From positions 1 to 59,546 of IMG/VR virus record IMGVR_UViG_3300042452_000420: a DNA stretch of 59,546 bases. The stretch is one strand, 5' to 3'. A model generated the notes under the pieces. That model saw nothing but the letters and a program-made list of their open reading frames with translations, was not told the DNA's origin and did not search any database. Made by a program: the position numbers and the translations under genes. This document shows, piece after piece, positions 1-59,546 of this stretch. Source of the stretch: a virus. Numbering within the stretch: the first letter of the stretch is position 1; the number at the start of each line of letters is the position of its first letter.

Positions 1-289
1 ACTGGCGAAAAGTGACAGTTTTTGCACACTCCGCACATGCGGCATTGTGCCGTACTGAAATCAGACAGAGCAACTCGTAGGGATTTCCGACTAGTTGCGC
101 TCTTGAGCGAACGTCGCGTCACAGGGCCCCATAGGCAGCAGAGCTGGCCTTCTCGGTTCTGCAACCGGCCCTGCCTGGGCAATAGTTAGTATGTGGCCAT
201 TTACCGGCGTGGAGCGCGCCATCCGGCGGCTGAGTTTCAGGCTGGTGAGGCCCTGTGGGTTCCGTTGCCGCCTAACCAAGAGGATTGAC
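1..289. other. Intergenic region with short hairpins
   Basis: No convincing gene is seen in this stretch. It holds small inverted repeats: CCGCA/TGCGG at 31-35 and 38-42, CGGCA/TGCCG at 40-44 and 48-52, CGGTT/AACCG at 154-158 and 163-167, and AGGGCC/GGCCCT at 123-128 and 167-172. If the molecule is circular, the open frame entering from the window end would stop at 78-80. No clear sigma70 promoter is visible before the gene at 290. Confidence 0.5.
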
Positions 290-577
290 ATGCTGTTTTA
301 TGCCGTTTCTGCCGCCCCGCCAGTTGACAAGGACGTTGTTGCCCGCACCCTGACCGTGACCATCAACGGTGAGGTGGCTGACACCAAGTCCTACACCGCG
401 GGGGCCACGGACCTGGGCGAGGTTGCTGCCAAGGAAGGCGATCTGGTGGTCTTGGTGCTGACCGACACCGATGACGCCGGGAACGTCTCTGCACCGGCCG
501 AGCTTTCCTTTACCGCCGCCGACACCCTGCCCCCGGCAGCCCCAGAGTTTGGGGTGACCCTGGTGCGGGAAGAGTGA
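290..577 (+). CDS. Small Ig/Fn3-like virion-associated protein
   Basis: A 95-residue protein. The start at 290 is chosen because AAGAGG lies 6 bases upstream; the frame stays open back to 191 without a better site. The sequence alternates beta-strand stretches (residues 20-30 and 45-60) and has a DTDDAGNVS turn followed by a DTLPPAAP tail. That is the pattern of a single Ig or fibronectin-III-like module. It stands just before the tail genes, so a fibre or decoration role is likely, but this is inferred from position and fold pattern only. Its stop overlaps a possible GTG start of the next small reading frame. Confidence 0.55.
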   Translation: MLFYAVSAAPPVDKDVVARTLTVTINGEVADTKSYTAGATDLGEVAAKEGDLVVLVLTDTDDAGNVSAPAELSFTAADTLPPAAPEFGVTLVREE

Positions 578-666
578 TCCGTTGCTACTTGCTGGCCATG
601 GCCGCCGCCGGGTTCATCTTGGCGGCGGTTTTGGCCGCTTTTCTAGTCATGGCTGCGGGGCAATAG
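574..666 (+). CDS. Putative 30-residue single-span membrane peptide
   Basis: This short frame starts with GTG at 574, overlapping the stop of the previous gene (GTGA). It encodes a short head with Arg-3 and then an almost unbroken hydrophobic stretch rich in Ala, Leu, Val and Phe up to residue 28. GGGAAGA just upstream may serve as a weak ribosome binding site. The coupling and clean hydrophobic helix argue for a real peptide, but at this length chance cannot be excluded. The 16 bases after it carry the ribosome binding site of the next gene. Confidence 0.4.
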   Translation: MIRCYLLAMAAAGFILAAVLAAFLVMAAGQ

Positions 667-682
667 TTCTCAGGAGCCCCCC

Positions 683-1816
683 ATGCCGTATCTGACCTAT
701 TTCGACGCGGTTGAGCATCTAATCACCTCCTCTTTTGGCGGTCCCCAGGATGCCGAACAGCGGGACATCCGGACGGCCGTCCAGCGGGCGTATTCCGAGG
801 TCACCCAGATCCGGGACTGGGCGTACTACCACGTTCACGGGCGCGTCTACTTGGAGGAATCGCGCACGGGCACCGGCACGGCAGGCGGGGGCGGCGCCGT
901 AAGTTTCTCTTCTGCGCTGTTTGCGGGCTCTGCTACAGGCGAGCCTGCCTCGCACTACACGCTCCGTGTGCGTGACATCAATTACCCGATTGTGTCCTAC
1001 GTGGACGGCTATGGGGTTTCCATTGCCGACGCGGCGCTGACGTTTCCGCCCGGCACTGCCTGCACAGTCTTTCGTGCGATCTACCCCCTCCCTTCCGACT
1101 TCCGCAATCTGGACGAGCCCTCTGATGAATTCAATTGGTGGGCCGGTCTGTATGTCACGCCCGATGAGGCCATGAAGATTGAGCGCGTCTCCAATAGTTC
1201 TGGTTCTCCATTCCACTGGACCGTCATCAAAGACCCGGCCACCAACGGCTGGGCGCTGAAGCTCGTCGGCTACCCGACGCATGCCGAGACGCTGGACTTC
1301 ACCTACCGCCGCACGGCCCGTGGTTTGCGCTATTCCGGCCATGAGGCCGTGGCGCGACAAGGCACCGTCACCGTGACCAACGGGAGCATCGGAGGTGCCG
1401 GCACTGCCTTTGCGGCAAACATGGTGGGCGCAATCCTCCGGGTTGGAGACACCACCAATTCGCCGGGCCCCATTTCTTCGATCACGCCGTACGCCGCAGA
1501 GGGGATGATTAAGACTCGCTCCAGCGCGACGGCGATGACATGCGACACGACAGTCAGCGCCGCTGCGTCAACCAAGTACCTGATCACAGACCCCATCGAC
1601 CTGCCCGCCCATATGCACAACGTCATGTACTCAGCGGCTGAGTACTGGCTGGCGCGCATCCGCAATCAGAAGCCGGACAACGCTTTCGCCATGTACCAGC
1701 GGGACTTGCGACTGGCGATGGAGATGGATCAGCTTGCCCCGCTCTCTGGCCGGTCGCGTGAGATTTATCACGATGGCGGCTGGAAGAGTCCCCTGAAGCC
1801 GGATGCCGGAACATGA
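683..1816 (+). CDS. Putative head-to-tail connector / tail tubular A-like protein
   Basis: A 377-residue protein with a CAGGAG ribosome binding site before ATG 683. Residues 1-45 are helical, with AEQRDIRTAVQRAYSEV followed by a Trp/Tyr-rich segment (DWAYYHVHGRVY). This resembles the start of podovirus adaptor or tail-tube proteins that sit under the portal. The middle is beta-rich (residues 60-280). The C-terminal helix (about 305-345) contains SAAEYWLARIRNQKPD, like the array-forming helices of connector proteins. It is coupled by an ATGA overlap to the tail protein at 1813. The function is inferred from order and pattern; no catalytic motif is expected. Confidence 0.5.
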   Translation: MPYLTYFDAVEHLITSSFGGPQDAEQRDIRTAVQRAYSEVTQIRDWAYYHVHGRVYLEESRTGTGTAGGGGAVSFSSALFAGSATGEPASHYTLRVRDINYPIVSYVDGYGVSIADAALTFPPGTACTVFRAIYPLPSDFRNLDEPSDEFNWWAGLYVTPDEAMKIERVSNSSGSPFHWTVIKDPATNGWALKLVGYPTHAETLDFTYRRTARGLRYSGHEAVARQGTVTVTNGSIGGAGTAFAANMVGAILRVGDTTNSPGPISSITPYAAEGMIKTRSSATAMTCDTTVSAAASTKYLITDPIDLPAHMHNVMYSAAEYWLARIRNQKPDNAFAMYQRDLRLAMEMDQLAPLSGRSREIYHDGGWKSPLKPDAGT

Positions 1817-2079
1817 TCATCATTGACAAGTGGGCCGGACTGGTGACGAACGCAAGTCCGTACGCGATTCCTCCTGGCTCTGCTGTGACGCAAGTCAATC
1901 TCCAGGTCATCTCGCCCGGCCAAGTTGTAGTGCGCCCCGGCACGGCGGCGGTGTCGTTTTCCAGCCACACCGGGTCTACGCAAGCAATCGTCCGCGCGTT
2001 CCGCTACCCCGGAAGCACTGAAGCTGTTCTGTACGAAAACTCGTCTGGTGTGCTATTTGTTGCAAGAGGGCCATCCTGA
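1813..2079 (+). CDS. N-terminal part of a tail protein (separate frame)
   Basis: An 88-residue frame starting at an ATGA overlap with the connector-like gene. Its start (DKWAGLVTNASPYAIPPGSA, then VTQVNL) matches the usual N-terminus of large podovirus tail proteins, where a Gly-Leu-x-Thr-x-x-(S/D)-P segment opens a propeller protein. It ends at TGA 2077-2079, and the next frame starts with ATG at 2079 (TGATG). Either two coupled polypeptides are made, or one protein is read through a frameshift near 2070. A single-base sequencing error would also produce this picture. Confidence 0.55.
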   Translation: MIIIDKWAGLVTNASPYAIPPGSAVTQVNLQVISPGQVVVRPGTAAVSFSSHTGSTQAIVRAFRYPGSTEAVLYENSSGVLFVARGPS

Positions 2080-5000
2080 TGCAGCTCGGCGCTCGCACCA
2101 CCGGGTCCGTCGTCAGCGTGTTCGTCACTACTGGCGGGACGCAGTACTCCGAGCCTCCCGTCGTGACGTTCGCGGGCAACGCCGCTGGGGTTGCGCACCT
2201 TAGATCCACTAGGGTGCAGACACTCGTCATTACCAACGGAGGAACAGGGTACACACAGAGCCCTGCCGTCTCCATTTCCCCCGTGTCCACGCAGGCGACT
2301 GTTTCTTCTCTGACGGCAGGCACGGACTCCACGATCCTGACGTTGTCCACTGCCGCCGCCACGACGTTCTCCCGCATCCAGGCCGGAACCTTCGGCGCAA
2401 CGATCTCGTCGTTCTCCAACGCAACGCAGGTAGTCGTCGGCACAACATCGTTCACCACGGGCGCCGCCACGCTGTACTCCTCTGGAACCGGCGCAGCCGC
2501 GACAGCCTTTGCCTACACGGGCCCGCTTCGGCCGATTTCGTTTTTCAAAGGCCGATTCAACGACGCCTACGGCGTGGATGGCATGGGGCGTGGATTTCGG
2601 TGGAACGGCACCGACGCGGCCGTTGAGAAGATCGGAATAGAGAAGCCTGCCGTTGGGCCAAAGGTATCCATCTCCAATACCTCCGCCAGCGGATTCTTGG
2701 AATCTGTGCAGCTTGTGCAGGGTGGTGCTGGATATTTTTCGCCGCCCACGGTCACGATTACCGGCGGCACGCCAGCCCGTCCCGCCACGGCTCGCGCGGT
2801 GGTTTCAAACGGCCGCGTGACTTCGGTGCTGGTCACAAACCGTGGGTCCGGCTACCAGACAACGCCCACTATCTCGTTTTCTGGCGGCATAGGATCCGGC
2901 GCCACGTTTGGCGTTACCGCTTCCGGGAAAGTGCTCCAGGTCAACGTCCTGAATTCGGGCCGTGGATACACCACCTCCACCGCCTGCACTGCCAGCAAGG
3001 CGACATACGTCTTCCATGCCGTGCGTCACGGCCTGCTGGCCGGAAGCACGTTTTCGTTCTCTTCGATTTCCGGTCCTTCGGCCGTCGCGACAATTTCGGC
3101 GTTCACCGCAAGCACTACCGGCGGTACGGTGACGTTTTCCACAACGCAGGCAAGCACATGGCAACGGGTCGCGCTGCCGACGCGCTCTGCCAACATCGTC
3201 TCGTTCTCCAACGCCACCCAAGCGTTCATCGACGTTCCGACATTCGGGCTTGGCGGCGCCACGGTCTACGCCGACCCTGGCCTGACCACGGGTGTTGAAT
3301 ACTACGCCGTGAAAGTTGGGGGGAATACATTCACCGCCGCGACAGAAACGGCGGGCTCAACCGACATTCTGACAAACAGCATCGCGTCGGCCGTCATCCG
3401 GATCCCGCCGCCGCGCATTGAGTTCGCGACAAACGGCGGGCTGGCGGATGCTTCCGCCGCGATTGTCATTGATAGCGCTGGCGGAGTCGGAAACGCTGTC
3501 GTCTTAGCGTCTGGCACGGGGCTCACAACGTCTTCGGTTGCTGCCACCGTAGTCGGCGGCGCCGGAACTGGTGCGCAGTTGCTGGTCGTCCCAGAATACT
3601 CCGTCTCTGGCGCGACCGTCGTCAATGGCGGAAGCAATTTTTTTACCGCCCCCGTCCTTACGTTTCGCGCAGCCACCAACGATCCGACCGGGTTTGGCGC
3701 CGCGGCGACTGTGAGCGTCAATTCCGCGGGGGCCATCTCTGGCGTATCCATGGTTTCCGGAGGCCGATACGCCGCCCCGCCGACAGCGCTCATTCTCAAC
3801 ACGGAGGCCAAGGCCCAGGCGACTATCGCGCAATCGCTCCAAGGGAAATACCAGTGCGCGATCCGTTACATCGATGACACGCCCCGCACTGATAACGGCC
3901 CCATTCCGTCGTCCATCTCGGAGTTGGTGGAGGTAGACGTGTCCTCGCCGCGGGAGTCGCTGACATGGTCGTTCACGCACTACGGCCTAGACGACCGTGT
4001 ACACGGGATGGAACTGTGGCGCTCGTCCGCCGACCAGTCGGTAGCCCTGTATCGCGTGGCCACCATCCTGCGGTCGGATCCGGCGTTTACCGGAACCTAC
4101 GTGGACACGTTTGCTGACCCAGAACTCCAGGACCAGAAGCGGGCCGACTTTGCAGTCCTCCCCATCATCCTGCCGTCCGGTCAGGTGAACGCCCGGCGCT
4201 TCGGTGTCGCGCCCGGAGAGTTTGCCGTGGCAGCCATGTTCCAAGATCGCGCATGGTTTGCCGTGGACACAAGCGGCGAGCGGCCCAATTCACTCCTGTA
4301 CTCTGAGGTTGACGAGCCAGAGAGCGTCCCGCCAGAGAATGAACTGGTTCTCCAGGAGAACACGCAAGAGCCCGACAAGATCGTCGGCCTGATTCCGCTG
4401 GGCTCCCAGTTGCTGGTGGTCCAGTCGTCGCACATGTACGCCCTGTCGTACGTGGCACAGCCCGTGATCGATGCCTCCATGATCTTGGTGGCCTATCGCG
4501 GCATGCTCAATCCGCAGTGCGGCGATGTCCTTTCGGGCGTTGCGGTTTTGGCGGACAGCTACGGCATCTACTCGTTCGACGGCTCTAACGCAGAAGCCAT
4601 TTCCGTGGCCATCGACAACTACTGGCGCGACAACATCATTGATTTCTCAAAGTCGTCGCAGTTCCACATGCGCGCCGACTCCGCGACGATGACCGTGCGG
4701 TTCTTCTACTGCCGATCCACAGACTCCGCTCCGGTGCGTGCGTTGTGTTACTGCATCGCCACAAAGGCATGGTGGGAGGAGACTTATCCGGTCGCCGTTA
4801 CCGCTTCATGCCATAGCGTTGTCGGATCCAAGTCGGCGGTCCTCACTGCCACGCAGGCCGGATCCTTCCTGAAGCAATCTGGCCTCACGGATTCCGGGGC
4901 TGCCATCCAGTACAAGTTCCGCACCGGAAACCTGGAAATCGTCAACGAGCCGACGCGCGCAGTGTCGTTGCTGTACAAGCCAACGAACACCACCTCTGCG

Positions 5001-5285
5001 ATTGACCTCGCGCTGCACTACAACAACTCTTCCAGCCCGCGGCCCAACGCCGTCCTCAATGACCAAGGGGCCGGCTTCATTGCGGGCGCTACGGTAGCCA
5101 CGCTCAACATGAGCAAGACGCGCTCCGCGCTTGGCGATGCCAGTGGCATGGCGACCGCTCCGTACTCCGGGCGAATTGACGACCGTTCTGCCGGGGCCGA
5201 CCGGCATATCGCGGTGGACTTGGCCGGCGAGCAGTCCGCGGATGGCGTTGTCTTGTACAGCATCCGCGCGAGTGGGGTGCAATAA
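2079..5285 (+). CDS. Large tail protein with Gly-Tyr repeats and propeller-like C-terminus
   Basis: A 1068-residue protein. Residues 1-590 hold degenerate repeats of the form GGxGYxxxPxVxxxGG, for example NGGTGYTQSPAV, QGGAGYFSPPTV and NRGSGYQTTPTI, with beta-rich spacers. Residues about 600-960 look like a podovirus tail-tube or propeller protein: DRVHGMELWRSS, QDRAWFAVD, SQLLVVQSSHMYAL, SYGIYSFDGSNAEAI and a KAWWEE blade-like segment. The C-terminus ends in a RIDDRSAGADRHIAVDLAG segment. It directly follows the short 1813 frame in a TGATG overlap, so the two probably belong to one functional tail protein. Receptor contact by the repeat region is a guess. Confidence 0.6.
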   Translation: MQLGARTTGSVVSVFVTTGGTQYSEPPVVTFAGNAAGVAHLRSTRVQTLVITNGGTGYTQSPAVSISPVSTQATVSSLTAGTDSTILTLSTAAATTFSRIQAGTFGATISSFSNATQVVVGTTSFTTGAATLYSSGTGAAATAFAYTGPLRPISFFKGRFNDAYGVDGMGRGFRWNGTDAAVEKIGIEKPAVGPKVSISNTSASGFLESVQLVQGGAGYFSPPTVTITGGTPARPATARAVVSNGRVTSVLVTNRGSGYQTTPTISFSGGIGSGATFGVTASGKVLQVNVLNSGRGYTTSTACTASKATYVFHAVRHGLLAGSTFSFSSISGPSAVATISAFTASTTGGTVTFSTTQASTWQRVALPTRSANIVSFSNATQAFIDVPTFGLGGATVYADPGLTTGVEYYAVKVGGNTFTAATETAGSTDILTNSIASAVIRIPPPRIEFATNGGLADASAAIVIDSAGGVGNAVVLASGTGLTTSSVAATVVGGAGTGAQLLVVPEYSVSGATVVNGGSNFFTAPVLTFRAATNDPTGFGAAATVSVNSAGAISGVSMVSGGRYAAPPTALILNTEAKAQATIAQSLQGKYQCAIRYIDDTPRTDNGPIPSSISELVEVDVSSPRESLTWSFTHYGLDDRVHGMELWRSSADQSVALYRVATILRSDPAFTGTYVDTFADPELQDQKRADFAVLPIILPSGQVNARRFGVAPGEFAVAAMFQDRAWFAVDTSGERPNSLLYSEVDEPESVPPENELVLQENTQEPDKIVGLIPLGSQLLVVQSSHMYALSYVAQPVIDASMILVAYRGMLNPQCGDVLSGVAVLADSYGIYSFDGSNAEAISVAIDNYWRDNIIDFSKSSQFHMRADSATMTVRFFYCRSTDSAPVRALCYCIATKAWWEETYPVAVTASCHSVVGSKSAVLTATQAGSFLKQSGLTDSGAAIQYKFRTGNLEIVNEPTRAVSLLYKPTNTTSAIDLALHYNNSSSPRPNAVLNDQGAGFIAGATVATLNMSKTRSALGDASGMATAPYSGRIDDRSAGADRHIAVDLAGEQSADGVVLYSIRASGVQ

Positions 5286-6056
5286 ATGCTGACCTCCGTC
5301 ATGCCGGCGATGACCCGCGCCTTGCAAGGGTCGATGAACCCGCAGGCGATCAAACAGGTCACGCAAGCGCTTGGCAACTGCAACCAACAACTCACGCACC
5401 GCGGTGATGTGCAAATCCGGCCGGACGGCTGGGCGAACGCCACCAACTTCAACGGCACCTACGGTGAATTGCCCCCGTCGATGGAAGACTACAACAGATA
5501 CGTTGGCGGATACACGGAAGGCGTTGACACCAACAATAACTTCTACAACAACCCGCTGTACAACACCCAGTTTGATTATGGGGACACGGTCCTTGTTGGC
5601 GGTGGTCCCGCCGGGGCCGCTGGGGCTGCGGGGGGGGACGGCGCAGCGGGCCCGTCTGGGCCTCCTGGCAGCGCAGGCGGGGCTGGTGCCGCAGGCTCTG
5701 ACGGTCGCGACGGGGCATCCGGCGGGGGCGGCGGGCAGGGAGCGGCTGGGCCGGCTGGGCCCCCGGGCGAATCCGCTGGCGGCGGCGGGGCTGGTGGAGT
5801 GCAGATTGATATTGACAACATCATCGCGCAACTCATGGGGCGGCTGCGCGAGAAAGCCGCAGTTTCCTCGCTTGATCCCACAACCGGGTCGGCCTCCAAA
5901 GTCTCCACATCCAAAAAGGAGTTTGTGGTGGATGTTAAATGCGAGGGCGGTGAGATAGTGCCCAAATGGGAAGTCTATCGCATTGTTGAATTTGTGGAGG
6001 ACGTAGACGTTTTGACGAGCGTCCGCGAGATCCCGGGCACGTATTACGGCCCGTAG
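5286..6056 (+). CDS. Collagen-like tail fibre protein
   Basis: A 256-residue protein with GGGGTG upstream of ATG 5286. Residues about 1-100 are Asn/Tyr-rich and contain DGWANATNF and NNNFYNNPLYN. Residues about 108-172 are collagen-type Gly-x-y triplets (GPAGAAGAAGG, GPSGPPGSAGG, GPAGPPGES). Such tracts form trimeric triple helices in phage tail fibres. The rest (about 173-256) starts with a helical DIDNIIAQLMGRLREK segment that may seed trimer formation, and then becomes Lys/Val-rich beta sequence. Its position after the tail protein agrees with a fibre or spike extension. Confidence 0.75.
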   Translation: MLTSVMPAMTRALQGSMNPQAIKQVTQALGNCNQQLTHRGDVQIRPDGWANATNFNGTYGELPPSMEDYNRYVGGYTEGVDTNNNFYNNPLYNTQFDYGDTVLVGGGPAGAAGAAGGDGAAGPSGPPGSAGGAGAAGSDGRDGASGGGGGQGAAGPAGPPGESAGGGGAGGVQIDIDNIIAQLMGRLREKAAVSSLDPTTGSASKVSTSKKEFVVDVKCEGGEIVPKWEVYRIVEFVEDVDVLTSVREIPGTYYGP

Positions 6057-6085
6057 GGGACATTGACTAGGTAGGAGAATACACT

Positions 6086-7309
6086 ATGCAGTTTTGGGGT
6101 AATCCGGCCGCGTGGGGACCAGCAGCGCAAGTCCAGACCGCGCAGATTCAGGCCGCTGGGCAAGCTGCCGCCAACCAGTTTGGCTCCGTCGCAGCATTTG
6201 GCAATGCGCTGGGCGGCCTGGGAAACAACTACTCCGACATCTATAAGTCGTACGCCCAGGGCCTGGGAGGCGCTGGCACTAATCGCACCGGGGCGTACAA
6301 CGCCTATGCCAGCGGATTGGGGCAAGCCGCGAACGCCTCCGGATTTGCTGAGGCCGCACGGCAGGCTTCGCTTGGCAACATCGGAACGGCTGCGATGGGT
6401 TCCTACGGGCAGGCCGCTAACTCTGCCTTGGGGGCGTGGGCGCAGAACCAGCTTGCCTACAACCAAGCGCTGGCTGGCCTTGGGCAGTCTAATCAGGCTG
6501 CACTTTCCCAATTGGGCACAAGTCGCAACGCCGCCCTGAGTGGGCTGGGCGGTGCGTACGCCGATCTTGGCGGCAGGCTTGGTGCCGCAACTGCGATTGG
6601 CAACATGGATTTCGGGATGGGCGGCAATGGGTTTAACGCAACCGGACCTGACGGCCGCGTGGCCTCCGGATCGTACAGCGGGGGCCGCTCGTCGCGCGGC
6701 GTGGACATGGAGGATGTGGGCACTCCGTCTTACCTTGGACTGGCAGCGCTTCAGGGCAACCTCATGGCCGGCGACATCACCGGCTCCCTGAATAACAACT
6801 ACACGGACTCCATGAATCGGCTGGACAGCCAGCACTATTCGTCTCGCAACATGCCTAGCCAGATGCTTGGCCAGACGCTGTCCGGCCTGCTGTCGCTTGG
6901 GAGAGATGCTTACGGGCAGATTCGCGGCGGCATGAACCAGTTCTTCGGGAGCCAGAACGCGGCCCTCCGCAATCTTTCTGACGGCTACAGGGACACAACT
7001 CGCGACCTGAACAACTACGCCGGGAAGATGGGCGATGGCTTTGGCACCGCTAACGCCAACGTCGGCGGACTTGGAAGCGCCATCCGCGGGCTCTTCGACG
7101 ACAGCATCGGCCAGATGGACATGTTTACGTCCCCTGCGCAGCAGCTTCGGCGGCAGCGTGAGGCCGATTTGTTCACTCGCGATGCCAACATGCGTGACCG
7201 GGTTGCCGACCGTCAGATGGAAGAGGAGGGCTTTTCTCCTGGGACGTTCGTTCCGTTCCGCGGCTTGGATTGGTGGGATTCTTACCGACGCAACATGCCG
7301 ACCTTCTGA
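6086..7309 (+). CDS. Putative internal virion / structural protein, Gly-Ala-Asn-rich
   Basis: A 407-residue protein with TAGGAG before ATG 6086. The first 180 residues are helical repeats rich in Ala, Gly, Gln and Asn (AQVQTAQIQAAGQAAANQ, AGLGQSNQAALSQLG). Their mildly hydrophobic heptad-like spacing is typical of ejected core proteins in short-tailed phages. A central Gly-rich linker (about 180-215) leads to a second helical half. It ends in TGATG overlap with the next gene. There is no recognisable enzyme domain. The call rests on composition and on its place in a run of similar genes. Confidence 0.45.
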   Translation: MQFWGNPAAWGPAAQVQTAQIQAAGQAAANQFGSVAAFGNALGGLGNNYSDIYKSYAQGLGGAGTNRTGAYNAYASGLGQAANASGFAEAARQASLGNIGTAAMGSYGQAANSALGAWAQNQLAYNQALAGLGQSNQAALSQLGTSRNAALSGLGGAYADLGGRLGAATAIGNMDFGMGGNGFNATGPDGRVASGSYSGGRSSRGVDMEDVGTPSYLGLAALQGNLMAGDITGSLNNNYTDSMNRLDSQHYSSRNMPSQMLGQTLSGLLSLGRDAYGQIRGGMNQFFGSQNAALRNLSDGYRDTTRDLNNYAGKMGDGFGTANANVGGLGSAIRGLFDDSIGQMDMFTSPAQQLRRQREADLFTRDANMRDRVADRQMEEEGFSPGTFVPFRGLDWWDSYRRNMPTF

Positions 7310-7620
7310 TGCTTACCTACAACCACACTCTTCCGTCGCAGCCGCCGATGGCACTCCAGATGCCAACGGACAGCCCGTTCACCAAGTTCGGATCGACGCA
7401 CGGTGACATGTTGGCCGCGCAACTGGGACGGGCCCAGGCCGACTACGACGTTAACGCCGCACGGTCGGCCAATGACTACGCCCAGCGGTTTATGGACGCA
7501 GAGAACCAGTTGGTGTTGCAGGGCCTGAACAACATGGGGCAGGCCCAGCAAAACGACAATTCTCTTTTTAACCAGCGTCTCGGAAACATGACCGGCATCC
7601 TCGCGAGCCTGTATCAATGA
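7309..7620 (+). CDS. Hypothetical virion-associated protein
   Basis: A 103-residue protein. ATG 7309 is chosen because it forms a TGATG overlap with the preceding stop; an upstream extension to 7270 would lie inside the previous gene. Residues 1-35 are Pro/Thr-rich, and residues 38-95 form a polar helix rich in Gln, Asn, Asp and Ala (AQADYDVNAARSANDYAQRF). It sits between two similar Gln/Asn-rich genes and ends in an ATGA overlap. It probably belongs to the same internal-virion set; no domain is recognised. Confidence 0.45.
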   Translation: MLTYNHTLPSQPPMALQMPTDSPFTKFGSTHGDMLAAQLGRAQADYDVNAARSANDYAQRFMDAENQLVLQGLNNMGQAQQNDNSLFNQRLGNMTGILASLYQ

Positions 7621-8018
7621 ACTCCGTCCAGATGTTCCAGCCGCTGCCGACCGGCATTCCGGAGCCCACCAGCCGTGCGCAGTTCAATAACGCAATGGCA
7701 TTTGCGCTCGCATCCGGCGATCCGCGCATGGCGGCCAAGCAGTACGACCGCAAGGGGTTCTCCCGCGGTGCTGGTCAGATGAACCAAGCCGGCATCGACG
7801 CTGCCAACAGCATGGCAGAGGGCATTGCCCAAGCCTACTCCGGCAACCTCCAGAACCAACAGTACAACGCTCTCTCTGGCCTGCAGGCCCAGCAGGCCGA
7901 GGAAACGCAGGCCCAGTCCCTGGGTGCGCTCCAGCAGCAGAACAACTACGCCAACCAGATGGCTGCGCTCCAGCAGCAAAACCAAATACTCAGTCTCTTG
8001 GGAGGATTACTCCGCTGA
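7617..8018 (+). CDS. Gln-rich hypothetical virion protein
   Basis: A 133-residue protein starting in an ATGA overlap. Residues 20-75 include a helical ASGDPRMAAKQYDRKGFSRG segment. Residues 75-125 are a Gln/Ala/Leu coiled-coil-like stretch (LSGLQAQQAEETQAQSLGAL). The end is hydrophobic (QILSLLGGLLR). This resembles small ejection or core proteins of podovirus-like phages. It ends in TGATG with the next gene. The function is unproven. Confidence 0.45.
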   Translation: MNSVQMFQPLPTGIPEPTSRAQFNNAMAFALASGDPRMAAKQYDRKGFSRGAGQMNQAGIDAANSMAEGIAQAYSGNLQNQQYNALSGLQAQQAEETQAQSLGALQQQNNYANQMAALQQQNQILSLLGGLLR

Positions 8019-8272
8019 TGGCCAAAATCGATTTTGACTTAGACGACCTGACCAACTCCGCACTGAAGCGGCTGGTGAAACAACTCCTCATAGCAGACGA
8101 GGCGGAAGAGAAGAAGATCATGTCCCGTCTCGGCAAGCGAGCTGAAAAGAACGACCTCGCTGACCTGGACGAGGAGATGCACGGCAAGCCCGATACGCCC
8201 GAAGTGGAAGACGAAGACATCGGGGAGGACGGCGAACTGCCGGACGTTCCCGGAAAGAAGAAGAGGAAGTAA
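8018..8272 (+). CDS. Small highly charged protein
   Basis: An 84-residue protein starting in a TGATG overlap. Residues 1-45 are an amphipathic helix with alternating Asp/Glu and Lys (LDDLTNSALKRLVKQLLIAD, then EAEEKK). Residues 50-84 are very acidic and end in a basic PGKKKRK tail. There is no similarity that I can name. It may be an assembly factor or a DNA-contacting virion protein, judged only from charge and position in the structural operon. Confidence 0.45.
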   Translation: MAKIDFDLDDLTNSALKRLVKQLLIADEAEEKKIMSRLGKRAEKNDLADLDEEMHGKPDTPEVEDEDIGEDGELPDVPGKKKRK

Positions 8273-9189
8273 TGGCCGGCATCCGCATCCGCCCCCGCTC
8301 TGCCCCCACGATGCATCCGTTCCGTCCTGCGCAGACTACGCGCGAGGCGATGCTGATGCAGGACGCCCTGGATCAGGCCATGGGATCTGGCGACGACGCG
8401 CTCGCTCGCGAGATCGCCGCCGCAATCCGCATGAGCGACGTTGACCCCGGGTCCGTTGGGGTGATGCGAGCCCTGCGTTCCTTGGAGCGGGAACCGATGG
8501 AGGTTCTACCCGAGGCGACGTTTGAGGACATGGCCCAGGACATCGGCAAGAGCGTCCGGTCGTATGAGGGTCTGCTATCTGGTCGCACAGCGAACCTTCG
8601 CAACCAGCCATACGCCCGCCCCGCCGGCGCAGAACTTCGCGCCGCCGCCGAAGAGGCGATCCGCGGCCGTCAGCAGTCCGCAGCCTCCGAGAACCTTGGT
8701 CGTTCCGCCGCCCTCCTGGGGGCTGGCGGTCTGGCTGGGATGATCGCTGACACCGCCGGGCGCATGCAGCAGTCGCCTCCTGGCATTCAGGACTTTGCCG
8801 GCGAGGCCATGGACGACTCCGCCCTCTTGCCAGATTTGGCTCCAATGGCGATGCCAGCGCCCGAAGAGCCGGACTTGGGCGACATCACGTTTGAGGATCC
8901 CATGGCCACGGCAGAACTCGTTGCCGAGAGCCGGCCGATCCCGGACTCCACTCCGATGGCGCTGATCCGCGCCAACCGCGAGGAAGAGGCTGCGTCCCCA
9001 CCCCCGAAGATGACGGCGGCGCAATTTGTCGCGCAGGCCATGGCGGACATTCAAAAGCAGACAGCCCAACTGAACGATCTCCGACGCCAGCGGGCGATTA
9101 GTCCGGAGCAGGATCGAATGCTGTCGCAGGAAATTGCCCGCATGGTGCAGTTGGTGAACGAGGCGCGTGCGCCGTCCCGCATGAGGTAA
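8272..9189 (+). CDS. Hypothetical virion-associated protein
   Basis: A 305-residue protein starting in a TAATG overlap. The N-terminus is Arg/Pro-rich (RIRPRSAPTMHPFRP). Helices follow at about 22-60 (LDQAMGSGDDALAREIAAAI). An Ala/Gly-rich stretch (about 140-165) is followed by an acidic Pro-rich part and a C-terminal coiled coil (about 250-300) with AQAMADIQKQTAQLNDLRRQ. Helix-rich, low-complexity composition and position suggest a core or ejection protein. No enzymatic motif is seen. Confidence 0.4.
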   Translation: MAGIRIRPRSAPTMHPFRPAQTTREAMLMQDALDQAMGSGDDALAREIAAAIRMSDVDPGSVGVMRALRSLEREPMEVLPEATFEDMAQDIGKSVRSYEGLLSGRTANLRNQPYARPAGAELRAAAEEAIRGRQQSAASENLGRSAALLGAGGLAGMIADTAGRMQQSPPGIQDFAGEAMDDSALLPDLAPMAMPAPEEPDLGDITFEDPMATAELVAESRPIPDSTPMALIRANREEEAASPPPKMTAAQFVAQAMADIQKQTAQLNDLRRQRAISPEQDRMLSQEIARMVQLVNEARAPSRMR

Positions 9190-11309
9190 TGATGAGCGAC
9201 CTTCCGTACGGACCCTTTGGTTTTCCAAATGTGCGGGCGTGGGGCATGGCGCCCCCGCTCAACGTGCAGGACGACTTGGACGCCTCAGCAACTCCTATGG
9301 CCGTTGAGCCCGCCGTACGGCCAAAGCGGAAGAAGGCGCCTGCCACTGATCAGGGCGTGGCTGCATTCCAGGCTGTACTGGAAGACGTTGGTGGCGATTA
9401 CGCGCAGGCGATTTCTGTGTTTGCAGGCGAGTTGGCACAGGGGGGCGTTGCCCCGGAGCTGGCGCAGCAGGCTGCGATGGCCAGGGCCAAGCAGCATCAA
9501 AGCCTCTCTCGCGATCCTGGGATTTTCTTTGAGGAGATGGGCACTCCGCTGCCAACTACGCGACAGCCAAAGGCGCCCCAAGTCGGAGCCAGCCAGCCTG
9601 TTCCGTTTGGCGCCATGCCAGATGCTGACCCTCGCACCACGCGCGCGGAACGTCTGGCTGGCGTAGATGCCACTGCCGCTAAGTGGGACCGCCAGAAGGC
9701 GGCGTACGACCGAGCCACGGGCCTTGGCGCGCCTGACGCCGTTGAGGACTTCGTTCCGCCCGCGGCCGGTGGCAATCGGCTGCCTGCTCGCAGCGGTCCA
9801 TATGATCTTGCCGGGCGCCCCGGATACGACCGCACATTCACTCCGCAGGAACTGGCGGCGCAGCGTGGCGACGATGAGTCTCCTGCTCCAGCGAGCTTCA
9901 CTCTCCCGGGCCCCCGCACACTGGATGGAAAGCCAGTGCGTCCTCCGCGCGCGCTTGCTACACAAGAAGACGCCGCTCGCTACAAGGAGCGGGGAACGGA
10001 TCCGGAGACTGGTCGCCGGACGAAGTCTCAGTACGACCTAGACATGGAGGCGCGTGGCTACACGGCCGTCATGGAGCCGGACGGTTCCGTAAGCTATCGC
10101 ACGACTTACGCCCCGGCCACTGATGAGCCGACCGGCTTGGGTGCCATTGGGCGCGCCGGCCGGCGTGTGGATTTGGAGAAGTCCAAAGTCCCCGGCACGG
10201 AAGACAGTCGATATGAGCCCCGTCCGATGATGACCCCCACGGGAGAGATGGTCCAGGTCTGGGTTCCAACCGATGCCGGGGACGCCTACACGGCCCAGCA
10301 AGCCGAGCAACGCACCAAAAACCGTTTGGCTGACCGGGCGGGGCTTGGTGCCGAGGCCGAAGGCATGACCGCAGACGAACTGCGATCCGCTGTTCGGGCC
10401 AAGCGCACATCCGAAAAGCAGGATCGGGAATCTGCTTGGCGAGCGCAGATGATGCTTGGCGGTGGAAGGCCGACCGGCGGGCCCATGGGAACCAAGGCCG
10501 CGGCGGCCGCGTTCAGCCGGCTCACACCGGAACAGCAGCAAGAGGTCATTAAGAACCGCATGCTGTACGGAGAACGCAACGGCCAGCGTGGTGACGAGTG
10601 GGACCGCCGCCTGGATCTCATGCGCATTGAAAACGAAGCCCGGTTTAAGGAGGCCGAAGCGGCACGCTCCGAAGCCCGCGACGAGCGCGAAAAGGACCGC
10701 ACGCTGACTCGCGAGGAACGGCAGGCCGCACGCGAGGCCGATGAGCGTCGATTTGCCGAAGAGCGCGCCACTCGCGAGCTGGAGTGGAGGGAGCGCTCTA
10801 AGCAATTTGATTTGCAGCAGTTAGAGGGGCAGCGGAGATTTGAGCAGCAAAACACTGGCCTTGCCGCACAGCTTGCGCAGATTCAAAACCAAGGCGAAGT
10901 GTCTCGCGGAGAACTGGAGCTTGCGCGTGGCAAGCAGGACGCTGCGCTGACGGCCGCGGAAAATGCGCAGCGGCTTGCAGAGCAGTCTCGCAGGGAGCAG
11001 GAGGCGGTTGGCATGTATGGCCCTGGCGCCGTCCATATCCTCCGCGGCAATCTCCAGCATCCCAGTGCCCAAGCCGCGTTCCGCGGCATGGCCGCGCGCG
11101 CCGACCAGACTTGGAACGGCTTCTTTACAGAAGACGCCGCAAGGCTGGACGCTATGCTCGTTAGCCTTGGCATCACTGATCCGGACCGTCGCCGCGCGAT
11201 TGTGCAGGAGTACGGCATCAATAGCGACTTTCCCGGTCAGCAGGGTCGCGGCTCTGTCCTTTCTGCGTGGCGTGTTTCGCATCCCGACTACGCATCCGTG
11301 CCGCAGTAA
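9189..11309 (+). CDS. Large putative internal virion protein with coiled coil
   Basis: A 706-residue protein. ATG 9189 is used (TAATG overlap), and ATG 9192 is an alternative. Residues 40-110 are helical and Ala/Gln-rich. Residues 120-400 are polar, Pro/Arg-rich and probably disordered. Residues about 420-610 are a long, highly charged coiled coil (EARFKEAEAARSEARDEREK, and REERQAAREADERRF). The C-terminal 100 residues look globular (RRAIVQEYGINSDFPGQQGR). The size and layout match an ejected scaffold-like inner protein. No lytic transglycosylase or peptidase motif was found. Confidence 0.45.
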   Translation: MMSDLPYGPFGFPNVRAWGMAPPLNVQDDLDASATPMAVEPAVRPKRKKAPATDQGVAAFQAVLEDVGGDYAQAISVFAGELAQGGVAPELAQQAAMARAKQHQSLSRDPGIFFEEMGTPLPTTRQPKAPQVGASQPVPFGAMPDADPRTTRAERLAGVDATAAKWDRQKAAYDRATGLGAPDAVEDFVPPAAGGNRLPARSGPYDLAGRPGYDRTFTPQELAAQRGDDESPAPASFTLPGPRTLDGKPVRPPRALATQEDAARYKERGTDPETGRRTKSQYDLDMEARGYTAVMEPDGSVSYRTTYAPATDEPTGLGAIGRAGRRVDLEKSKVPGTEDSRYEPRPMMTPTGEMVQVWVPTDAGDAYTAQQAEQRTKNRLADRAGLGAEAEGMTADELRSAVRAKRTSEKQDRESAWRAQMMLGGGRPTGGPMGTKAAAAAFSRLTPEQQQEVIKNRMLYGERNGQRGDEWDRRLDLMRIENEARFKEAEAARSEARDEREKDRTLTREERQAAREADERRFAEERATRELEWRERSKQFDLQQLEGQRRFEQQNTGLAAQLAQIQNQGEVSRGELELARGKQDAALTAAENAQRLAEQSRREQEAVGMYGPGAVHILRGNLQHPSAQAAFRGMAARADQTWNGFFTEDAARLDAMLVSLGITDPDRRRAIVQEYGINSDFPGQQGRGSVLSAWRVSHPDYASVPQ

Positions 11310-14300
11310 TGGCCATTCGATCCCCGCTGTTCGACATCTACGATCCGTACGGGATTCTTGGCGAACAGGCTCGGCTGACGCCGGACTATGACGAAGATAC
11401 GGGCCTGCTGACGCCCGGCCGCGCTACCATCTCCGACCTCATGCCAGAGGAGGAGAAGCGTGGGATGCTCCGCTCGCTTGCGGACTACGGGACCAGCGGG
11501 CTGTCAGGGCTGGGGTATATCTTGGATACCCCGGGTGCGCTGGCGCGAGGTATCCTGGCAGGCAAACCACTGTCTGTGTTTGGCTCTAGCGAAGAGCGCG
11601 TGTCCGGCAGAGACTTGGCGCGCCAATATGGCTTGGCCGGAGACGAGGATGGCTGGCTCAATTTTGCGGGTGGCCTGGGCGTTGAAGTCCTCACTGACCC
11701 TCTGACGTACCTGAATCCGCTTTCCATTCTTGGCCGAGGTGCTTACGGCGCTGCCGGGAGAGCGGCACAGCGTGCCGGGCTTTTGGAGAACGCTTCTCTG
11801 CTGGCGCGCAAACGGGGCATGGCAACCAATCGCGACATGGGAATCCGCGAGTTTGGTGCGTCGATGACTCCGCGGACACTCATTGCCGAATCGGAGTTCC
11901 CCGATGCTCTTCAACGCTTTTCGCAGGCCGCGCGTGGCCGCGGTTTAAATCCAGACGACTTGCTGGACCAGCCGCTGGCGGGCTTGGCGGAAGCGCGAAT
12001 TCCGGGATTTGAGAGCGGTGTTCTCTTGGGGTCCGACGCCGCGCGGGTTGTAGGCCGGCAGCTAGATCGCTTCGGGGAGGGTCTGAAGCGCAATCCGTAC
12101 ACGGCGCCTGTTGTCAATCGCCTGACGCGGGCATTCGACCCTACCGTGTTGGAGCGCTTGGATCCCGACGACCAGTGGCGGGCGCGGCAGGCATTTGCTG
12201 ACTCCAGGGCCAACGAACGGAATTTGCGCGAGAGTGCAGCTTGGCAGTGGCAGCAGGCTACTGCCGCCCAGCCAGACGGGGCGCTGTCGTTTGCCAGCCC
12301 GCGTGTCCAGAACGCGATCCGCGACACCATCGAAGCGCAGCTAGACCCAGCCCGCATGGCCAATCTCGTGGACCAGGATGCTGTGCGGCTGATCGATGCT
12401 GTGCCCGCCTGGAGCGACTACCGTTCTTGGTTGCGAGATCAGTTGTCGGAAGCACAAACCCGCCGCGCTGGCTTGGGCCTGCAAACTCCAAATGCAGCAA
12501 GCGCCTACGACACCGGGTACTTCCCAAGTCAGGTTGTGCGTTTTGCTACGGATCAATCCGCTCCGCTCCCGCCCGGGAAACTTGGCCGCGTGGAGTCGGC
12601 GTACGACCGCGGCCAGCGCGTGTATTCGGTCAGCGATCTAGTGGGCCGGTCGCGTAATCCCTACCTGGATTTGGACCGCCGATCTGAAACGCTGCGACGG
12701 TTGATGGCCGGCGATGCTGGCGCCGCATTGCGCGACCGGCTGTACGGCGCCAGCGACGAACAGATACCCGGCATCATTGACGACGCATTTAATGCCCTGC
12801 GCACAGAGGATGTTTATCGCCTGCGCAGCATGCCCGTGGAATTGCCGTACGAACGGGTGGCCGACCGCGAAGGCAACACCATTGAATCGATTCGGGAATA
12901 CCTCTCGGACCCGACGCTCACGGCGGCCGACCGCAAATCCGGGCAGGGGAAGCTAGACCGTCTAGTGGCCACGGCCAGTCAGATGAAGGTCCAGCTTGGA
13001 GATTTACTCCGCACCGCAGATCGCCAGTTTGCTTCCGCCGATTTGGGGTTGTTCGACAACTCCACGCTGAATGATCTGATGCGCTACGGAGTTGGCGGCG
13101 GCCGAAGCGAGGCCAACGCCAACGTCATTCTGGATACGTTTACTCGCACTGCCTCTGACATCCCCGCAGAACAAATGACGGGCGGCGGGGCGCTCAATCT
13201 GCTGAAGGCTGCGGAAGGTCTGGGTTTCAATAGGGCCCGCCTACAGGAAGTTCTGGAAGCCCGCCTGCCGGGCCGGAGCGTGGAAGACCTGTCCATTCCG
13301 GAAACAGTCCTCAAAGACCTCCAAGCAATTTCTCCGTTGCCCAAATCGGACCCGACATCGCTCCTGGGAAATGCGTATCGCTCGTTCACCAACGCCTTTA
13401 AGATCGGCGCACTCGCCAACCCGGCGTACCACACACGCAACCTGTATTCCGGCTACCTGGCTAGCTTAATGAGCGGCGGGGCGAATCCCGTTAGCCTTGG
13501 CCGATCCGTGCGTGCCGGTGTCGATGTCGGCGCTGGCAATTACGAACGGATGTATCAACGGCTGAAAGACGCCCCTCGCTATCAGCACATCAGCGACAAG
13601 GACGAATTAATCCAGACGGCGCTCGCTGACATGGCCCGCGGCAAACTGGGCGGCGGCCTGATCGAAGAGGGCGCGACCGATACGCGGAACATCGTTCCAG
13701 GAATGGACACGCAGGATCCGGTCCTGTATGGGCAGGGCGCCATCTATGATCCCAAGCGGACATGGGGTGACTGGCTGTCTGGTTTGGGAACGGTGCGCGG
13801 AGTGGATTTTGCCGGAGCCGCTTCTGGCAGACAGGCTCCAGCGGAAACGCTGAACCCGTTCCTGCGCCTGCACGAGCGCGCTGGCCGGAGAGTTGAGGAC
13901 GCGAACCGCATCGGCAACTGGATTGAAATGGTTCGGAAGGGCGCACACCCCGACGCAGCAGCCGAGAGCGTGTTGCGCTCGCAAGTGGATTATTCTCCGC
14001 AGGCGTACACCAACTTTGAGAGGAAATTGAAGGCGGCAATCCCCTTTTATTCATACCCCCGTGGCATCGCCCCCCTGGTGGCGGAAAACATCCTGTATCG
14101 CCCCGGCGGACTACAGGGTCAAACGATGCGTGCCATCAATCGCGCGTCGGAACAGACCGAGGATTCGTTCCTGCCGGAGTACCTGCGGCAGAGTGCCTCC
14201 ATCCCGATCCCCGGAGCGCCGGCCGAAAACCTTCAGCGCGTCCTGACCAACATCGATCTGCCCTATCAGTCCCTGATCGACCTTGTGTCGCCGGGAGTGG

Positions 14301-14881
14301 GTAATACGTTCTCACAGCGAGCGTACGATACGGCCAGACGGACAGGCATGAATCTTCTGGGGCAGCTTAACCCCGTCATCAAAGCCCCGCTGGAGATGAT
14401 CCTGAACCGCCAGTTGTATACCGGCCGGGAACTGTCCGATCTGTACTCCGTGCTGGAGCAGGACATCGGTCCTATCGGCCGACCGCTGGAGCAACTGGCA
14501 GTCAACTTTGTACCGGGCGGCGCCAAGCTCAACGCAATCTACCGCACACTGCGGGACTCCAGGCTTTCTCCATCCGACCGCGCGATGAAGCTGTTTATCA
14601 ACAACACCCTCGGCGGCAAGGTCACCGATTACGACATTAGGAAGAGCCAAGACAAGGCCGCGCGCGAGACACTGAACCAGTTACTGCAGACGACCCCGGG
14701 CGTTCGCACGTACGAAAACCTGACTGTGCCCGAGGATGTGTTGCGGTCCATGCCCAGAGAACAGCAGCAGCAATATCTGCTGTACAAGGTCATCCAGGCC
14801 GAAGCCGCCAAGCGTGGCCGTGATCGCAAGCGGCGTGAAGCGGCCATCGATCCGCTCCAAGTACTGGGCCTCATCCAGTAG
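11309..14881 (+). CDS. 1190-residue internal virion (ejection) protein, polyvalent-protein type
   Basis: ATG 11309 is chosen for its TAATG overlap; the open frame extends back to 11267 inside the previous gene. Residues 60-160 contain a GYILDTPGALARGIL hydrophobic helix and GVEVLTDPLTYLNPLS. Near residues 700-725 is NPAYHTRNLYSGYLASLMSG, and near 905-930 is KAAIPFYSYPRGIAPL. These two signatures recur in the C-terminal halves of phage large polyvalent or internal virion proteins. No SLT or peptidase active site is recognised. The 3' end overlaps the convergent integrase by 11 bases, so transcription from the two sides collides here. Confidence 0.6.
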   Translation: MAIRSPLFDIYDPYGILGEQARLTPDYDEDTGLLTPGRATISDLMPEEEKRGMLRSLADYGTSGLSGLGYILDTPGALARGILAGKPLSVFGSSEERVSGRDLARQYGLAGDEDGWLNFAGGLGVEVLTDPLTYLNPLSILGRGAYGAAGRAAQRAGLLENASLLARKRGMATNRDMGIREFGASMTPRTLIAESEFPDALQRFSQAARGRGLNPDDLLDQPLAGLAEARIPGFESGVLLGSDAARVVGRQLDRFGEGLKRNPYTAPVVNRLTRAFDPTVLERLDPDDQWRARQAFADSRANERNLRESAAWQWQQATAAQPDGALSFASPRVQNAIRDTIEAQLDPARMANLVDQDAVRLIDAVPAWSDYRSWLRDQLSEAQTRRAGLGLQTPNAASAYDTGYFPSQVVRFATDQSAPLPPGKLGRVESAYDRGQRVYSVSDLVGRSRNPYLDLDRRSETLRRLMAGDAGAALRDRLYGASDEQIPGIIDDAFNALRTEDVYRLRSMPVELPYERVADREGNTIESIREYLSDPTLTAADRKSGQGKLDRLVATASQMKVQLGDLLRTADRQFASADLGLFDNSTLNDLMRYGVGGGRSEANANVILDTFTRTASDIPAEQMTGGGALNLLKAAEGLGFNRARLQEVLEARLPGRSVEDLSIPETVLKDLQAISPLPKSDPTSLLGNAYRSFTNAFKIGALANPAYHTRNLYSGYLASLMSGGANPVSLGRSVRAGVDVGAGNYERMYQRLKDAPRYQHISDKDELIQTALADMARGKLGGGLIEEGATDTRNIVPGMDTQDPVLYGQGAIYDPKRTWGDWLSGLGTVRGVDFAGAASGRQAPAETLNPFLRLHERAGRRVEDANRIGNWIEMVRKGAHPDAAAESVLRSQVDYSPQAYTNFERKLKAAIPFYSYPRGIAPLVAENILYRPGGLQGQTMRAINRASEQTEDSFLPEYLRQSASIPIPGAPAENLQRVLTNIDLPYQSLIDLVSPGVGNTFSQRAYDTARRTGMNLLGQLNPVIKAPLEMILNRQLYTGRELSDLYSVLEQDIGPIGRPLEQLAVNFVPGGAKLNAIYRTLRDSRLSPSDRAMKLFINNTLGGKVTDYDIRKSQDKAARETLNQLLQTTPGVRTYENLTVPEDVLRSMPREQQQQYLLYKVIQAEAAKRGRDRKRREAAIDPLQVLGLIQ

Positions 14882-15707
14882 TCAACAAAGTTTCCTGGAT
14901 GGACGGGACGGCTGGCCCCTCGTCTTTCAGCTCTGCTAGCAAGAGCCTATCGACATAGCGCTTCTTCATAGAAGGATCGCGATGACCAAGGTACTTGCTG
15001 GCGTCTTTTCCACCGGCCTCACAGTAGGTCGCTCCGCTGCGCCGCAGCCAGCGCGTAGTACCTGTCTGTTCGGAGCGGTTGACAAGTTTCCGCATCGCGT
15101 GTAAAATGCGATCCTTGTTCGTCAGGGATCCAAAGATTTTGGGGCCCAGACGAGGCAAGCGGCCGAGTGCTGACAAGGCAGCATCATCCAGCCAAGCCAC
15201 TAACGGCTCGCTGGTTTTCGACTGACTGAGGAGGAGACGATGACCACGGATTTGGTCGTAGCGGATCGACAGGATGTCGGAGGTTCTCAGGCCAGTACTG
15301 TAGGCCGTGAGGATCCACGCCGGCAGCAAGATGCTGTAGGCGCAGGTGCGTGTTCCGCCCTGCATCTCTCTTGCGGTTCTCACCCAGCGCGCGATTGCGT
15401 TGTGATCCAAGGCCACCGGACAGGGGGCGGGCACTTTGACGCGGCGGAGCGGGCGGAGTATACTCTTGTCCACATGGCCCTCCTGCGCCGCGAAACGCAT
15501 GAGCGAGCCAAGCATTCTCCGGTGGTTGTGGACGGTGGAGGGAGCGAGATGGGCCAGGGCATCGTTAAGGTAGGCGTCGATCTTGTCCGGCGTGAGGTCG
15601 GAGGCGTTCCAAGGGAGCCGGCGCACCAAAACAAGAAGCTGGGTGAGGTAGCCAGGGCTACCGCCGACGCGGGTGTGGTACGCGGTGGCAAGCGCGATGA
15701 GGCTCAT
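14871..15707 (-). CDS. int: Tyrosine site-specific recombinase (integrase)
   Basis: A 278-residue protein with the two usual parts. Residues about 1-90 form a SAM-like core-binding domain (SPGYLTQLLVLVRRLPWNAS). Residues about 95-275 form the catalytic domain, with Arg-141 (TGLRTSDIL), Lys-164 (SQSKTSEP), Arg-222 in RWLRRSGAT, His-242 in YLGHRD and the nucleophile Tyr-251 in KKRYVDRL. The box-II position that is usually His is Arg-219 here, a known variation. The ATG at 15707 has no strong ribosome binding site. It shows that the phage can integrate; attP is expected near the gene, most likely in 15708-16046. Confidence 0.9.
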   Translation of the reverse strand: MSLIALATAYHTRVGGSPGYLTQLLVLVRRLPWNASDLTPDKIDAYLNDALAHLAPSTVHNHRRMLGSLMRFAAQEGHVDKSILRPLRRVKVPAPCPVALDHNAIARWVRTAREMQGGTRTCAYSILLPAWILTAYSTGLRTSDILSIRYDQIRGHRLLLSQSKTSEPLVAWLDDAALSALGRLPRLGPKIFGSLTNKDRILHAMRKLVNRSEQTGTTRWLRRSGATYCEAGGKDASKYLGHRDPSMKKRYVDRLLLAELKDEGPAVPSIQETLLTTG

Positions 15708-15719
15708 GGTGAGTACTCA

Positions 15720-15995
15720 ATGGAGGGGGCAACGTACCCACAATTAATCGCGCATCGTACCCCCCCAGACAATCGCTATAACCGGACCCCATGGGCAGCT
15801 AGCTCAGTTGAATATCTGCCCTTGGGCTGGTCGATCCTGAGAATTACGTGGGTTGCGCTTCTCGCGACCTTCATCTTCTTGCGTTGGTCTGGCTTTGCCA
15901 TGACCGCGCTTTTGCTTGGACAGTTTGCGCAGGCCGCGGTGGAGTACCGGCGCGTCTACGGAAGGAAGCGCGCCCCAAGGAGGGGGTCGGCCTGA
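15720..15995 (+). CDS. Putative small membrane protein beside int
   Basis: A possible 91-residue protein read divergently from the integrase. ATG 15720 follows GGTGAG. Residues 40-75 contain a hydrophobic segment (ITWVALLATFIFLRW, then GFAMTALLLGQF), and the tail is strongly basic (YRRVYGRKRAPRRGS). Shorter versions could start downstream. Membrane proteins next to int are common in prophages, for example superinfection exclusion factors. The frame also runs over a hairpin at 15793-15821 that may instead be part of the attachment site, so the call is tentative. Confidence 0.4.
   Translation: MEGATYPQLIAHRTPPDNRYNRTPWAASSVEYLPLGWSILRITWVALLATFIFLRWSGFAMTALLLGQFAQAAVEYRRVYGRKRAPRRGSA
15793..15821. 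repeat. Hairpin in the int upstream region, possible attP element
   Basis: GGGCAG (15793-15798) and CTGCCC (15816-15821) form a perfect 6-base stem around a 17-base loop that contains GCTAGCTCAGTTG. That loop sequence resembles the D-arm of bacterial tRNA genes. No T run follows, so it is not a standard terminator. Given its place upstream of int, it could mark the attachment core or an integrase or excisionase binding site. Confidence 0.3.
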
Positions 15996-16046
15996 TTTTC
16001 CCGTTCTCGTTTCTGAGGGTTCGTTTCATTCGCAGGAGGTGTACAT

Positions 16047-16895
16047 ATGAGCAGTAAGGCTAGGAAAGTGGTGGGGATGAGTCACAGCGAATACCTCGCT
16101 GAAAAAGATCACGACACCCGGTCGCTCCTTGTTTCGGTGATGCGTTTCGGTGGGGCTGCCCAGCACTGGATTGACCAGGGGCACAGCATGTTCGGCGGCA
16201 ACAGTGCCACCAAGCTGGGTACCAAATTTGATACCGCGATCATGGCCATCGCCTCCGGAAAGATCGTGGAGGAGGTCATCGTCACGCCGCCGGCCGCGGT
16301 GCTGGATGCCGCCGGACGCAGATCGGGCGGGAAGTACAAGGCGTGGTCAGGGACGCTCGCTTCTTGGCAGATCGAATGCAACGAGGAAGAGGCGTTCGTT
16401 CTGCGGACGATGGTTGAGCACACGCTGGACAACCCAGCCGCCCGCGCGTTGATTGACAACACCACCGAAACGCAACTGTCGGTGTTCGGTGAGATCAATG
16501 GCCATCCCGTGAAGTGCCGGCCGGACGGCTGCACTGCGGACCTCTGGTGGGATTTGAAGTCTACCAGCGCCCAGTGGGATCGGCTGTACGCGAGCGTGAT
16601 GGACTACGGCTACGGCGAACAAGAGTGGTTGTACCGAGAGTTGGCCATGCAAGTCGGATGGCCGCACTTCCGGATGCCATTCATCTTCACGCAGACCATG
16701 GCGCCGTACGCCTGCCATGTGTTCTATCTGCCGGTTGATTGGGTGGAGGAGGCGGGGCAGCGGTTGCTCCGCGTCATGGAGGAGGTTCGCCTGCGGCGTT
16801 CGACGGGGGACTACTTCCCTGTCGATCACGGCGAGATCACGGAACTGACCATCCCGCAGTGGGCGGTTCGCAAGTCAGAGGAGGTGGTGGCATGA
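16047..16895 (+). CDS. RecE/YqaJ-type PD-(D/E)XK exonuclease
   Basis: A 282-residue protein with an excellent AGGAGG site 7 bases before ATG 16047. The PD-(D/E)XK core is visible: His-40 in AAQHWIDQG, Asp-160 in CRPDG, and Asp-169/Lys-171 in WWDLKSTSA. A RecB-family helix with the QxxxY-like spacing follows (EWLYRELAMQ, 193-202). Such enzymes chew one strand of linear double-stranded DNA and hand the single strand to an annealing protein. Here the ERF protein and SSB follow directly with overlapping ends, forming a classic phage recombination cassette. The length and motif order fit RecE-like exonucleases. Confidence 0.8.
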   Translation: MSSKARKVVGMSHSEYLAEKDHDTRSLLVSVMRFGGAAQHWIDQGHSMFGGNSATKLGTKFDTAIMAIASGKIVEEVIVTPPAAVLDAAGRRSGGKYKAWSGTLASWQIECNEEEAFVLRTMVEHTLDNPAARALIDNTTETQLSVFGEINGHPVKCRPDGCTADLWWDLKSTSAQWDRLYASVMDYGYGEQEWLYRELAMQVGWPHFRMPFIFTQTMAPYACHVFYLPVDWVEEAGQRLLRVMEEVRLRRSTGDYFPVDHGEITELTIPQWAVRKSEEVVA

Positions 16896-17599
16896 ACTAC
16901 GGAAACGGCATCGGTCCTAGCAGTAGCCCTGAACTGAAGCAGCACACGGCCGCGCTGTGCAGGGCTCAGAAGAAGTTCAAAACCATTATTAAGAACGCGG
17001 ACAACCCTGCGTTCCGCAGCAAGTACGCGACGTTTGAGGGGGCGTGCGAAACGCTACTGCCTCCGCTCACGGAAGAGGGATTTGCCCTGCCGAAGTACCA
17101 GCCCGGCTGGTTTGGGCCAGAGATGGGCTGGTGCTGCTTGGGCGTTCTACAGCATGAGAGCGGCGAGTTTATTACCGCCCTTCTCCCGCTGCTGAATCTG
17201 CCACAGGAGAGGAAGGATTTCAAAACCGGCGAGATCAAAGTCCTCCCGCCCAACATGCAGGGGCTTGGCGGCGCGCTGACTTATGCGAAGCGTCAGCTAC
17301 TGCTAGCTCTGACCGGGGCGTGGGTTGGCGAAGAAGACTTTGATGGCAACGACACCTCCGGTGATCGCGAGGCCCGGAAGCCTGTCGAAGTCCGGCCTGC
17401 CCAGACGGCGACGAAGTCGATGGAGATCGAAGCGGCGGCGACCAAGGAGTTGGACGCAACCAAGACGGTCGATGAGGCACAGAAGGTTCTGGATCGCGTG
17501 AAGCTGCGTGTCAGCCAGAAGGTTTGCGATGCAAAGGTTCTGCAGCGTTTGCAGGCCAAGTTCGATGGCAAGTTCTCAAAGGAGGCTACCAATGCCTAG
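16892..17599 (+). CDS. erf: ERF-family single-strand annealing protein
   Basis: A 235-residue protein starting at ATG 16892 in an ATGA overlap, with GAGGAGG upstream. The ERF signatures are NPAFRSKYATFEGACETLLP (residues 32-51) and LGGALTYAKRQLLLALTGAW (residues 127-146), which form the conserved core that binds single-stranded DNA. The last 70 residues are helical and acidic or charged, as is usual for the variable tail. It pairs single strands made by the upstream exonuclease and probably works with the downstream SSB. It may also circularise incoming phage DNA by recombination. Confidence 0.85.
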   Translation: MNYGNGIGPSSSPELKQHTAALCRAQKKFKTIIKNADNPAFRSKYATFEGACETLLPPLTEEGFALPKYQPGWFGPEMGWCCLGVLQHESGEFITALLPLLNLPQERKDFKTGEIKVLPPNMQGLGGALTYAKRQLLLALTGAWVGEEDFDGNDTSGDREARKPVEVRPAQTATKSMEIEAAATKELDATKTVDEAQKVLDRVKLRVSQKVCDAKVLQRLQAKFDGKFSKEATNA

Positions 17600-17930
17600 T
17601 TTCAATTCCTGCACGTTCGTCGGCAATCTCACCAGGGATGCTGAGACGAAGATCGTTGGTGAGACGGAGGTCGCTGCGTTTGGCGTGGCGATCAATGGCA
17701 AGAGCGAAGGCGATGTCATGTACATCGACTGCGACTTGTGGCGTCCCGGCCGTGTCACGGAGTTCCTCACTCGCGGCACTCCTGTCCTGGTGTCTGGCCC
17801 GCTGAAGGTCAGGCAGTGGGAGAAGGACGGCCAAACGAAGTTCCGCCTGCAACTGGATTGCAAGACGGTGCAGTTGCTGGGTGGCAAACGACGCCCCGAG
17901 CCCGCCGACGAAGCCGAAATGGCTTTCTAG
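17592..17930 (+). CDS. ssb: Single-stranded DNA-binding protein
   Basis: A 112-residue protein starting at ATG 17592, with AAAGGAGG upstream inside the 3' end of erf. It shows the OB-fold pattern of SSB: FNSCTFVGNLTRDAETK at the start, then VAAFGVAING, YIDCDLWRPGRVTEFLTRG and VLVSGPLKVRQWEKDGQTK. The acidic C-terminus ends in EAEMAF, like the acidic tip that recruits partner proteins. At 112 residues it is shorter than the usual cellular SSB of about 150-180 residues and lacks a long linker. It protects single-stranded DNA in replication and in the exonuclease/ERF pathway. Confidence 0.88.
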   Translation: MPSFNSCTFVGNLTRDAETKIVGETEVAAFGVAINGKSEGDVMYIDCDLWRPGRVTEFLTRGTPVLVSGPLKVRQWEKDGQTKFRLQLDCKTVQLLGGKRRPEPADEAEMAF

Positions 17931-17941
17931 GAACGGCGCTC

Positions 17942-17985
17942 CCCCGGGGCGAGGCCCCCCTCCTCCTCGCCCCGGGGTTTCTTTC
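17942..17985 (+). terminator. Rho-independent terminator after ssb
   Basis: A perfect 13-base stem, CCCCGGGGCGAGG (17942-17954) with CCTCGCCCCGGGG (17965-17977), has a 10-base C/T loop and is followed by TTTCTTTC. It closes the exonuclease-erf-ssb unit 11 bases after the ssb stop and lies 12 bases before the helicase start. Confidence 0.85.
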
Positions 17986-17996
17986 ACAGGTGCAAC

Positions 17997-18581
17997 ATGG
18001 ACGCACGCGACTACCAACAGTTCGTCATTGAAGAGAACCTGAAGGCCATGGACGAAGGCGTGACGGCCACGCTCAACGGCCTGTTCACGGGCGCAGGCAA
18101 GACGGTGATCTTTTGCCTGCTCGCCGCACGGATCGCGGGCCGGACGCTCATCATCTGCCCACTCCGTGAACTGGTCTGGCAGACCATCGACAAGGTTCAA
18201 CAGGTCACCAATCTCTATCCCGAGATTGAGATGGCCGACTACCACGCGGACGAGGACTACGCCGCCAAGGTAATCGTCGCGAGCAAGCAGACGCTGCTTA
18301 GTCGGCGTGGCGGAGAACCGCGCTACAAGCGCTTCCGCGATTTCCAATTGGTGATCGTTGACGAGGCGCACCTGATGACCAGCGCGCCGGTGGTGCAGAT
18401 GTTGCGCTACTTCCAGCACGACGGAGCAATGATCGCTGGGTTTACTGCGACACCATTCCGCATGGACGGACGGGCATTGATGAGGAGGAATCCATGGAAT
18501 TCTACGAACGACAAGTCTGCAACTACGACATCCAGTGGGCCATCGCACACGGATGGGCCGTCCCTCCGCTCTGCAAGATAG
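17997..18581 (+). CDS. SF2 helicase, N-terminal ATPase domain (split gene, part 1)
   Basis: A 194-residue frame with the first RecA-like domain of a DEAH-type SF2 helicase. The Walker A motif is TGAGKT (31-36), motif Ia is LIICPLRELVWQT, motif II is VDEAH (121-125) and motif III is GFTATPFR (148-155). The last 35 residues (from about 160) look like out-of-frame sequence, because the natural continuation lies in another frame that starts at 18494. The C-terminal RecA domain is therefore encoded separately. CAGGTGC is a weak ribosome binding site. It probably remodels DNA during replication or recombination together with SSB. Confidence 0.75.
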   Translation: MDARDYQQFVIEENLKAMDEGVTATLNGLFTGAGKTVIFCLLAARIAGRTLIICPLRELVWQTIDKVQQVTNLYPEIEMADYHADEDYAAKVIVASKQTLLSRRGGEPRYKRFRDFQLVIVDEAHLMTSAPVVQMLRYFQHDGAMIAGFTATPFRMDGRALMRRNPWNSTNDKSATTTSSGPSHTDGPSLRSAR

Positions 18582-19522
18582 CGGGAGTTCAGTCAATGGA
18601 TCTCTCCGGCATTCATCTGAGCGGCGGTGACTTTGTGCAGAAGGAACTGCAGAACGCGATGAACAAAGAGGCGACCAAGCAAAAGATTTGTCTCATCACC
18701 GTGGAGGAGATGGAGGGTCCGACCGTCCTGTTCACCGCGGGCGTGGATGCCGCCAAGGCGTGCGCCCATTACCTCACCCACAACTACGGAGTGCCCGCCG
18801 TTTATGTCCACGGAAAGCAAGACGAAGAGGAGCGCAAGGAGGCCCTCGCTGCCTTTAAAGGTGGGCAGGCGAAGGTTCTGTGCAACTGCATGGTCGTGGC
18901 TATCGGATTCGATTTCCCGCCGACCCAGACGCTGATCATGGGCAGGCCGACGAAGTCTCTTGGCTTCGCCCTTCAATGCTGGGGGCGCGCGTTCCGCCCG
19001 CTTCCTGGCGACGTTGATTTCCGTGGCAGCACAGCGGAGTCCCGCAAGGCCGCAATCGCAGCCAGCAAAAAGCCGTACGCCAAGATCGTTGACTGCACCC
19101 CCTCCTCGCAGGATCACACGCTCGTCACCGGGATCGACATGTTTGTCACCGATGACGAGGTGAAGGAATACGTTCGCAAAGCGGCGGAGAAGAAGCCGCT
19201 GACTCCGGAAGAGATCGCCGCGCTCGCAGAAGCACAGGCCGCAAAGATCGCAGCCGCCAAGGCCATCGAAGAGATGCGGAAGAACACGCAGGGCCGGGCG
19301 ACCGGCAGCGTGGTTGGCCGCGAGATCGAACTGCGTGGCGGCAAGCGCTGTGTCGGCACGTACTTCAATCCCATCAAAGGCAAGTACGCCGGCCAGAAGC
19401 TGAATCAATTGCCGGACCACTACGTCGCCTGGGCGGCCGAGCAAATCCGCACGGGCTGGATCAGATCGATGTTTCGCAGAGAGCAGGAGCGCAGAAATGC
19501 CGAACGATTTTCTCACCGATGA
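18494..19522 (+). CDS. SF2 helicase, C-terminal domain (split gene, part 2)
   Basis: A 342-residue frame with a strong GAGGAGG site just before ATG 18494, inside the 3' end of part 1. It contains the second RecA-like domain: PTVLFTAGVDAAKACAHYL, VYVHGKQDEEERKEALAAF, VLCNCMVVAIGFDFPPTQT and motif VI QCWGRAFRP (161-169) with the expected arginine finger. An Ala/Lys coiled coil (about 230-265) and a globular C-terminus follow. Upstream of the ATG the frame reads GIDEEES, which would join smoothly to part 1. Ribosomal -1 frameshifting, reinitiation as two subunits, or a one-base sequence error are all possible. Confidence 0.75.
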   Translation: MEFYERQVCNYDIQWAIAHGWAVPPLCKIAGVQSMDLSGIHLSGGDFVQKELQNAMNKEATKQKICLITVEEMEGPTVLFTAGVDAAKACAHYLTHNYGVPAVYVHGKQDEEERKEALAAFKGGQAKVLCNCMVVAIGFDFPPTQTLIMGRPTKSLGFALQCWGRAFRPLPGDVDFRGSTAESRKAAIAASKKPYAKIVDCTPSSQDHTLVTGIDMFVTDDEVKEYVRKAAEKKPLTPEEIAALAEAQAAKIAAAKAIEEMRKNTQGRATGSVVGREIELRGGKRCVGTYFNPIKGKYAGQKLNQLPDHYVAWAAEQIRTGWIRSMFRREQERRNAERFSHR

Positions 19523-19584
19523 CACCACCGCCGAACTCACTGAACTGTTTCGATTGGACGAGGCTTTTCCCCCAGGAGGACGCA

Positions 19585-20097
19585 ATGAAAGAAAAGGACT
19601 GTGGCACCGTTTCCGCAACTGGCTATCGAACTGTTTTCGCCCACGCCGACGAAATTCACCGCAGGGTGGTTATCAACGGGACGAAGGCGATGCGCGTGAG
19701 CAAGAGCCTGCGGCTCCCCAGGACGCACGTATGGGCCTTCGCTCGCCTATTGAGGGAGTGGGGGCGGGTGCCTCCCAAGTCCCGATTGGCGGTGGCGGCG
19801 ATGTTGGTGCCAGACGCGAGCGATGAAGACATCGCATGGGCCTTTGGCATGCCGCTGAAGTGGGCGCAGTCCTGTCGGTCGCACCGTCACCAGATCCGGA
19901 AGGCGTGGCCTGTGGACGCGAGGATGGAGAGGGCCGTGGAGCTGGAGGAGGAAGATCCGACACCGACGCAGATCGCTGAGATGTGCGCCGCCATGCCGCG
20001 TGTCCTTGCAGGCGAGCCCTACGCTCGCCGGGCGCCCGGCATCCGTGCCTTCAGGTTTGATTCACATGCCACGCTCGTTCCGCAATTCCCTGAGTAA
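19585..20097 (+). CDS. Hypothetical protein with HTH-like segments
   Basis: A 170-residue protein. ATG 19585 is chosen over the upstream frame start at 19519 because CCAGGAGG lies just before it. Residues 55-115 are helical with an HTH-like pattern (PDASDEDIAWAFGMPLKWAQ, followed by an Arg/His-rich helix that could contact DNA), and an acidic helix follows at 118-140. It stands between the helicase and a nuclease-like gene, so a replication-linked regulatory role is plausible. I do not recognise the family. Confidence 0.45.
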   Translation: MKEKDCGTVSATGYRTVFAHADEIHRRVVINGTKAMRVSKSLRLPRTHVWAFARLLREWGRVPPKSRLAVAAMLVPDASDEDIAWAFGMPLKWAQSCRSHRHQIRKAWPVDARMERAVELEEEDPTPTQIAEMCAAMPRVLAGEPYARRAPGIRAFRFDSHATLVPQFPE

Positions 20098-20686
20098 TGG
20101 CCACAAGGCCGAGCAGGCTTGGGTGGACAAAGCCCGCCTGCTTGGCCTGTCGGTCGCACACGGCAAGAAGGTCGTGATCCGCCGGCACAACAAGTTGACG
20201 GATCACTGCGGCAATCCCGACGCCGCGTTGTTGATGACGGTTGAGATCAAAGAGAGAAGCCTGACGTTCACCAGCCCGGATGATTTTCCATATGCCACGG
20301 TGTTTGTGGATGATCTCCGGGGCCTTGGTAAAGAAACCCTGCGCCCTTTTGCTTACGTGTTCGTTTCGCGGACCACTGGTCACTGGGTGTGGCTGACGCC
20401 GTTAGACAGGGATGAGTCATGGCAGGAAACAATTGTGAAGGACAACACCCGCGGGCATGAGATGGGCATGTTGGTGGCGCCGAAGTCCCACCTTCGGCCG
20501 GCGGAACAACTACAGCAGTATCTAGTACCACACGGGCAACTACATGGAATCGACGGAGACACCTCCCTGTTCGTCGCAGGCGGAGGGCAAGTGGAGAACC
20601 GAGAACGAGCGTCTGACGAAGACAATCCTTTTGTTACAGGCGGAGATCGAAAGACTACGCCGAAAACTAGAAAGCACTTGGGGTGA
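20066..20686 (+). CDS. Putative PD-(D/E)XK nuclease
   Basis: A 206-residue protein starting at ATG 20066, inside the end of the previous gene. Residues 14-62 show the order HKAEQAWVDKARLLGL (possible Glu-16), GNPDAALL (Asp-52) and VEIKER (Glu-60, Lys-62), which is the E...D...ExK spacing of PD-(D/E)XK endonucleases and resolvases. A beta segment FAYVFVSRTTGHWVWLTP follows, as in restriction-type folds. Beyond residue 150 the sequence looks disordered. It could process replication or recombination intermediates. The motif is visible but the family assignment is not certain. Confidence 0.55.
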   Translation: MPRSFRNSLSNGHKAEQAWVDKARLLGLSVAHGKKVVIRRHNKLTDHCGNPDAALLMTVEIKERSLTFTSPDDFPYATVFVDDLRGLGKETLRPFAYVFVSRTTGHWVWLTPLDRDESWQETIVKDNTRGHEMGMLVAPKSHLRPAEQLQQYLVPHGQLHGIDGDTSLFVAGGGQVENRERASDEDNPFVTGGDRKTTPKTRKHLG

Positions 20687-20689
20687 AGC

Positions 20690-20779
20690 ATGAATACACC
20701 CGGCCCAATGGAGTTCTTTATCGGGCTTGTCTTTGCCACGGCGATGCTGCTGTACGGCCTTTCGATGGGTGAAGAATGA
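20690..20779 (+). CDS. 29-residue membrane peptide
   Basis: ATG 20690 has GGGGTGA directly upstream. The peptide has a short polar head and a hydrophobic span (FFIGLVFATAMLLYGLSMG) and ends in two Glu residues. Its stop overlaps the ATG of the next small gene (ATGA at 20776). The good ribosome binding site, the overlap and the membrane helix argue for a real micro-gene. Its function is unknown; it may be holin-like or act on the envelope. Confidence 0.55.
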   Translation: MNTPGPMEFFIGLVFATAMLLYGLSMGEE

Positions 20780-20919
20780 GCGGAACGCTAATCATTGTGA
20801 CCGGCGTTATCTATGCCGTAGTATCCGTGGATCAGTTTGCCCACGGTAACAACGGCATGGGTATCGCCTACTTGGGCTACGGATTTGCGAACATTGGCCT
20901 ATGGATGCTGGCTAAATGA
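20776..20919 (+). CDS. 47-residue membrane peptide
   Basis: It starts in an ATGA overlap with the preceding micro-gene and ends in an ATGA overlap with the next gene. Two hydrophobic segments are visible: residues 4-18 (LIIVTGVIYAVVSV) and residues 28-46 (MGIAYLGYGFANIGLWMLA), separated by DQFAHGNNG. That is a small hairpin-like two-span topology. It may work together with the 29-residue peptide at 20690 in the membrane. No family is recognised. Confidence 0.55.
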   Translation: MSGTLIIVTGVIYAVVSVDQFAHGNNGMGIAYLGYGFANIGLWMLAK

Positions 20920-21524
20920 ACGCTGATATACCGTATATGAGATGCTGGGTGCGGCGGGAGTTCGTCTCGCAAGACACTGGTCTGGAAGAGGCTTACGCTT
21001 TTGCCATCCAGTCGCACCCCGGGCGTTGCCTCGCCTTCCACGTGATGTTGAAGTCCGGCGCCCATTACCGCAACGTGCCGATCCATGCGCTCTGCCTGGA
21101 TCAGGACGCTCCGCCCATCGACTTGGGAGATGCCCAGCTTTGGGACTGCTTCACGTTCCATCCCCAGGTACACGTATACGGCTACCTCCGGGAGCATGAG
21201 GCAGTCTGTTATCTCCGGTCAAAGAAGCTGGCCGGCGTTTACCTGTTCACCGTGGACTGGTTGCCAGACCACGACGGGCCCGGCATGACCCACCTTGTGG
21301 AACAGAACAAGTGCGGGCATGTCATGCGACTGGATGATGGCAACCTGTGCTGCCTGCCCACCAACCGGATCGCATGGCGAGATTCATATTTTATAGGAAA
21401 CTCCCCAGCCCCCGAGACGGAGCGTTACAAGGTGCAAGGCGAGGTGTATCAGGCGGAGTCTGGGGAGTGGGATGTGAGCCAGTCAGAGAAGTACTACTAC
21501 ACCCCCGTAAAGCGTACCATTTGA
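20916..21524 (+). CDS. Hypothetical phage protein
   Basis: A 202-residue protein starting in an ATGA overlap. It is mostly beta-type and rich in aromatic residues and His (HPQVHVYGYLREHEAVCYL, FTVDWLPDHDGPGMTHLVEQ). Several Cys residues (10, 39, 60, 78) and a C-terminal Tyr/Glu-rich tail are present. I do not recognise a domain. Tight coupling to two membrane peptides suggests that the three genes are expressed together. Confidence 0.45.
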   Translation: MNADIPYMRCWVRREFVSQDTGLEEAYAFAIQSHPGRCLAFHVMLKSGAHYRNVPIHALCLDQDAPPIDLGDAQLWDCFTFHPQVHVYGYLREHEAVCYLRSKKLAGVYLFTVDWLPDHDGPGMTHLVEQNKCGHVMRLDDGNLCCLPTNRIAWRDSYFIGNSPAPETERYKVQGEVYQAESGEWDVSQSEKYYYTPVKRTI

Positions 21525-21626
21525 GCCTGGACGGCGGTTCACCAATTCCGTTTCTGTATCTGGCCGTGGCGGACATTGACTAGCAACGGCGGACGGCGTG
21601 TTCCGCCGGAGTCTTATGGGCCGTGG

Positions 21627-21824
21627 ATGATGAACGGAAAGCATAAAGATCGCATGCGGGCCCCAGAGGTTGCCGCACTGCTTGGCATCAGCGAGCGAAC
21701 GCTATCGCGATGGGTGAACTCTGGGAGGTTCCCGAGGCCGTCTGCGTTTGGGCGTGTTCGACACTGGGATTCCCTTGTTGTGCATGCCTGGATTGAGGCT
21801 GCGGAAGGACGGGTGCCTGCGTGA
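21627..21824 (+). CDS. AlpA/MerR-like helix-turn-helix protein
   Basis: A 65-residue protein. The start is uncertain: ATG 21627 or 21630 is preferred, while the frame also opens at TTG 21576. It carries the typical small winged-HTH pattern of AlpA-type excisionase or regulators: APEVAALLGISERTLSRWVN (residues about 12-31), then GRFPRPSAFGRVRHW and a VVHAWIEAA helix. Such proteins act as recombination directionality factors or transcription activators. With an integrase in the genome, an excisionase role is attractive but unproven. The stop overlaps the GTG of the next gene. Confidence 0.7.
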   Translation: MMNGKHKDRMRAPEVAALLGISERTLSRWVNSGRFPRPSAFGRVRHWDSLVVHAWIEAAEGRVPA

Positions 21825-22321
21825 TACGAGCAGCCACTACTTCGCAATCTCACCCAGGAACTAGCGCGTGGGCACTCTCTGTAACCAATGCGCAAAAGAA
21901 AAGACAGGCTCGTCCGCAACGCACCTATCGCGGACGATACGTGTACGCTTGGTTTAATGAGGAAAGCAAGCTGCCGTTTTACATCGGCAGGGGAACTGGC
22001 AGCCGAGCGTGGGACCGCCACCAAGACGGCGACGGGCGCGCCATGTTCTGCCAAACGACCCGCGTTTCGACCCCCGGATTTCGCGTTGAGGTAATACGCG
22101 ACAACCTCACGGAAGAGGGCGCTGCGCTGGCCGAAGCATGCCTTATTTCGTTCGTTTCGCAGTGCGGAGGGACTCTTACAAATCAGGTTGGTGGCATGTC
22201 CCGCCAAGAGCGCCCGCCACTGGAATTGGACGCCGGTCTTTTAGGGCACCCTGAAAGCGATGATTGCCCCCAGGAGCCGCTATCCGATCCAGAAACGCAA
22301 ATCGACACGCCAAAAAATTAG
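21821..22321 (+). CDS. GIY-YIG nuclease
   Basis: A 166-residue protein with a GTG start in GTGA overlap. The GIY-YIG domain spans about residues 38-115: RYVYAWFN, then PFYIGRGTGSRAWDRHQ, with the catalytic Arg near 62, His-67 and a Glu at 105 in AALAEACLISFV. The first 36 residues and the acidic Pro-rich last 40 residues are not part of the fold. Stand-alone GIY-YIG proteins in phages are often homing endonucleases or repair nucleases. It lies among several other nuclease genes. Confidence 0.7.
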   Translation: MIRAATTSQSHPGTSAWALSVTNAQKKRQARPQRTYRGRYVYAWFNEESKLPFYIGRGTGSRAWDRHQDGDGRAMFCQTTRVSTPGFRVEVIRDNLTEEGAALAEACLISFVSQCGGTLTNQVGGMSRQERPPLELDAGLLGHPESDDCPQEPLSDPETQIDTPKN

Positions 22322-22350
22322 GGCCTTTAAAACGCAAGCCAGGGGCTCTC

Positions 22351-22989
22351 ATGGGCATGCAAACGATAGCCGTCTTCCTCTCGGTTTTTGCAGAGGCATC
22401 CGCCGTGGGTGCCGATCTGGAGTACGTGCCTGGAATCTGGGCACCGCCTGCCTCTTATCCGGCCACTCTGCGGGATATCGCCGGCCGGCTTCCCGAGCGG
22501 ACGGACGCCCGAGATGCCGACCTGATTACCTACGCCCATGAAGGGAACCACTTCCTCTGCCGGGGTAAGCCTGGATACCACGGGGTGTACGTGGGGAACG
22601 GGCTGAGAATCTTCCTGCCCACCCCACCGCTCGTCACGGAGCGGGTGTTACTGGCCGTGCCCGAACACAAGCGCGGGACGATCTTCCAGACCTACATGAA
22701 CCAGGGCAGGACAGAGTACTGGGCTGCGCAGCCGCTGATGATCCTGGACGAATGGGCTGCGTACATCGCTGGATCGAAAACACGGGCGGAAAGTAAGGGT
22801 ATTCAGAGACGGGAAACAACCGTACACTGTGCGACATTCGCCGGATACGCTGCGGTTCTGTACGCCATGGCAAAGGACTGTCCAGGTTATCCGGCTGACG
22901 AACTCAGGACATTCTGTTTGTGGCAACTGGATCGCTGCAGGGAAGCCATCCCTGACTGGGATCAGTTGTCGGATGCGAAGTTTTACTAG
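22351..22989 (+). CDS. Exported HEXXH metallopeptidase-like protein
   Basis: A 212-residue protein. ATG 22351 follows CAGGGGC; the frame opens earlier, but the upstream part overlaps the previous gene. Residues 3-20 look like a signal peptide (MQTIAVFLSVFAEASAVGA). The zinc-site motif is HEGNH (63-67) in ITYAHEGNHFL, and DEWAAY near 133-138 offers a Glu as third ligand, as in gluzincins. The C-terminal part has CPGYPADELRTFCLWQLDRC, with cysteines that could form disulfides outside the cytoplasm. It probably cleaves envelope proteins. This is inferred from motif and export signal; the family is not identified. Confidence 0.55.
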   Translation: MGMQTIAVFLSVFAEASAVGADLEYVPGIWAPPASYPATLRDIAGRLPERTDARDADLITYAHEGNHFLCRGKPGYHGVYVGNGLRIFLPTPPLVTERVLLAVPEHKRGTIFQTYMNQGRTEYWAAQPLMILDEWAAYIAGSKTRAESKGIQRRETTVHCATFAGYAAVLYAMAKDCPGYPADELRTFCLWQLDRCREAIPDWDQLSDAKFY

Positions 22990-23338
22990 GCACTGGATGC
23001 CGACACGGTGTACCACCCACCGACCGCCAAGGCGCAAGCACAGCGACAAGGGTGAGCAAAACGCCGCAAGGCGTGGGGTATTGCCGGGTGTGCTGACGAC
23101 TCCGACCCGGACTGAGACTTGCCCCCGGAGCGAAGGATGTAAAGGCCGTGGACTCCGTAATCAACTACGCACGCCCGGTCCATGCAGCGCGGCTCCGCCG
23201 TTTGACATGCCCGCATACTGGCTCTTCGGAGTCGGTATGCGCGCTCACCACCGTTTGACGGTTTGAGTATCGCTTGCGTATACGCCCGTCCACCGTTACA
23301 ATCCCGGCCTACCTTGGAGGGTAGATCGGCTATGCAGG
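22990..23338 (+). promoter_or_regulatory. Regulatory gap: UUCG hairpin and candidate promoter
   Basis: There is no convincing gene in this 349-base gap. GCATACTGGCTC (23213-23224) pairs with GAGTCGGTATGC (23229-23240) across a TTCG tetraloop, giving a 12-pair stem with two G-U pairs. Downstream, TTGACG (23255-23260) and TATACG (23279-23284) are 18 bases apart and could be a sigma70-type promoter for the HNH-type gene at 23339. CCGTTTGAC occurs twice in the gap. GGAGGG at 23316-23321 lies far from ATG 23339. Confidence 0.4.
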
Positions 23339-23866
23339 ATGTACGCGGAAGCGACGAAGGTCTGCAGGGACTGCGGCAAGGAGTTGCCATTAAGCGCGTT
23401 CTACCTTGCCCCCCGTGGCGTACAAGGGGTTTCGTCTTACTGCAAACCTTGCGCCTGCAAGCGATCCTCCGCTAGCAGGATGACTCGTCGCGAACACTGC
23501 ATTGCTTATAGCCGGGCGTGGCATTTACGGCGGCGAGCGGAGCGACCATCCGAGGCGTTGTTTTCAGCAACGAAGCTGGGGGCTGCCAAGCGAAATATTT
23601 CTTTTGCGCTCACTCCGCAATGGTTCGCACGCAAGTTTGCTGCCAACAGGTGCGAATTAACTGGATTGGAATTTGACTATGGGAAACGGTCGCTGAGACT
23701 CCCATCCCCGGACAGGATCGACAGTAGCAAAGGGTACACCGAAGACAACACAAGGCTCATTTGCTGGGGATTAAATGCAATGAAAATGCACCACAGCGAA
23801 GAAGATTTCATTAAGTTCCTAAAAGACGCACACTCGGGCCTGAATGAACAAGCAAGAACGCATTGA
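23339..23866 (+). CDS. Zinc-finger HNH-type endonuclease
   Basis: A 175-residue protein from ATG 23339. The N-terminus has a zinc knuckle (CRDCGKELPLSAFY ... YCKPC, residues 9-38). The C-terminal half carries the phage HNH-type signature PSPDRIDSSKGYTEDNTRLI (residues about 122-141), followed by CWGLNAMKM. This pattern is shared with homing-type endonucleases whose DRI..GY...N segment contains the catalytic site. A candidate promoter lies just upstream. It overlaps the next HNH gene by 23 bases. Probably a homing endonuclease or a DNA-processing nuclease. Confidence 0.65.
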   Translation: MYAEATKVCRDCGKELPLSAFYLAPRGVQGVSSYCKPCACKRSSASRMTRREHCIAYSRAWHLRRRAERPSEALFSATKLGAAKRNISFALTPQWFARKFAANRCELTGLEFDYGKRSLRLPSPDRIDSSKGYTEDNTRLICWGLNAMKMHHSEEDFIKFLKDAHSGLNEQARTH

Positions 23867-24242
23867 TCTCCAGGCGTGGCTAGAAGAACACAGGTCATGC
23901 GCGGTGTGCTGGTGGCCGGAGTCCGATGGCCGACGGTGGCTGGAAGTACATCACTTGGTCGGAGGCGCCGGACGCAAGCACGACATCCGGCAGTACGTGC
24001 GTTTGTGCAACAACTGTCACACGGTGCTTCACTCAGGCACTTTTCTTACTGGACTCCCAGACCTGAACAAGGGTATACTTCTTGGCGTGAAGAAAGAATG
24101 TGACCCTTCCAACTACGATCCCGTGTTCCTCGCCTCGCTGAAACACAAGAAGCACCTGGGCTACGAACCGGAAGAGTTACCAGAAGCGTACAAGGAACAG
24201 CGCATCAGAAACGTAGGGCCATGGACGAGCCGAGAACCCTGA
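23844..24242 (+). CDS. HNH endonuclease
   Basis: A 132-residue protein. Cys pairs CAVCW (18-22) and CNNCH (55-59) frame a beta-beta-alpha HNH core: LEVHHLVGGAGRKHDIRQYV (residues 33-52), with His-35/His-36 as candidate catalytic and metal residues and a C-terminal CHTVLHSG. The rest is basic and helical. HNH genes near terminase genes can be packaging cofactors, but this one lies far from the terminase among other nucleases, so a homing or recombination role is more likely. Confidence 0.7.
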   Translation: MNKQERIDLQAWLEEHRSCAVCWWPESDGRRWLEVHHLVGGAGRKHDIRQYVRLCNNCHTVLHSGTFLTGLPDLNKGILLGVKKECDPSNYDPVFLASLKHKKHLGYEPEELPEAYKEQRIRNVGPWTSREP

Positions 24243-24601
24243 GTTGTGAGGTCATCAGGGTCACCCGTCCGAACACCCTGCTTATCCGTTCGATGTCAGA
24301 GATCATGCAGAGCTACGCTTCAACCTACCTGTGTCTCGCCGGAGTCCGCTGCAGGAAGTCGGCCATGCAGGACATCATCGACTGGCTGGAAATTCACGGC
24401 GACTTCGGCCGCTACGAACTCCTGCTCTTTGACTGGATGCGTGACTCCTACGGCCGGCTCTTGGGGAATGTCCTGGACCGCAAGACCGGCGAGGCCCTAA
24501 CCACCTACCTCATCCAGCGGGGCTCCGCCGTGGAGCGCCCGAACCACCTGGAGGAAGTTATGCAAGACCTCCTCTCCGCCCCGGAGCCCGACGAGCTATG
24601 A
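24221..24601 (+). CDS. Staphylococcal-nuclease-like (SNase) domain protein
   Basis: A 126-residue protein starting at ATG 24221 inside the end of the HNH gene. It has the OB-fold order of SNase: CEVIRVTRPNTLLIR at residues 9-23 (in place of the usual DGDT calcium loop), YLCLAGVRC around 36-44 and DSYGRLLGNVLD around 76-87, followed by TTYLIQRGSAVERP. The acidic catalytic loop is not obvious, so it may be a non-enzymatic SNase-fold protein. It is coupled by ATGA to the next gene. Confidence 0.5.
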   Translation: MDEPRTLSCEVIRVTRPNTLLIRSMSEIMQSYASTYLCLAGVRCRKSAMQDIIDWLEIHGDFGRYELLLFDWMRDSYGRLLGNVLDRKTGEALTTYLIQRGSAVERPNHLEEVMQDLLSAPEPDEL

Positions 24602-24840
24602 CAAGCGGCGGCTACTGGAAGACAACCAACTCCCAGATCACGGCCCACTGGCCATTGCAGGGAGGCTCGCGCGACTTCGGAATGTGGTCGCGGATCGGTG
24701 TGTGGATCAGTCAGAACGAGAAGGTTCTGAACAAGCGGACGCAGGACGAGGTCTGCAGGCTGGTGAGCGAACAATTCCCGGAGCTGGTGGAGGTGGAATC
24801 CAAGGACTACAGCGGCCGGCTGGCGAGGTGGCGCAAATGA
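24598..24840 (+). CDS. Hypothetical small protein
   Basis: An 80-residue protein in ATGA overlap with the SNase-like gene and in ATGA overlap with the resolvase-like gene downstream. It is Trp-rich (WKTT, HWPLQGG, MWSRIGVW, ARWRK) with a helical middle (RTQDEVCRLVSEQFPELVEV). I recognise no family. Its place between two nucleic-acid enzymes suggests co-expression in DNA metabolism. Confidence 0.45.
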   Translation: MTSGGYWKTTNSQITAHWPLQGGSRDFGMWSRIGVWISQNEKVLNKRTQDEVCRLVSEQFPELVEVESKDYSGRLARWRK

Positions 24841-25247
24841 TCCACGGCCGCCAGAAGGGAGCCCGCGGAGAACGCAGCGCCGCCCAGGCGTGGGCAGAAG
24901 CTCTCGGCCTAGACCCGGCCGCCTGTCGCAGAGGCCAGCAATTTGCGGGTGGAACAGATTCCCCGGATGTTGTTCAGCCGTTGCGGGACATCCACCTAGA
25001 GGTGAAGCGCGTGGAGGCTGGCAACCCGTACCGCTGGTTGGAGCAGGCGGTGCGTGATGCTGGTGGGAAAATCCCACTCGTCCTCCACAGGCGGAACCGC
25101 AAGGACTGGATCGCGATAGTGAGGCTAGACGATGTCCAACGACTCGCGGAGACGATTGCTGCGCAAACTAAAACGCTGGGCGGAGGAGCGGTTTCCGGTC
25201 CTGTTCCCGGTGAGGGTGTACCTCCGGCCAAAGAACCGAATGTCTGA
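24837..25247 (+). CDS. Holliday-junction-resolvase-like PD-(D/E)XK protein
   Basis: A 136-residue protein from ATG 24837 (ATGA overlap). The motif order is that of small resolvase-type nucleases: KGARGERSAAQAWAEALGL with Glu-12, TDSPDVV with Asp-44, LEVKRVE with Glu-55 and Lys-57, then WLEQAVRDAGGKIPLVLHRR with Gln-70 and a WIAIVRLDD strand. These are the conserved E, D, ExK and Q positions of the archaeal-Hjc/phage resolvase superfamily. It probably cuts branched recombination or replication intermediates. The last 38 residues overlap the next gene in another frame. Confidence 0.7.
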   Translation: MIHGRQKGARGERSAAQAWAEALGLDPAACRRGQQFAGGTDSPDVVQPLRDIHLEVKRVEAGNPYRWLEQAVRDAGGKIPLVLHRRNRKDWIAIVRLDDVQRLAETIAAQTKTLGGGAVSGPVPGEGVPPAKEPNV

Positions 25248-25476
25248 GATGCTGGGCTACTTCTGCATGGACGACGATTGTGAGCGAGGAACGATTGGAA
25301 TCCTGGATAGTTTGAACCACGGCGAAATCATTGACACCTTTTTTGAGGAGTGGGCCCACGCGCGGTGTGCCCATCTCCTAGACACGGAGGACCACGACGA
25401 TGACCCCGACCACCACCCTACGTTCTGGAGTGAGTACGGAAGACTCGTCAAAGCCGGTCGCGGTGTGGCATGGTGA
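25132..25476 (+). CDS. Degenerate HEXXH-type metallopeptidase-like protein
   Basis: A 114-residue protein with GAGG before ATG 25132, overlapping the resolvase-like gene by 116 bases. Residues about 50-110 read IGILDSLNHGEIIDTFFEEW, then AHARCAHLL and, after an acidic stretch, HHPTFWSEYGRL. The layout recalls small SprT-like or WLM-like metallopeptidases, in which HEWAH binds zinc. Here the first His is replaced (EEWAH), so activity is doubtful. It may be a protein-binding relic or use another zinc arrangement. Confidence 0.4.
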   Translation: MSNDSRRRLLRKLKRWAEERFPVLFPVRVYLRPKNRMSEMLGYFCMDDDCERGTIGILDSLNHGEIIDTFFEEWAHARCAHLLDTEDHDDDPDHHPTFWSEYGRLVKAGRGVAW

Positions 25477-25759
25477 CGATCCCTACGCGGAAGTCACCGA
25501 CCTCATCCATGACCTCATGCTGCGAAAGAGCGGTTACTACGGCAACCCAGATGACGGTCCACTCTGCAATGCCTTGGGGGTGGAGGCTGACGGCATCGAA
25601 CCGTGGCGCTACCAACTGGCCAGAATTGGCGAGAAATGCAGGCGTCTGCGAGGCGAAGCCCAGCATGACGAGCATTTACTTAGAGAGACTCTGATCGACA
25701 TCGCCGGCCATGCGGTGGTCGCCCTGGCCTGCTTAAACCACAAAGCGAGAAACCCATGA
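25400..25759 (+). CDS. Conserved phage protein, DUF6378/MazG-like
   Basis: A 119-residue protein with GGAGG upstream of ATG 25400. Residues 25-75 (DDPYAEVTDLIHDLMLRKSG, YYGNP and the YQLARIGEKCRRL helix) and the ETLIDIAGHAVVALACL helix at the end match a widespread phage protein type, built around a MazG-like helical core, that accompanies nucleotide metabolism genes. Naming it DUF6378 is from memory of that pattern and is not certain. No catalytic Glu cluster typical of active MazG is obvious. It overlaps both neighbours. Confidence 0.45.
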   Translation: MTPTTTLRSGVSTEDSSKPVAVWHGDDPYAEVTDLIHDLMLRKSGYYGNPDDGPLCNALGVEADGIEPWRYQLARIGEKCRRLRGEAQHDEHLLRETLIDIAGHAVVALACLNHKARNP

Positions 25760-26115
25760 ACCTGAAGGTCCTGAAGTGGCTGTTGGCCCACCGTGAAGCC
25801 CTGGTCCAGATCGTTGAGATTGCCAAGGGGTACAACAAGACGCTGTCTTTCGTGAAGCAGTGGGAGATCGTAGACCGCATCGCGCGGATCGTGATCCCCG
25901 TACTGGAAGCAGAGTCGGTTTCCCCGCGGGCGCTTTCGGACGACGGGTTCTACATCCTGTCGAACATGGATGACGACAACCGCGAGGTCGAACTGCTTGC
26001 CGCCGGGGCCACGGTGGTGGCGCTGGGCATCGACTGGAAGATCATCGTTGATACGGTGCTGCCGATCATCCTTGCGATCCTGAAGGCCCTGCTGAAGGAC
26101 GATTCAGAGGAGTGA
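25756..26115 (+). CDS. Putative membrane-active protein before the subtilisin gene
   Basis: A 119-residue protein in ATGA overlap with the previous gene. The N-terminal half is helical and basic (LKVLKWLLAHREALVQIVEI). The C-terminal third has a hydrophobic amphipathic helix (WKIIVDTVLPIILAILKALL, residues 94-113) and an acidic end. It could insert into or bind a membrane and is a possible holin-type or pore protein. It is directly coupled by GTGA to the subtilisin gene, which supports a shared job in envelope breakdown. Confidence 0.4.
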   Translation: MNLKVLKWLLAHREALVQIVEIAKGYNKTLSFVKQWEIVDRIARIVIPVLEAESVSPRALSDDGFYILSNMDDDNREVELLAAGATVVALGIDWKIIVDTVLPIILAILKALLKDDSEE

Positions 26116-27050
26116 GCTACGTTCACCTTCCGCCCTACCGGGTGACAGCGCATCCACTCGCCGCCAAAAGCGACGGGGTTGACTGGGGCGTTGCTTCATA
26201 CGGGATCCCCGCCCTGTGGAAGAAATGGCAGGGCGAAGGCGTGACGGTGGCGGTGGTCGATAGCGGAGTCGCCAAGCACTACGCGCTGGACGATGTGGTG
26301 GTTGACTACCGCAACTTCACCAGCGATAGCGATCTCTACGACACCATCGGGCATGGCACGCACTGCGCCGGGGTGATCGGCGCCAAGGCCGGCAATGCGA
26401 AGGGCATCGCACCCAAGTGCAAGATCCACTCGCTCAAAGTCCTGGGCCACAGCGGGATGGGATCGAACGACGCGGTGGCGGAGGCTGTCCGCTACGCCAC
26501 AGAGATCAAATGCGACATCATCTCCATGTCGCTTGGTTCCTCCCGGCCGGACGATCACTTGCATCAGGCGATCAAAGCCGCACATGAGGCTGGCATCATC
26601 GTAGTCTGCGCCGCCGGCAACGACGGGGGGGCAGTCAACTACCCCGCTGCGTTCTTGGAAACTATCGGCGTCGGTGCGGTGGACAAGAGCGGTCAGGTGT
26701 GCGAGTTCTCCAGCCGTGGCAAGGAGATCGTCGTTGCTGCGCCGGGTGCGGATATCACAAGCACATGGTTGAGCAACGGCTACGCAACCATCTCCGGCAC
26801 GAGCATGGCTGCACCGTTCGTTGCCGGGGTTCTCGCCCTGTACATCTCTGCCGCCAAGCACGACGGCGAGAAGGTGACGCACAGGACCGTGATCGACGCC
26901 CTGTCACGCACATGCAAGGACGCAGGCGTGGAAGGGCATGACGATGTATACGGCTGGGGATTGCTGGATCCTCACAGGTTGCTCACCTACGACATTAAGG
27001 CCACGCCCAATGGCATCACCATCTTCATTCCCGGGGGGAAAATACTTTGA
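26112..27050 (+). CDS. Subtilisin-like serine peptidase (family S8)
   Basis: A 312-residue protein with a GTG start in GTGA overlap. All catalytic elements are present: Asp-50 in VAVVDSGV, His-81 in GHGTHCAG, the oxyanion Asn-170 in CAAGND, and the nucleophile Ser-231 in GTSMAAP. There is no signal peptide and no I9 prodomain; only about 40 residues precede the catalytic core, so it is made in mature form in the cytoplasm. It would need a pore to reach the envelope. Its neighbours are membrane or secreted small proteins and a papain-like peptidase. A lysis role is inferred; virion maturation or host takeover are alternatives. Confidence 0.85.
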   Translation: MSYVHLPPYRVTAHPLAAKSDGVDWGVASYGIPALWKKWQGEGVTVAVVDSGVAKHYALDDVVVDYRNFTSDSDLYDTIGHGTHCAGVIGAKAGNAKGIAPKCKIHSLKVLGHSGMGSNDAVAEAVRYATEIKCDIISMSLGSSRPDDHLHQAIKAAHEAGIIVVCAAGNDGGAVNYPAAFLETIGVGAVDKSGQVCEFSSRGKEIVVAAPGADITSTWLSNGYATISGTSMAAPFVAGVLALYISAAKHDGEKVTHRTVIDALSRTCKDAGVEGHDDVYGWGLLDPHRLLTYDIKATPNGITIFIPGGKIL

Positions 27051-27250
27051 CAACCTACCAGATCGTCGGCATCGCAGCCGTCCTGGCCGTGGCGGCATGG
27101 CAGTACGTGCCATGGGCAAAGCTCCCGACCCGGAAGCCATCTTCCCTGAAGGATATCGCAGCGGTTATCGCGATTCGCGATACGCACGCAGCGCCGGAGA
27201 TCCGCAAGGCGTGCAACGATCTGTTGCGCGTCCTCTTGGATACAAAATGA
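27047..27250 (+). CDS. Small single-span membrane protein
   Basis: A 67-residue protein starting with TTG 27047, preceded by a GGGGGGAAAA purine run and overlapping the subtilisin stop. Residues 5-22 are hydrophobic (QIVGIAAVLAVAAWQYVPW). The rest is a short polar helix (PEIRKACNDLLRVLL). Its size and topology fit a holin, antiholin or inner-membrane spanin subunit. It is coupled to the exported protein that follows. Confidence 0.5.
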   Translation: MTTYQIVGIAAVLAVAAWQYVPWAKLPTRKPSSLKDIAAVIAIRDTHAAPEIRKACNDLLRVLLDTK

Positions 27251-27645
27251 AACACCTCCCCCTCGCCATCGCCTGTCTGTTCCTTGCCCTGACCTTCATC
27301 CCACCACAGCCACGGGCCACCGGCCCCGTCGCAACAGCCCTGCAGTCGGCATCCTCCTCCGACCGGGCGACCATCGCCGCCACTTACCGCGCGTTGGCCG
27401 ATGTCGTGCGACGAGATGCCGGCCGGCGGATCACCACCACTGGTGTCTGGCGCGCCGTCTACCAGGACGCGCTGGCCCTGGCTGTGGGCGGGACGGAGCT
27501 TGTGGGTAAGTACCCCGGATTGGACAAGGCCGTGGAAGAAGTGCTGGGCGAGTACTACACGCTGGACGATGTCGCCATCGATCCCGACCTCTCCCAGAAG
27601 ATCGGCACCGCCTGCGTAGAAGTGGCGAGGCAAAGTGGCGGGTGA
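27247..27645 (+). CDS. Exported helical protein with signal peptide
   Basis: A 132-residue protein from ATG 27247 in ATGA overlap. It has a clear signal peptide (MKHLPLAIACLFLALTFIPP, likely cut near residue 27). The mature part is helical: SSSDRATIAATYRALADVV, a WRAVYQDALALAVGG helix and an ACVEVARQ end. No lipobox is visible. It resembles helical exported partners found with phage lysis and peptidase genes, but I cannot name a family. The periplasmic location is an inference from the signal. Confidence 0.5.
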   Translation: MKHLPLAIACLFLALTFIPPQPRATGPVATALQSASSSDRATIAATYRALADVVRRDAGRRITTTGVWRAVYQDALALAVGGTELVGKYPGLDKAVEEVLGEYYTLDDVAIDPDLSQKIGTACVEVARQSGG

Positions 27646-28309
27646 CGCGAAACGCTGCACTACGTGCAGGGCACTGCTGCCGGTGACCAGCTTCAGCCCG
27701 TGCAGGAATGGGCTGCAATCGTCCTGTCGCGCATGCCGCAACGCTCTTTCTCGGCAACTTGCGAACACGCCGTGCGTGGAGTCTCAGACATGCAGCGCGT
27801 GCAAAACCACAAAAGGTGCGGGCGAGTTTAATCGAAGTCGCCGCAACAAGTCTGGCTTACAAGCGGAATGCAAGGCATGTACAAGGGCCAGAAAGCGCAG
27901 AGTGCAATACGCAGTCACGCTAAACGAAAAGTATTGCCCAGATTGCGCTCGCACGCTTCCTGCGCACGAGTTCCCAAGAGATAAGAAGCGAGTCGGCGGC
28001 CTGCGTGGGGAATGCCGGGAGTGCAGCGCAATTAAGAACGCAGCTTCGATATACAAGATTCCCGTGGAGCTAGCGAGAGAATTGCGCAATCGCTCGCATT
28101 GCGACCTGTGCGGAGCGGAGTACAAGAACTCTTTGGATGTGAACATCGACCACTGCCACGCCTCCGGTTCTGTGCGGGGTGCGATCTGCACATGCTGCAA
28201 CCTCATGCTTGGAGGTGCGCGCGACTGCCCAGAGATCCTCATGCAGGCGGTCAGGTATTTGCGCGGGGCTGGAACGTGGCGTCGAAGGCTGGAGGTGATC
28301 CGTGCCTGA
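27635..28309 (+). CDS. Recombination endonuclease VII-like nuclease with zinc knuckles
   Basis: A 224-residue protein with a GTG start after GAGG. Three tandem CxxC...CxxC knuckles occupy residues 8-34, 53-81 and 100-127 (CTTC/CRAC, CSAC/CKAC, CPDC/CREC). The C-terminal domain is endonuclease VII-like: CDLCGAEYKNSLDVNIDHCH, then GSVRGAICTCCNLMLGGARD, with the catalytic DHCH and four zinc Cys. Such enzymes resolve branched DNA or act as mobile nucleases. It sits inside the peptidase cassette, so insertion as a homing element is possible. Confidence 0.75.
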   Translation: MAGDAKRCTTCRALLPVTSFSPCRNGLQSSCRACRNALSRQLANTPCVESQTCSACKTTKGAGEFNRSRRNKSGLQAECKACTRARKRRVQYAVTLNEKYCPDCARTLPAHEFPRDKKRVGGLRGECRECSAIKNAASIYKIPVELARELRNRSHCDLCGAEYKNSLDVNIDHCHASGSVRGAICTCCNLMLGGARDCPEILMQAVRYLRGAGTWRRRLEVIRA

Positions 28310-29267
28310 CGACCGCTACGAACTGGACACCCCGTACTCTCTGCTGAACGCCTACCAGAACCAAGGCATGGTGGGGTGGATCGACTCTCCGCGCGACCGC
28401 GTTCTTTTCGGTGAGTCGCAGTTCAAACCTGTGTACCAAGAGGGGAACACTGCTGGCAGCGGCATCGGCCAGCGAGCCCTGCTGTGGCCGTATGCCATAG
28501 CCTTGGACAAACTTTCATACACAGAGCGGCAGACGGAACCCGACTGCACATCGCACGCCTCGCGCAACGCCAGAGACACAAGCCGTGCGGTACAGATTCT
28601 TGTGTCCAAAGAGCCGGAACAGTTCGTCCTGCGTGGTGCGACAGAACCAACGTACGGCGCTCGCGGCCACGCTGGCGCCGGCATGTCGCCAGCCCGTGCC
28701 GCCATGTTTGAGAACGTCACGGGGTTCCTGATCCGCAAGGACTACGGGATCGTAGACCTGACAACATACACCGGCTCCATCGGCGCCCGCTGGGGCAGGG
28801 GCGGGGTGCCGCAGGATGTGCAGAAGCTCTGCAACAACAACAAGGTCGGCATCATTCGCCAGATTCGCAGCATCAATGATGCACGAGATGCGCTGTTCAA
28901 CGGCTACGCCCTCATGTCTGGGCAGCATGCAGCATGGTCGCCGTCCCCAGCCGACGATCACTACCACAAGCGAGTGAGCCCAGGCTGGAACCACGCGATG
29001 GCCACCGTAGGGATGGACTTCACAAAGAAGTTCTGGCCGTTCAATGTCTTCTTTATCCAGAACAGCTGGGGCCCGTGGAATCAGAAGCCTCGCGAATGGC
29101 CGCAAGACTACCCGCCGTGGGTTCCGGGGATGATCGTCTGCCGAGAAGAAGACTGGTCCGTGTGCGTGGAGAGCGAGGACTGCTATGCCTACGGATCAGT
29201 GGACGGTTTCCCTCCCCAGCGTTTGCCCGACTTCGGAACCATAGGGATGTTGCACCGTGGTGAGTAG
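28302..29267 (+). CDS. Papain-like cysteine peptidase (C1 type)
   Basis: A 321-residue protein with a superb GGAGGTGATCC site directly before GTG 28302. The papain elements are in order: Gln-77 with nucleophile Cys-82 in PDCTSHASRNA, His-231 in GWNHAMATVGMD, and Asn-254 in FIQNSWGPWN. No signal peptide is seen, and about 75 residues precede the active-site Cys. Cytoplasmic synthesis then release, or virion incorporation, are both possible. It lies between an EndoVII-like gene and a secreted Cys-rich protein. With the subtilisin and HEXXH genes nearby, it forms an unusual multi-class peptidase set. Confidence 0.75.
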   Translation: MPDDRYELDTPYSLLNAYQNQGMVGWIDSPRDRVLFGESQFKPVYQEGNTAGSGIGQRALLWPYAIALDKLSYTERQTEPDCTSHASRNARDTSRAVQILVSKEPEQFVLRGATEPTYGARGHAGAGMSPARAAMFENVTGFLIRKDYGIVDLTTYTGSIGARWGRGGVPQDVQKLCNNNKVGIIRQIRSINDARDALFNGYALMSGQHAAWSPSPADDHYHKRVSPGWNHAMATVGMDFTKKFWPFNVFFIQNSWGPWNQKPREWPQDYPPWVPGMIVCREEDWSVCVESEDCYAYGSVDGFPPQRLPDFGTIGMLHRGE

Positions 29268-29517
29268 TTTCCTCTGGCTCTTCATCCCGCTGAACCTCGT
29301 CCCCGCCGTGGGCGTGAATGCTGCCTACTCCATCCACGCCACGCCATCGGTGGTAGTGCCGGCAGAATGCTGCGGTCGCTGCCAGAACGGCGTGATCAAA
29401 CACGGTGACGGGCACACCACTCCCTGCCCCTGCCCATCCGACTGCAAGTGCAAGGCGAAGACCTTGGTTCACGAACCCATCTGCATCACAGGCTCATGCC
29501 AGAAGCAAACCAAGTAG
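29257..29517 (+). CDS. Secreted cysteine-rich small protein
   Basis: An 86-residue protein with a GTG start at 29257 overlapping the peptidase gene by 11 bases. The N-terminus is signal-like (SSFLWLFIPLNLVPAVGVNA). The mature part holds nine cysteines in CCGRC, PCPCPSDCKCK, ICITGSC and an HGDGHTTP loop, so a disulfide-stabilised or metal-binding exported peptide is likely. The pattern reminds me of planctomycete small proteins. It may protect, tether or regulate the neighbouring peptidase. Confidence 0.55.
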   Translation: MVSSFLWLFIPLNLVPAVGVNAAYSIHATPSVVVPAECCGRCQNGVIKHGDGHTTPCPCPSDCKCKAKTLVHEPICITGSCQKQTK

Positions 29518-29810
29518 CACAGTGGTGCCTGGAGTCAACAGGCACAAAGAAGTATGGGGCCAAAGCAGAGAAGGTTGCGCTCATCGCCATCATGCTGCTG
29601 CCCGATTGGGAAGTTGATCTGCCCGCCTACAAGCGACAGGTCCGACAGGAATGCTGGCGGCGCAAGGATCATTTCGGGTCGGTGTTCCTGATCTTCATAC
29701 TCCCCCTCATCGTCAACGTCATCGCAGCCTGGATAGCCAAATGGTTAGTAAACCGAACCCAAGGTTCACCTTTACGGAAGATCAGGGGCCAAGCGTTCGA
29801 CGCCCTGTGA
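29496..29810 (+). CDS. Small membrane protein
   Basis: A 104-residue protein. ATG 29496 is used; the open frame extends upstream within the previous gene. Residues 1-45 are polar with several Cys and Lys (CLESTGTKKYGAKAEKVALI). A membrane span follows at about 62-85 (VFLIFILPLIVNVIAAWIAK). The C-terminus is basic. It belongs to a chain of overlapping small genes after the papain-like peptidase. A holin-like or spanin-like role is possible but unsupported by a family match. Confidence 0.45.
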   Translation: MPEANQVAQWCLESTGTKKYGAKAEKVALIAIMLLPDWEVDLPAYKRQVRQECWRRKDHFGSVFLIFILPLIVNVIAAWIAKWLVNRTQGSPLRKIRGQAFDAL

Positions 29811-29977
29811 TCCGCCTGACCTGCGCCTACCAAGGCGAAGCACACATGTACGTGTTCTCCCCCGACGAAGCATTCGATGCCGCGAAGATTATCACGCGGC
29901 ATGTCATGGAGGGACGCCTGCACCCGGCTGCAGGCATGGTTCTGTGTCAAATGATTGAGGGGGAAGATGATGGCTGA
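29741..29977 (+). CDS. Hypothetical small protein
   Basis: A 78-residue protein from ATG 29741, overlapping the previous gene by 70 bases. The sequence is soluble: a beta start (RPVIRLTCAYQGEAHMYVF) and then a helix (DEAFDAAKIITRHVMEG) and an acidic end. There is no known domain. The large overlap with the preceding frame makes the start uncertain; a later start is possible. Confidence 0.4.
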   Translation: MVSKPNPRFTFTEDQGPSVRRPVIRLTCAYQGEAHMYVFSPDEAFDAAKIITRHVMEGRLHPAAGMVLCQMIEGEDDG

Positions 29978-30188
29978 ACTGTGGATGGTGGGGCTGACCG
30001 TCGCTGCGGCGGTGGTCCCGTGGGCGATGTCGATCCATGCCAAGGTGGCGGTGATTGCCAAGTCGGTGGAGGAACTACCAGCACTTGTGAAGGAACTCCG
30101 CGAAACCCTGGAAGAGCATGAGGTTCGACTGGATCGGCATGACGAAGAGATCAAAGCTATCAAAGACAAAGCAACGGCTGGTAGTTGA
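29970..30188 (+). CDS. Membrane-anchored coiled-coil protein (holin/spanin candidate)
   Basis: A 72-residue protein; GAGGGGGA stands upstream of ATG 29970 (29967 is an alternative). Residues 3-21 form one hydrophobic span (LWMVGLTVAAAVVPWAM). Residues 24-70 are a continuous charged coiled coil (ELPALVKELRETLEEHEVRL, DRHDEEIKAIKDK). This anchor-plus-coil layout occurs in phage class-III holins and inner-membrane spanins. It is the last membrane gene of the peptidase cassette and overlaps the sigma-like gene. Confidence 0.5.
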   Translation: MAELWMVGLTVAAAVVPWAMSIHAKVAVIAKSVEELPALVKELRETLEEHEVRLDRHDEEIKAIKDKATAGS

Positions 30189-30762
30189 ATACCACCCGCT
30201 AGTCTCCATCCTCTCCCGCTACTTCCTGCAGAACCGGCCGGGCTGGCAGCGTGCGCTGTACCAACCAGACCTGGAGGGCGAGGGATATCTTGCCCTGTGC
30301 AAGGCGGCACGCACGTACGACAGGACGAAACTGCCGTACCCGAAAGCGTACTTCGCACGCGCCGTGTTGAACGCCATGCTGAAGAGCATCCGCAAGATGA
30401 CCAGGACTCCACGGGAGAACAAGGTCAGCCTCGCGGAAGCAGCCGACAAGGTGCCGCAGTACGACGAGGTGGATCACCTTCGGCTGGCCATCGAATCCCT
30501 GCCCGAAGAGGACAGGAAGATGGCGACCGAAAGGTTCGTGGACGGTTCTACCTTGCGGACTCTAGCGGAAGCGAACGATATCCCGGTGCGGATCGCTTCC
30601 CTGGCCGCGCGCCGGTTGCAACGCGAGCTTTCACGGTCGTTGGATATCCGGCTTCAGCCGCGCGCGCCAGCGTCCACACCTCAGACGGCGAGTAGTAGCC
30701 GCGAGAACCCGCGCGCATCACCACGGGCTTCCGAACGTCATCGCGGGCGAGACGCAAAGTAA
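30139..30762 (+). CDS. Sigma-70-family-like RNA polymerase sigma factor
   Basis: A 207-residue protein from ATG 30139. Residues about 40-85 look like sigma region 2 (DLEGEGYLALCKAARTYD, then PYPKAYFARAVLNAMLKSIR). Residues about 110-172 look like region 4 with an HTH (LPEEDRKMATERFVDGS, then LRTLAEANDIPV and a basic recognition helix). The last 35 residues are low-complexity Ser/Arg/Pro. It could direct host RNA polymerase to phage promoters. Its final 215 bases lie antisense to the serine recombinase gene, so the two proteins share coding sequence. Confidence 0.6.
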   Translation: MTKRSKLSKTKQRLVVEYHPLVSILSRYFLQNRPGWQRALYQPDLEGEGYLALCKAARTYDRTKLPYPKAYFARAVLNAMLKSIRKMTRTPRENKVSLAEAADKVPQYDEVDHLRLAIESLPEEDRKMATERFVDGSTLRTLAEANDIPVRIASLAARRLQRELSRSLDIRLQPRAPASTPQTASSSRENPRASPRASERHRGRDAK

Positions 30763-31327
30763 TCCCTTCCCAGGTGAACCCATCCTCCCGCATGGCGAGG
30801 ATGCGGTCTGCGATCCTTCGCTCTTCAGGTAAGGGCACCCACTCGCCATCCTTCCTCGTCCACCCGAACGGCCTGGTGTTGCTGTAGGGTTTGCCGTTCC
30901 GCTTCAGGTACTGCCATGCATCGGATACACGCCGGCCGATACGCTTGCGTTCGTACTGCGCCCAACTGGCGAACTGGGTGAACATCATCTCGCCCTCGTC
31001 TGTCGCAGTATCGACGGGGAAATCCAGGATGGCGAGGCGGATGCCGAATTGTTTCCAGGCGGCGAGGGTGGTGGCTGCGTCTGCCGTGGACCTCCAGCCA
31101 CGATCCAACTTGCTGATGATCACCAGATCACACTCCCGCAGCGTGGCCCAGAGCAGCTTTCCCTTGGGCCGATCACGCAGCGGGATCTTCCCGGATACAT
31201 CCTCGTCCTGGAAGATGTCGGCTACCTCTAGGTCATGCTTGGCGGCATAGGCCAAGATCTCCTGGCGCTGGTTGTCCGAAGAGATCGCCTGATCGTCAGT
31301 CGATACCCGCGTGTAGCCGTAGATCAT
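30548..31327 (-). CDS. Serine recombinase (resolvase/invertase family)
   Basis: A 259-residue protein with Ser-9 in YTRVSTDDQ as nucleophile. Conserved resolvase elements follow: VADIFQDEDVSGK, LVIISKLDRGWRST, FGIRLAILDFPVDTAT and an E-helix with FTQFASWAQYERKRIGRRV. A short C-terminal HTH-like region (PLPEERRIADRILAMREDGF, TWEGITLRLA) replaces the long domain of large serine integrases. It may invert or resolve DNA, or be a second integration enzyme. The 3' end overlaps the convergent sigma-like gene by 215 bases. Confidence 0.85.
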   Translation of the reverse strand: MIYGYTRVSTDDQAISSDNQRQEILAYAAKHDLEVADIFQDEDVSGKIPLRDRPKGKLLWATLRECDLVIISKLDRGWRSTADAATTLAAWKQFGIRLAILDFPVDTATDEGEMMFTQFASWAQYERKRIGRRVSDAWQYLKRNGKPYSNTRPFGWTRKDGEWVPLPEERRIADRILAMREDGFTWEGITLRLARDDVRKPVVMRAGSRGYYSPSEVWTLARAAEAGYPTTVKARVATGARPGKRSAPGYRSLPLESAR

Positions 31328-31330
31328 CGG

Positions 31331-31414
31331 TCACTCCAGCGAGGAGAAGAACAAGATAAGAACCAGCACAACACCACCAACCAGGAAGTCGGCAACCTCG
31401 GACATGGCAAACAT
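31331..31414 (-). CDS. 27-residue membrane peptide
   Basis: The ATG at 31414 has a perfect ATAGGAGG site 5 bases upstream (minus strand). The peptide has a polar head (MFAMSEVAD) and a hydrophobic helix (FLVGGVVLVLILFFSS) and ends 3 bases before the recombinase start. It is one of two adjacent membrane micro-genes. Strong initiation and placement support a real gene of unknown role. Confidence 0.55.
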   Translation of the reverse strand: MFAMSEVADFLVGGVVLVLILFFSSLE

Positions 31415-31422
31415 GATGCCTC

Positions 31423-31527
31423 CTATTGTAACAGAATCCGGATGATCAACTCTTTCAACTGCACCGCCAGCAACAGCAACACACAGGTCGCTGTGATATG
31501 CAACGAAACCAGTACATCCTTGTACAT
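31423..31527 (-). CDS. 34-residue membrane peptide
   Basis: The ATG at 31527 follows AGGAGG by 4 bases (minus strand). The sequence MYKDVLVSLHITATC leads into a hydrophobic helix VLLLLAVQL and then LKELIIRILLQ, a short amphipathic end. It lies 8 bases before the next membrane micro-gene and has the same type of ribosome binding site. The function is unknown; toxin-like or signalling membrane peptides have this form. Confidence 0.55.
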   Translation of the reverse strand: MYKDVLVSLHITATCVLLLLAVQLKELIIRILLQ

Positions 31528-31535
31528 CGAACCTC

Positions 31536-31892
31536 CTATTCAACCGTGAACGTCATGTCGCACGGTGTATCGTGGGTGAACGTCAGGGTGGCAACGACAC
31601 GCTTCTCGCCGTCCGTCCACAGCGTGGCGCGTGAGTCGGTGTCGGTATCGTCATCGATCTCGGGGCAGTAGTCCTGCCACGCACCGGACGCAATGAACTT
31701 GCCGGTCAGCACTGGGCCGGCGATGTCGTAGAACTGCAGCCACGCCAGTCGGACCTCATGGGCCGTGCCGTTGTGCGTGGCATGGTCCATGTCGGCAATC
31801 GCATTGGCCAGCAATCGGGCATCGCGGATCTGATCGGCGTGCTCCACAAAGAACTCGCTGTCATAGGCATGCTCGCGTACATCGTCCGTCAT
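31536..31892 (-). CDS. Hypothetical accessory protein
   Basis: A 118-residue acidic protein. The first half is helical (FFVEHADQIRDARLLANAIA; HEVRLAWLQFYDIAGPVL), and the second half is beta-type with a WTDGEKRVVATLTF strand. It overlaps the HTH gene upstream by 4 bases. It belongs to the dense leftward run of small genes; no family is recognised. Confidence 0.55.
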   Translation of the reverse strand: MTDDVREHAYDSEFFVEHADQIRDARLLANAIADMDHATHNGTAHEVRLAWLQFYDIAGPVLTGKFIASGAWQDYCPEIDDDTDTDSRATLWTDGEKRVVATLTFTHDTPCDMTFTVE

Positions 31893-32128
31893 CGTTTTCC
31901 CCTGTACTTATTGACCAGCTTCTGAACATCCTCCACATCCAACGCCTGCCCGTGGAAATCGGGGAGCCCCTCTATCCCACGTTCCTTGTACTCCCGCAGT
32001 CGTTTGCTCACTGCCTGCTGGGTGACACCCAGCTCATCGGCAATGTTCTGGATCGTGCCATTCGCATGCCGCATGACAGCGGCAATGAACGCCTCTGCGG
32101 TGGTTTTCCCTTCACGTTTCTTAGCCAT
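31889..32128 (-). CDS. Small HTH DNA-binding protein
   Basis: A 79-residue protein; ATG 32128 has AAGGAGTG upstream and is preferred over ATG 32134. Residues 22-45 form a helix-turn-helix (GTIQNIADELGVTQQAVSKR) with LREYKERGIEGLPDF after it. It resembles the DNA-binding part of small phage or bacterial regulators. It could regulate the leftward operon in which it lies. Confidence 0.7.
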   Translation of the reverse strand: MAKKREGKTTAEAFIAAVMRHANGTIQNIADELGVTQQAVSKRLREYKERGIEGLPDFHGQALDVEDVQKLVNKYRGKR

Positions 32129-32342
32129 CGACATCACTCCTTCGGTGCGAATAGTTGCCTGCCAACACGTTGGCCCAGTACCAAGACGGGTGGCGGGTGT
32201 CGTCTGTGTGTGGGTACATGCGATACGTCGCATGCCTCGCGTCTTGGTTGTCGCAGCACAGGTCGCCGTTGTGGTCGGTGTACACAATGAAGTCTTCGCC
32301 CATGCGATCCAGCCACTCACGCAGTTCACGAACAGTTGCCAT
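32121..32342 (-). CDS. Hypothetical accessory protein
   Basis: A 73-residue protein; GGAGGAGGTG stands before ATG 32342. It begins with a helix (TVRELREWLDRMGEDF) and then strands IVYTDHNGDLCCDN and YRMYPHTDD. His, Asp and Trp are frequent. The stop overlaps the start of the HTH gene. No known domain is seen. Confidence 0.55.
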   Translation of the reverse strand: MATVRELREWLDRMGEDFIVYTDHNGDLCCDNQDARHATYRMYPHTDDTRHPSWYWANVLAGNYSHRRSDVDG

Positions 32343-32562
32343 CACGCACCTCCTCCGCACCAATTCCAAACACATCATTGATCACCGTCGCCCCAACGCA
32401 CAGCCGCTGCTTGTCCAGTTCAGTCATCTGCCTGTTGTGCTTCAGTGAGTAGGCAATAGCCAGCATCACTTGCACGGCGACCTCCTTCTGGAGGTACAGG
32501 GAACCGCACTCAACGTCCGGCTCGTAGTCTGGGTGGTGTTTCTTCCTCTTCTTCTTAGCCAT
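32326..32562 (-). CDS. Hypothetical accessory protein, Lys-rich N-terminus
   Basis: A 78-residue protein with TAAGGAGG upstream of ATG 32562. It starts MAKKKRKKHHPDYEP, a very basic tail, and continues with a helical body (LQKEVAVQVMLAIAYSLKHN; VGATVINDVFGIGAEEV). The basic head could bind nucleic acid. It overlaps the next gene of the operon by 17 bases. Confidence 0.55.
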   Translation of the reverse strand: MAKKKRKKHHPDYEPDVECGSLYLQKEVAVQVMLAIAYSLKHNRQMTELDKQRLCVGATVINDVFGIGAEEVRDGNCS

Positions 32563-32573
32563 CACTGTCCTCC

Positions 32574-32849
32574 TTATGTAACCGGGTGAATCGCATCGAC
32601 AATCTGAAACAGCACATTGAAACTCCCTCGCCCGGCCGCAGTACTTAGGCCGCTGCCCTTGCACCACTTACGGACGGAAGATTCCCTGCTGCCCTCGCCA
32701 GTGATCCACGGATCGATCAGGCTTTCAAACAACTCCAGCCGCTTGCGAAAATCTGCAACGCTGATGCCATGCTCCGGATGCTTGGTGCCATGGTTCCGCA
32801 CGTAGATGCCGTGCATCGCAGTGATCTGCTTGTCGGTCCAGCCTTCCAT
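32574..32849 (-). CDS. Hypothetical accessory protein
   Basis: A 91-residue protein. ATG 32849 is preferred because it overlaps the upstream stop (TGATG); an upstream ATG at 32873 is less likely. The sequence has GWTDKQITAMHGIYVRNHG and a FRKRLELFESLIDPW helix, then RKWCKGSGLSTAAGRG. The Trp/Arg/Lys-rich C-terminus may bind DNA or RNA, but nothing specific is recognised. Confidence 0.55.
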   Translation of the reverse strand: MEGWTDKQITAMHGIYVRNHGTKHPEHGISVADFRKRLELFESLIDPWITGEGSRESSVRKWCKGSGLSTAAGRGSFNVLFQIVDAIHPVT

Positions 32850-33067
32850 CACACCCGTCCTTCCGAAATCCATTGGTCCACCTTGGGGAGTATGCCGTTC
32901 TGCGGTTCGTATCGATCTTCGCCATCCGCAATCCGGCCCATGAACAACTCAACGCTGCCGTAGCTGCGGTCTTCGACACGCTTGTGCAGTGTGCGCGTCT
33001 CCCAATCGCAGTCGTACTTCACATCGACAATCTGCCCGGCGTCGGCCGGGAGTTGTTGCCATGCCAT
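32849..33067 (-). CDS. Hypothetical accessory protein
   Basis: A 72-residue protein with AAGGAGGTG before ATG 33067. It is beta-type: MAWQQLPADAGQIVDVKYDC, then DRSYGSVELFMGRI and a KVDQWISEGRV end. The initiation segment (GGAGGTGATGTGATGGC) is identical to that of the gene at 33382, which points to a copied expression cassette. No family is recognised. Confidence 0.55.
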   Translation of the reverse strand: MAWQQLPADAGQIVDVKYDCDWETRTLHKRVEDRSYGSVELFMGRIADGEDRYEPQNGILPKVDQWISEGRV

Positions 33068-33079
33068 CACATCACCTCC

Positions 33080-33382
33080 TTATGTATCCAGGAAAGGAAA
33101 GGTTTCTCTCGCAACATCGGCATCCTCCTCGCTGCCAAGCAGGCCCTGCACAAGACGGAACGCGGCAAGGCATCCGCTGTTGAAGCCATACTGCCATTGG
33201 CTGTCGTCAGACCGCAACTCCTCCAGGTCCGCAGACCATGCCGCCTCTACGCGACGGCGGCCGGGCTGACTGACAGGATCGTCCGGCGAGGTGCGTGCGT
33301 ACCAGACGAGGTCGAAGTACTTTTTCTCCCACGCATCCAGTTCCAAGACGAAGTCAGCGCCTTTGGCTGTACCCTTAGCCAT
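33080..33382 (-). CDS. Hypothetical accessory protein
   Basis: A 100-residue protein; GGAGGTGATGTG precedes ATG 33382. After MAKGTAKGADFVLELDAWEK it is helical, with repeated Trp and Tyr (YFDLVWYART; WSADLEELRSDDSQWQYG) and an FNSGCLAAFRLVQGLLGSEE helix. This last pattern is found in many small phage proteins of unknown function. It overlaps the upstream gene by one base. Confidence 0.55.
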   Translation of the reverse strand: MAKGTAKGADFVLELDAWEKKYFDLVWYARTSPDDPVSQPGRRRVEAAWSADLEELRSDDSQWQYGFNSGCLAAFRLVQGLLGSEEDADVARETFPFLDT

Positions 33383-33588
33383 CACATCACCTCCGGGTTT
33401 CTATCGCACCAAGATTGGTACACATCCTCATCCTCCGGCAACCATTCTACAACCTCGCCGCCCATCTGCAACGCGGCCCCTGTGTAGATGACGATCTGCC
33501 CCTCATCGTCCTCGCAGATACGGCATGTGGGAAACATCTCCCGCACAAGGCGAGCGAACTGCCGGGTAGTCCCGTCGAACTCAGGCAT
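33382..33588 (-). CDS. Hypothetical accessory protein
   Basis: A 68-residue acidic protein with GGAGG before ATG 33588. It starts MPEFDGTTRQFARLVREMFP and has CRICEDDEGQIVIYTGAAL and an acidic WLPEDEDVYQSW end. Its stop shares a base with the start of the next gene. Small acidic proteins of this kind in early operons are sometimes DNA mimics or inhibitors, but that is speculation here. Confidence 0.55.
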   Translation of the reverse strand: MPEFDGTTRQFARLVREMFPTCRICEDDEGQIVIYTGAALQMGGEVVEWLPEDEDVYQSWCDRNPEVM

Positions 33589-33781
33589 TGGGATCCTCCA
33601 GGCTTTCGCGAATCCCGAATTGAAATCGGATGTCCAGCTTGGCTAGTGCATTGGCCAGAGGCTGTTTCACTTCCTCTGGGGGCTCGTCATGCTGAAGGGC
33701 AATGGCTGCCGCACTGACCAAGGCAGCAGCCTCATCGCGCGTAAACCGCACAGAGCCATTCATTCGCAGCGTACTTTTCAT
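33581..33781 (-). CDS. Hypothetical accessory protein
   Basis: A 66-residue protein from ATG 33781 (GGAGG 4 bases upstream, ATGA overlap). It is helical: RFTRDEAAALVSAAAIALQH, then EEVKQPLANALAKLDIRF. The composition suggests a small helical bundle. Unknown function. Confidence 0.55.
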   Translation of the reverse strand: MKSTLRMNGSVRFTRDEAAALVSAAAIALQHDEPPEEVKQPLANALAKLDIRFQFGIRESLEDPNA

Positions 33782-33915
33782 GCTTCCTCCAAAAGAAAAA
33801 GCCTGATCTGTTGGCACAGGTCAGGCTCGGTGTCCTCCACAGCGGCCTCCGCCAGCACAAGCAGGCGGATGGCCTTGTCTACGTGATCGTCAGTCCAATG
33901 ATCGCTCCTTGCCAT
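33778..33915 (-). CDS. 45-residue accessory protein
   Basis: Starts at ATG 33915 with GGAGGG upstream and ends in ATGA overlap with the next gene. Two helices are predicted by eye: DHWTDDHVDKAIRLLVLAEA and CQQIRLFLLEEA. It is a short but well-initiated gene that fills the gap between its neighbours exactly. No family is recognised. Confidence 0.5.
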   Translation of the reverse strand: MARSDHWTDDHVDKAIRLLVLAEAAVEDTEPDLCQQIRLFLLEEA

Positions 33916-34267
33916 TGGTTCCCTCCATGGTTACTCCCTCCGCCTTGGCGATGCACTGCTCCAGATGGCAGAGCAGGCCGGCAATAGTGGCGTCCACATA
34001 GGTGGCGTCTAGGTTGCGCCACCCCGCGACATCACTGTCCTCATCCAAGATTTCCAATGCGGCAACAGCTTTCCGCAACGCATCCAGCAACTCAGGGGCA
34101 GCGGCGATGAGGCGGGCATTGGCTGGCTGGCAAAGCAGGAGTGAAGGGCGATTGCAAGCGAGGGTCGCGACCTCTTCTCGCTCGCCGTACTCGTTGACTT
34201 CGCCCTCGCATATGCACAGGTAGTCACCGTCCTCGTCGATCCACCACGGCCCAGGTGTATGTGCCAT
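33890..34267 (-). CDS. Conserved phage protein (AHTPGPW type)
   Basis: A 125-residue protein with GGGAGGATG upstream of ATG 34267. It has the hallmark start AHTPGPWWIDEDGDYLC and the core NARLIAAAPELLDALRKAVA, both shared by a widespread family of small phage and prophage proteins of unknown function. A second helix (AGLLCHLEQCIAKAEG) closes the protein. It supports the view that this operon is phage early or accessory DNA. Confidence 0.75.
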   Translation of the reverse strand: MAHTPGPWWIDEDGDYLCICEGEVNEYGEREEVATLACNRPSLLLCQPANARLIAAAPELLDALRKAVAALEILDEDSDVAGWRNLDATYVDATIAGLLCHLEQCIAKAEGVTMEGTNGKERSLD

Positions 34268-34461
34268 CATTCATCCTCCCATTTGATAAGGAATCCATCA
34301 CCACCACACTTCTTGCATCGCAGGATGTCGCACCCGCGGATGTACTCGCCGGGACTACAGGGGTGCCGTGGCGGGCAGCACTTGGGGCATGGTGCCAGTT
34401 CAGTCAGCCGAAGACGGGCGGTATCGTACGTCTCATAGACGGCAGCGATCTCTGCGTTCAT
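34267..34461 (-). CDS. Small zinc-ribbon protein
   Basis: A 64-residue protein from ATG 34461 with GGAGGTGG upstream. Cysteines are arranged CPKCCPPRHPC ... CDILRCKKCGGDGFL, a DnaJ-type zinc-finger-like layout. Metal binding and contact with nucleic acid or proteins are likely. It overlaps the downstream AHTPGPW gene by one base. Confidence 0.6.
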   Translation of the reverse strand: MNAEIAAVYETYDTARLRLTELAPCPKCCPPRHPCSPGEYIRGCDILRCKKCGGDGFLIKWEDE

Positions 34462-34709
34462 GTGCCCACCTCCTGTTTCGCGTGATCTTCCCACAGCCGA
34501 CGCTCAATATCGTCCAGCGTGCCCGTGTATTCCGACCGTCCGATGTGCGTGTAGTACTGGCCGTCCTTTAGACCAGCCAGCACGCCCACCTCATAGACCC
34601 ACACCGACTGTACGTTGTCTGGCACGTAGCCGAAGTGGTCTTCCAGAATGTCATGCTCCAGACCTTGCGTGGCCTGATGCTGTGTCGCTCGCCAGTCTTC
34701 AAAGGTCAT
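34458..34709 (-). CDS. Hypothetical accessory protein
   Basis: An 83-residue protein with GGAGATTGCGTG directly before ATG 34709. It starts with a TFEDWRATQHQATQGLEHDI helix and has VQSVWVYEVGVLAGLKDGQY and an IERRLWEDHAK end. The same initiation block is repeated before the next gene upstream (34925). No domain is recognised. Confidence 0.55.
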   Translation of the reverse strand: MTFEDWRATQHQATQGLEHDILEDHFGYVPDNVQSVWVYEVGVLAGLKDGQYYTHIGRSEYTGTLDDIERRLWEDHAKQEVGT

Positions 34710-34721
34710 CACGCAATCTCC

Positions 34722-34925
34722 TTATGTTTCTTGCTGGTCGGCCAGACATTGACCGTCCACCCAGGCATCCGAATCAACACCACCCATCCGCACAACGACA
34801 CGCAGCCCCTCGTAGGTGGTGAGTTCGCTGCACATGTGAGCCAGATCGTCTATGTCAAACCCGTCGATCATGTCCCGCAATTCCTGCACTGCCTCGGCTT
34901 CCGACAAAACTTTGAGCGGGAGCAT
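34722..34925 (-). CDS. Hypothetical accessory protein
   Basis: A 67-residue protein with the repeated GGAGATTGCGTG initiation block before ATG 34925. It is acidic and helical (LSEAEAVQELRDMIDGFDID), followed by a beta part (GLRVVVRMGGVDSDAWVDG). It overlaps the upstream paralogue gene by one base. Unknown function. Confidence 0.55.
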   Translation of the reverse strand: MLPLKVLSEAEAVQELRDMIDGFDIDDLAHMCSELTTYEGLRVVVRMGGVDSDAWVDGQCLADQQET

Positions 34926-35092
34926 CACGCAATCTCCAGTAGTTCCAAGGTTTCCCGCAGCACCTCGTAGCGGTGTCGATGCTCATCAAAGAACTCGCTG
35001 TCATCGAACCCCGCCTTTAGTTCGCATATCTCCCTGTCCAACAAGTCCTTCAACTCCTCGGCCTGCTCGTCGGTCAGCTCAATGGTTGGCAT
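34925..35092 (-). CDS. MPTI-family small helical protein, copy 1
   Basis: A 55-residue protein; GGAGG precedes ATG 35092. The start MPTIELTDEQAEELKDLLDR is shared in form with the next two genes upstream. The remaining sequence is an acidic helix ending LRETLELLEIA. The three genes form a tandem paralogue group. The pattern resembles small phage helical proteins of unknown function. Confidence 0.6.
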   Translation of the reverse strand: MPTIELTDEQAEELKDLLDREICELKAGFDDSEFFDEHRHRYEVLRETLELLEIA

Positions 35093-35273
35093 GCTTGGCC
35101 TCCGCAATCTTGTAAAGGATGGAATCCAATAGGCGAGCCGCCTTGGCGTATGAGTCATGGTCCCGGTCGCCCTTGGGGTATCGCCGCAACATCTCGGTCA
35201 CGTTCTCCTGCTCAACAGTCAGGCAACCCCAGGCTTCTTTGAGTTCTGCCTTGGTTAGTTCAATCGTTGGCAT
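35079..35273 (-). CDS. MPTI-family small helical protein, copy 2
   Basis: A 64-residue protein with GGAGG before ATG 35273. It starts MPTIELTKAELKEAWGCLTV and continues helical to LLDSILYKIAEAKHANH. It overlaps copy 1 by 14 bases and copy 3 by 14 bases. Divergence from its neighbours after residue 10 suggests an old duplication or shared start cassette. Confidence 0.6.
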   Translation of the reverse strand: MPTIELTKAELKEAWGCLTVEQENVTEMLRRYPKGDRDHDSYAKAARLLDSILYKIAEAKHANH

Positions 35274-35457
35274 ATGCAGCCTCCAGGTCTTTTAGAACCA
35301 CACGCATGTCTTCCAACATCCTGCGAATAAATTGCAGATCGGAAGTATCATTCCTGCGGACAGCACGCCCCTCGCTCTCGGTGAGGTATTCGATGCGGTC
35401 CAGAATCAACTGCCGAACCTCCTCGCCTTGGTCAGCAGTCCAATCAATGGTTGGCAT
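35260..35457 (-). CDS. MPTI-family small helical protein, copy 3
   Basis: A 65-residue protein with GAGGAGG before ATG 35457. It starts MPTIDWTADQGEEVRQLILD and ends MRVVLKDLEAAYAND, with the same T-x-(D/E)-Q-x-E-E layout as copy 1. It overlaps the gene upstream by 14 bases, the same overlap length as between copies 1 and 2. Confidence 0.6.
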   Translation of the reverse strand: MPTIDWTADQGEEVRQLILDRIEYLTESEGRAVRRNDTSDLQFIRRMLEDMRVVLKDLEAAYAND

Positions 35458-35623
35458 CGCTGGCCTCCTCGTGCTTATGCGCGGACAACTCAGTGACCGC
35501 GTAAACAAACATGTCCATCCTCTGCGTTGCGGCTTCCCGATCAGCAATGCGCTCCGCATGGTCCCGATCAGAACAGTACGAACAGATGCGGTCGGTCGCA
35601 TCAACGACAATAAAGTTTTGCAT
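35444..35623 (-). CDS. Hypothetical accessory protein
   Basis: A 59-residue protein with AAGGAGG upstream of ATG 35623. It has MQNFIVVDATDRICSYCSDR and a helix HAERIADREAATQRMDMFVY. A CSYC pair could bind metal. It may be a small regulator, but no family match is evident. Confidence 0.5.
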   Translation of the reverse strand: MQNFIVVDATDRICSYCSDRDHAERIADREAATQRMDMFVYAVTELSAHKHEEASDANH

Positions 35624-35913
35624 CACACCACCTCCTTCTCATACACGCCGGAGTACCACCCGGTGCAGTCTTCAACCCAGAACCCCGCAGCCGACAACGC
35701 ATCGGACAACTGTTCGATCTTGTCGTATTGCCCGCCGTCGTAGTTCACATAGGGCCAGAGCGGATCGCCAAGGTAGTGTTCCAGGATGAGCAAGGCACCC
35801 TTGCCGTACTCACCGTCCCATTCCTCCCGGGTGTGGCACTCAAAGTCCTGGCCGACCACAGACCGAATGACGGCTGCGGCACGGGCCATCTTGGCGAGGT
35901 CACCGGATGTCAT
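35623..35913 (-). CDS. Hypothetical accessory protein
   Basis: A 96-residue protein with GGAGGTG upstream of ATG 35913. The helical start (SGDLAKMARAAAVIRSVVGQ) is followed by an aromatic part (LILEHYLGDPLWPYVNYDGG) and an LSDALSAAGFWVEDCTGWYS end. It overlaps the downstream gene by one base. Unknown function. Confidence 0.55.
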   Translation of the reverse strand: MTSGDLAKMARAAAVIRSVVGQDFECHTREEWDGEYGKGALLILEHYLGDPLWPYVNYDGGQYDKIEQLSDALSAAGFWVEDCTGWYSGVYEKEVV

Positions 35914-35917
35914 GTCG

Positions 35918-36169
35918 TCACCTCCGAAACCATTTGAACTCACGGACAATGTCGTCCACTATCGCCCAGTCTTTCTTGCCATGCGACTTGCGGAACGCAG
36001 CCGCCAATGCAAGGTACTCCTGTGACTTGGGGGCCGTGTCGAACTCCTCCAGTACCATGCGGGCAATAACGGCTAGGCTTGCCTCGCTCTTGGCCTCTTC
36101 GCAAAACGTCGCCGCCTTGCCGGCAGCAGCCTTGGCGAAGTGGCTCTGACTGACATTGGTGTTAGGCAT
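35918..36169 (-). CDS. Hypothetical helical accessory protein
   Basis: An 83-residue protein with GGAGGTG before ATG 36169. It is helical and Ala/Lys/Glu-rich: SQSHFAKAAAGKAATFCEEA, SLAVIARMVLEEFDTAP and EYLALAAAFRKSHGKKDW. It could be a small helical bundle. No named family. Confidence 0.55.
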   Translation of the reverse strand: MPNTNVSQSHFAKAAAGKAATFCEEAKSEASLAVIARMVLEEFDTAPKSQEYLALAAAFRKSHGKKDWAIVDDIVREFKWFRR

Positions 36170-36374
36170 TGACCACCTCCAAATGCACATTGCCACGGGA
36201 CGGATCCCACTCACAGTTTACCGGATCATCGGACTCATCTGCCCGGTGATCCACACACAGCGTCCACCGTCCGTACAGATCACGGGCGGAAGACTCTGCC
36301 TCTTCACGGGTGGCAAACCGAATGCCATTGCCAGCCCACTCATTGCCCACCTTCACCATCGGTCGAAAGCTCAT
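36162..36374 (-). CDS. Conserved small phage protein
   Basis: A 70-residue protein with GGAGG before ATG 36374. The segment GIRFATREEAESSARDLYGR followed by WTLCVDHRADESDDPVN is a pattern I know from many phage and plasmid small proteins (a beta-hairpin, helix and strand unit). The function is unknown. It overlaps its neighbour by 8 bases. Confidence 0.65.
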   Translation of the reverse strand: MSFRPMVKVGNEWAGNGIRFATREEAESSARDLYGRWTLCVDHRADESDDPVNCEWDPSRGNVHLEVVNA

Positions 36375-36388
36375 TCGTCATCCTCCGT

Positions 36389-36580
36389 TCACGGACGACC
36401 AGTGTTGCGGTCTACCCAACCGTCACGCACTGGATCGAAATAATCGAACTCCTCATCGTCGCTGCATTCGCTGGCCGAGGCAGCCATTGCGTCTGCATCG
36501 GCATAGCACTGGTCCAGCCGTTCACACTCGGCCAGCAGTTCGCGCTCCTCGTCTTCGGTCATGCCGTCTCGGTATTTCAT
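36389..36580 (-). CDS. Small acidic accessory protein
   Basis: A 63-residue, very acidic protein from ATG 36580 (CAAGG upstream, ATGA overlap). The helix GMTEDEERELLAECERLDQC is followed by an Asp/Glu-rich SDDEEFDYFDPVRDGW segment. The strong negative charge would fit a DNA mimic or nuclease inhibitor, but this is only a composition-based idea. Confidence 0.5.
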   Translation of the reverse strand: MKYRDGMTEDEERELLAECERLDQCYADADAMAASASECSDDEEFDYFDPVRDGWVDRNTGRP

Positions 36581-36861
36581 GCCTTGCTCAACTCCAACTT
36601 GTGCTTGCTAGCGTGGGCCGAGAGTTGCACCTGGGCGGTGCGGATCCAGTCGATAGCGTCCGCATAGCAACGCATGGTATCGGGGTAATCTTCCCAGCAT
36701 CCGCCGGGGATGGGCTTACGCAACTCCATGGACAGCAGATACAGGCCCCACCACACCAAGCACGCCTGCGAGGGTGTGTAGGAGAACTCTGCGGAGTTGG
36801 CTCGCGTATCGGCATCCGCATGCTGCCGCACCACATGACGAATGTTGTACTCTCGGCTCAT
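36577..36861 (-). CDS. Hypothetical helical accessory protein
   Basis: A 94-residue protein with CGGAGAATTGAG before ATG 36861. It is helical: NIRHVVRQHADADTRANSAE, then YTPSQACLVWWGLYLLSMEL and IDWIRTAQVQLSAHASKHK. The central Trp-rich hydrophobic helix may be buried or membrane-near. Coupled by ATGA to the acidic protein. Confidence 0.55.
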   Translation of the reverse strand: MSREYNIRHVVRQHADADTRANSAEFSYTPSQACLVWWGLYLLSMELRKPIPGGCWEDYPDTMRCYADAIDWIRTAQVQLSAHASKHKLELSKA

Positions 36862-36862
36862 C

Positions 36863-36991
36863 TCAATTCTCCGTACGCACTAGGTAACACTTATGTCCAT
36901 GGAGCGAACGCCAAGTCCGCATCCATTCTTCCGCCTCCCATCGGTTATCAAACGTCGCAATGATCCTCTTCCGTGTCCGTACTGCCCACAT
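36863..36991 (-). CDS. 42-residue basic accessory protein
   Basis: ATG 36991 follows GGAGG (9-base spacing). The protein starts MWAVRTRKRIIATFDNRWEA and continues EEWMRTWRSLHGHK, so it is Trp- and Arg-rich. It overlaps the zinc-ribbon gene upstream by 44 bases. A short beta-alpha unit is likely; function unknown. Confidence 0.45.
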   Translation of the reverse strand: MWAVRTRKRIIATFDNRWEAEEWMRTWRSLHGHKCYLVRTEN

Positions 36992-37118
36992 AGCACTCGT
37001 CCTCCAATGACGGGTCAAACGTGTAAACAATCCCACAATCCCGGCATCTCGCATGACCTACGTCACCGAGAACACCGGCAAACGACACCTCGCAACAGTC
37101 ACAGACGGGGCATTGCAT
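36948..37118 (-). CDS. Small zinc-ribbon protein
   Basis: A 56-residue protein with AAGGAGG before ATG 37118. It has CPVCDCCEVSF ... CRDCGIVYTF, a CxxC...CxxC zinc ribbon like those of transcription-associated small proteins, then an acidic tail (STDTEEDHCDV). Probably a metal-binding protein that contacts protein or nucleic acid. Confidence 0.6.
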   Translation of the reverse strand: MQCPVCDCCEVSFAGVLGDVGHARCRDCGIVYTFDPSLEDECYVGSTDTEEDHCDV

Positions 37119-37129
37119 TCCGCACCTCC

Positions 37130-37552
37130 TTAGTCCCACCAGTACCGAACACACCGAGACGATTGCAGGAACACCTCGTCTCGCTCATCCGCCAGCACCC
37201 GCTTGGCAGTCGGAAGTTTCGCCTTGCACCCATATGGCAACTTCACATACAGGCAGACGCTGCCCTCTCGGGCTATGCGAATCAGCGCCTCCTCGGGGAG
37301 CCGGCCGATCACGCTCGGGGCAAAGTCGTTGTAGCCCTTCACCCACTGTTCCATGATCCACTGAGCGTCATCCCGCGGCAGCCAGCGGGACGCGAAGAAC
37401 TCCAGATTTCGCCGCTGTTCCATCGCCTCCCAGGCAGGGACATCAATGTATGGTGCGGATACTTTTGGGTGATAGTCCCAGCAATCCGCGTACGCTTCGG
37501 CCACCTCCTTCGATACCGTGGTCATGTGTACCGACTGTTCAACTGTTGGCAT
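37130..37552 (-). CDS. Hypothetical accessory protein
   Basis: A 140-residue protein with AAAGGAGG before ATG 37552. It starts MPTVEQSVHMTTVSKEVAEA, similar to the MPTI start of the genes at 34925-35457. The body has helices WEAMEQRRNLEFFASRWL and DDAQWIMEQWVKGYNDF and a beta C-terminus. Unknown function. Confidence 0.55.
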   Translation of the reverse strand: MPTVEQSVHMTTVSKEVAEAYADCWDYHPKVSAPYIDVPAWEAMEQRRNLEFFASRWLPRDDAQWIMEQWVKGYNDFAPSVIGRLPEEALIRIAREGSVCLYVKLPYGCKAKLPTAKRVLADERDEVFLQSSRCVRYWWD

Positions 37553-37817
37553 GTGTCGCCTCCTTTTGTCGCTGCTCCCATTCGTACGGGAAGACGGGCA
37601 CCCATGCCCATCTCCCATCGTCCATCGCACCACCGAAGAACCGATCCGCATCCCAGCCCAGCTTTTCGCAGAGCCGCTTGCACGCCTCCCGATGGTTGGC
37701 TTCGCTGTCTAGCTCGCTAGCCCATGGCACTGTGACCATATGGCCGTTGGCCGTAGCCCGAACACATGAGCCGCGTGTATTCGTCGGCCCGTGATACTTG
37801 CTGGTGATTGCCACCAT
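37539..37817 (-). CDS. Conserved plasmid/phage protein
   Basis: A 92-residue protein with GGGGAGGTG before ATG 37817. SKYHGPTNTRGSCVRATANG (residues 6-25), then VTVPWASELDSEANHREACK and LCEKLGWDADRFFGG match a small protein found across many plasmids and phages. The biological role is unknown. It overlaps the downstream gene by 14 bases. Confidence 0.65.
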   Translation of the reverse strand: MVAITSKYHGPTNTRGSCVRATANGHMVTVPWASELDSEANHREACKRLCEKLGWDADRFFGGAMDDGRWAWVPVFPYEWEQRQKEATHANS

Positions 37818-37818
37818 G

Positions 37819-38028
37819 TCACACCTCCCCGTGAAAGATTCTGCAATCGATCATCTCATAGTCGTAATAAAACGTGCCGTCTGGCCGCGTCACCCTGCAT
37901 ATGCGGTCCACGTACACCATTTTCCGCTGATGCTCGGGGCTGAATCCCTCCACACCAACTGTTTGCTCCGTGCGAATGAACCGCCAGACGTTACCGTTGG
38001 AGGCAGTCCATGTTGCAGGCTCGCCCAT
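37819..38028 (-). CDS. Hypothetical accessory protein
   Basis: A 69-residue beta-type protein from ATG 38028, which has GAGGAGTG upstream. The segments are NGNVWRFIRTEQTVGVEGF, RKMVYVDRICRVTRPDG and YYDYEMIDCRIFHGEV. It looks like a small beta barrel. One base separates it from the upstream gene. Confidence 0.55.
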   Translation of the reverse strand: MGEPATWTASNGNVWRFIRTEQTVGVEGFSPEHQRKMVYVDRICRVTRPDGTFYYDYEMIDCRIFHGEV

Positions 38029-38029
38029 G

Positions 38030-38206
38030 TCACTCCTCGTACTTGTAAAAGCCACAGGTATTGCCGTTTGAATCAGCGAGCCGGCCTTCCTGGCTGCCGT
38101 CCTTTTCCACGGCCCGCACGACCTTCCGCAGGATGTTCGCCACCTCACAGGCAGGGTCATCCTCAAAGGCTGCGTTGTCGCAGTCGATTTCAACCAAGAA
38201 TCTCAT
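38030..38206 (-). CDS. Small alpha-beta accessory protein
   Basis: A 58-residue protein with GGGGAGG before ATG 38206. MRFLVEIDCDNAAFEDDP followed by VANILRKVVRAVEKDG and DSNGNTCGFYKYEE is a strand-helix-strand form often seen in small phage proteins. Unknown role. Confidence 0.55.
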   Translation of the reverse strand: MRFLVEIDCDNAAFEDDPACEVANILRKVVRAVEKDGSQEGRLADSNGNTCGFYKYEE

Positions 38207-38399
38207 CGTCAACCTCCCCATTGCATCCACCCGCCACGGTTTCCCATCGCCCCGTGTCCGGTTGATATTGTTCGACCGTTACGCCGCCAGCCACGCGGCA
38301 CACCCACACCCGCACGTTGCCGGTGTCCACCTTGCAGCTACAACACTGCCCGGTGCGAAGGGTTGGCATTTCACGCAAGGCATCAGCATTCCAACGCAT
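38190..38399 (-). CDS. Hypothetical Cys-containing accessory protein
   Basis: A 69-residue protein with AGGAGG before ATG 38399. It has CCSCKVDTGNVRVWVCRVAG and a following beta region (VTVEQYQPDTGRWETV). The CCSC and VC cysteines may bind metal. It overlaps the downstream gene by 17 bases. Confidence 0.5.
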   Translation of the reverse strand: MRWNADALREMPTLRTGQCCSCKVDTGNVRVWVCRVAGGVTVEQYQPDTGRWETVAGGCNGEVDDEILG

Positions 38400-38400
38400 G

Positions 38401-38625
38401 TCAAACCTCCTGATGGCAGTGTTTCGCCAAGAATTGCGTCAGGCTCGGCAGAGACTCAGGAACTAGACGCACCCCGATGCCTGTCTGCTGCCCGATCACG
38501 CCGTGCGTTCCGGCATCCACGCGAATGCTCACGGAACCGTCATCCATCACAAGGAACCGTGTTTCGTAACACCCTCCCTTGTGGAACCAGATCGGCTTGC
38601 CTTCAACCTCGCCCCATTCGGCCAT
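38401..38625 (-). CDS. Hypothetical accessory protein
   Basis: A 74-residue protein with GAGGTG before ATG 38625. It reads MAEWGEVEGKPIWFHKGGCY, then a beta part (TRFLVMDDGSVSIRVDAGTH) and a helix SLPSLTQFLAKHCH. It is the second gene of the leftward run after the 270-residue protein. No family is recognised. Confidence 0.55.
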   Translation of the reverse strand: MAEWGEVEGKPIWFHKGGCYETRFLVMDDGSVSIRVDAGTHGVIGQQTGIGVRLVPESLPSLTQFLAKHCHQEV

Positions 38626-38633
38626 GTCACACC

Positions 38634-39446
38634 TCACGCCTGAAGGATGGGCAGATGTGCAATGGCAGACATAATCGCCTTGCCACCATGCCCGGGAATG
38701 TAAACGTCCACTAACGACAGGCCCGCCTTGCGAGTACCAGCACCGTCGCATAGACGGCACTGCTCACAAGTGAGCCGCTTGCCAGCCTCTAGGGAGGCAG
38801 GGCACAGAATCTCACTGTCAGCAGGCTCGCCTCCACGCATGGTGCGGAAGGTACGCCAGCCTAGATGCTTGGCATGCTCACGGGACCACGGGCCAGTAAG
38901 ACCATGGACGGATGCCATGAGATACTGCCGATAGCCCGAATACTGTACCTTTGACCACTGGTGAGTATACCCCGTCCAGCCAGCGGAAATACTGGCCAGA
39001 TGGTGCATAAGCTCCAGGGGGATCAGCACCGGCTCGCCGTATGTACCGAACCGGATCTTGCGACCCCGAATGAACTGGTCATGGTCAATGGCGGAATACT
39101 CCACGTATCGACCACGCCTGAACGCACTGTAGACCATGGCAGGGCCCTGGCCTACGTTGACATAACACGCACGGAACTTTCGCTTGCCGCGCTTGCGGAC
39201 GAAAACTCCTTGCAGCGGGCAGGCAGTATCACCCGCACCGCAGATGGCCGAATCGCCACCTGTACGCACCGCCTGTACGGGATGCACATGCGACCTAATG
39301 ATGTAGGTCTGGAGCATACCGCCGGTCTTAACATTGCCAGACTTCCCGAGTGGCATGATCACCACATACGGGGAGCCGTCAAAGTCAGACCGGCCCCGGT
39401 GCAGAATGACACCGAGCGGACGGACGGTGCGTGATCTTGTGACCAT
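38634..39446 (-). CDS. Conserved phage/plasmid protein with C-terminal Cys cluster
   Basis: A 270-residue protein with GGAGG before ATG 39446 (an in-frame start at 39458 is weaker). It has the marks of a widespread but uncharacterised family: NVKTGGMLQTYIIRSHVHPV (about 38-57), ICGAGDTACPLQG, ACYVNVGQGPAMVYSAFRRG, IRFGTYGEPVLIPLELM and GWTGYTHQW, and an SEILCPAS ... LTCEQCRLCDGAG cysteine cluster. The Cys sets suggest metal binding. Members occur in phages and plasmids; I know no proven activity. It is the largest protein of the leftward operon. Confidence 0.65.
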   Translation of the reverse strand: MVTRSRTVRPLGVILHRGRSDFDGSPYVVIMPLGKSGNVKTGGMLQTYIIRSHVHPVQAVRTGGDSAICGAGDTACPLQGVFVRKRGKRKFRACYVNVGQGPAMVYSAFRRGRYVEYSAIDHDQFIRGRKIRFGTYGEPVLIPLELMHHLASISAGWTGYTHQWSKVQYSGYRQYLMASVHGLTGPWSREHAKHLGWRTFRTMRGGEPADSEILCPASLEAGKRLTCEQCRLCDGAGTRKAGLSLVDVYIPGHGGKAIMSAIAHLPILQA

Positions 39447-39744
39447 ACGCACCTCCATGAATGGCTACCGAACGGCAGCCGAATAGCCCGCCATGCTGTG
39501 GCCGATCACGCAACCCGGCAAACCTCACCATTTGCCGGCCTTTGAGATCGGATTAGTGCATGCCGCTGTTGACATGCCCACGCCGATGCAGGCGGTTGTT
39601 GCGTGTTGCTTTTAGGCCGCATGCAGCCCCAGCACCACAGTCAGCCCATGGCGGGCTATTCGGACACCGTAGAAACGGCAACCGAACCCGGACAGCGACA
39701 CGGAATAACCCATAAGGGCTGCCACTGCCCGGGATCGAATCCCG
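39447..39744. repeat. Intergenic region with long inverted repeat and hairpins
   Basis: No convincing gene is present. CCGAATAGCCCGCCATG (39479-39495) and CATGGCGGGCTATTCGG (39647-39663) are perfect 17-base inverted repeats separated by 151 bases. Between them CCGGCAAA/TTTGCCGG (8-base stem, 39515-39538) forms a hairpin, and a TTGACA stands at 39572-39577. At 39731-39745 CGGGAT/ATCCCG forms another small hairpin just after the stop of the gene at 39745. The region separates the first two leftward genes. Confidence 0.6.
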
Positions 39745-40086
39745 TTAACTGAGCGCACGCTGCCATGCATTAGCGGCCCGCGAGCCGCCGCACAGCACAA
39801 TGGCCAGCGTGTCTAACTGATCGCGGAGCGTTTCATCCGCAAACCACGGCCAGCCATACAGGCTGCCCCCAGAGCGGTGAAACTTCACCAGCGACCACAA
39901 CAATCCAGCGGCATCGTCAGAGGGCTTAGAAGCCCGCCAGCCGCCCGTCCTAGTGTTGAGACACCCTGAGACTGCCCGAACGGCCAATTCATCAGACGGC
40001 ACAGCAACATTGCCAGCCGCCCGAAGTTTGGCCAAGGGTTCAGCCAAGGCTGCCATCACCACTAGGGAGTGATCCACTTTCGACAT
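39745..40086 (-). CDS. First protein of the leftward operon, unknown
   Basis: A 113-residue protein with GGAGG 4 bases before ATG 40086. It is helical: KVDHSLVVMAALAEPLAKLR, SDELAVRAVSGCLNTRTGG, DDAAGLLWSLVKFHRSGGSL and ETLRDQLDTLAIVLCGGS. As the gene nearest the divergent control region it is in the position of a regulator, but no HTH is clear. The function remains open. Confidence 0.6.
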   Translation of the reverse strand: MSKVDHSLVVMAALAEPLAKLRAAGNVAVPSDELAVRAVSGCLNTRTGGWRASKPSDDAAGLLWSLVKFHRSGGSLYGWPWFADETLRDQLDTLAIVLCGGSRAANAWQRALS

Positions 40087-40290
40087 GGAACCTCCATTGG
40101 CTGCCCGCATGCGCAGGAGTAATACGTTTCCTCCTGTCAGAAAATCGTCGCAACATAACTGGCGGGAAGGTACACACGGGCAGGAAAAATATCCTGACCG
40201 CATGACACATCACACGCCAAGCCTGTGGCGACGATCCATGCCGAAAAATCCATCCCGGCCGGATTGAACCGGGCCGGATTGAATTGGCAA

Positions 40291-40319
40291 CATATATGGC
40301 GGGAAGGTACAAACGCCAA
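40291..40319 (-). promoter_or_regulatory. Candidate leftward promoter
   Basis: On the minus strand, TTGGCG (plus 40314-40319) and TATATG (plus 40291-40296) are exactly 17 bases apart. They lie within and beside the second direct repeat, so a protein bound there would compete with RNA polymerase. It would drive the run of small genes from 40086 leftwards. Confidence 0.45.
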
Positions 40320-40339
40320 AAATATTTTTCAGTGGGCTA

Positions 40340-40368
40340 TTGACACTGGACGAAAAGACAACTAGACT
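40340..40368 (+). promoter_or_regulatory. Strong rightward promoter
   Basis: A perfect TTGACA (40340-40345) and TAGACT (40363-40368) are 17 bases apart, 49 bases before the ATG at 40418. The -10 form TAnACT recurs in the candidate promoter at 50347. Confidence 0.7.
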
Positions 40369-40417
40369 ACAACGCGACGGGCTGAAACCCGTCAAACCAT
40401 TAGAGGAGTATGGGACA

Positions 40418-41269
40418 ATGGCAACGAAAAAGCATCTCGCCGGTATCCGGCATCGTTTGTTCGGTCTGATTGTTACCAACCCCGCGCCGGGGACGGTATT
40501 CAATCCACGGGACTATCTGGCAGACCCGGGCCGGTTCCGCGATTGTATGGCATGGTGGAAGTACAAAGCAGCCCGGGCGGGGGTTGGGGATGGATTGCCG
40601 CGAGACTTGCGCGAGGCGAGGCTAGAACAGGCCGCGCAGGATACGCTCTCGGTGTTTTTGGATCGCGACTATGGCAAGGCGAAAATAACAGCCGACGAGC
40701 CTACGCGGGCAGTAATGGGCGCAGCCGCTTATATGCGGCGAGCGTACTACATTCTGCCGCAAGTAGGCGACCAACCCCGCCGCCGGGATAGCCGCAAGTG
40801 GTACCCCTACAATCGGGCATTGAATGCCGGAACCCCCAACCCGTCGCGGATTGTCGCAGCCAGTTTTAACGCGACGGAAGACAGGGCCGCGCTCATGGGG
40901 GAGCATGACGACGCCCCGGGCGATACTGTCGCAGTGGCGGGAGGGGAAGGTAGGCCACGGACGGACGGAAAAATGGTACCCACCATGACGATCCTGCGCC
41001 AGTGGGTGGAACGTAGGGGGGAAGAGTTGGAAGAGATGGCGGAGGTGGAAACGGGTTGGCGGATGGATCGTCGGTTTGGCAAGGCGCAGGAGTACCCCGC
41101 GTGCATTGTAACGGACGGGAAGCCGCAACCCCGCCGCCGATACACTCCGGCCGCGCCCGGGCCGATGGTACGCGGCCGGGATAGTGGGGAGCGATCCATG
41201 CTCACCACTATCCATCCCAACCCGGAAGCGTACCGGGCGGAGTTGGCGGAATACTACGCGGGGAAGTAG
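40418..41269 (+). CDS. Unknown protein behind the rightward promoter
   Basis: A 283-residue protein. ATG 40418 is chosen (GAGGAG 9 bases upstream); a TTG start at 40340 would lie on the promoter. Residues 1-110 are helical and basic (KKHLAGIRHRLFGL; FRDCMAWWKYKAARAG; EARLEQAAQDTLSVFLDRDY). Residues 120-180 are Arg/Asn-rich, and the C-terminus is charged. It is a single-gene unit closed by a terminator, facing away from the leftward operon. That is the position of a regulator or replication initiator, but no known domain is visible. Confidence 0.5.
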   Translation: MATKKHLAGIRHRLFGLIVTNPAPGTVFNPRDYLADPGRFRDCMAWWKYKAARAGVGDGLPRDLREARLEQAAQDTLSVFLDRDYGKAKITADEPTRAVMGAAAYMRRAYYILPQVGDQPRRRDSRKWYPYNRALNAGTPNPSRIVAASFNATEDRAALMGEHDDAPGDTVAVAGGEGRPRTDGKMVPTMTILRQWVERRGEELEEMAEVETGWRMDRRFGKAQEYPACIVTDGKPQPRRRYTPAAPGPMVRGRDSGERSMLTTIHPNPEAYRAELAEYYAGK

Positions 41270-41275
41270 ACTAGC

Positions 41276-41296
41276 GTACACTTCACAAGCGTACAC
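41276..41296 (+). repeat. Pair of GTACAC repeats
   Basis: GCGTACACT occurs twice 15 bases apart, with GTACAC at 41276-41281 and 41291-41296, between the stop at 41269 and the terminator. GTACAC also occurs before the gene at 44990 (44976 and 44984) and before 49717 (49685). It may be a regulator site or part of -10 elements; the 6-base word is not rare, so this is weak. Confidence 0.3.
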
Positions 41297-41301
41297 TATA
41301 G

Positions 41302-41333
41302 CCCCGCCCCTCTAATCGGGGGGCGGGGTTTTT
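41302..41333 (+). terminator. Rho-independent terminator
   Basis: CCCCGCCCC (41302-41310) and GGGGCGGGG (41320-41328) form a 9-base GC stem with a 9-base loop, followed by TTTTT. It closes the one-gene unit of 40418-41269. Confidence 0.85.
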
Positions 41334-41742
41334 CATGCGCCGGGCGGAGAGTGTACGTGTGGACAGTAGGGTACAAATGAACGGGAGGGGGGACGATGCA
41401 TCGAAATTTCTCCGGAGTCAAAAAACTGGAGAATTGATCTTGCAATTGTGTTGCATTTGGAATTGCTTGCCTAGCCGAAAGCGTAACCCGTTGCAGCGTA
41501 GGGGGTTGCGGCATGGCTGGGAAGCCTATCGGCACGCACGACCCCTCCCCCATCCCCCCCCGGCGCGTCAGCGTATTCTTGTCATACCCACCCCGGGATT
41601 TTTTGTCCCCTTCGGGCGTCAGCTTTTTCTCCCGCGTTTCCCGCCGGTTTCGTCACGCCGCAACCGCGTGCCGTTTTGGACAACTCGCCCTCCGCCCCTA
41701 GTTTCCAGCCCAGCGGACACTTGCCTGTTAGAAGGAATCGTC
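41334..41742 (+). other. Intergenic leader with possible 13-residue peptide
   Basis: No clear gene is present. A mini-frame at 41396-41437 has an outstanding GGGAGGGGGG site before its ATG and would encode MHRNFSGVKKLEN. It is followed by an AT-rich stretch with TTGCAATTGTGTTGCAT around 41440-41456. A longer frame runs through to the Cys-rich gene without a good start. It may be a transcribed leader for the downstream operon. Confidence 0.35.
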
Positions 41743-42069
41743 ATGGCCTGCTGCAACTGCTGCTGCGAAAAACTGGACAAGCACTGCTGTGATGGTGCGT
41801 GCCAGGATAGCCCGTGCGATGGGTGCGAGGGCGCTGGAGACTGCGGCGAGGGCGAATACTGCTGCGGTGGGCAATGCGTCCCACAATCGGAACTGGTAGC
41901 CATAGCCACACCCGGCGGAGATTGCGGCGATCCGAGCCCATGCCAGCCTGACGAGACATGCTGTCCTACCGGGTGTTGCCCGGAAACTAATTGGTGGTGC
42001 TGCATTGACGCCAGTCAGTTCTGCGCGGCAACTCCGTGTGACTGCCCGCGAGTAAACCCACTGCCATGA
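41743..42069 (+). CDS. Extremely cysteine-rich protein (25 Cys in 108 residues)
   Basis: ATG 41743 follows AGAAGGA. The protein starts MACCNCCCEKLDKHCCDGAC and keeps this density to residue 101: CDGCEGAGDCGEGEYCCGGQ, CGDPSPCQPDETCCPTGCC and WWCCIDASQFC. There is no signal peptide. The repeated CC pairs with GxCCxxG spacing resemble disulfide-knot or granulin-like repeats and could bind metal or form many disulfides. It is coupled by ATGA to the next gene and leads the structural operon. Such proteins remind me of planctomycete proteomes. Confidence 0.6.
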   Translation: MACCNCCCEKLDKHCCDGACQDSPCDGCEGAGDCGEGEYCCGGQCVPQSELVAIATPGGDCGDPSPCQPDETCCPTGCCPETNWWCCIDASQFCAATPCDCPRVNPLP

Positions 42070-42527
42070 TTACCACACGCCTCCAAAACTTGGCCGACAG
42101 ATGCAAAGAGCGCGGCTACACGCTGGCAGAAGTTATGCCGTGTGTTGTCCGGCGTGATGGCAACAGGATTACAGTCGATGAAACGCACCCGGCGTATCCG
42201 CGAGAGTCCAAACCGGGATTTGAAACCGCCCCCCCCAAGCCCCGCCCCCCCAAAGTCGAAGAAGTCGGTCACGGTCCAGGCACGGAATTGAAGGCCCTCC
42301 TGAAGAAAGTCGGTATCGTCGCCTCTCCCAGTTGTTCATGTAACACCCGCGCCAAGCTCATGGATGCCAATGAGTTAGAGGAACCCGGGTGGTGCGAGAA
42401 GAACCTGGAGACGATCTGCGACTGGCTCCAGGAAGAGGCGACGAAAAGGAAACTCCCCTTCGTCCGCATGGCTGCCAAGATTCTTGTCCGGCAGGCCATT
42501 CGCAATGCCCGCAAAAAGGGACAGTGA
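42066..42527 (+). CDS. Conserved protein with CNTRA/WCEKN motif
   Basis: A 153-residue protein in ATGA overlap. After a Pro/Lys linker (residues 50-65) it carries GPGTELKALLKKVGIVASPS (70-89), CSCNTRAKLMDANELEEPGW, CEKNLETICDWLQEEATKRK and an AAKILVRQAIRNARKKG end. I know this C-terminal pattern from phages and from planctomycete genomes, often beside glycosyltransferase genes. The cysteines may bind metal. The role is unknown; it is co-expressed with the Cys-rich protein. Confidence 0.6.
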   Translation: MITTRLQNLADRCKERGYTLAEVMPCVVRRDGNRITVDETHPAYPRESKPGFETAPPKPRPPKVEEVGHGPGTELKALLKKVGIVASPSCSCNTRAKLMDANELEEPGWCEKNLETICDWLQEEATKRKLPFVRMAAKILVRQAIRNARKKGQ

Positions 42528-42544
42528 TCTCTTAGGAGAACCAC

Positions 42545-42985
42545 ATGGCCTTTGACTTACTGGGCGAGGCGGATCTGGCGGATGTCCAAGGCTTCGATCT
42601 CTTGGAGGAGATGCGCAAGCGCGGTGGGGCCAACCTTGGTCGCGCCACTTCACCGGAGGCCCAAGCCCAGCAACTCGCCGCCCGACAGCGGCAGATCCAA
42701 GAACGCGCCCAGGCCCAGCAGGACGCCCGCCGTACACAAACCTTTGCAACAGGAAATTCCATGATGAACCACGGCGCCTCAGGCGCTTACCACGCTGCGA
42801 TGGGCTCTGCACAACAGGGCAAGGCCCTTGGCGACATGATCTCCCAGACCATGTCTGCGCACCAGGACGAGAACGACTCCCGTGTCGCCCAACTCCGAGA
42901 ACTACGCCGCATGGAGCATGAGAAGGAACTGAAGCGCATGGAGTTGGATGCTCTCCTGGCCCGCATCGATGCAGCACGGAGGTAA
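42545..42985 (+). CDS. Coiled-coil protein, possibly virion-associated
   Basis: A 146-residue protein with TTAGGAG before ATG 42545. Residues 35-65 are Gln/Ala/Arg-rich helix (EAQAQQLAARQRQIQERAQA). Residues 66-100 are Ser/Gly/Met-rich, and residues 105-146 form a charged coiled coil (RVAQLRELRRMEHEKELKRM). The composition is like the internal-virion genes at 6086-8018. No domain is recognised. Confidence 0.45.
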   Translation: MAFDLLGEADLADVQGFDLLEEMRKRGGANLGRATSPEAQAQQLAARQRQIQERAQAQQDARRTQTFATGNSMMNHGASGAYHAAMGSAQQGKALGDMISQTMSAHQDENDSRVAQLRELRRMEHEKELKRMELDALLARIDAARR

Positions 42986-42987
42986 CG

Positions 42988-43032
42988 ATGTTCGACTTTC
43001 TCTTTGACGACGACTGGGACGATGGACCCTGA
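42988..43032 (+). CDS. 14-residue acidic mini-ORF
   Basis: It starts at ATG 42988 after GGAGGTAACG and reads MFDFLFDDDWDDGP. Its stop lies inside the start of the next gene (43022), so it may be a coupling leader for that gene, which lacks its own strong ribosome binding site. It could also be chance. Confidence 0.3.
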   Translation: MFDFLFDDDWDDGP

Positions 43033-43177
43033 AGGCGACAAGATCCGCAAACTCCGCAAGGGTCTGTGGGCCAACGTCCACGCCAAGCGTGAACGCGGCG
43101 AAGCTCCCGCCAAGCCGGGTGACAAGGACTACCCAGATCCCAAGCAGTGGAGGAAGTTGAGTGGACAGCGAGGGTGA
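43022..43177 (+). CDS. Conserved 51-residue basic phage protein
   Basis: ATG 43022 overlaps the preceding mini-ORF. The sequence GLWANVHAKRERGEAPAKPG, then DKDYPDPKQWRKL matches a small basic protein common in phage genomes. Its first residues (MDPEGDKIRKL) are nearly the same as those of the next gene, which suggests a local duplication. The function is unknown; the high Lys/Arg content suggests nucleic acid contact. Confidence 0.6.
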   Translation: MDPEGDKIRKLRKGLWANVHAKRERGEAPAKPGDKDYPDPKQWRKLSGQRG

Positions 43178-43433
43178 CAAGATCCGGAAGCTGATTCCGA
43201 ATCGTCCCGTCAGGGATGTCCAGGGCGGCAAGAAGTTCGTCGTCCGCGCCAAGGTCGGTGACGAGGAGCGACTGGTCCGTTTCGGGGATGCGTCCATGGA
43301 ACACTACAAGGACGGCTCCGGGGGCGGTCATGGAGACGAGGGCCGAAGAGAAAACTTCAAAGCCCGCCACAACTGCTCCGAGAAGACCGACAAGCTGAAG
43401 CCGGGTTATTGGTCATGCAACTGGTCATGGTGA
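43161..43433 (+). CDS. Conserved phage protein (RARHxC...YWSC type, DUF5872-like)
   Basis: A 90-residue protein from GTG 43161 with GGAGG upstream. KKFVVRAKVGDEERLVRFGD, then MEHYKDGS, RRENFKARHNC and PGYWSCNWSW are the marks of a small protein found in many phages; the DUF number is from memory. The Cys and His positions could bind metal. The first 11 residues repeat those of the preceding gene. Such proteins are often near the head genes. Confidence 0.6.
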   Translation: MDSEGDKIRKLIPNRPVRDVQGGKKFVVRAKVGDEERLVRFGDASMEHYKDGSGGGHGDEGRRENFKARHNCSEKTDKLKPGYWSCNWSW

Positions 43434-43439
43434 GCGCTG

Positions 43440-44366
43440 ATGGGCCCTGACCAGATTGCGGACGAGATCCGCCAACTCCTCCGGGACGCCAAAGACACCG
43501 ACTATGAGATGCCCGGCATGGTGTCTCTTGCAGTCAATCATCCCGGCATTCTGGCGTATCAGGTCAAAACCCAACCGCACTACCAGCAGGACATGCGGAG
43601 AGGAAAGTTCCTGGACGGCGTGGAGGATATGAAGTCCCGCAACGACCGCTACATGCGAGTCACCGGAGATCAGTCCGCTCACGTATTCACTGAAGGCATG
43701 GGGCGATCCGGTATCCCCTTCCTGGAAGAAGCGGTCGGCAAGCAGAAGTCCCTGAAGTCACCCTACTGGAATCGCGGCGTCTTGGCATTCGGTCAGCCAC
43801 TTCGCGCAGGAACTGACTACATGCAGGCTTTCGCATCCACCAACATGAATGCCGGCCGGATGCTTGGCGGAGACGAGAAGGCTGCTGACGACCTATCGGA
43901 TTCTGCCAACCGCCTGCTTCTGGGGCTTCCCAGGGCGCTGTCTGGCGAGAAGGATCCGATGCAGTATGCGTGGGAGGCGGAGCGCAAGGCGGAAGAGGAT
44001 CGCCCTGTGGGGGATCTGACATTCGCTATCGACGCCCTGGATCGCCCGCGAGCGTCGATGGCCATGTCCTCATTGCCCTATGAGATGACCGCCCGTCGCG
44101 GAATGACCGATGGCGGTGATATGGCGTTCCCAATCTTTGGCGACGGCCTGGGGGGCAAGGTCGCTGCAATGGCAATCGATGCAGTTACTGACCCTCTCAG
44201 TGAAGGCCCGCATGCAATCCGCGCTCTTCTGCAAGGACGCAGACTTGCGGCCGGCGGTCACATGCTTGGCGAGACTGCATTACCAGGAGCATTCATGGGG
44301 ATCAGCGAAGCCATGCGAGCAAAAGCCGAAGAAACCGCTCGCCGCCTGAATGAGGAGTTGCGCTAA
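43440..44366 (+). CDS. Hypothetical, probably virion-associated protein
   Basis: A 308-residue protein with GGTGAG before ATG 43440. Residues 1-90 include GPDQIADEIRQLLRDAKDTD. Residues 100-175 have Gly/Asn-rich and helical parts (STNMNAGRMLGG; DLSDSANRLLLGLPRALSG). The C-terminal third is Gly/Ala/Met-rich (FGDGLGGKVAAMAIDAV; GHMLGETALPGAFMG). It precedes the scaffold and capsid genes. No domain is recognised. Confidence 0.45.
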   Translation: MGPDQIADEIRQLLRDAKDTDYEMPGMVSLAVNHPGILAYQVKTQPHYQQDMRRGKFLDGVEDMKSRNDRYMRVTGDQSAHVFTEGMGRSGIPFLEEAVGKQKSLKSPYWNRGVLAFGQPLRAGTDYMQAFASTNMNAGRMLGGDEKAADDLSDSANRLLLGLPRALSGEKDPMQYAWEAERKAEEDRPVGDLTFAIDALDRPRASMAMSSLPYEMTARRGMTDGGDMAFPIFGDGLGGKVAAMAIDAVTDPLSEGPHAIRALLQGRRLAAGGHMLGETALPGAFMGISEAMRAKAEETARRLNEELR

Positions 44367-44974
44367 TGCCTAACCCAACCCGCTACGTCGCAGACTTCAC
44401 CGGCCAACTCCCATGGATCGCGGAGGACATCGCCAAGAACCTCCCCCGCGCAGACCCAGAGACTGCCATGGAAGCCATGATGATGGCCCGCAGGAACATC
44501 CCGGTGGACGACAGTCCCTTGGAGATGATCCGGCAGCAGATGCGCGGCGAAGAGAACTACGGCTACGACCAAGGCCGTGTATCTCTTCCACCCAACAAGA
44601 CGCGGTGGGATGCCATGCAGGAGACGATGTCAGAGTCTCCCGGCTGGGCCCGCAAAGTAGGTCATCGACTGCAATACCATGAGCCGCAAGAGTGGCCCGT
44701 GGATCCTGAAGCACTCCGCGCAATGCGCCGTCAGGCCATGGCCGAAGCCTACCTGGATCAGGCAAGAACAAATCCAGAGATCGCCTCCATGCTCCCCATG
44801 GGTCTGCGACCTGGAATCCTCCCCGACAAACTCTTGGCAAGGCTCGCCGCAGAATCCCCGCAAGTCGTTCTCCGAAAGGCACTCCAAGAGAACCCAGAGA
44901 TCGTCGGAGGACTGATGGGCGCAGGGGGAGTCATGGGTGGCGGCATAGCCTATGGGCTATTGAGTGACGAATAG
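44366..44974 (+). CDS. Hypothetical, probably virion-associated protein
   Basis: A 202-residue protein in TAATG overlap. It is helical and Met-rich (DPETAMEAMMMARRNIP; PLEMIRQQMRGEENY; LRAMRRQAMAEAYLDQA) and ends in a hydrophobic Gly-rich segment (GGLMGAGGVMGGGIAYGLL, residues about 180-198) that could enter a membrane. That tail is reminiscent of ejection or membrane-interacting virion proteins. The function is inferred from composition only. Confidence 0.45.
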   Translation: MPNPTRYVADFTGQLPWIAEDIAKNLPRADPETAMEAMMMARRNIPVDDSPLEMIRQQMRGEENYGYDQGRVSLPPNKTRWDAMQETMSESPGWARKVGHRLQYHEPQEWPVDPEALRAMRRQAMAEAYLDQARTNPEIASMLPMGLRPGILPDKLLARLAAESPQVVLRKALQENPEIVGGLMGAGGVMGGGIAYGLLSDE

Positions 44975-44989
44975 TGTACACTGGTACAC

Positions 44990-45208
44990 ATGAAGCACAT
45001 CATCCACGTTAACCAGCACGTAATCAAAAAGAACAACAAGACCGGGGAGCGCGACCCCGTCCTCACGGTAAAGACGTACAAGTCCAACCAATACGCCCAC
45101 TCCGTGAAGATCAACGGTCCCTGCGTGGTGCGATACGAACCGGACAGCCCGCTCTCATGTGGCGCCCGGGTGTGGATTGAGACGGAGGCGGAGGTCGAAG
45201 CCCAATAA
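44990..45208 (+). CDS. Conserved small phage protein (KHIIHVNQHVI type)
   Basis: A 72-residue protein beginning MKHIIHVNQHVIKKNNKTGE, then VLTVKTYKSNQYAHSV and SPLSCGARVWIETEA. This beta-type pattern is shared by many phage proteins of unknown function. No Shine-Dalgarno is visible: GTGTACACTGGTACAC lies directly before the ATG. TACACT at 44977-44982 could be a -10 element, so the mRNA may be leaderless. No good -35 is seen. Confidence 0.7.
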   Translation: MKHIIHVNQHVIKKNNKTGERDPVLTVKTYKSNQYAHSVKINGPCVVRYEPDSPLSCGARVWIETEAEVEAQ

Positions 45209-45279
45209 ATCGGTTCGCGTTCCGGCTGAACTGGACACTTATTCACCAGAGGAACCTCCTCCCCCCGAAGGTGAAATAA

Positions 45280-46320
45280 ATGTCCGACGAAGTAATCCAG
45301 AACGAATCCGTTGCCGAAGACACCGTTTCGGCTCCCGTTGATTCCGCCCCGCAGTCTGCGCCGACTCCGCAGAGCGAGAGCTTTGCGTCCCCCTACGAAG
45401 CCTTCCGCCATCTCCCGGAGTTCCAGGGCCAGGACGATCTCGCCATCGCCCAGAACCTGTACCGGGCGTTCAATGGTTACGGCGAAACACAGCGCCAGCT
45501 TCAGCAGTACCAGTCGCTGATTCCGCACACCACGGAATACGTGGCCAACCGCGAGAAGTACCAGCAGTGGCTCGCCGCCCAGCAGGAGGCCAGCAAGCCC
45601 AAGCCGGCAGAGCAGCCGAAGTGGTGGAACCCGCCCTCGGTCGAAGACACCTACAAGAACTACATCATCCGCGACCCCCAGACGGGCAAAGAGGTCATCG
45701 ACCCCAACGCCCCGTTTGAGGCCCAGCAGGCTCTCCGGAAGTACCAGGACTACACCGCGCAGTTCGCGCGGAAGCTGGTCACCGATCCGGAGTCCACGCT
45801 GAAGCCGTTCGTTGAACAGGTCGCGATGCAGAAGGCCCAGGAACTGGTCCAGCAGCACCTCGGCCAGTATCAGGCCCAGAATTTCGTAACCGACCTGGAG
45901 CGGCAGAACGCCGACTGGCTGTATGACCAGAACGGCCAAGTCTCCCGCGAAGGTCAGGCGATCCAGGCGTACATCCAGCAGGCTTCTCAAATCGGCATAG
46001 CCGACCCCAAGGCCCGCTGGCAGTACGCCACTGGAATGCTGCAGCGCGACCTTCTGAATCTGCGCTACCAGCAGATGCAGTCGCAGTTCGCCGCTCCGCC
46101 GCAGGCCGCGTATCCGCAGCCCATGGACTACGCGCCGCAGCCTGAGTACGCACCGCAGCCGGTCGATCCGGTTGCCCAACAGAACATGCAGTTCCTGCGC
46201 GAGCGTGCCACCCGCACGCCCAACAGGTCTGCAGGCACTACAGAGCCTCGGGCACCGCGCCAGAGGATGAGCTTTGAAGATCGGCTGAAAGGCCAACTCG
46301 TTACTGATGGAGTGATCTAA
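45280..46320 (+). CDS. Capsid scaffolding protein
   Basis: A 346-residue protein with GAAGGTG before ATG 45280. It is acidic and Gln/Pro/Ala-rich. Helical segments span about 42-95 (DLAIAQNLYRAFNGYGETQR) and 165-250 (FVEQVAMQKAQELVQQHLGQ), then a Pro/Gln linker and a basic helical C-terminus (RQRMSFEDRLKGQLVTDG), which in scaffold proteins binds the coat. It lies directly before the major capsid gene with a TAATG overlap. There is no protease motif. Confidence 0.7.
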   Translation: MSDEVIQNESVAEDTVSAPVDSAPQSAPTPQSESFASPYEAFRHLPEFQGQDDLAIAQNLYRAFNGYGETQRQLQQYQSLIPHTTEYVANREKYQQWLAAQQEASKPKPAEQPKWWNPPSVEDTYKNYIIRDPQTGKEVIDPNAPFEAQQALRKYQDYTAQFARKLVTDPESTLKPFVEQVAMQKAQELVQQHLGQYQAQNFVTDLERQNADWLYDQNGQVSREGQAIQAYIQQASQIGIADPKARWQYATGMLQRDLLNLRYQQMQSQFAAPPQAAYPQPMDYAPQPEYAPQPVDPVAQQNMQFLRERATRTPNRSAGTTEPRAPRQRMSFEDRLKGQLVTDGVI

Positions 46321-47432
46321 TGGCATCGTCGTCAACTGATTGGGCAAGGTCTATTGCCACAACCATCCAGACGTTCCTGCGGGAAGAGGAAATCGCTTCC
46401 CTCCGCAAGTACAAAGTCTTCGCGGCTTTGGAAGGTTCTGGCAACATCCGCACCAACATGAGCGGCCGGGGATTTCAGTGGGAAATCCAATACCGCAACC
46501 ATACGCCAACCGGCAACAACGGTGAGACTCCTCGCTCGTTCGCTCGCCAGAACCTCTGGAAGAACGCAGAGCTGGAATTTCGTGGCGCGCAAGCGACCGA
46601 CGCGATCTACAAGAAAGAGATGCTGGAAAATCGCAGCGCTCAGGCTCTTGTGAACGTCGCCGGCCGCATGGCTTCGCGGCTCATCACCAGCATGGAGCAG
46701 TACCTTGCCAAGGAGTGGGCGGTCGATGGAACGGCCAACGGGAACGAGCTGCGGTTCCATGGCATTGAGTCGTTCATGGGCAACAACGGCACGCTCAACG
46801 TGTCCACGGGTGCCCAGCGTACGGCCAACGCTGCCGATCCGTTCGGCTCTCCGTCCGACACCTATGCCGGTCTTTCGACCGCGTTGGGTGCGTACGGCGG
46901 CTCGCAGAAGACGGGCGTGTGGCCCAACGGCGAAGCCGATCCAGAGTTCGATTTCTATTCGCCGGTCATCACCAACGTGACCAGCACCTACTTCGGCGGT
47001 TCGACTTGGGCAGCCAACTGCACCAAGGCGCTTCGCGAGGCGCTTCATCAGACGCGCCGCAATGATACGAAGCAGGATCAGATCGATATGTGCCTCCTGA
47101 ACCGCAGGTGGTACATCGACTTCCTGAATACGCTGGACGCCAAGGAGCGTGTCATCGTCGGCCGGACGGACGGTCTGCGGAGCTACGGCTTCACGGATGT
47201 GTTCGACTTCGACGGCGTTGAGGTTTCGTCGGAAAATTCTGTTCCCGCCGACACGGGCTACGGCCTCGCCATCGGGAACATGGAACTCCTTTGCATGACC
47301 GATCAGTTGATGGTCAGCGAGGGTCCGTTCTACGACGAACTCACGCAACAGTATCGCTACGTTGTGTCAACGCTCGGCAACCTTAAGTTTAAGACGCCGC
47401 GCAACTTCTTCAAACTTGCCGCCCTTGCCTAA
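46320..47432 (+). CDS. Major capsid protein (HK97-fold type)
   Basis: A 370-residue protein right after the scaffold gene. Its parts fit coat proteins: an N-terminal helix (SIATTIQTFLREEEIASLRK), an E-loop-like beta segment (GFQWEIQYRNHTPT; NAELEFRGAQATDAIYKKEM), a spine-helix-like MASRLITSMEQYLAKEWAVD, and a C-terminal A-domain pattern (FDGVEVSSENSVPADTGYGL; MCLLNRRWYIDFLNTLDAKE). The size is normal for a coat protein. Overlap with scaffold, decoration-like genes downstream and nearby terminase/portal make the assignment strong, though no single signature residue defines it. Confidence 0.8.
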   Translation: MASSSTDWARSIATTIQTFLREEEIASLRKYKVFAALEGSGNIRTNMSGRGFQWEIQYRNHTPTGNNGETPRSFARQNLWKNAELEFRGAQATDAIYKKEMLENRSAQALVNVAGRMASRLITSMEQYLAKEWAVDGTANGNELRFHGIESFMGNNGTLNVSTGAQRTANAADPFGSPSDTYAGLSTALGAYGGSQKTGVWPNGEADPEFDFYSPVITNVTSTYFGGSTWAANCTKALREALHQTRRNDTKQDQIDMCLLNRRWYIDFLNTLDAKERVIVGRTDGLRSYGFTDVFDFDGVEVSSENSVPADTGYGLAIGNMELLCMTDQLMVSEGPFYDELTQQYRYVVSTLGNLKFKTPRNFFKLAALA

Positions 47433-47450
47433 AGAAAGAGGTGATCTGAA

Positions 47451-48005
47451 ATGAGTCTGTTTGACGATCCGCCGTTCGCACTCGGTCAGACCCTCGGGGT
47501 CACGCTGGCCACAGAGGGCGGCAATTGGGTTGGGGCCGTGAAGACGTTCCCTGACGTTAATCCTGTTACGGGCGTAGTCCGCAGCAACCGGGTGAAGACC
47601 TGTATCGCTGTCCGCAACACCAGCGGCGTGATTCTGCTTCCCAAGCGGGTGGTGATGTTTAAGGCGGGTTCGTTCACGGAAGTGGACGGCTACGACAACG
47701 ACACCACCAAGCTCCCGGCCGGCGTTGTGGATGAGTTCATCCCGACGAGCGGTGTGGCTAACAACGATGTGTTCTGGTTGACTGTCGAAGGTCCGACCGA
47801 AGTGAAACTGGGCCCGGCCCAGGAAGCTGCGGTGGACACGGCGCTGGTGGCCCTCACGGCCGCAGCCAGCACGCACTCCACCACGGCTGGGCAGGCCCAG
47901 ACGGCGGCGGTGACGTTCTTGCAGCACCACTACATCGGGCGGGCCGTCTCCGCTGGAACGACGGGTCAGAACGTGTTGGCTATTGTCAAACTCGCCAGGA
48001 GCTAA
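47451..48005 (+). CDS. Putative capsid decoration protein
   Basis: A 184-residue protein with AGAGGTG before ATG 47451. The first half is beta-type (IAVRNTSGVILLPKRVVMFK; FTEVDGYDNDTTKLPAGVVD), in the style of DUF2190-like head proteins that cover the capsid. The last third has an Ala/Thr-rich helix (LVALTAAASTHSTTAGQAQT) and a short C-terminal beta part (IGRAVSAGTTGQNVLAIVKL). It stands immediately after the major capsid gene, the usual place for decoration proteins. Confidence 0.55.
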   Translation: MSLFDDPPFALGQTLGVTLATEGGNWVGAVKTFPDVNPVTGVVRSNRVKTCIAVRNTSGVILLPKRVVMFKAGSFTEVDGYDNDTTKLPAGVVDEFIPTSGVANNDVFWLTVEGPTEVKLGPAQEAAVDTALVALTAAASTHSTTAGQAQTAAVTFLQHHYIGRAVSAGTTGQNVLAIVKLARS

Positions 48006-48007
48006 CC

Positions 48008-48268
48008 ATGACGCTTCGCAATACGCTGATCGTCGGCCTCGCGAGCGACCAGTTCGGGAACCAGTTGGCCAATTCGCTCCAGCACCTGACGGGCGCCACA
48101 AACGCCCTGACGGTCGGTGCGACCAACATCACCGTTGGCGCGTCCACTAGCAGCCTTGGTTTTTACGGCGCTGCCGTGACCGCCAAGCCGACTGGCGTGA
48201 CGCTCAACAACGTGACTGCCCTCGCGACTGCTCTTGCTAACCTTGGCCTGATCGCCACCACTTCGTAA
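48008..48268 (+). CDS. Small capsid-associated (head fibre-like) protein
   Basis: An 86-residue protein two bases after the previous gene. The core LGFYGAAVTAKPTGVTLNNV and the ALANLGLI end match the short trimerising units (FYGA.PxxQPT...LxxLGL) known from head fibre and decoration proteins of tailed phages. The N-terminus (MTLRNTLIVGLASDQFGNQL) probably contacts the shell. A terminator follows, so it ends the capsid operon. Confidence 0.65.
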   Translation: MTLRNTLIVGLASDQFGNQLANSLQHLTGATNALTVGATNITVGASTSSLGFYGAAVTAKPTGVTLNNVTALATALANLGLIATTS

Positions 48269-48296
48269 CGCATGCCCCTTCACGGGGTTCGGGGGA

Positions 48297-48335
48297 GGCG
48301 GCCGGCCGGGCAACTGGCTGGCCGCCTTTTCTCTT
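48297..48335 (+). terminator. Rho-independent terminator after the capsid operon
   Basis: GGCGGCCGGCC (48297-48307) pairs with GGCTGGCCGCC (48316-48326), an 11-base stem with one G-U pair and an 8-base loop, followed by TTTTCTCTT. It ends right before ATG 48336. Confidence 0.85.
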
Positions 48336-48521
48336 ATGGATGAACAACTTCTGCTCGCGCTCATGGGCGAACAACCAGCAATCCAAAACCTGGACTTCCT
48401 CCGGCAGTTGATTGCCGAGACGCGGGGCCAGGGCAACTACGCCGACATGGAGAAACTCCGCATGCTCCAGGGCACGGGCATGGGGACTGACGGACTTTCG
48501 ACGCAACGGGGCGACGAGTAA
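48336..48521 (+). CDS. Hypothetical small helical protein
   Basis: A 61-residue frame starting directly after the terminator. No Shine-Dalgarno precedes ATG 48336, so the start is uncertain; expression would depend on read-through or on a short leader. It reads MDEQLLLALMGEQPAIQNLD, then FLRQLIAETRGQGNYADMEK, a helical pair. It ends in TAATG overlap with the next gene, which supports its reality. Confidence 0.45.
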   Translation: MDEQLLLALMGEQPAIQNLDFLRQLIAETRGQGNYADMEKLRMLQGTGMGTDGLSTQRGDE

Positions 48522-49642
48522 TGCAGCTTCCTCAGTGGAGTGACGCCCAGGCCGCCCAGCAATACGTGGACGGCTTCCAGCAGGAAGAGCCGCAGTTCCA
48601 GCGTCAGGTCTTCCAGCCCCAGCAGCAACGTCCAAGCAGTTGGACGCAGCGGACTGGCGAGCCGATTGAGATGCGGTATTACCAGCCGACTCCTGTCCAG
48701 CAGCAGCAGCAGGCCCCCGCCCCTGCCCCACCGCCTCCGCTCCCGCAGGGCGCGCCATTCAACCGTCCGCAGACCGCAGCGCCGCAGCAATCGCAACAGT
48801 CCTCCCAATGGCCTGGGTACGGACCAGCGTCGTTCCCGCCAATCCCCGGCGCGCTGGACATGAACGTGTATCACTCGCCGTTTTCGGACATGAAGCCCGG
48901 CGTCTATACGCCAACTGGCCAGTATTTCGGCGGGGATCTGGTGACGGGATTGCGGCAGGCGCAACTCCAGCGGGACGCGATGGTTCAGCAGATGAACCAA
49001 GCCACGCTGCCATACCAGATGGCGAACATCTTTGGCCAGGATCTCGGCGCGCCGCAATTCGATTTCCAGGCCATGCTGGGCCGTGCCAACGACGCCATTC
49101 AAAGCGGGTTCTACAACCCATTCACCCGCTACTTCGATGAGACGAGCGACCCCCTGACGCAGATCGGCCAGCAGGCCCCGCCATCGCTGTACGACCCGTA
49201 CCAAGAATGGCTGGCTACGCTCCCCGGCTACCAGCCGCGTGACAGGTGGATGGCCGGACAAGGCAATCCACAGGCACCCGCGCGACCGCCGCAGCCTCCT
49301 GTACCTTCACCCCCGCCGCAGCCTCTAGACGCCAGTGGCCGCCCGCGCAACCAGATGATGTTCTACAACGCAGAGGGCAGGCCCTTTGCGGGGACGATGT
49401 CGTTTGCCCCCGGCACGTCGCAGGAATACCAAGACCAAGCCATGGCGCAATGGGCGAACAGTGAGGGCTACTTTCGCCCCGACCCTCTCTCGCAAATCGG
49501 CCAGCAGGCCCCGCCAAGCAGATACGACCCCACGGCGATCTCGCCCGTGAGCCGCTGGCGCGCCGGCATGGGGCCCGGCTCACCCGGATTCCAAGAAACT
49601 GACTGGATGCGCAACATGGCTGCGCAAGGCTACGTGTTCTAG
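48521..49642 (+). CDS. Pro/Gln-rich structural protein
   Basis: A 373-residue protein in TAATG overlap. Residues 1-110 are Gln/Pro-rich and probably unfolded (tracts of Q and P around 58-75). Residues 110-235 look folded (DMNVYHSPFSDMKPGVYTPT; QMNQATLPYQMANIFGQDLG). A repeat DPLxQIGQQAPPSxYDP occurs twice, near residues 211 and 325. Long unfolded Pro/Gln regions are common in phage portal-near and head proteins. The function is unknown. Confidence 0.5.
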   Translation: MQLPQWSDAQAAQQYVDGFQQEEPQFQRQVFQPQQQRPSSWTQRTGEPIEMRYYQPTPVQQQQQAPAPAPPPPLPQGAPFNRPQTAAPQQSQQSSQWPGYGPASFPPIPGALDMNVYHSPFSDMKPGVYTPTGQYFGGDLVTGLRQAQLQRDAMVQQMNQATLPYQMANIFGQDLGAPQFDFQAMLGRANDAIQSGFYNPFTRYFDETSDPLTQIGQQAPPSLYDPYQEWLATLPGYQPRDRWMAGQGNPQAPARPPQPPVPSPPPQPLDASGRPRNQMMFYNAEGRPFAGTMSFAPGTSQEYQDQAMAQWANSEGYFRPDPLSQIGQQAPPSRYDPTAISPVSRWRAGMGPGSPGFQETDWMRNMAAQGYVF

Positions 49643-49675
49643 GGACACTAATTAGATAGACACCCCAGACAACAG

Positions 49676-49700
49676 TTGACGGCTGTACACTAGAGATCGC
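49676..49700 (+). promoter_or_regulatory. Candidate promoter (TTGACGGCTGTAC copy 1)
   Basis: TTGACG (49676-49681) starts AGTTGACGGCTGTAC, which recurs exactly at 50345-50359. The -10 is poor here (TACACT or TAGAGA downstream at non-standard spacing), so it may be weak or need an activator. It lies 36 bases before the start at 49717. Confidence 0.45.
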
Positions 49701-49716
49701 ACAGGAGACACAACGC

Positions 49717-50346
49717 ATGCGGATTTACACGCCGACAGGTTACGCCACGCCCGAAGAGGCGATGCGCGCCGTCTACGACAGCGAGCTTGCTGCCGGATAC
49801 AATGCGTGGAAGCAAGGAAAAGCCGGCAGCTACTGGGCGCATAGCCAGTTCAACGGAACTGGGACGCGCACAGCCGACATCCAAAACGCGATGCTGAACC
49901 ACTATAACACAACCATAGCTCCGCAGTACGACGAGTTCAGCTACGACGCAGACTTGCAGGGGACTGGGGGGTACGTTGGAAAGCGACTGCCGCCCGGGCA
50001 ACGTCGCGCCCCTCCCCCTCCGCCGACATATAGCCGACCCGGCGGCCTTGCCGGCATGGTGCCGTTTACTGGCCCGCGAGGGGAGTTCATGTGGAGGCCG
50101 CCGGGAAAGATTCCGGGGGAAACCGGCTTCGGCACGGTGAGGCCGCCCAAGTGGAGGCCATCCCCTCCGGATCGGCCTCCCAGTGGCTCGCCAATTGGCC
50201 CCAACGGCCCGCGGCCGCAGTCGTACCCTGCCGGCACTCCAGGCATGGGGACTGCGCCGCCCGTGGGGCCAAGAGGCGGCTTCGGCGGCGTCCGTCCTTC
50301 GTCCGCGTCGATTGGCAGGACCGGCCGTGCGTACCCGCGTTATTAG
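49717..50346 (+). CDS. Hypothetical protein with Pro/Gly-rich tail
   Basis: A 209-residue protein with ACAGGAG before ATG 49717. Residues 1-90 are folded: MRIYTPTGYATPEEAMRAVY, ELAAGYNAWKQGKAGSYWAH and DIQNAMLNHYNTTIAPQYDE. Residues 95-209 are Pro/Gly/Arg-rich and unfolded, like the neighbour at 48521. It lies between two copies of a promoter-like sequence, so it may be transcribed alone. No family is recognised. Confidence 0.5.
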   Translation: MRIYTPTGYATPEEAMRAVYDSELAAGYNAWKQGKAGSYWAHSQFNGTGTRTADIQNAMLNHYNTTIAPQYDEFSYDADLQGTGGYVGKRLPPGQRRAPPPPPTYSRPGGLAGMVPFTGPRGEFMWRPPGKIPGETGFGTVRPPKWRPSPPDRPPSGSPIGPNGPRPQSYPAGTPGMGTAPPVGPRGGFGGVRPSSASIGRTGRAYPRY

Positions 50347-50375
50347 TTGACGGCTGTACGCAAGTTCAGTATACT
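50347..50375 (+). promoter_or_regulatory. Promoter (TTGACGGCTGTAC copy 2)
   Basis: TTGACG (50347-50352) and TATACT (50370-50375) are 17 bases apart, a near-consensus sigma70 promoter. It lies 24 bases before ATG 50399 and probably drives the glycosyltransferase-terminase-portal operon. Confidence 0.75.
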
Positions 50376-50398
50376 ATCACCCTCCCCCGAGGTGACAC

Positions 50399-51259
50399 AT
50401 GCAACAGCGCAAGCTGAACGTCGGTCTGGTTACGTTTTCGTACGGCGGCAACGGCGGAATCTCCTCTGAAGTCCCGGACATCCGCGAGTGGATGGTTCCG
50501 CTTGTAGCAGAAGCGTCCCGCGATCCACGGATTGAAAACATCCGCATCTGGAATCTCGCGGATACGCCGATCACCATGACCCGCAACCGGGCCGTCCTCC
50601 AGGCCAGAGAGTTTGGGCTGGATGTCCTGGTGATGATCGATTCCGACATGAAGCCCGACCTGGAGGGTTCCAAGAAGTTTTTCCCCTCGTCGTTCGACTT
50701 CTTGTACGACCACTACGACAAGGGCCCGGTGGTCATCGGCGCGCCGTATTGCGGGCCGCCGCCGATGGAGTGTGTGTACGTGTTTGAGTGGCGCGACATG
50801 CAGACCGGCCACCCGAACCCGGACTTCCAACTGAAGATGTACGAACGCACCCAGGCCGTGAAGATGGCCGGCATCCAGCCATGCGCTGCCTTGCCGACTG
50901 GCCTGATCATGTACGACATGCGGGCCTTTGAGGTCACGGAGCCGAAGACGGAAGAAGACAAGCCGTGGTTCTATTACGAATTCCCCAACAAGTATCAGGC
51001 GGAGAAGGCATCGACCGAAGATGTCACTATGACCCGCGACTTGTCGCTCGCCGGCACGGAAAAGCTGGGGTACAACCCAGTGTTCTGCAATTGGGACGCC
51101 TGGGCTGGGCATTGGAAGCCGAAGTGTGTCGGCAAGCCGCAGTTCATCGAAGCCAAGCACATCTCCAAGAAGTTGAAGGACTGCTGGGAAGCGAACTACG
51201 ACCACACGGTGTCGCTCGTTGACCTGAAGCCAAAGTTCACCGTCCGTGGCGGAAGCTAA
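50399..51259 (+). CDS. GT-A type glycosyltransferase
   Basis: A 286-residue protein with CGAGGTG before ATG 50399. The N-terminal half has the GT-A nucleotide-sugar fold: NVGLVTFSYGGNGGISSEVP, TPITMTRNRAVLQAREFGLD and the DxD metal site in LVMIDSDMKPD (residues 78-88). PVVIGAPYCGPPPMECVYVF and a C-terminal EDVTMTRDLSLAG follow. It could glycosylate virion proteins or host surface components. The position between capsid and terminase genes favours virion modification. The strong promoter at 50347 precedes it. Confidence 0.7.
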   Translation: MQQRKLNVGLVTFSYGGNGGISSEVPDIREWMVPLVAEASRDPRIENIRIWNLADTPITMTRNRAVLQAREFGLDVLVMIDSDMKPDLEGSKKFFPSSFDFLYDHYDKGPVVIGAPYCGPPPMECVYVFEWRDMQTGHPNPDFQLKMYERTQAVKMAGIQPCAALPTGLIMYDMRAFEVTEPKTEEDKPWFYYEFPNKYQAEKASTEDVTMTRDLSLAGTEKLGYNPVFCNWDAWAGHWKPKCVGKPQFIEAKHISKKLKDCWEANYDHTVSLVDLKPKFTVRGGS

Positions 51260-51929
51260 GTCTTGCACGCACTGCGGGAAGTCCTACCCGCTCACCAAGC
51301 AGTACTGGCACGTTAGTAAGGGAGAGTTTCATTCGCGGTGCAGGAAGTGCCGCAACAAAAAGCAGAAGGACGGCCGCGTCATCCGCTCGCAGAAGAAGTT
51401 GGCGGAGATCGAACGCGGGGCAGTAGACACGTTCATCGCCGTGTCGCGGGTTGGCGGGACGAACATCCCCCACTCAGCGGAACTGCTGGAAGTGGCGATG
51501 AAATACTTCGGCGGTGTCGAAGGCTTCATCACCGCGTTTATGAAGCAGTACTACGACGCCCCGGCCGGGGGTGCGTTCCGAACCAAGCAACTGGACTCCA
51601 TCCTCAAACTCATCACCGCCAACACCGCCATGGGCGGAGCCAAGAAGCCGCTGGAGTTGATGACTGAAGAAGAGCTGGAAGCGCAGTACCGGCGGGACGT
51701 TCTCGCCGCCGCCATGAGTATCAAAGTCAACGGACAGCCCGCAAGGCTGGAAGATCATGCAAACGTGCGAGATATGCCGGTGGTGGACAACCTACAAGCC
51801 GGAGGCGTTGGTGGGGGAATGCCGGAGATTCCCGCCGCAGTCGCGGAACGGCAAGTGGGAGAATCCGCTGACGGACAAAAGTCACTGGTGCGCGGAGTGG
51901 CATCACCTAACGATGTGCCAGCGCAATGA
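51246..51929 (+). CDS. Putative terminase small subunit with N-terminal zinc finger
   Basis: A 227-residue protein from GTG 51246, overlapping the glycosyltransferase end. Residues 7-36 hold CTHCGKSYPLTKQYWHVS ... CRKC, a zinc knuckle for DNA contact. Residues 55-145 are helical (GAVDTFIAVSRVGGT; SAELLEVAMKYFGGVEGFIT; LMTEEELEAQYRRDV), compatible with the oligomer core of small terminases. It sits directly before the large subunit (ATGA). From about residue 170 the DNA also encodes the nested zinc-ribbon frame at 51757, so the C-terminus may be less constrained. Confidence 0.55.
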   Translation: MAEAKSCTHCGKSYPLTKQYWHVSKGEFHSRCRKCRNKKQKDGRVIRSQKKLAEIERGAVDTFIAVSRVGGTNIPHSAELLEVAMKYFGGVEGFITAFMKQYYDAPAGGAFRTKQLDSILKLITANTAMGGAKKPLELMTEEELEAQYRRDVLAAAMSIKVNGQPARLEDHANVRDMPVVDNLQAGGVGGGMPEIPAAVAERQVGESADGQKSLVRGVASPNDVPAQ

Positions 51930-51969
51930 AAAAGCATCCCAAGCTCAGCGCCCCGATTCCACAGCCTGA
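51757..51969 (+). CDS. Nested zinc-ribbon protein overlapping both terminase genes
   Basis: A 70-residue frame (ATG 51757) in a third reading frame that overlaps the end of the small terminase and the first 44 bases of the large one. It reads MQTCEICRWWTTYKPEALVG, then ECRRFPPQ, WENPLTDKSHWCAEW and a polar tail. C-x2-C ... C-x-R-x-P-P ... WC is a recognisable small phage zinc-ribbon pattern, which is unlikely to arise by chance in a shadow frame. GGAAGATC is a weak ribosome binding site. Confidence 0.55.
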   Translation: MQTCEICRWWTTYKPEALVGECRRFPPQSRNGKWENPLTDKSHWCAEWHHLTMCQRNEKASQAQRPDSTA

Positions 51970-53599
51970 CGCGCCCGTAGTCACGCAACACCAGATCCAG
52001 CAGATGCGGGAGGTGCAGGCCGAACTGGCCTCCCGCCGGCTGGAGGCCCTCCGCCTGTACAGACCCATGCCCCACCAAGAAGAGTTCCACAAGTCGATGG
52101 TCAGTGAACGGATCGTCTTGGGTGGTAACCGTGGCGGCAAGTCATTGGCTGTGGCGGTGGAGGCGGCCCGCGCAGCGACCGGCCAAGACCCCTACGGCAA
52201 GTATCCGCTGGAAGGCGGGAACATTGCGATAGTCGGCCGGAACTGGCCCCACATCGGTCTTGTGATCTACCCGATCCTCTTTAAGGCCGGCGCGTTCCGG
52301 ATCATCAAAGACGAGGAGACAGGCGAGTGGAGGAGCATCAGGCAGGGCGATGACAAGTCGAAGTCCAAGCCTGCGCCGCCCCTCATCCCGCCCAGGCTCA
52401 TCAAAGACATGTCTTGGGTGCTGAAGAACGCCGGCTATTTAAACAAAGTGGAGCTGACGAACGGCTGGACGATCTGGTGCTTCTCGTCAGAGGGAGAGCC
52501 CCCGCAAGGCTATCAGGCCGATCTTATTTGGCTGGACGAAGACTTAAACAACGAGCGGTGGGTGGGCGAATGTCAGGCTCGCCTCGCGGATCGCAAAGGC
52601 CGATTTGTGTGGGCGGCCATGCCACATTCGCGGAATGATGCACTTCTGGGATTGTGCGAACGTGCCGACAAGGAGATTGAAACAAACAACCCCAAGCCCC
52701 TCATCCAAAAGTTCACGTTCCGGTTCCTGGACAACCAGTTCATTGATGACGAAGAGAAACGGAAGAACATCGAACGCTGGTCTGCCTTGGGGCAAGAGGA
52801 ATTGAAGATGCGTGCGGAGGGTGAGTTCACCACCGAATCCACGCTCATGTACCCGACGTTCAATCCCGCAGTTCACATCCTGCGCCGGGAGGAATTGCCG
52901 GACGGTCAGGTGCCTGCAGACTGGACCCGCTACGCCGCGATTGACCCCGGCCACGTAGTCATGGCGACACTGTTCGCAGCAGTTCCGCCGGACGAACGGT
53001 TTATTCTCATCTACGACGAACTGTATCTCCGGCAGTGCAACGCCATGATTTGGGGCGAGCGGTTCTACGGGAAGGTACAGGAGCAATCGATCTACGCCGC
53101 GATCATGGACATGCACGGCGGCACGCTCCGCGATCTCGGATCGGGACGATTGCCCCATGAGCTGTATTCGGAGGAACTGAAGAAGCGTGGCTACAGGTTC
53201 TCCATCGGCGGCAGCAGCTTCATCCCAGGGTCCGACGACATCCCCGCCAGAACGGCATTGGTACGCCAGATGCTGCATGTGCGGGGCGACGGGACAACTA
53301 AGCTGAAGATTTTGGACGGAGCCTGCCCCAACCTCCTCAGAGAAATAAAACGCTACCGCAAGAAAACCACCACCGTAAACGGACAGGTCTACGTGACCGA
53401 CGAACCGCAGACGCGGGGTGAGGTCCATGCCGTGCAGACGTTGGAATACCTTGCGGCCCATGAGCCCCGATACCACAAACCACCTCGCCGCCCTGGCCCG
53501 GAGCCATGGTGGGTGAAGTACTTGGCAGAGCGTGAAAAGCGCCTGCGCAAAGACGATGACGGAGTTACCTACCTTGCCCCCAAAGGAGCATTACGATGA
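51926..53599 (+). CDS. terL: Terminase large subunit (packaging ATPase-nuclease)
   Basis: A 557-residue protein in ATGA overlap. The N-terminal ATPase has Walker A GGNRGGKS (66-73) and Walker B LIWLDE (201-206), with the coupling segment FVWAAMPHSRNDAL following. The C-terminal nuclease starts at YAAIDPGHV (near 337-345), with further acidic positions in IYDELYLRQ and IMDMHGG. RVLGGNRGGKS-type motors cut and pump DNA through the portal into the prohead. Size and order are typical. It is followed by a small protein and the portal. Confidence 0.92.
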   Translation: MKKHPKLSAPIPQPDAPVVTQHQIQQMREVQAELASRRLEALRLYRPMPHQEEFHKSMVSERIVLGGNRGGKSLAVAVEAARAATGQDPYGKYPLEGGNIAIVGRNWPHIGLVIYPILFKAGAFRIIKDEETGEWRSIRQGDDKSKSKPAPPLIPPRLIKDMSWVLKNAGYLNKVELTNGWTIWCFSSEGEPPQGYQADLIWLDEDLNNERWVGECQARLADRKGRFVWAAMPHSRNDALLGLCERADKEIETNNPKPLIQKFTFRFLDNQFIDDEEKRKNIERWSALGQEELKMRAEGEFTTESTLMYPTFNPAVHILRREELPDGQVPADWTRYAAIDPGHVVMATLFAAVPPDERFILIYDELYLRQCNAMIWGERFYGKVQEQSIYAAIMDMHGGTLRDLGSGRLPHELYSEELKKRGYRFSIGGSSFIPGSDDIPARTALVRQMLHVRGDGTTKLKILDGACPNLLREIKRYRKKTTTVNGQVYVTDEPQTRGEVHAVQTLEYLAAHEPRYHKPPRRPGPEPWWVKYLAEREKRLRKDDDGVTYLAPKGALR

Positions 53600-53913
53600 G
53601 CGCTTTCCAGATGCCGACCGCCGAACTGGGCGACAAAGTCTTCTACTACCGCCATGAGGGCGCCCCGCCGTCACTGGCCCTCGTCACCGAAATCTCCAGC
53701 CGCACCCTGACGCTGTGGGTCATTACCCCCAGCTACGGCGGCGTGGAGCGGTTTTCGGTCCACCATGTAGACGATCCCGGTGTCAACGAGTTCCCTGCCT
53801 GGAAGGAGTACGGCTTCTGGGCACCCCGGCCCAGCAAGCTGATCGCCCTCCAGGAGAAGTTGGCCCTGGCGGAGAAGCGCCTGGAAGCCCTGGAGGCCAA
53901 GAAGGCCAAGTAG
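53596..53913 (+). CDS. Hypothetical small protein between terminase and portal
   Basis: A 105-residue protein in ATGA overlap with terL. It is a small beta-barrel-like part (GDKVFYYRHEGAPPSLALVT; TLTLWVITPSYGGVERFSVH) followed by a Lys/Glu/Leu coiled coil (LIALQEKLALAEKRLEALEA, residues about 81-100). It is a common type of accessory protein in phage head operons. The role is unknown; contact with terminase or portal is plausible. Confidence 0.5.
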   Translation: MSAFQMPTAELGDKVFYYRHEGAPPSLALVTEISSRTLTLWVITPSYGGVERFSVHHVDDPGVNEFPAWKEYGFWAPRPSKLIALQEKLALAEKRLEALEAKKAK

Positions 53914-53935
53914 GGCATTTACCTAAGAGGACTTC

Positions 53936-55948
53936 ATGGCCGAACAAAACCCACTCGCTCCAATTGCCAAACGCTGGCTGGAGTGCGTGAAACAGGGCGA
54001 AAAACACAAAAAGCCTTTTGCGGATGACGCCAAGGAGGCCATGGGGTTCTATGCCTCTGACCCGGAGGCGATGTGGGGTCCGGAAACCAGCCGGTCCTAC
54101 AACAAGGGCATCGATGCGCCGGCGATGCGCATTTGCGTCAACCGGGTGTGGGAAGCCGTGCGTCTGTTCAGTTCGGTCATCCACCACCGCAACCCCACCC
54201 GGGCGGTGAACGCCAAGCAGTACCCTGTTGTCCCGCCGCATTTGCTTGGTATTTTTCCACAGCCGCCGGTTCCCCAGATGGGGCCTGACGGCCCTGTGAT
54301 GGGGCCGGACGGCCAGCCGGTGATGATGCCCGATCCCGGGATGCAGCAGTACCAGCAGGGCATGCAGCAGCAGATGTTCGCTCAAGAGCGGCGTGGCATT
54401 ATTGCCAAGCTCTTGGAAGACTACCTGAACTACACACCCAACGAACTGGATCTGAAGAAGCATTCCCGCAAGGTGGTGGAAGAGGCGTTCATCAAAGGCG
54501 CTGGCGTGTGGTGGCATGAGCTGTACCAGCCGCCGGGGTCTTCGGTGAAGATGGCCGGCTCCTTCTATGACTCCGTAGACAATCTGGTGTGGGATCCGGA
54601 CGCCGACGAGTTTGAGGACATCCGCTGGGCTGCGCGCAAACGTGTCCAGCCGGTGGACGAAGTGGCTGCGAAGTTCGGCCTGACCCGCGAGGATCTGAAG
54701 GGCCACATCGAATCCTACTCGTCCCGCGCAGATGAAAATGAACGCGGGTATGAGTTCCGCAAGAAGAACGGCAAGACCAACGACCTGATCTGCTACTGGG
54801 AGATTTATTCCAAGACTGGGTTTGGTGATCGGCTAAAGGACGCCGACAAGGATCTCAGGGGCAAGTTCGATGCGCTTGGCGTGAACTGCTACATCGTTGT
54901 CGCAGAGGGCGTGGACTTCCCATTGAACCTCCCCCCTGCCCTTCTCCAAGAAGAAGTAGACGAGACTGGCATCCCGCAGGAGATGTTCATGCGGGCCCAG
55001 TGGCCCATTCCATTTTGGGCGGAACCGGCGGGCTGGCCGTTTACGTTGCTCGCGTGGCACGGCAAGCCGGGCTACTCTTGGCCGATCTCGCTGATTCGCC
55101 CTGGTATTGGGGAATTGCGGTTCATCAATTGGGCGATGTCCTTCCTTGCCACCAGGATTGCAGTGTCTTCGCAAACGCTGATCGGCGTGGCAAAGAGCGC
55201 GGACCCAGACCTGAAGGCGAAGATCCTGGACAAGGGCGAGAAGGGATTCAACATCATTGAAATCTCCGAAGCCGTTGGCCGGAGCGTGAACGATGTCATC
55301 AGCGTGTTCCAAGTTCCTGGTGTCACCCAGGACATGTACAACATCATTGCCGAGGTGACGGCCCTCTTCGACCGGCGCGTGGGCCTTACTGAACTGTTGT
55401 ACGGCATGACCAGAAATCAGTTCCGGTCGGCTGCAGAAGCGCAGGTGAAGGCTGAACAGATCAGTGTGCGCCCGGACGATTATGCAAATATTCTGGAAGA
55501 CGCATTGTCCGAGGTCGCCCGCAAGGAAGCATTGCTTGCGCGGTGGTTGATCTATCCGCAAGATGTTGCGCCGGTCTTGGGACCGATGGCTGCGCAAGCG
55601 TGGCGGATGCATGTCCAGGGCGAGTCTCCGGATGCGATTGTCAGAGAGTACGACTACCGCGTTGAGGCTGGCAGCGCTCGCAAGCCGAACATCGCAACCC
55701 GCATTGAGAACATCACGCAGGCCATGCAGATTTTGGCTCCGATCTCGCAGGGCTTGCTCCAGGCCGGCAGGCCGGAACTGTTCAATGCCCTCTTGGAGGA
55801 TTGGGGCAAGGCCATGCAAGTGGATGTCACTCGCTACATGGTTCCGCCCCCGCCTCCGCCGCCACAGCAACCCCCGGGCGGGCCTCCTGGCCAAGAGGGC
55901 CAGCCTCCAGAAGAGCCTCCGCAGGAGCAAGCACCCCCGCCGCAATAA
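53936..55948 (+). CDS. Portal protein
   Basis: A 670-residue protein with TAAGAGG before ATG 53936. Order and composition fit large podovirus-type portals: an N-terminal MGFYASDPEAMWG segment, RICVNRVWEAVRLFSSVIHH, a crown/wing region with DLICYWEIYSKTGFGDRL, FITLLAWHGKPGYSWP-like beta sequence, FINWAMSFLATRIAVSSQTL, a FDRRVGLTELLYGMTRNQFR helix and a Pro/Gln tail (residues 625-670). It forms the dodecameric DNA channel and docks the terminase. Place right after terL supports it strongly. Confidence 0.85.
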   Translation: MAEQNPLAPIAKRWLECVKQGEKHKKPFADDAKEAMGFYASDPEAMWGPETSRSYNKGIDAPAMRICVNRVWEAVRLFSSVIHHRNPTRAVNAKQYPVVPPHLLGIFPQPPVPQMGPDGPVMGPDGQPVMMPDPGMQQYQQGMQQQMFAQERRGIIAKLLEDYLNYTPNELDLKKHSRKVVEEAFIKGAGVWWHELYQPPGSSVKMAGSFYDSVDNLVWDPDADEFEDIRWAARKRVQPVDEVAAKFGLTREDLKGHIESYSSRADENERGYEFRKKNGKTNDLICYWEIYSKTGFGDRLKDADKDLRGKFDALGVNCYIVVAEGVDFPLNLPPALLQEEVDETGIPQEMFMRAQWPIPFWAEPAGWPFTLLAWHGKPGYSWPISLIRPGIGELRFINWAMSFLATRIAVSSQTLIGVAKSADPDLKAKILDKGEKGFNIIEISEAVGRSVNDVISVFQVPGVTQDMYNIIAEVTALFDRRVGLTELLYGMTRNQFRSAAEAQVKAEQISVRPDDYANILEDALSEVARKEALLARWLIYPQDVAPVLGPMAAQAWRMHVQGESPDAIVREYDYRVEAGSARKPNIATRIENITQAMQILAPISQGLLQAGRPELFNALLEDWGKAMQVDVTRYMVPPPPPPPQQPPGGPPGQEGQPPEEPPQEQAPPPQ

Positions 55949-55949
55949 C

Positions 55950-56486
55950 ATGGATATCCCTCGCCAGATCCGAGACGCCGGCCACGAGGCCGTTGAGACG
56001 TACAAGAAGGCTCTCCCCCATGGAGAGCGTTGGGCGGAAATGTGCGCCCTCCAGATCGCCCCCGGAACAAGGGGTACGGACAGGGCATTCATGGAAGGCC
56101 GCTACAACAACCAGCAACTGGATAGCATGCCGAAGCTCTCGGCTCAGTGGATGGTCAAAGAGGCCAAGGCGGCCGGGATAAACATATCGGGCAAATACTA
56201 CTGCGGCGGCATCGCGGACAAGCGTGCGTGGAGGGATCCAGAAGCCTGGGTGTCCTCGTCGGACGATGTCCTGCGTGTAGCCCAGAAGCGTAGACTGGTG
56301 GTCAAAGGTTCAGTACAATATGACCCTGGCTCTGTGGATCCCCCGAAACGCAAGCTGATGAACGAAAAGATCCTCCGCCGCGAGGTGGCGACGGAGATGA
56401 AGCGGCGCCCCGGTGCAAAGGCCGGCGAGGTCCGCGAACGAATCATTGAGAAACACGCCTACCGACCGAAAGGAAGAAACGTATGA
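55950..56486 (+). CDS. Hypothetical protein after the portal
   Basis: A 178-residue protein from ATG 55950, one base after the portal stop; no strong ribosome binding site, so translation may be coupled. It has AGHEAVETYKKALPHGERWA, then FMEGRYNNQQLDSMPKL, KYYCGGIADKRAWRDPEAWV and a basic helical C-terminus (EMKRRPGAKAGEVRERIIEK). It could be a DNA- or virion-binding protein. No named family. Confidence 0.5.
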   Translation: MDIPRQIRDAGHEAVETYKKALPHGERWAEMCALQIAPGTRGTDRAFMEGRYNNQQLDSMPKLSAQWMVKEAKAAGINISGKYYCGGIADKRAWRDPEAWVSSSDDVLRVAQKRRLVVKGSVQYDPGSVDPPKRKLMNEKILRREVATEMKRRPGAKAGEVRERIIEKHAYRPKGRNV

Positions 56487-56812
56487 CCGCCAGTATTGAA
56501 CGCTTTTCCACCACCGCCGTGATCACGGCCGGCTCCTCTGCAAACACCCTCACACCCAGGTTTCCGTTTGACCGCTGGGCCGGCGGCGGTGTTTTGATCG
56601 GCGCCACCAACAGTGCCACGCAGATCAACTGGCATGCCTCCATTGGTCCGGAAAGCACCCCGCTCCAGATTCGATCAGACGGCTCTGCTGTGACCACGGC
56701 CGTAACCGATGGAGCCCACCCGATTCCGGATGCCTGCTTTGGCTTCCCCTACATCGCCCCGGTGATCGTCGGCGCCACAACCTGCGCCATGACTGTCACG
56801 CTGAAGGGCTAG
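56483..56812 (+). CDS. Small beta-type virion protein
   Basis: A 109-residue protein in ATGA overlap. It is rich in Thr, Ala, Ser and Gly with alternating strands: STTAVITAGSSANTLTPRFP, GGVLIGATNSATQINWHASI and APVIVGATTCAMTVTLKG. It resembles small jelly-roll-like decoration or fibre proteins. It begins the surface-protein block that ends the window. Confidence 0.5.
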   Translation: MTASIERFSTTAVITAGSSANTLTPRFPFDRWAGGGVLIGATNSATQINWHASIGPESTPLQIRSDGSAVTTAVTDGAHPIPDACFGFPYIAPVIVGATTCAMTVTLKG

Positions 56813-56839
56813 TCTCTCTCTCACCACAAGAGCGCACCT

Positions 56840-57715
56840 ATGTCCCCGATGAGCCCGAGACTGCTTCGCCCCCGCTCATCTGGCCTCCACCCGGAGGCTG
56901 CGTCGTGGCGTACTCGCGTCGTCGATAACGGCGGCACAGTCTCGGCCGCGACACTGAAGGCCGTTTCCGACCTGTGCCGAGCAATCGACAGCGCCGGTAT
57001 ACGCAGTCGCTTTCTGCGTTTGAATGTTTTTGCGGGCGACAACCTGTCGGCCGTGCTGGTGCCGCTGTTTCGGGGCGCGAGCCTGAGCGGAGCGCAGTAC
57101 GGACTTACGACGGACGCAAATGTATCCGCCGGGCCGTTTGTCAGTGGCGACTACACGCTGGCGACGGGACTCACCGGCAACGGGAGCAGTAAATACCTAC
57201 AGACCGGCCTCAGGCTGGATCAACTGCCCGCAGGCATCGAAACAGACGGGCATTTGTCTGTGTATGTTCGGACGACGCCGAATAACAACGCCATGATTTC
57301 CAGTTATTCGTTTCATTCGACCACTGCGGCGGATCGGCATCGGTACGAGATGGTGCCAAACAATTTCACGTTTGGGCGCGAAACCGGGCAGGCTGGCCCG
57401 TCGTCTCCAACGTATCCGGCATTGCAGGTCGGCAGCCGTTCGTCGGCATCGTCGATGTTTACCTATCACAATGGCGTAGCAGGCAGCGAACTAACCTCCT
57501 CTATCACGCCCGTCGCAACGAGCATTCCTTTCACCGTGTTCGCCCGCAATCTTGTAACGGGCACGCCGCCGACGGCTGGCTCATACAGCCCGACGCTTTA
57601 TTTCTCTGGTGCGCTTGGGTCGTATTCGATTGGGCGATCTCTGAACGCCACTGAAGTCACCCGATACACCAATGCGATGAACACATTCATGGCGGCGCTG
57701 GGACGCAACGTATGA
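56840..57715 (+). CDS. LamG/ConA-like lectin-fold protein
   Basis: A 291-residue protein from ATG 56840. Residues 30-60 hold GTVSAATLKAVSDLCRAIDS, a conserved opener in phage and bacterial surface proteins. Then come VPLFRGASLSGAQYGLTTDA, the lectin-type GLTGNGSSKYLQTGL, HLSVYVRTT and a late SIGRSLNATEVTRYTNAMNT helix. The beta-sandwich with a C-terminal GRSL.. EV..Y..AM segment is typical of LamG-like domains. It is probably exposed on the virion and binds host glycans. It overlaps the next gene by ATGA. Confidence 0.65.
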   Translation: MSPMSPRLLRPRSSGLHPEAASWRTRVVDNGGTVSAATLKAVSDLCRAIDSAGIRSRFLRLNVFAGDNLSAVLVPLFRGASLSGAQYGLTTDANVSAGPFVSGDYTLATGLTGNGSSKYLQTGLRLDQLPAGIETDGHLSVYVRTTPNNNAMISSYSFHSTTAADRHRYEMVPNNFTFGRETGQAGPSSPTYPALQVGSRSSASSMFTYHNGVAGSELTSSITPVATSIPFTVFARNLVTGTPPTAGSYSPTLYFSGALGSYSIGRSLNATEVTRYTNAMNTFMAALGRNV

Positions 57716-58026
57716 CGCTTTCTGAACTGACGCTCCCGATCAGCCTTGCCGACGCTCGCGGGCTGGCCCTCGTCTTCACGCCCGCGCTGGCTGGCAGGCT
57801 CGCGGAACTGCACGCGCAATACGGCTCGCCCAACTGCGTGCCCTTTCCTCGCACGCTGACCGATGGGCGGCTCATGCTGTACGCGGACGTTCTCACAGAG
57901 ATCGGGCCGGGCGGATTGCTGGAGGCAATGTGGGCCGCAGCGGATAAGGCCGTGCTGGGGCAGGCGGTTGAAGTGCTGCCCTGGTCGGAGGCGGTGGCAT
58001 TGCTCCCGCCCGATCCGGTGGTGTGA
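57712..58026 (+). CDS. Hypothetical small protein of the surface block
   Basis: A 104-residue protein in ATGA overlap. It reads LTLPISLADARGLALVFTPA, AGRLAELHAQYGSPNC and GGLLEAMWAAADKAVLGQAV: helical, hydrophobic-neutral, no motif. It lies between two lectin-fold genes and may be a chaperone or assembly factor for them, but this is inference from position. Confidence 0.45.
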   Translation: MTLSELTLPISLADARGLALVFTPALAGRLAELHAQYGSPNCVPFPRTLTDGRLMLYADVLTEIGPGGLLEAMWAAADKAVLGQAVEVLPWSEAVALLPPDPVV

Positions 58027-58054
58027 CGCTCTTCACCTTAGAGAGAGCCGTTCG

Positions 58055-58834
58055 ATGCCGATGAATCCGCGACTGTTGCGCCCACTCGCCCGACGGCAGG
58101 CTTCTGCGCCTCCCTTCTCGCCGTCCTCCGTTGCGGGTCTTGTGGGCTGGTACGACGCCAGCGACCTCGCCACACTGTTTCAGAACTCCAACGGCACGGG
58201 GGCGGTTGGAGGCGACGATCCAGTTGGTTACTGGCAGGACAAGAGCGGCACGGGAAATCACGCCACGCAGTCAGGCTCAACTTCGCTCAAACCCACACTC
58301 GCCACAGCCTCCACCAACGGCAAGGCGTCTCTTTCGTTCGACAATGATTCGTTGCAGTGTTTGAAGTTTGCGGCGAATCCGCTCGCAGGAAGTGCCGCTG
58401 GCACGGCGTTCTACGTTTGTCGCGGCGATCTTGGGGAGGACGCCTGCATCGGCCACCCGCTGGCGAAGTTCGGAGACACTGTTGATGCCGACCATTATCC
58501 GTGCGGAGGTTTTGATCACTATTCCTCATTCGGCAGGGACACGCGATTCAGTTTTTCATACGACCCGCCATTTACATCGACGCACGTTGGGGTTGTTATG
58601 TCCCGCTCTGCCGACTGGCGATTCTGGTTTAAGGACACGCTGGCGACTACAAAAACCGGCAGCGCCGTCTCTTGGGGAAGTTTCGCAAGCATTGGCGGCA
58701 ACGGCAATGAATCTGCTGCGGCGTTCTACTACCCTGGAGTTGTGTGCGAGGTTTTGCTTTACGCGGCGGCTGTTTCGGACGCAGACCGCGCGACGATCAC
58801 AAACTACCTTGTATCGAAATGGGGGATCGCGTGA
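58055..58834 (+). CDS. LamG-like lectin-fold protein (WYDASD type)
   Basis: A 259-residue protein from ATG 58055 (GAGAGAG upstream). It carries the opener SVAGLVGWYDASDLATLFQN, then VGYWQDKSGTGNHATQSG and a Ser/Gly-rich beta sandwich to AAVSDADRATITNYLVSKWG. WYDASD ... WQDKSG is a pattern I know from phage and planctomycete surface proteins. It probably binds carbohydrates on the host. It shares the MxPRLLRP start with the other lectin-fold gene at 56840, a sign of duplication. Confidence 0.7.
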   Translation: MPMNPRLLRPLARRQASAPPFSPSSVAGLVGWYDASDLATLFQNSNGTGAVGGDDPVGYWQDKSGTGNHATQSGSTSLKPTLATASTNGKASLSFDNDSLQCLKFAANPLAGSAAGTAFYVCRGDLGEDACIGHPLAKFGDTVDADHYPCGGFDHYSSFGRDTRFSFSYDPPFTSTHVGVVMSRSADWRFWFKDTLATTKTGSAVSWGSFASIGGNGNESAAAFYYPGVVCEVLLYAAAVSDADRATITNYLVSKWGIA

Positions 58835-59205
58835 CTTGGTCGTTCAGGGTAGCGATTGTCGTTCCTGCATCCGCCTTGCAGGCGGCCGAGTCGCTCGCGG
58901 CTAGCGTTGAGCCGGACCCGTCATGCACAGGGCCGCACTTCCGGATTGAACTGTCTGGCGACGGCCAGCGACCTGCATCCCACCGGGCTCTCTGCACGTT
59001 GGCGACAGATGAAATGGTCGCCGCAATGTCGGCGGCATTGCCGAATCTTCCCGGCGTGATGTTTTGGCGATGGAGCGATGATGGATTGCAGAATTCAAAC
59101 GTGACTCAGGTTTCTGGGCAGGCGTGGTCTTTTGACGCCAGCCTAGACGCGGCCGGTTTGCAGACGGTGCGGGCCGTTACGCCGTGTCCGAGTTGCCCGC
59201 ACTGA
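58831..59205 (+). CDS. Hypothetical protein of the surface block
   Basis: A 124-residue protein with a GTG start in GTGA overlap and GGGGGA upstream. It is alpha-beta: RVAIVVPASALQAAESLAAS, then FRIELSGDGQRPASH, TDEMVAAMSAALPNLPGVMF and WRWSDDGL. The pattern of one strand, one helix and repeats resembles small tail or fibre accessory proteins. Unknown function. Confidence 0.45.
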   Translation: MTWSFRVAIVVPASALQAAESLAASVEPDPSCTGPHFRIELSGDGQRPASHRALCTLATDEMVAAMSAALPNLPGVMFWRWSDDGLQNSNVTQVSGQAWSFDASLDAAGLQTVRAVTPCPSCPH

Positions 59206-59377
59206 CGCTCTTGCACCAGAGTACGGCAATCGCAGTTTGCGATACCGGCCAAACAACCGGCCACGCCTGTTACGGAACCTATGCCAGAGACGTTGCACAG
59301 CATAGGTTCCGTAACGGCCAGCAAACAGGCCGCAAAACAGCATTGCGCCCGATGGACAGGGCGGTAGAATCTGAGCC
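59206..59377. repeat. Intergenic region with strong 16-base inverted repeat
   Basis: GTTACGGAACCTATGC (59269-59284) and GCATAGGTTCCGTAAC (59300-59315) are perfect inverted repeats around a 15-base loop. Further GGCC-rich short repeats flank them (two ACCGGCC copies at 59244-59262 and CGGCC/GGCCG at 59315-59332). No T run follows, so it is not a classic terminator. It may be a bidirectional stop, a regulator site or a processing or packaging signal. Confidence 0.6.
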
Positions 59378-59546
59378 ATGCCGACCGTCACGCTCCGCTA
59401 CCGATTGCCCGACGAACAGAGCGAGTACGATGCCGCGAGGCTGGGCGGCGAGGCTCTGTCAACGCTCTGGGAGATTGACCAGCATTGCCGCTCGCTGCTC
59501 AAGCATGGCAGCCCAACGGCAGAGCAGCGGGAACTAGCGGAGGAGA
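59378..59546 (+). CDS. Partial gene at the window end
   Basis: The frame opens at ATG 59378 and runs off the window after 56 codons: MPTVTLRYRLPDEQSEYDAA, then LSTLWEIDQHCRSLLKHG and TAEQRELAEE. It resembles a small helical protein type seen in bacteria and phages. No Shine-Dalgarno is clear. If the molecule is circular, the frame continues into the window start and stops at 78-80, giving about 82 residues. Confidence 0.5.
   Translation, partial: MPTVTLRYRLPDEQSEYDAARLGGEALSTLWEIDQHCRSLLKHGSPTAEQRELAEE

Follow-up and report, generated by a model that had tools for sequence, protein, structure and literature searches.

In lambda, the lysis genes sit just upstream of the terminase, and the S-R-Rz holin-endolysin cassette combines an enzyme with small membrane proteins; endolysins occur in holin-dependent and in anchored (SAR) forms. 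PeiW and PeiP of archaeal viruses, both pseudomurein endoisopeptidases (cited in PMC10318531), are cysteine peptidases that open a non-murein wall. Planctomycetes have a protein-rich wall, and their peptidoglycan has been a matter of dispute for decades. The question of how phages open such cells seems not to have been addressed, and a literature search (most subscription journals lay outside its reach) found no description of a planctomycete-phage lysis system. Cys-rich YTV proteins belong to the protein-rich planctomycete wall, and most Planctomycetales lack the genes for peptidoglycan synthesis (PMC8567305); P. limnophila can do without most of these genes (PMC10632474), while at least some peptidoglycan is attributed to planctomycetes by Jeske 2015, as cited in PMC10632474. 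A wall of this kind would be expected to call for a protease plus reducing or metal-binding partners.

The cassette described here (Table 1) lies in a window of 59,546 bases, the whole stretch of DNA that was analysed. It resembles lambda cassettes in joining an enzyme to small membrane proteins and, several times, in lying directly ahead of the terminase; as with holin-dependent and SAR endolysins, its enzyme exists in un-exported and anchored forms. Unlike lambda-type and SAR endolysins, this enzyme is a papain-fold protease, with no muramidase, amidase or transglycosylase found among the Pfam matches listed for the window, and lambda-type cassettes differ further in lacking the additional exported helical and Cys-rich partners. 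PeiW and PeiP, likened here by description and not by sequence, belong to a different family and have a different substrate. It is fairly likely that the locus serves the phage for lysis, with a papain-type cysteine protease standing in for the endolysin and cutting a protein-rich wall.

Table 1 Features of the cassette and its surroundings (positions in the window).
Feature	Position	Strand	Evidence
Probable zincin, exported, with HEXXH motif; accessory and outside the core	22351..22989	+	Conserved HEXXH and E134
EE[WY][AS]H family member; not a HEXXH peptidase of the standard kind	25132..25476	+	Family motif
Helical protein with C-terminal hydrophobic segment, ~60-kb clade	25756..26115	+	42 loci; hydropathy; no family
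Subtilisin, intracellular type with N-terminal LPPYRV segment, clade-specific	26112..27050	+	PF00082, E 1.6e-52
Membrane protein with one span and a small helical domain	27047..27250	+	fam42 in 41 loci
Helical protein, exported; partner of the papain in the core	27247..27645	+	fam41 in 81/85 loci
Endonuclease VII-type gene within the cassette	27635..28309	+	PF02945, E 8.9e-16
Papain-like cysteine peptidase, proposed lysis enzyme	28302..29267	+	Q77, C82, H231, N254; papain-fold AlphaFold model
Secreted Cys-rich protein (CxxCxxG...HGDG...CxC), core	29257..29517	+	64 + 13 loci, two clusters
Helical protein, single membrane span at the C-terminus	29496..29810	+	fam51 in 36 loci; hydropathy
Small conserved ORF, 43 aa from MYVFSPDE	29846..29977	+	fam53 in 41 loci
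Candidate holin/XhlA-like protein with one span and a coiled coil	29970..30188	+	Pfam and PHROG matches

The window genome and its relatives

Another record, G007, matches the window at 99.98-100% identity and bridges its end to its start via 74 extra bases, so that the genome is circular or permuted and the window, a phage genome of ~59.6 kb, is almost complete. Outside the cassette it encodes a P22-like portal, for which no similar portal was found among deposited phages, a terminase (at 51926, not adjoined by the cassette), a tyrosine integrase and recombination genes. The papain-like enzyme at 28302 has no relative among 50,697 deposited phages; a scan of viral contigs with an alignment of eight homologues identified 504 that encode one. 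The best 80 of these, four loci from bacterial genome assemblies and the window itself make up the 85 loci compared here.

All genes that an earlier note on this DNA had named were recovered at their positions, and their arrangement recurs in the 85 loci and is therefore far beyond chance. The genome backgrounds that carry the core, several of them unrelated, include the ~60-kb clade to which the window belongs, large phages (whose translations were read as including ribonucleotide reductase, PhoH-like and RecA-like genes), marine phages and single loci such as L126. Papain and membrane genes are conserved together in these relatives, and the peptidases do not behave as non-conserved cargo.

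A papain-fold enzyme with an intact active site

The protein at 28302 has no Pfam (at E 0.1), PHROG or NCBIfam match, does not reach the gathering cut-off of Pfam Peptidase_C1 (PF00112), and gave nothing useful in a phmmer sequence search against the PDB. Its AlphaFold model (pLDDT 88) has the papain fold, matching Xylellain (3ois; VIA Z 21.2 over 231 residues, rmsd 2.9) as well as procathepsins and pro-papain (VIA Z 18-20). An alignment of 64 relatives shows no change at Q77, C82 or H231 and keeps N254, followed by SWG, in at least 90%, so that the papain-like assignment made from the letters holds: 28302 encodes an enzyme of papain fold whose active site is intact. C82 is the exact point at which an intein interrupts the gene in three relatives, conserved active sites being favoured intein sites. 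With papain family C1A (Xylellain, cathepsin B and papain, and also Cwp84 of the Clostridioides difficile S-layer) the enzyme shares the fold over ~230 residues, the catalytic Q-C-H-N, the NSWG motif and an N-terminal stretch aligned with the proregion; it differs in its low identity (9-17%, under Pfam detection), in being phage-encoded and in its place in a fixed cassette.

These features bear on an unlikely alternative, that the cassette serves lysis with the enzyme as a peptidoglycan peptidase, i.e. an endolysin of novel sequence cutting peptide cross-links. Papain-superfamily endolysins are known (CHAP, NlpC/P60; PMC10318531), the distant papain-fold viral proteins matched by structure include some named muramidase, peptidoglycan-binding or endolysin, and planctomycetes are not wholly devoid of peptidoglycan (reference 48 in PMC10632474). 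However, the fold and the Q-C-H-N/NSWG centre fit C1A proteases and not CHAP or NlpC/P60, no cell-wall-binding domain was seen, and most Planctomycetales are without peptidoglycan synthesis genes (PMC8567305).

The conserved core and its membrane proteins

The conserved core joins the papain to small membrane proteins, to the exported helical protein and to the secreted Cys-rich protein. Of 57 non-redundant loci, 41 have the end of the helical gene immediately before the papain gene (in the marine group the helical gene is sometimes downstream), and in 45/56 the start of the Cys-rich gene follows immediately after the papain gene. Neither partner is found nearby in two marine loci (L107 and L115), which counts against a role in lysis. 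The endonuclease VII-type gene, with a weak counterpart or none at this place in most relatives, is probably not a functional part of the cassette.

The three proteins previously described as one-span (27047, 29496 and 29970) do have this topology, and by hydropathy the layout of the first resembles that of fam434 of large phages. The protein at 29970 matches DUF7365 (PF24073; E 4.4e-6), barely passing with 27.2 bits against a cut-off of 27, a PHROG family labelled holin (phrog_1296; E 8.7e-6) and XhlA (E 0.014); the holin-type match is borderline, and holin assignments in the cassette are weak. In marine phages, a two-span protein of holin size without family match (fam487) adjoins the papain, and a homologue of it lies upstream of a chromosomal papain (E 4.8e-8).

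Subtilisin, HEXXH and EE[WY][AS]H proteins

The gene at 26112 encodes a complete subtilisin, as the earlier note had it, scoring 179 bits against a PF00082 cut-off of 21.8, with D50, H81 and the serine of GTSMAAP in place and the Asp-His-Ser triad also present in relatives, one of which is split by an intein at GHG/THC. Its best PDB relatives are intracellular subtilisins (ISP; 2wv7, 7y6m), with which it shares the S8 domain, the triad and the lack of a signal peptide; the alignment begins at their RLIPYEV segment, and the LPPYRV stretch of 26112 occupies the place of the LIPY segment, which in intracellular subtilisins blocks the active site until cleaved. Unlike these enzymes, it is a phage gene conserved with the cassette in one clade, present in all 38 loci of the ~60-kb clade versus 0/33 other loci. 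A subtilisin alone is uninformative on lysis, since in Moorella phage MTATph1 the neighbours of the subtilisin gene are replication genes, without lysis genes.

The exported protein at 22351 carries H63, E64 and H67 plus a downstream E134, all invariant in 12 relatives, and thus has both the HEXXH and the third-ligand Glu of a zincin; its confident model gave no significant Foldseek match in the PDB (VIA best Z 4.8). Located ~5 kb upstream, the gene occurs in 13 loci, i.e. in only part of the ~60-kb clade. The protein at 25132, without Pfam, PHROG or NCBIfam match, had been read as a degenerate HEXXH protein; decay is rejected, because Glu occupies the first motif position in all 37 family members listed, making EE[WY][AS]H a family trait and not that of a standard zincin. 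The proposed multi-class peptidase cassette therefore stands for the papain, which is in the core, and fails as a single system of four peptidases, given a clade-bound subtilisin, an HEXXH gene in part of the clade and no peptidase motif at 25132; the picture becomes one universal protease with clade-specific helpers.

Search for conventional endolysins

No peptidoglycan hydrolase family is among the Pfam matches listed for the 77 window ORFs (the best 25 of 27 and the best 25 of 29 matched families in two scans, the remainder being weak), in agreement with the earlier failure to recognise an amidase, muramidase or transglycosylase. Amidase_2 (PF01510), SLT (PF01464), Phage_lysozyme (PF00959), M23 (PF01551) and M15_4 (PF13539) were likewise absent from all 30 related cassette-carrying records searched, 20 of which are near full length for their own clade and some of which are fragments. 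Hydrolases too divergent for Pfam could have been missed, since Pfam missed the papain itself.

The same result weighs on an improbable alternative, a late module that modifies the envelope or blocks superinfection, in which an exported protease and its partners would cleave surface receptors. While such a role would suit parts that are exported or anchored and a location among late or structural genes, it leaves unexplained both the absence of another recognisable lysis enzyme in the 30 records and the non-exported enzyme of the free phages.

Chromosomal relatives in Planctomycetota

Besides the centre MAG, relatives of the papain were found in 12 of 392 Planctomycetota genomes, at 13 places, ten of them on contigs of 0.88 to 7.8 Mb, establishing a chromosomal planctomycete link for the enzyme. 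Viral-family HMMs place a helical gene immediately before the papain at seven of the 13 places (E 7e-11 to 1e-3), and a Cys-rich gene downstream of it at three (E down to 2e-11). Four elements have, behind the papain, an exported protein whose CPxC motif is of thioredoxin type, which Pfam confirmed in the one element tested (E 7.5e-8). In five elements the terminase large subunit gene begins 1.9-3.3 kb past the start of the papain match, and these terminases are of three unrelated types (Terminase_6N, gpA and TerL).

An N-terminal hydrophobic anchor or signal is present in eight of the 13 chromosomal papains versus 0/57 viral papains. The suggestion that lack of a signal peptide implies pore-dependent release thus suits the window phage, whose papain has no export signal, and does not extend to these eight. 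The anchors or signals also make it highly improbable that the peptidases belong to the virion or act as maturation proteases (a prohead protease, or an injected enzyme that opens the envelope), as do the exported partners and the position upstream of the terminase in several elements. What speaks for a virion link is gene location: in L126 the core lies between the capsid gene and the cement gene, which counts against the lysis proposal, and in large phages the cassette is near structural genes.

Proposed route to lysis

The cassette probably serves lysis; that the substrate of the papain is protein has about an even chance. Late in infection, the small membrane proteins would open the inner membrane, and the non-exported papain of the window phage would reach the envelope through the lesions, whereas in many chromosomal relatives the papain would be held by its own N-terminal anchor, like export-tethered endolysins. 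There it would cleave protein components of the wall, which many planctomycetes build with abundant protein, Cys-rich YTV-domain proteins among it, and with little or no peptidoglycan. The Cys-rich partner may handle disulfides or metal, and the exported thioredoxin-like protein may replace it in some prophages, so that disulfide handling is possibly part of wall proteolysis; the helical partner at 27247 may act as an inhibitor or guide. In the ~60-kb clade the subtilisin would be a helper, its N-terminal segment probably self-blocking.

The lysis proposal draws on the papain fold, the invariant catalytic centre and a conserved core in records where no conventional endolysin was found; on the recurrence of that core among phages unrelated to one another and in the chromosomes of planctomycetes, with the terminase several times following closely; on distant papain-fold viral proteins, some of them named muramidase, peptidoglycan-binding or endolysin; on the published picture of the planctomycete wall; on anchored and unanchored papains that mirror anchored and holin-dependent endolysins; and on the two-span fam487 protein and the holin/XhlA-like match of 29970. 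Against it count the distance of the cassette from the terminase in the window, the weak holin assignments and the presence of some peptidoglycan in planctomycetes. A wider reading, to which we give somewhat less than even odds, is that phages of protein-walled bacteria kill by wall proteolysis, using a module that passes between chromosomal elements and several tailed-phage lineages with no relation to one another. With this cassette, how phages open planctomycetes becomes testable, and it offers proteases that may dissolve protein walls.

Hosts of the cassette-carrying phages

For the free phages we infer a planctomycete host, the window phage included, from co-binning in a MAG and from the chromosomal relatives, not from isolates. 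The planctomycete connection made in the earlier note is borne out by those relatives and by one element flanked by host genes, including DUF1559-type pre-pilin-like proteins, which are common in planctomycetes. Two bins suggested other hosts, both unlikely. SAR202 (L127) found no match in 300 genomes of that MAG's phylum, the MAG itself aside; for Synechococcus (L125), cyanobacterial genomes gave weak partial matches only, with a profile more sensitive than that of the planctomycete search, so that the two results are not directly comparable. Both loci look like misbinned phage contigs. The cassette is a possible marker for planctomycete viruses, a relative of its papain being carried by 504 viral contigs, and more papain copies were found in assemblies named Pirellulaceae and Planctomycetaceae.

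Cassette elements in chromosomes

In the G352 genome, the cassette of papain-like peptidase and small-protein genes lies in a compact chromosomal element of about 27 kb (about 3,659–3,686 kb; loci L146 and L177–L180), flanked by host genes. The element also includes genes for terminase, portal and capsid proteins as well as tail-like genes, and no integrase was noticed in it. Possible identities for it are a defective prophage and a gene-transfer-agent-like element; L147 and L148 are similar in appearance to it. Exported proteins encoded adjoining the papain gene in chromosomal elements L146–L149 contain a thioredoxin-type CPxC motif (see table). Papain relatives were also identified on two contigs (C7 and C13) of a SAR202 MAG (G013), with no other match among 300 genomes elsewhere in its phylum, and both are probably misbinned phage contigs.

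Exported CPxC proteins adjacent to chromosomal papain relatives
Feature	Position	Strand	Evidence
Exported CPxC protein	L146:7715-8275	(-)	Motif; Pfam Thioredoxin_7, E 7.5e-8
Exported CPxC protein	L147:9661-10185		CPxC motif
Exported CPxC protein	L148:9610-10182		CPxC motif
Exported CPxC protein	L149:8023-8556	(-)	CPxC motif

Interruptions and insertions in phage cassettes

The papain-like genes of phage loci L053 (G001; P0001), L082 and L085 are each interrupted by an intein exactly at the catalytic Cys, and the L056 subtilisin gene by one at GHG/THC, adjoining the catalytic His. Within the window cassette lies an endonuclease VII-type gene (27635–28309) that most relatives lack at this position and that appears to be a homing-type insertion. 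The papain-like match at L095:6699–7523 contains one in-frame stop codon, reflecting a pseudogene, a sequencing error or recoding. IMGVR_UViG_3300049595_001870 (L048, L080), which at 117.8 kb is about twice the normal genome length and carries two different cassettes, is probably two phages joined into one record.

HEXXH and HEXXH-like proteins

In the exported protein encoded at window positions 22351–22989, the HEXXH motif and a downstream Glu are both invariant; its confident structure model gave no fold match in the PDB. The 25132–25476 family resembles HEXXH proteins, with Glu replacing the first His, and EE[WY][AS]H is retained in all 37 of the 37 members listed.
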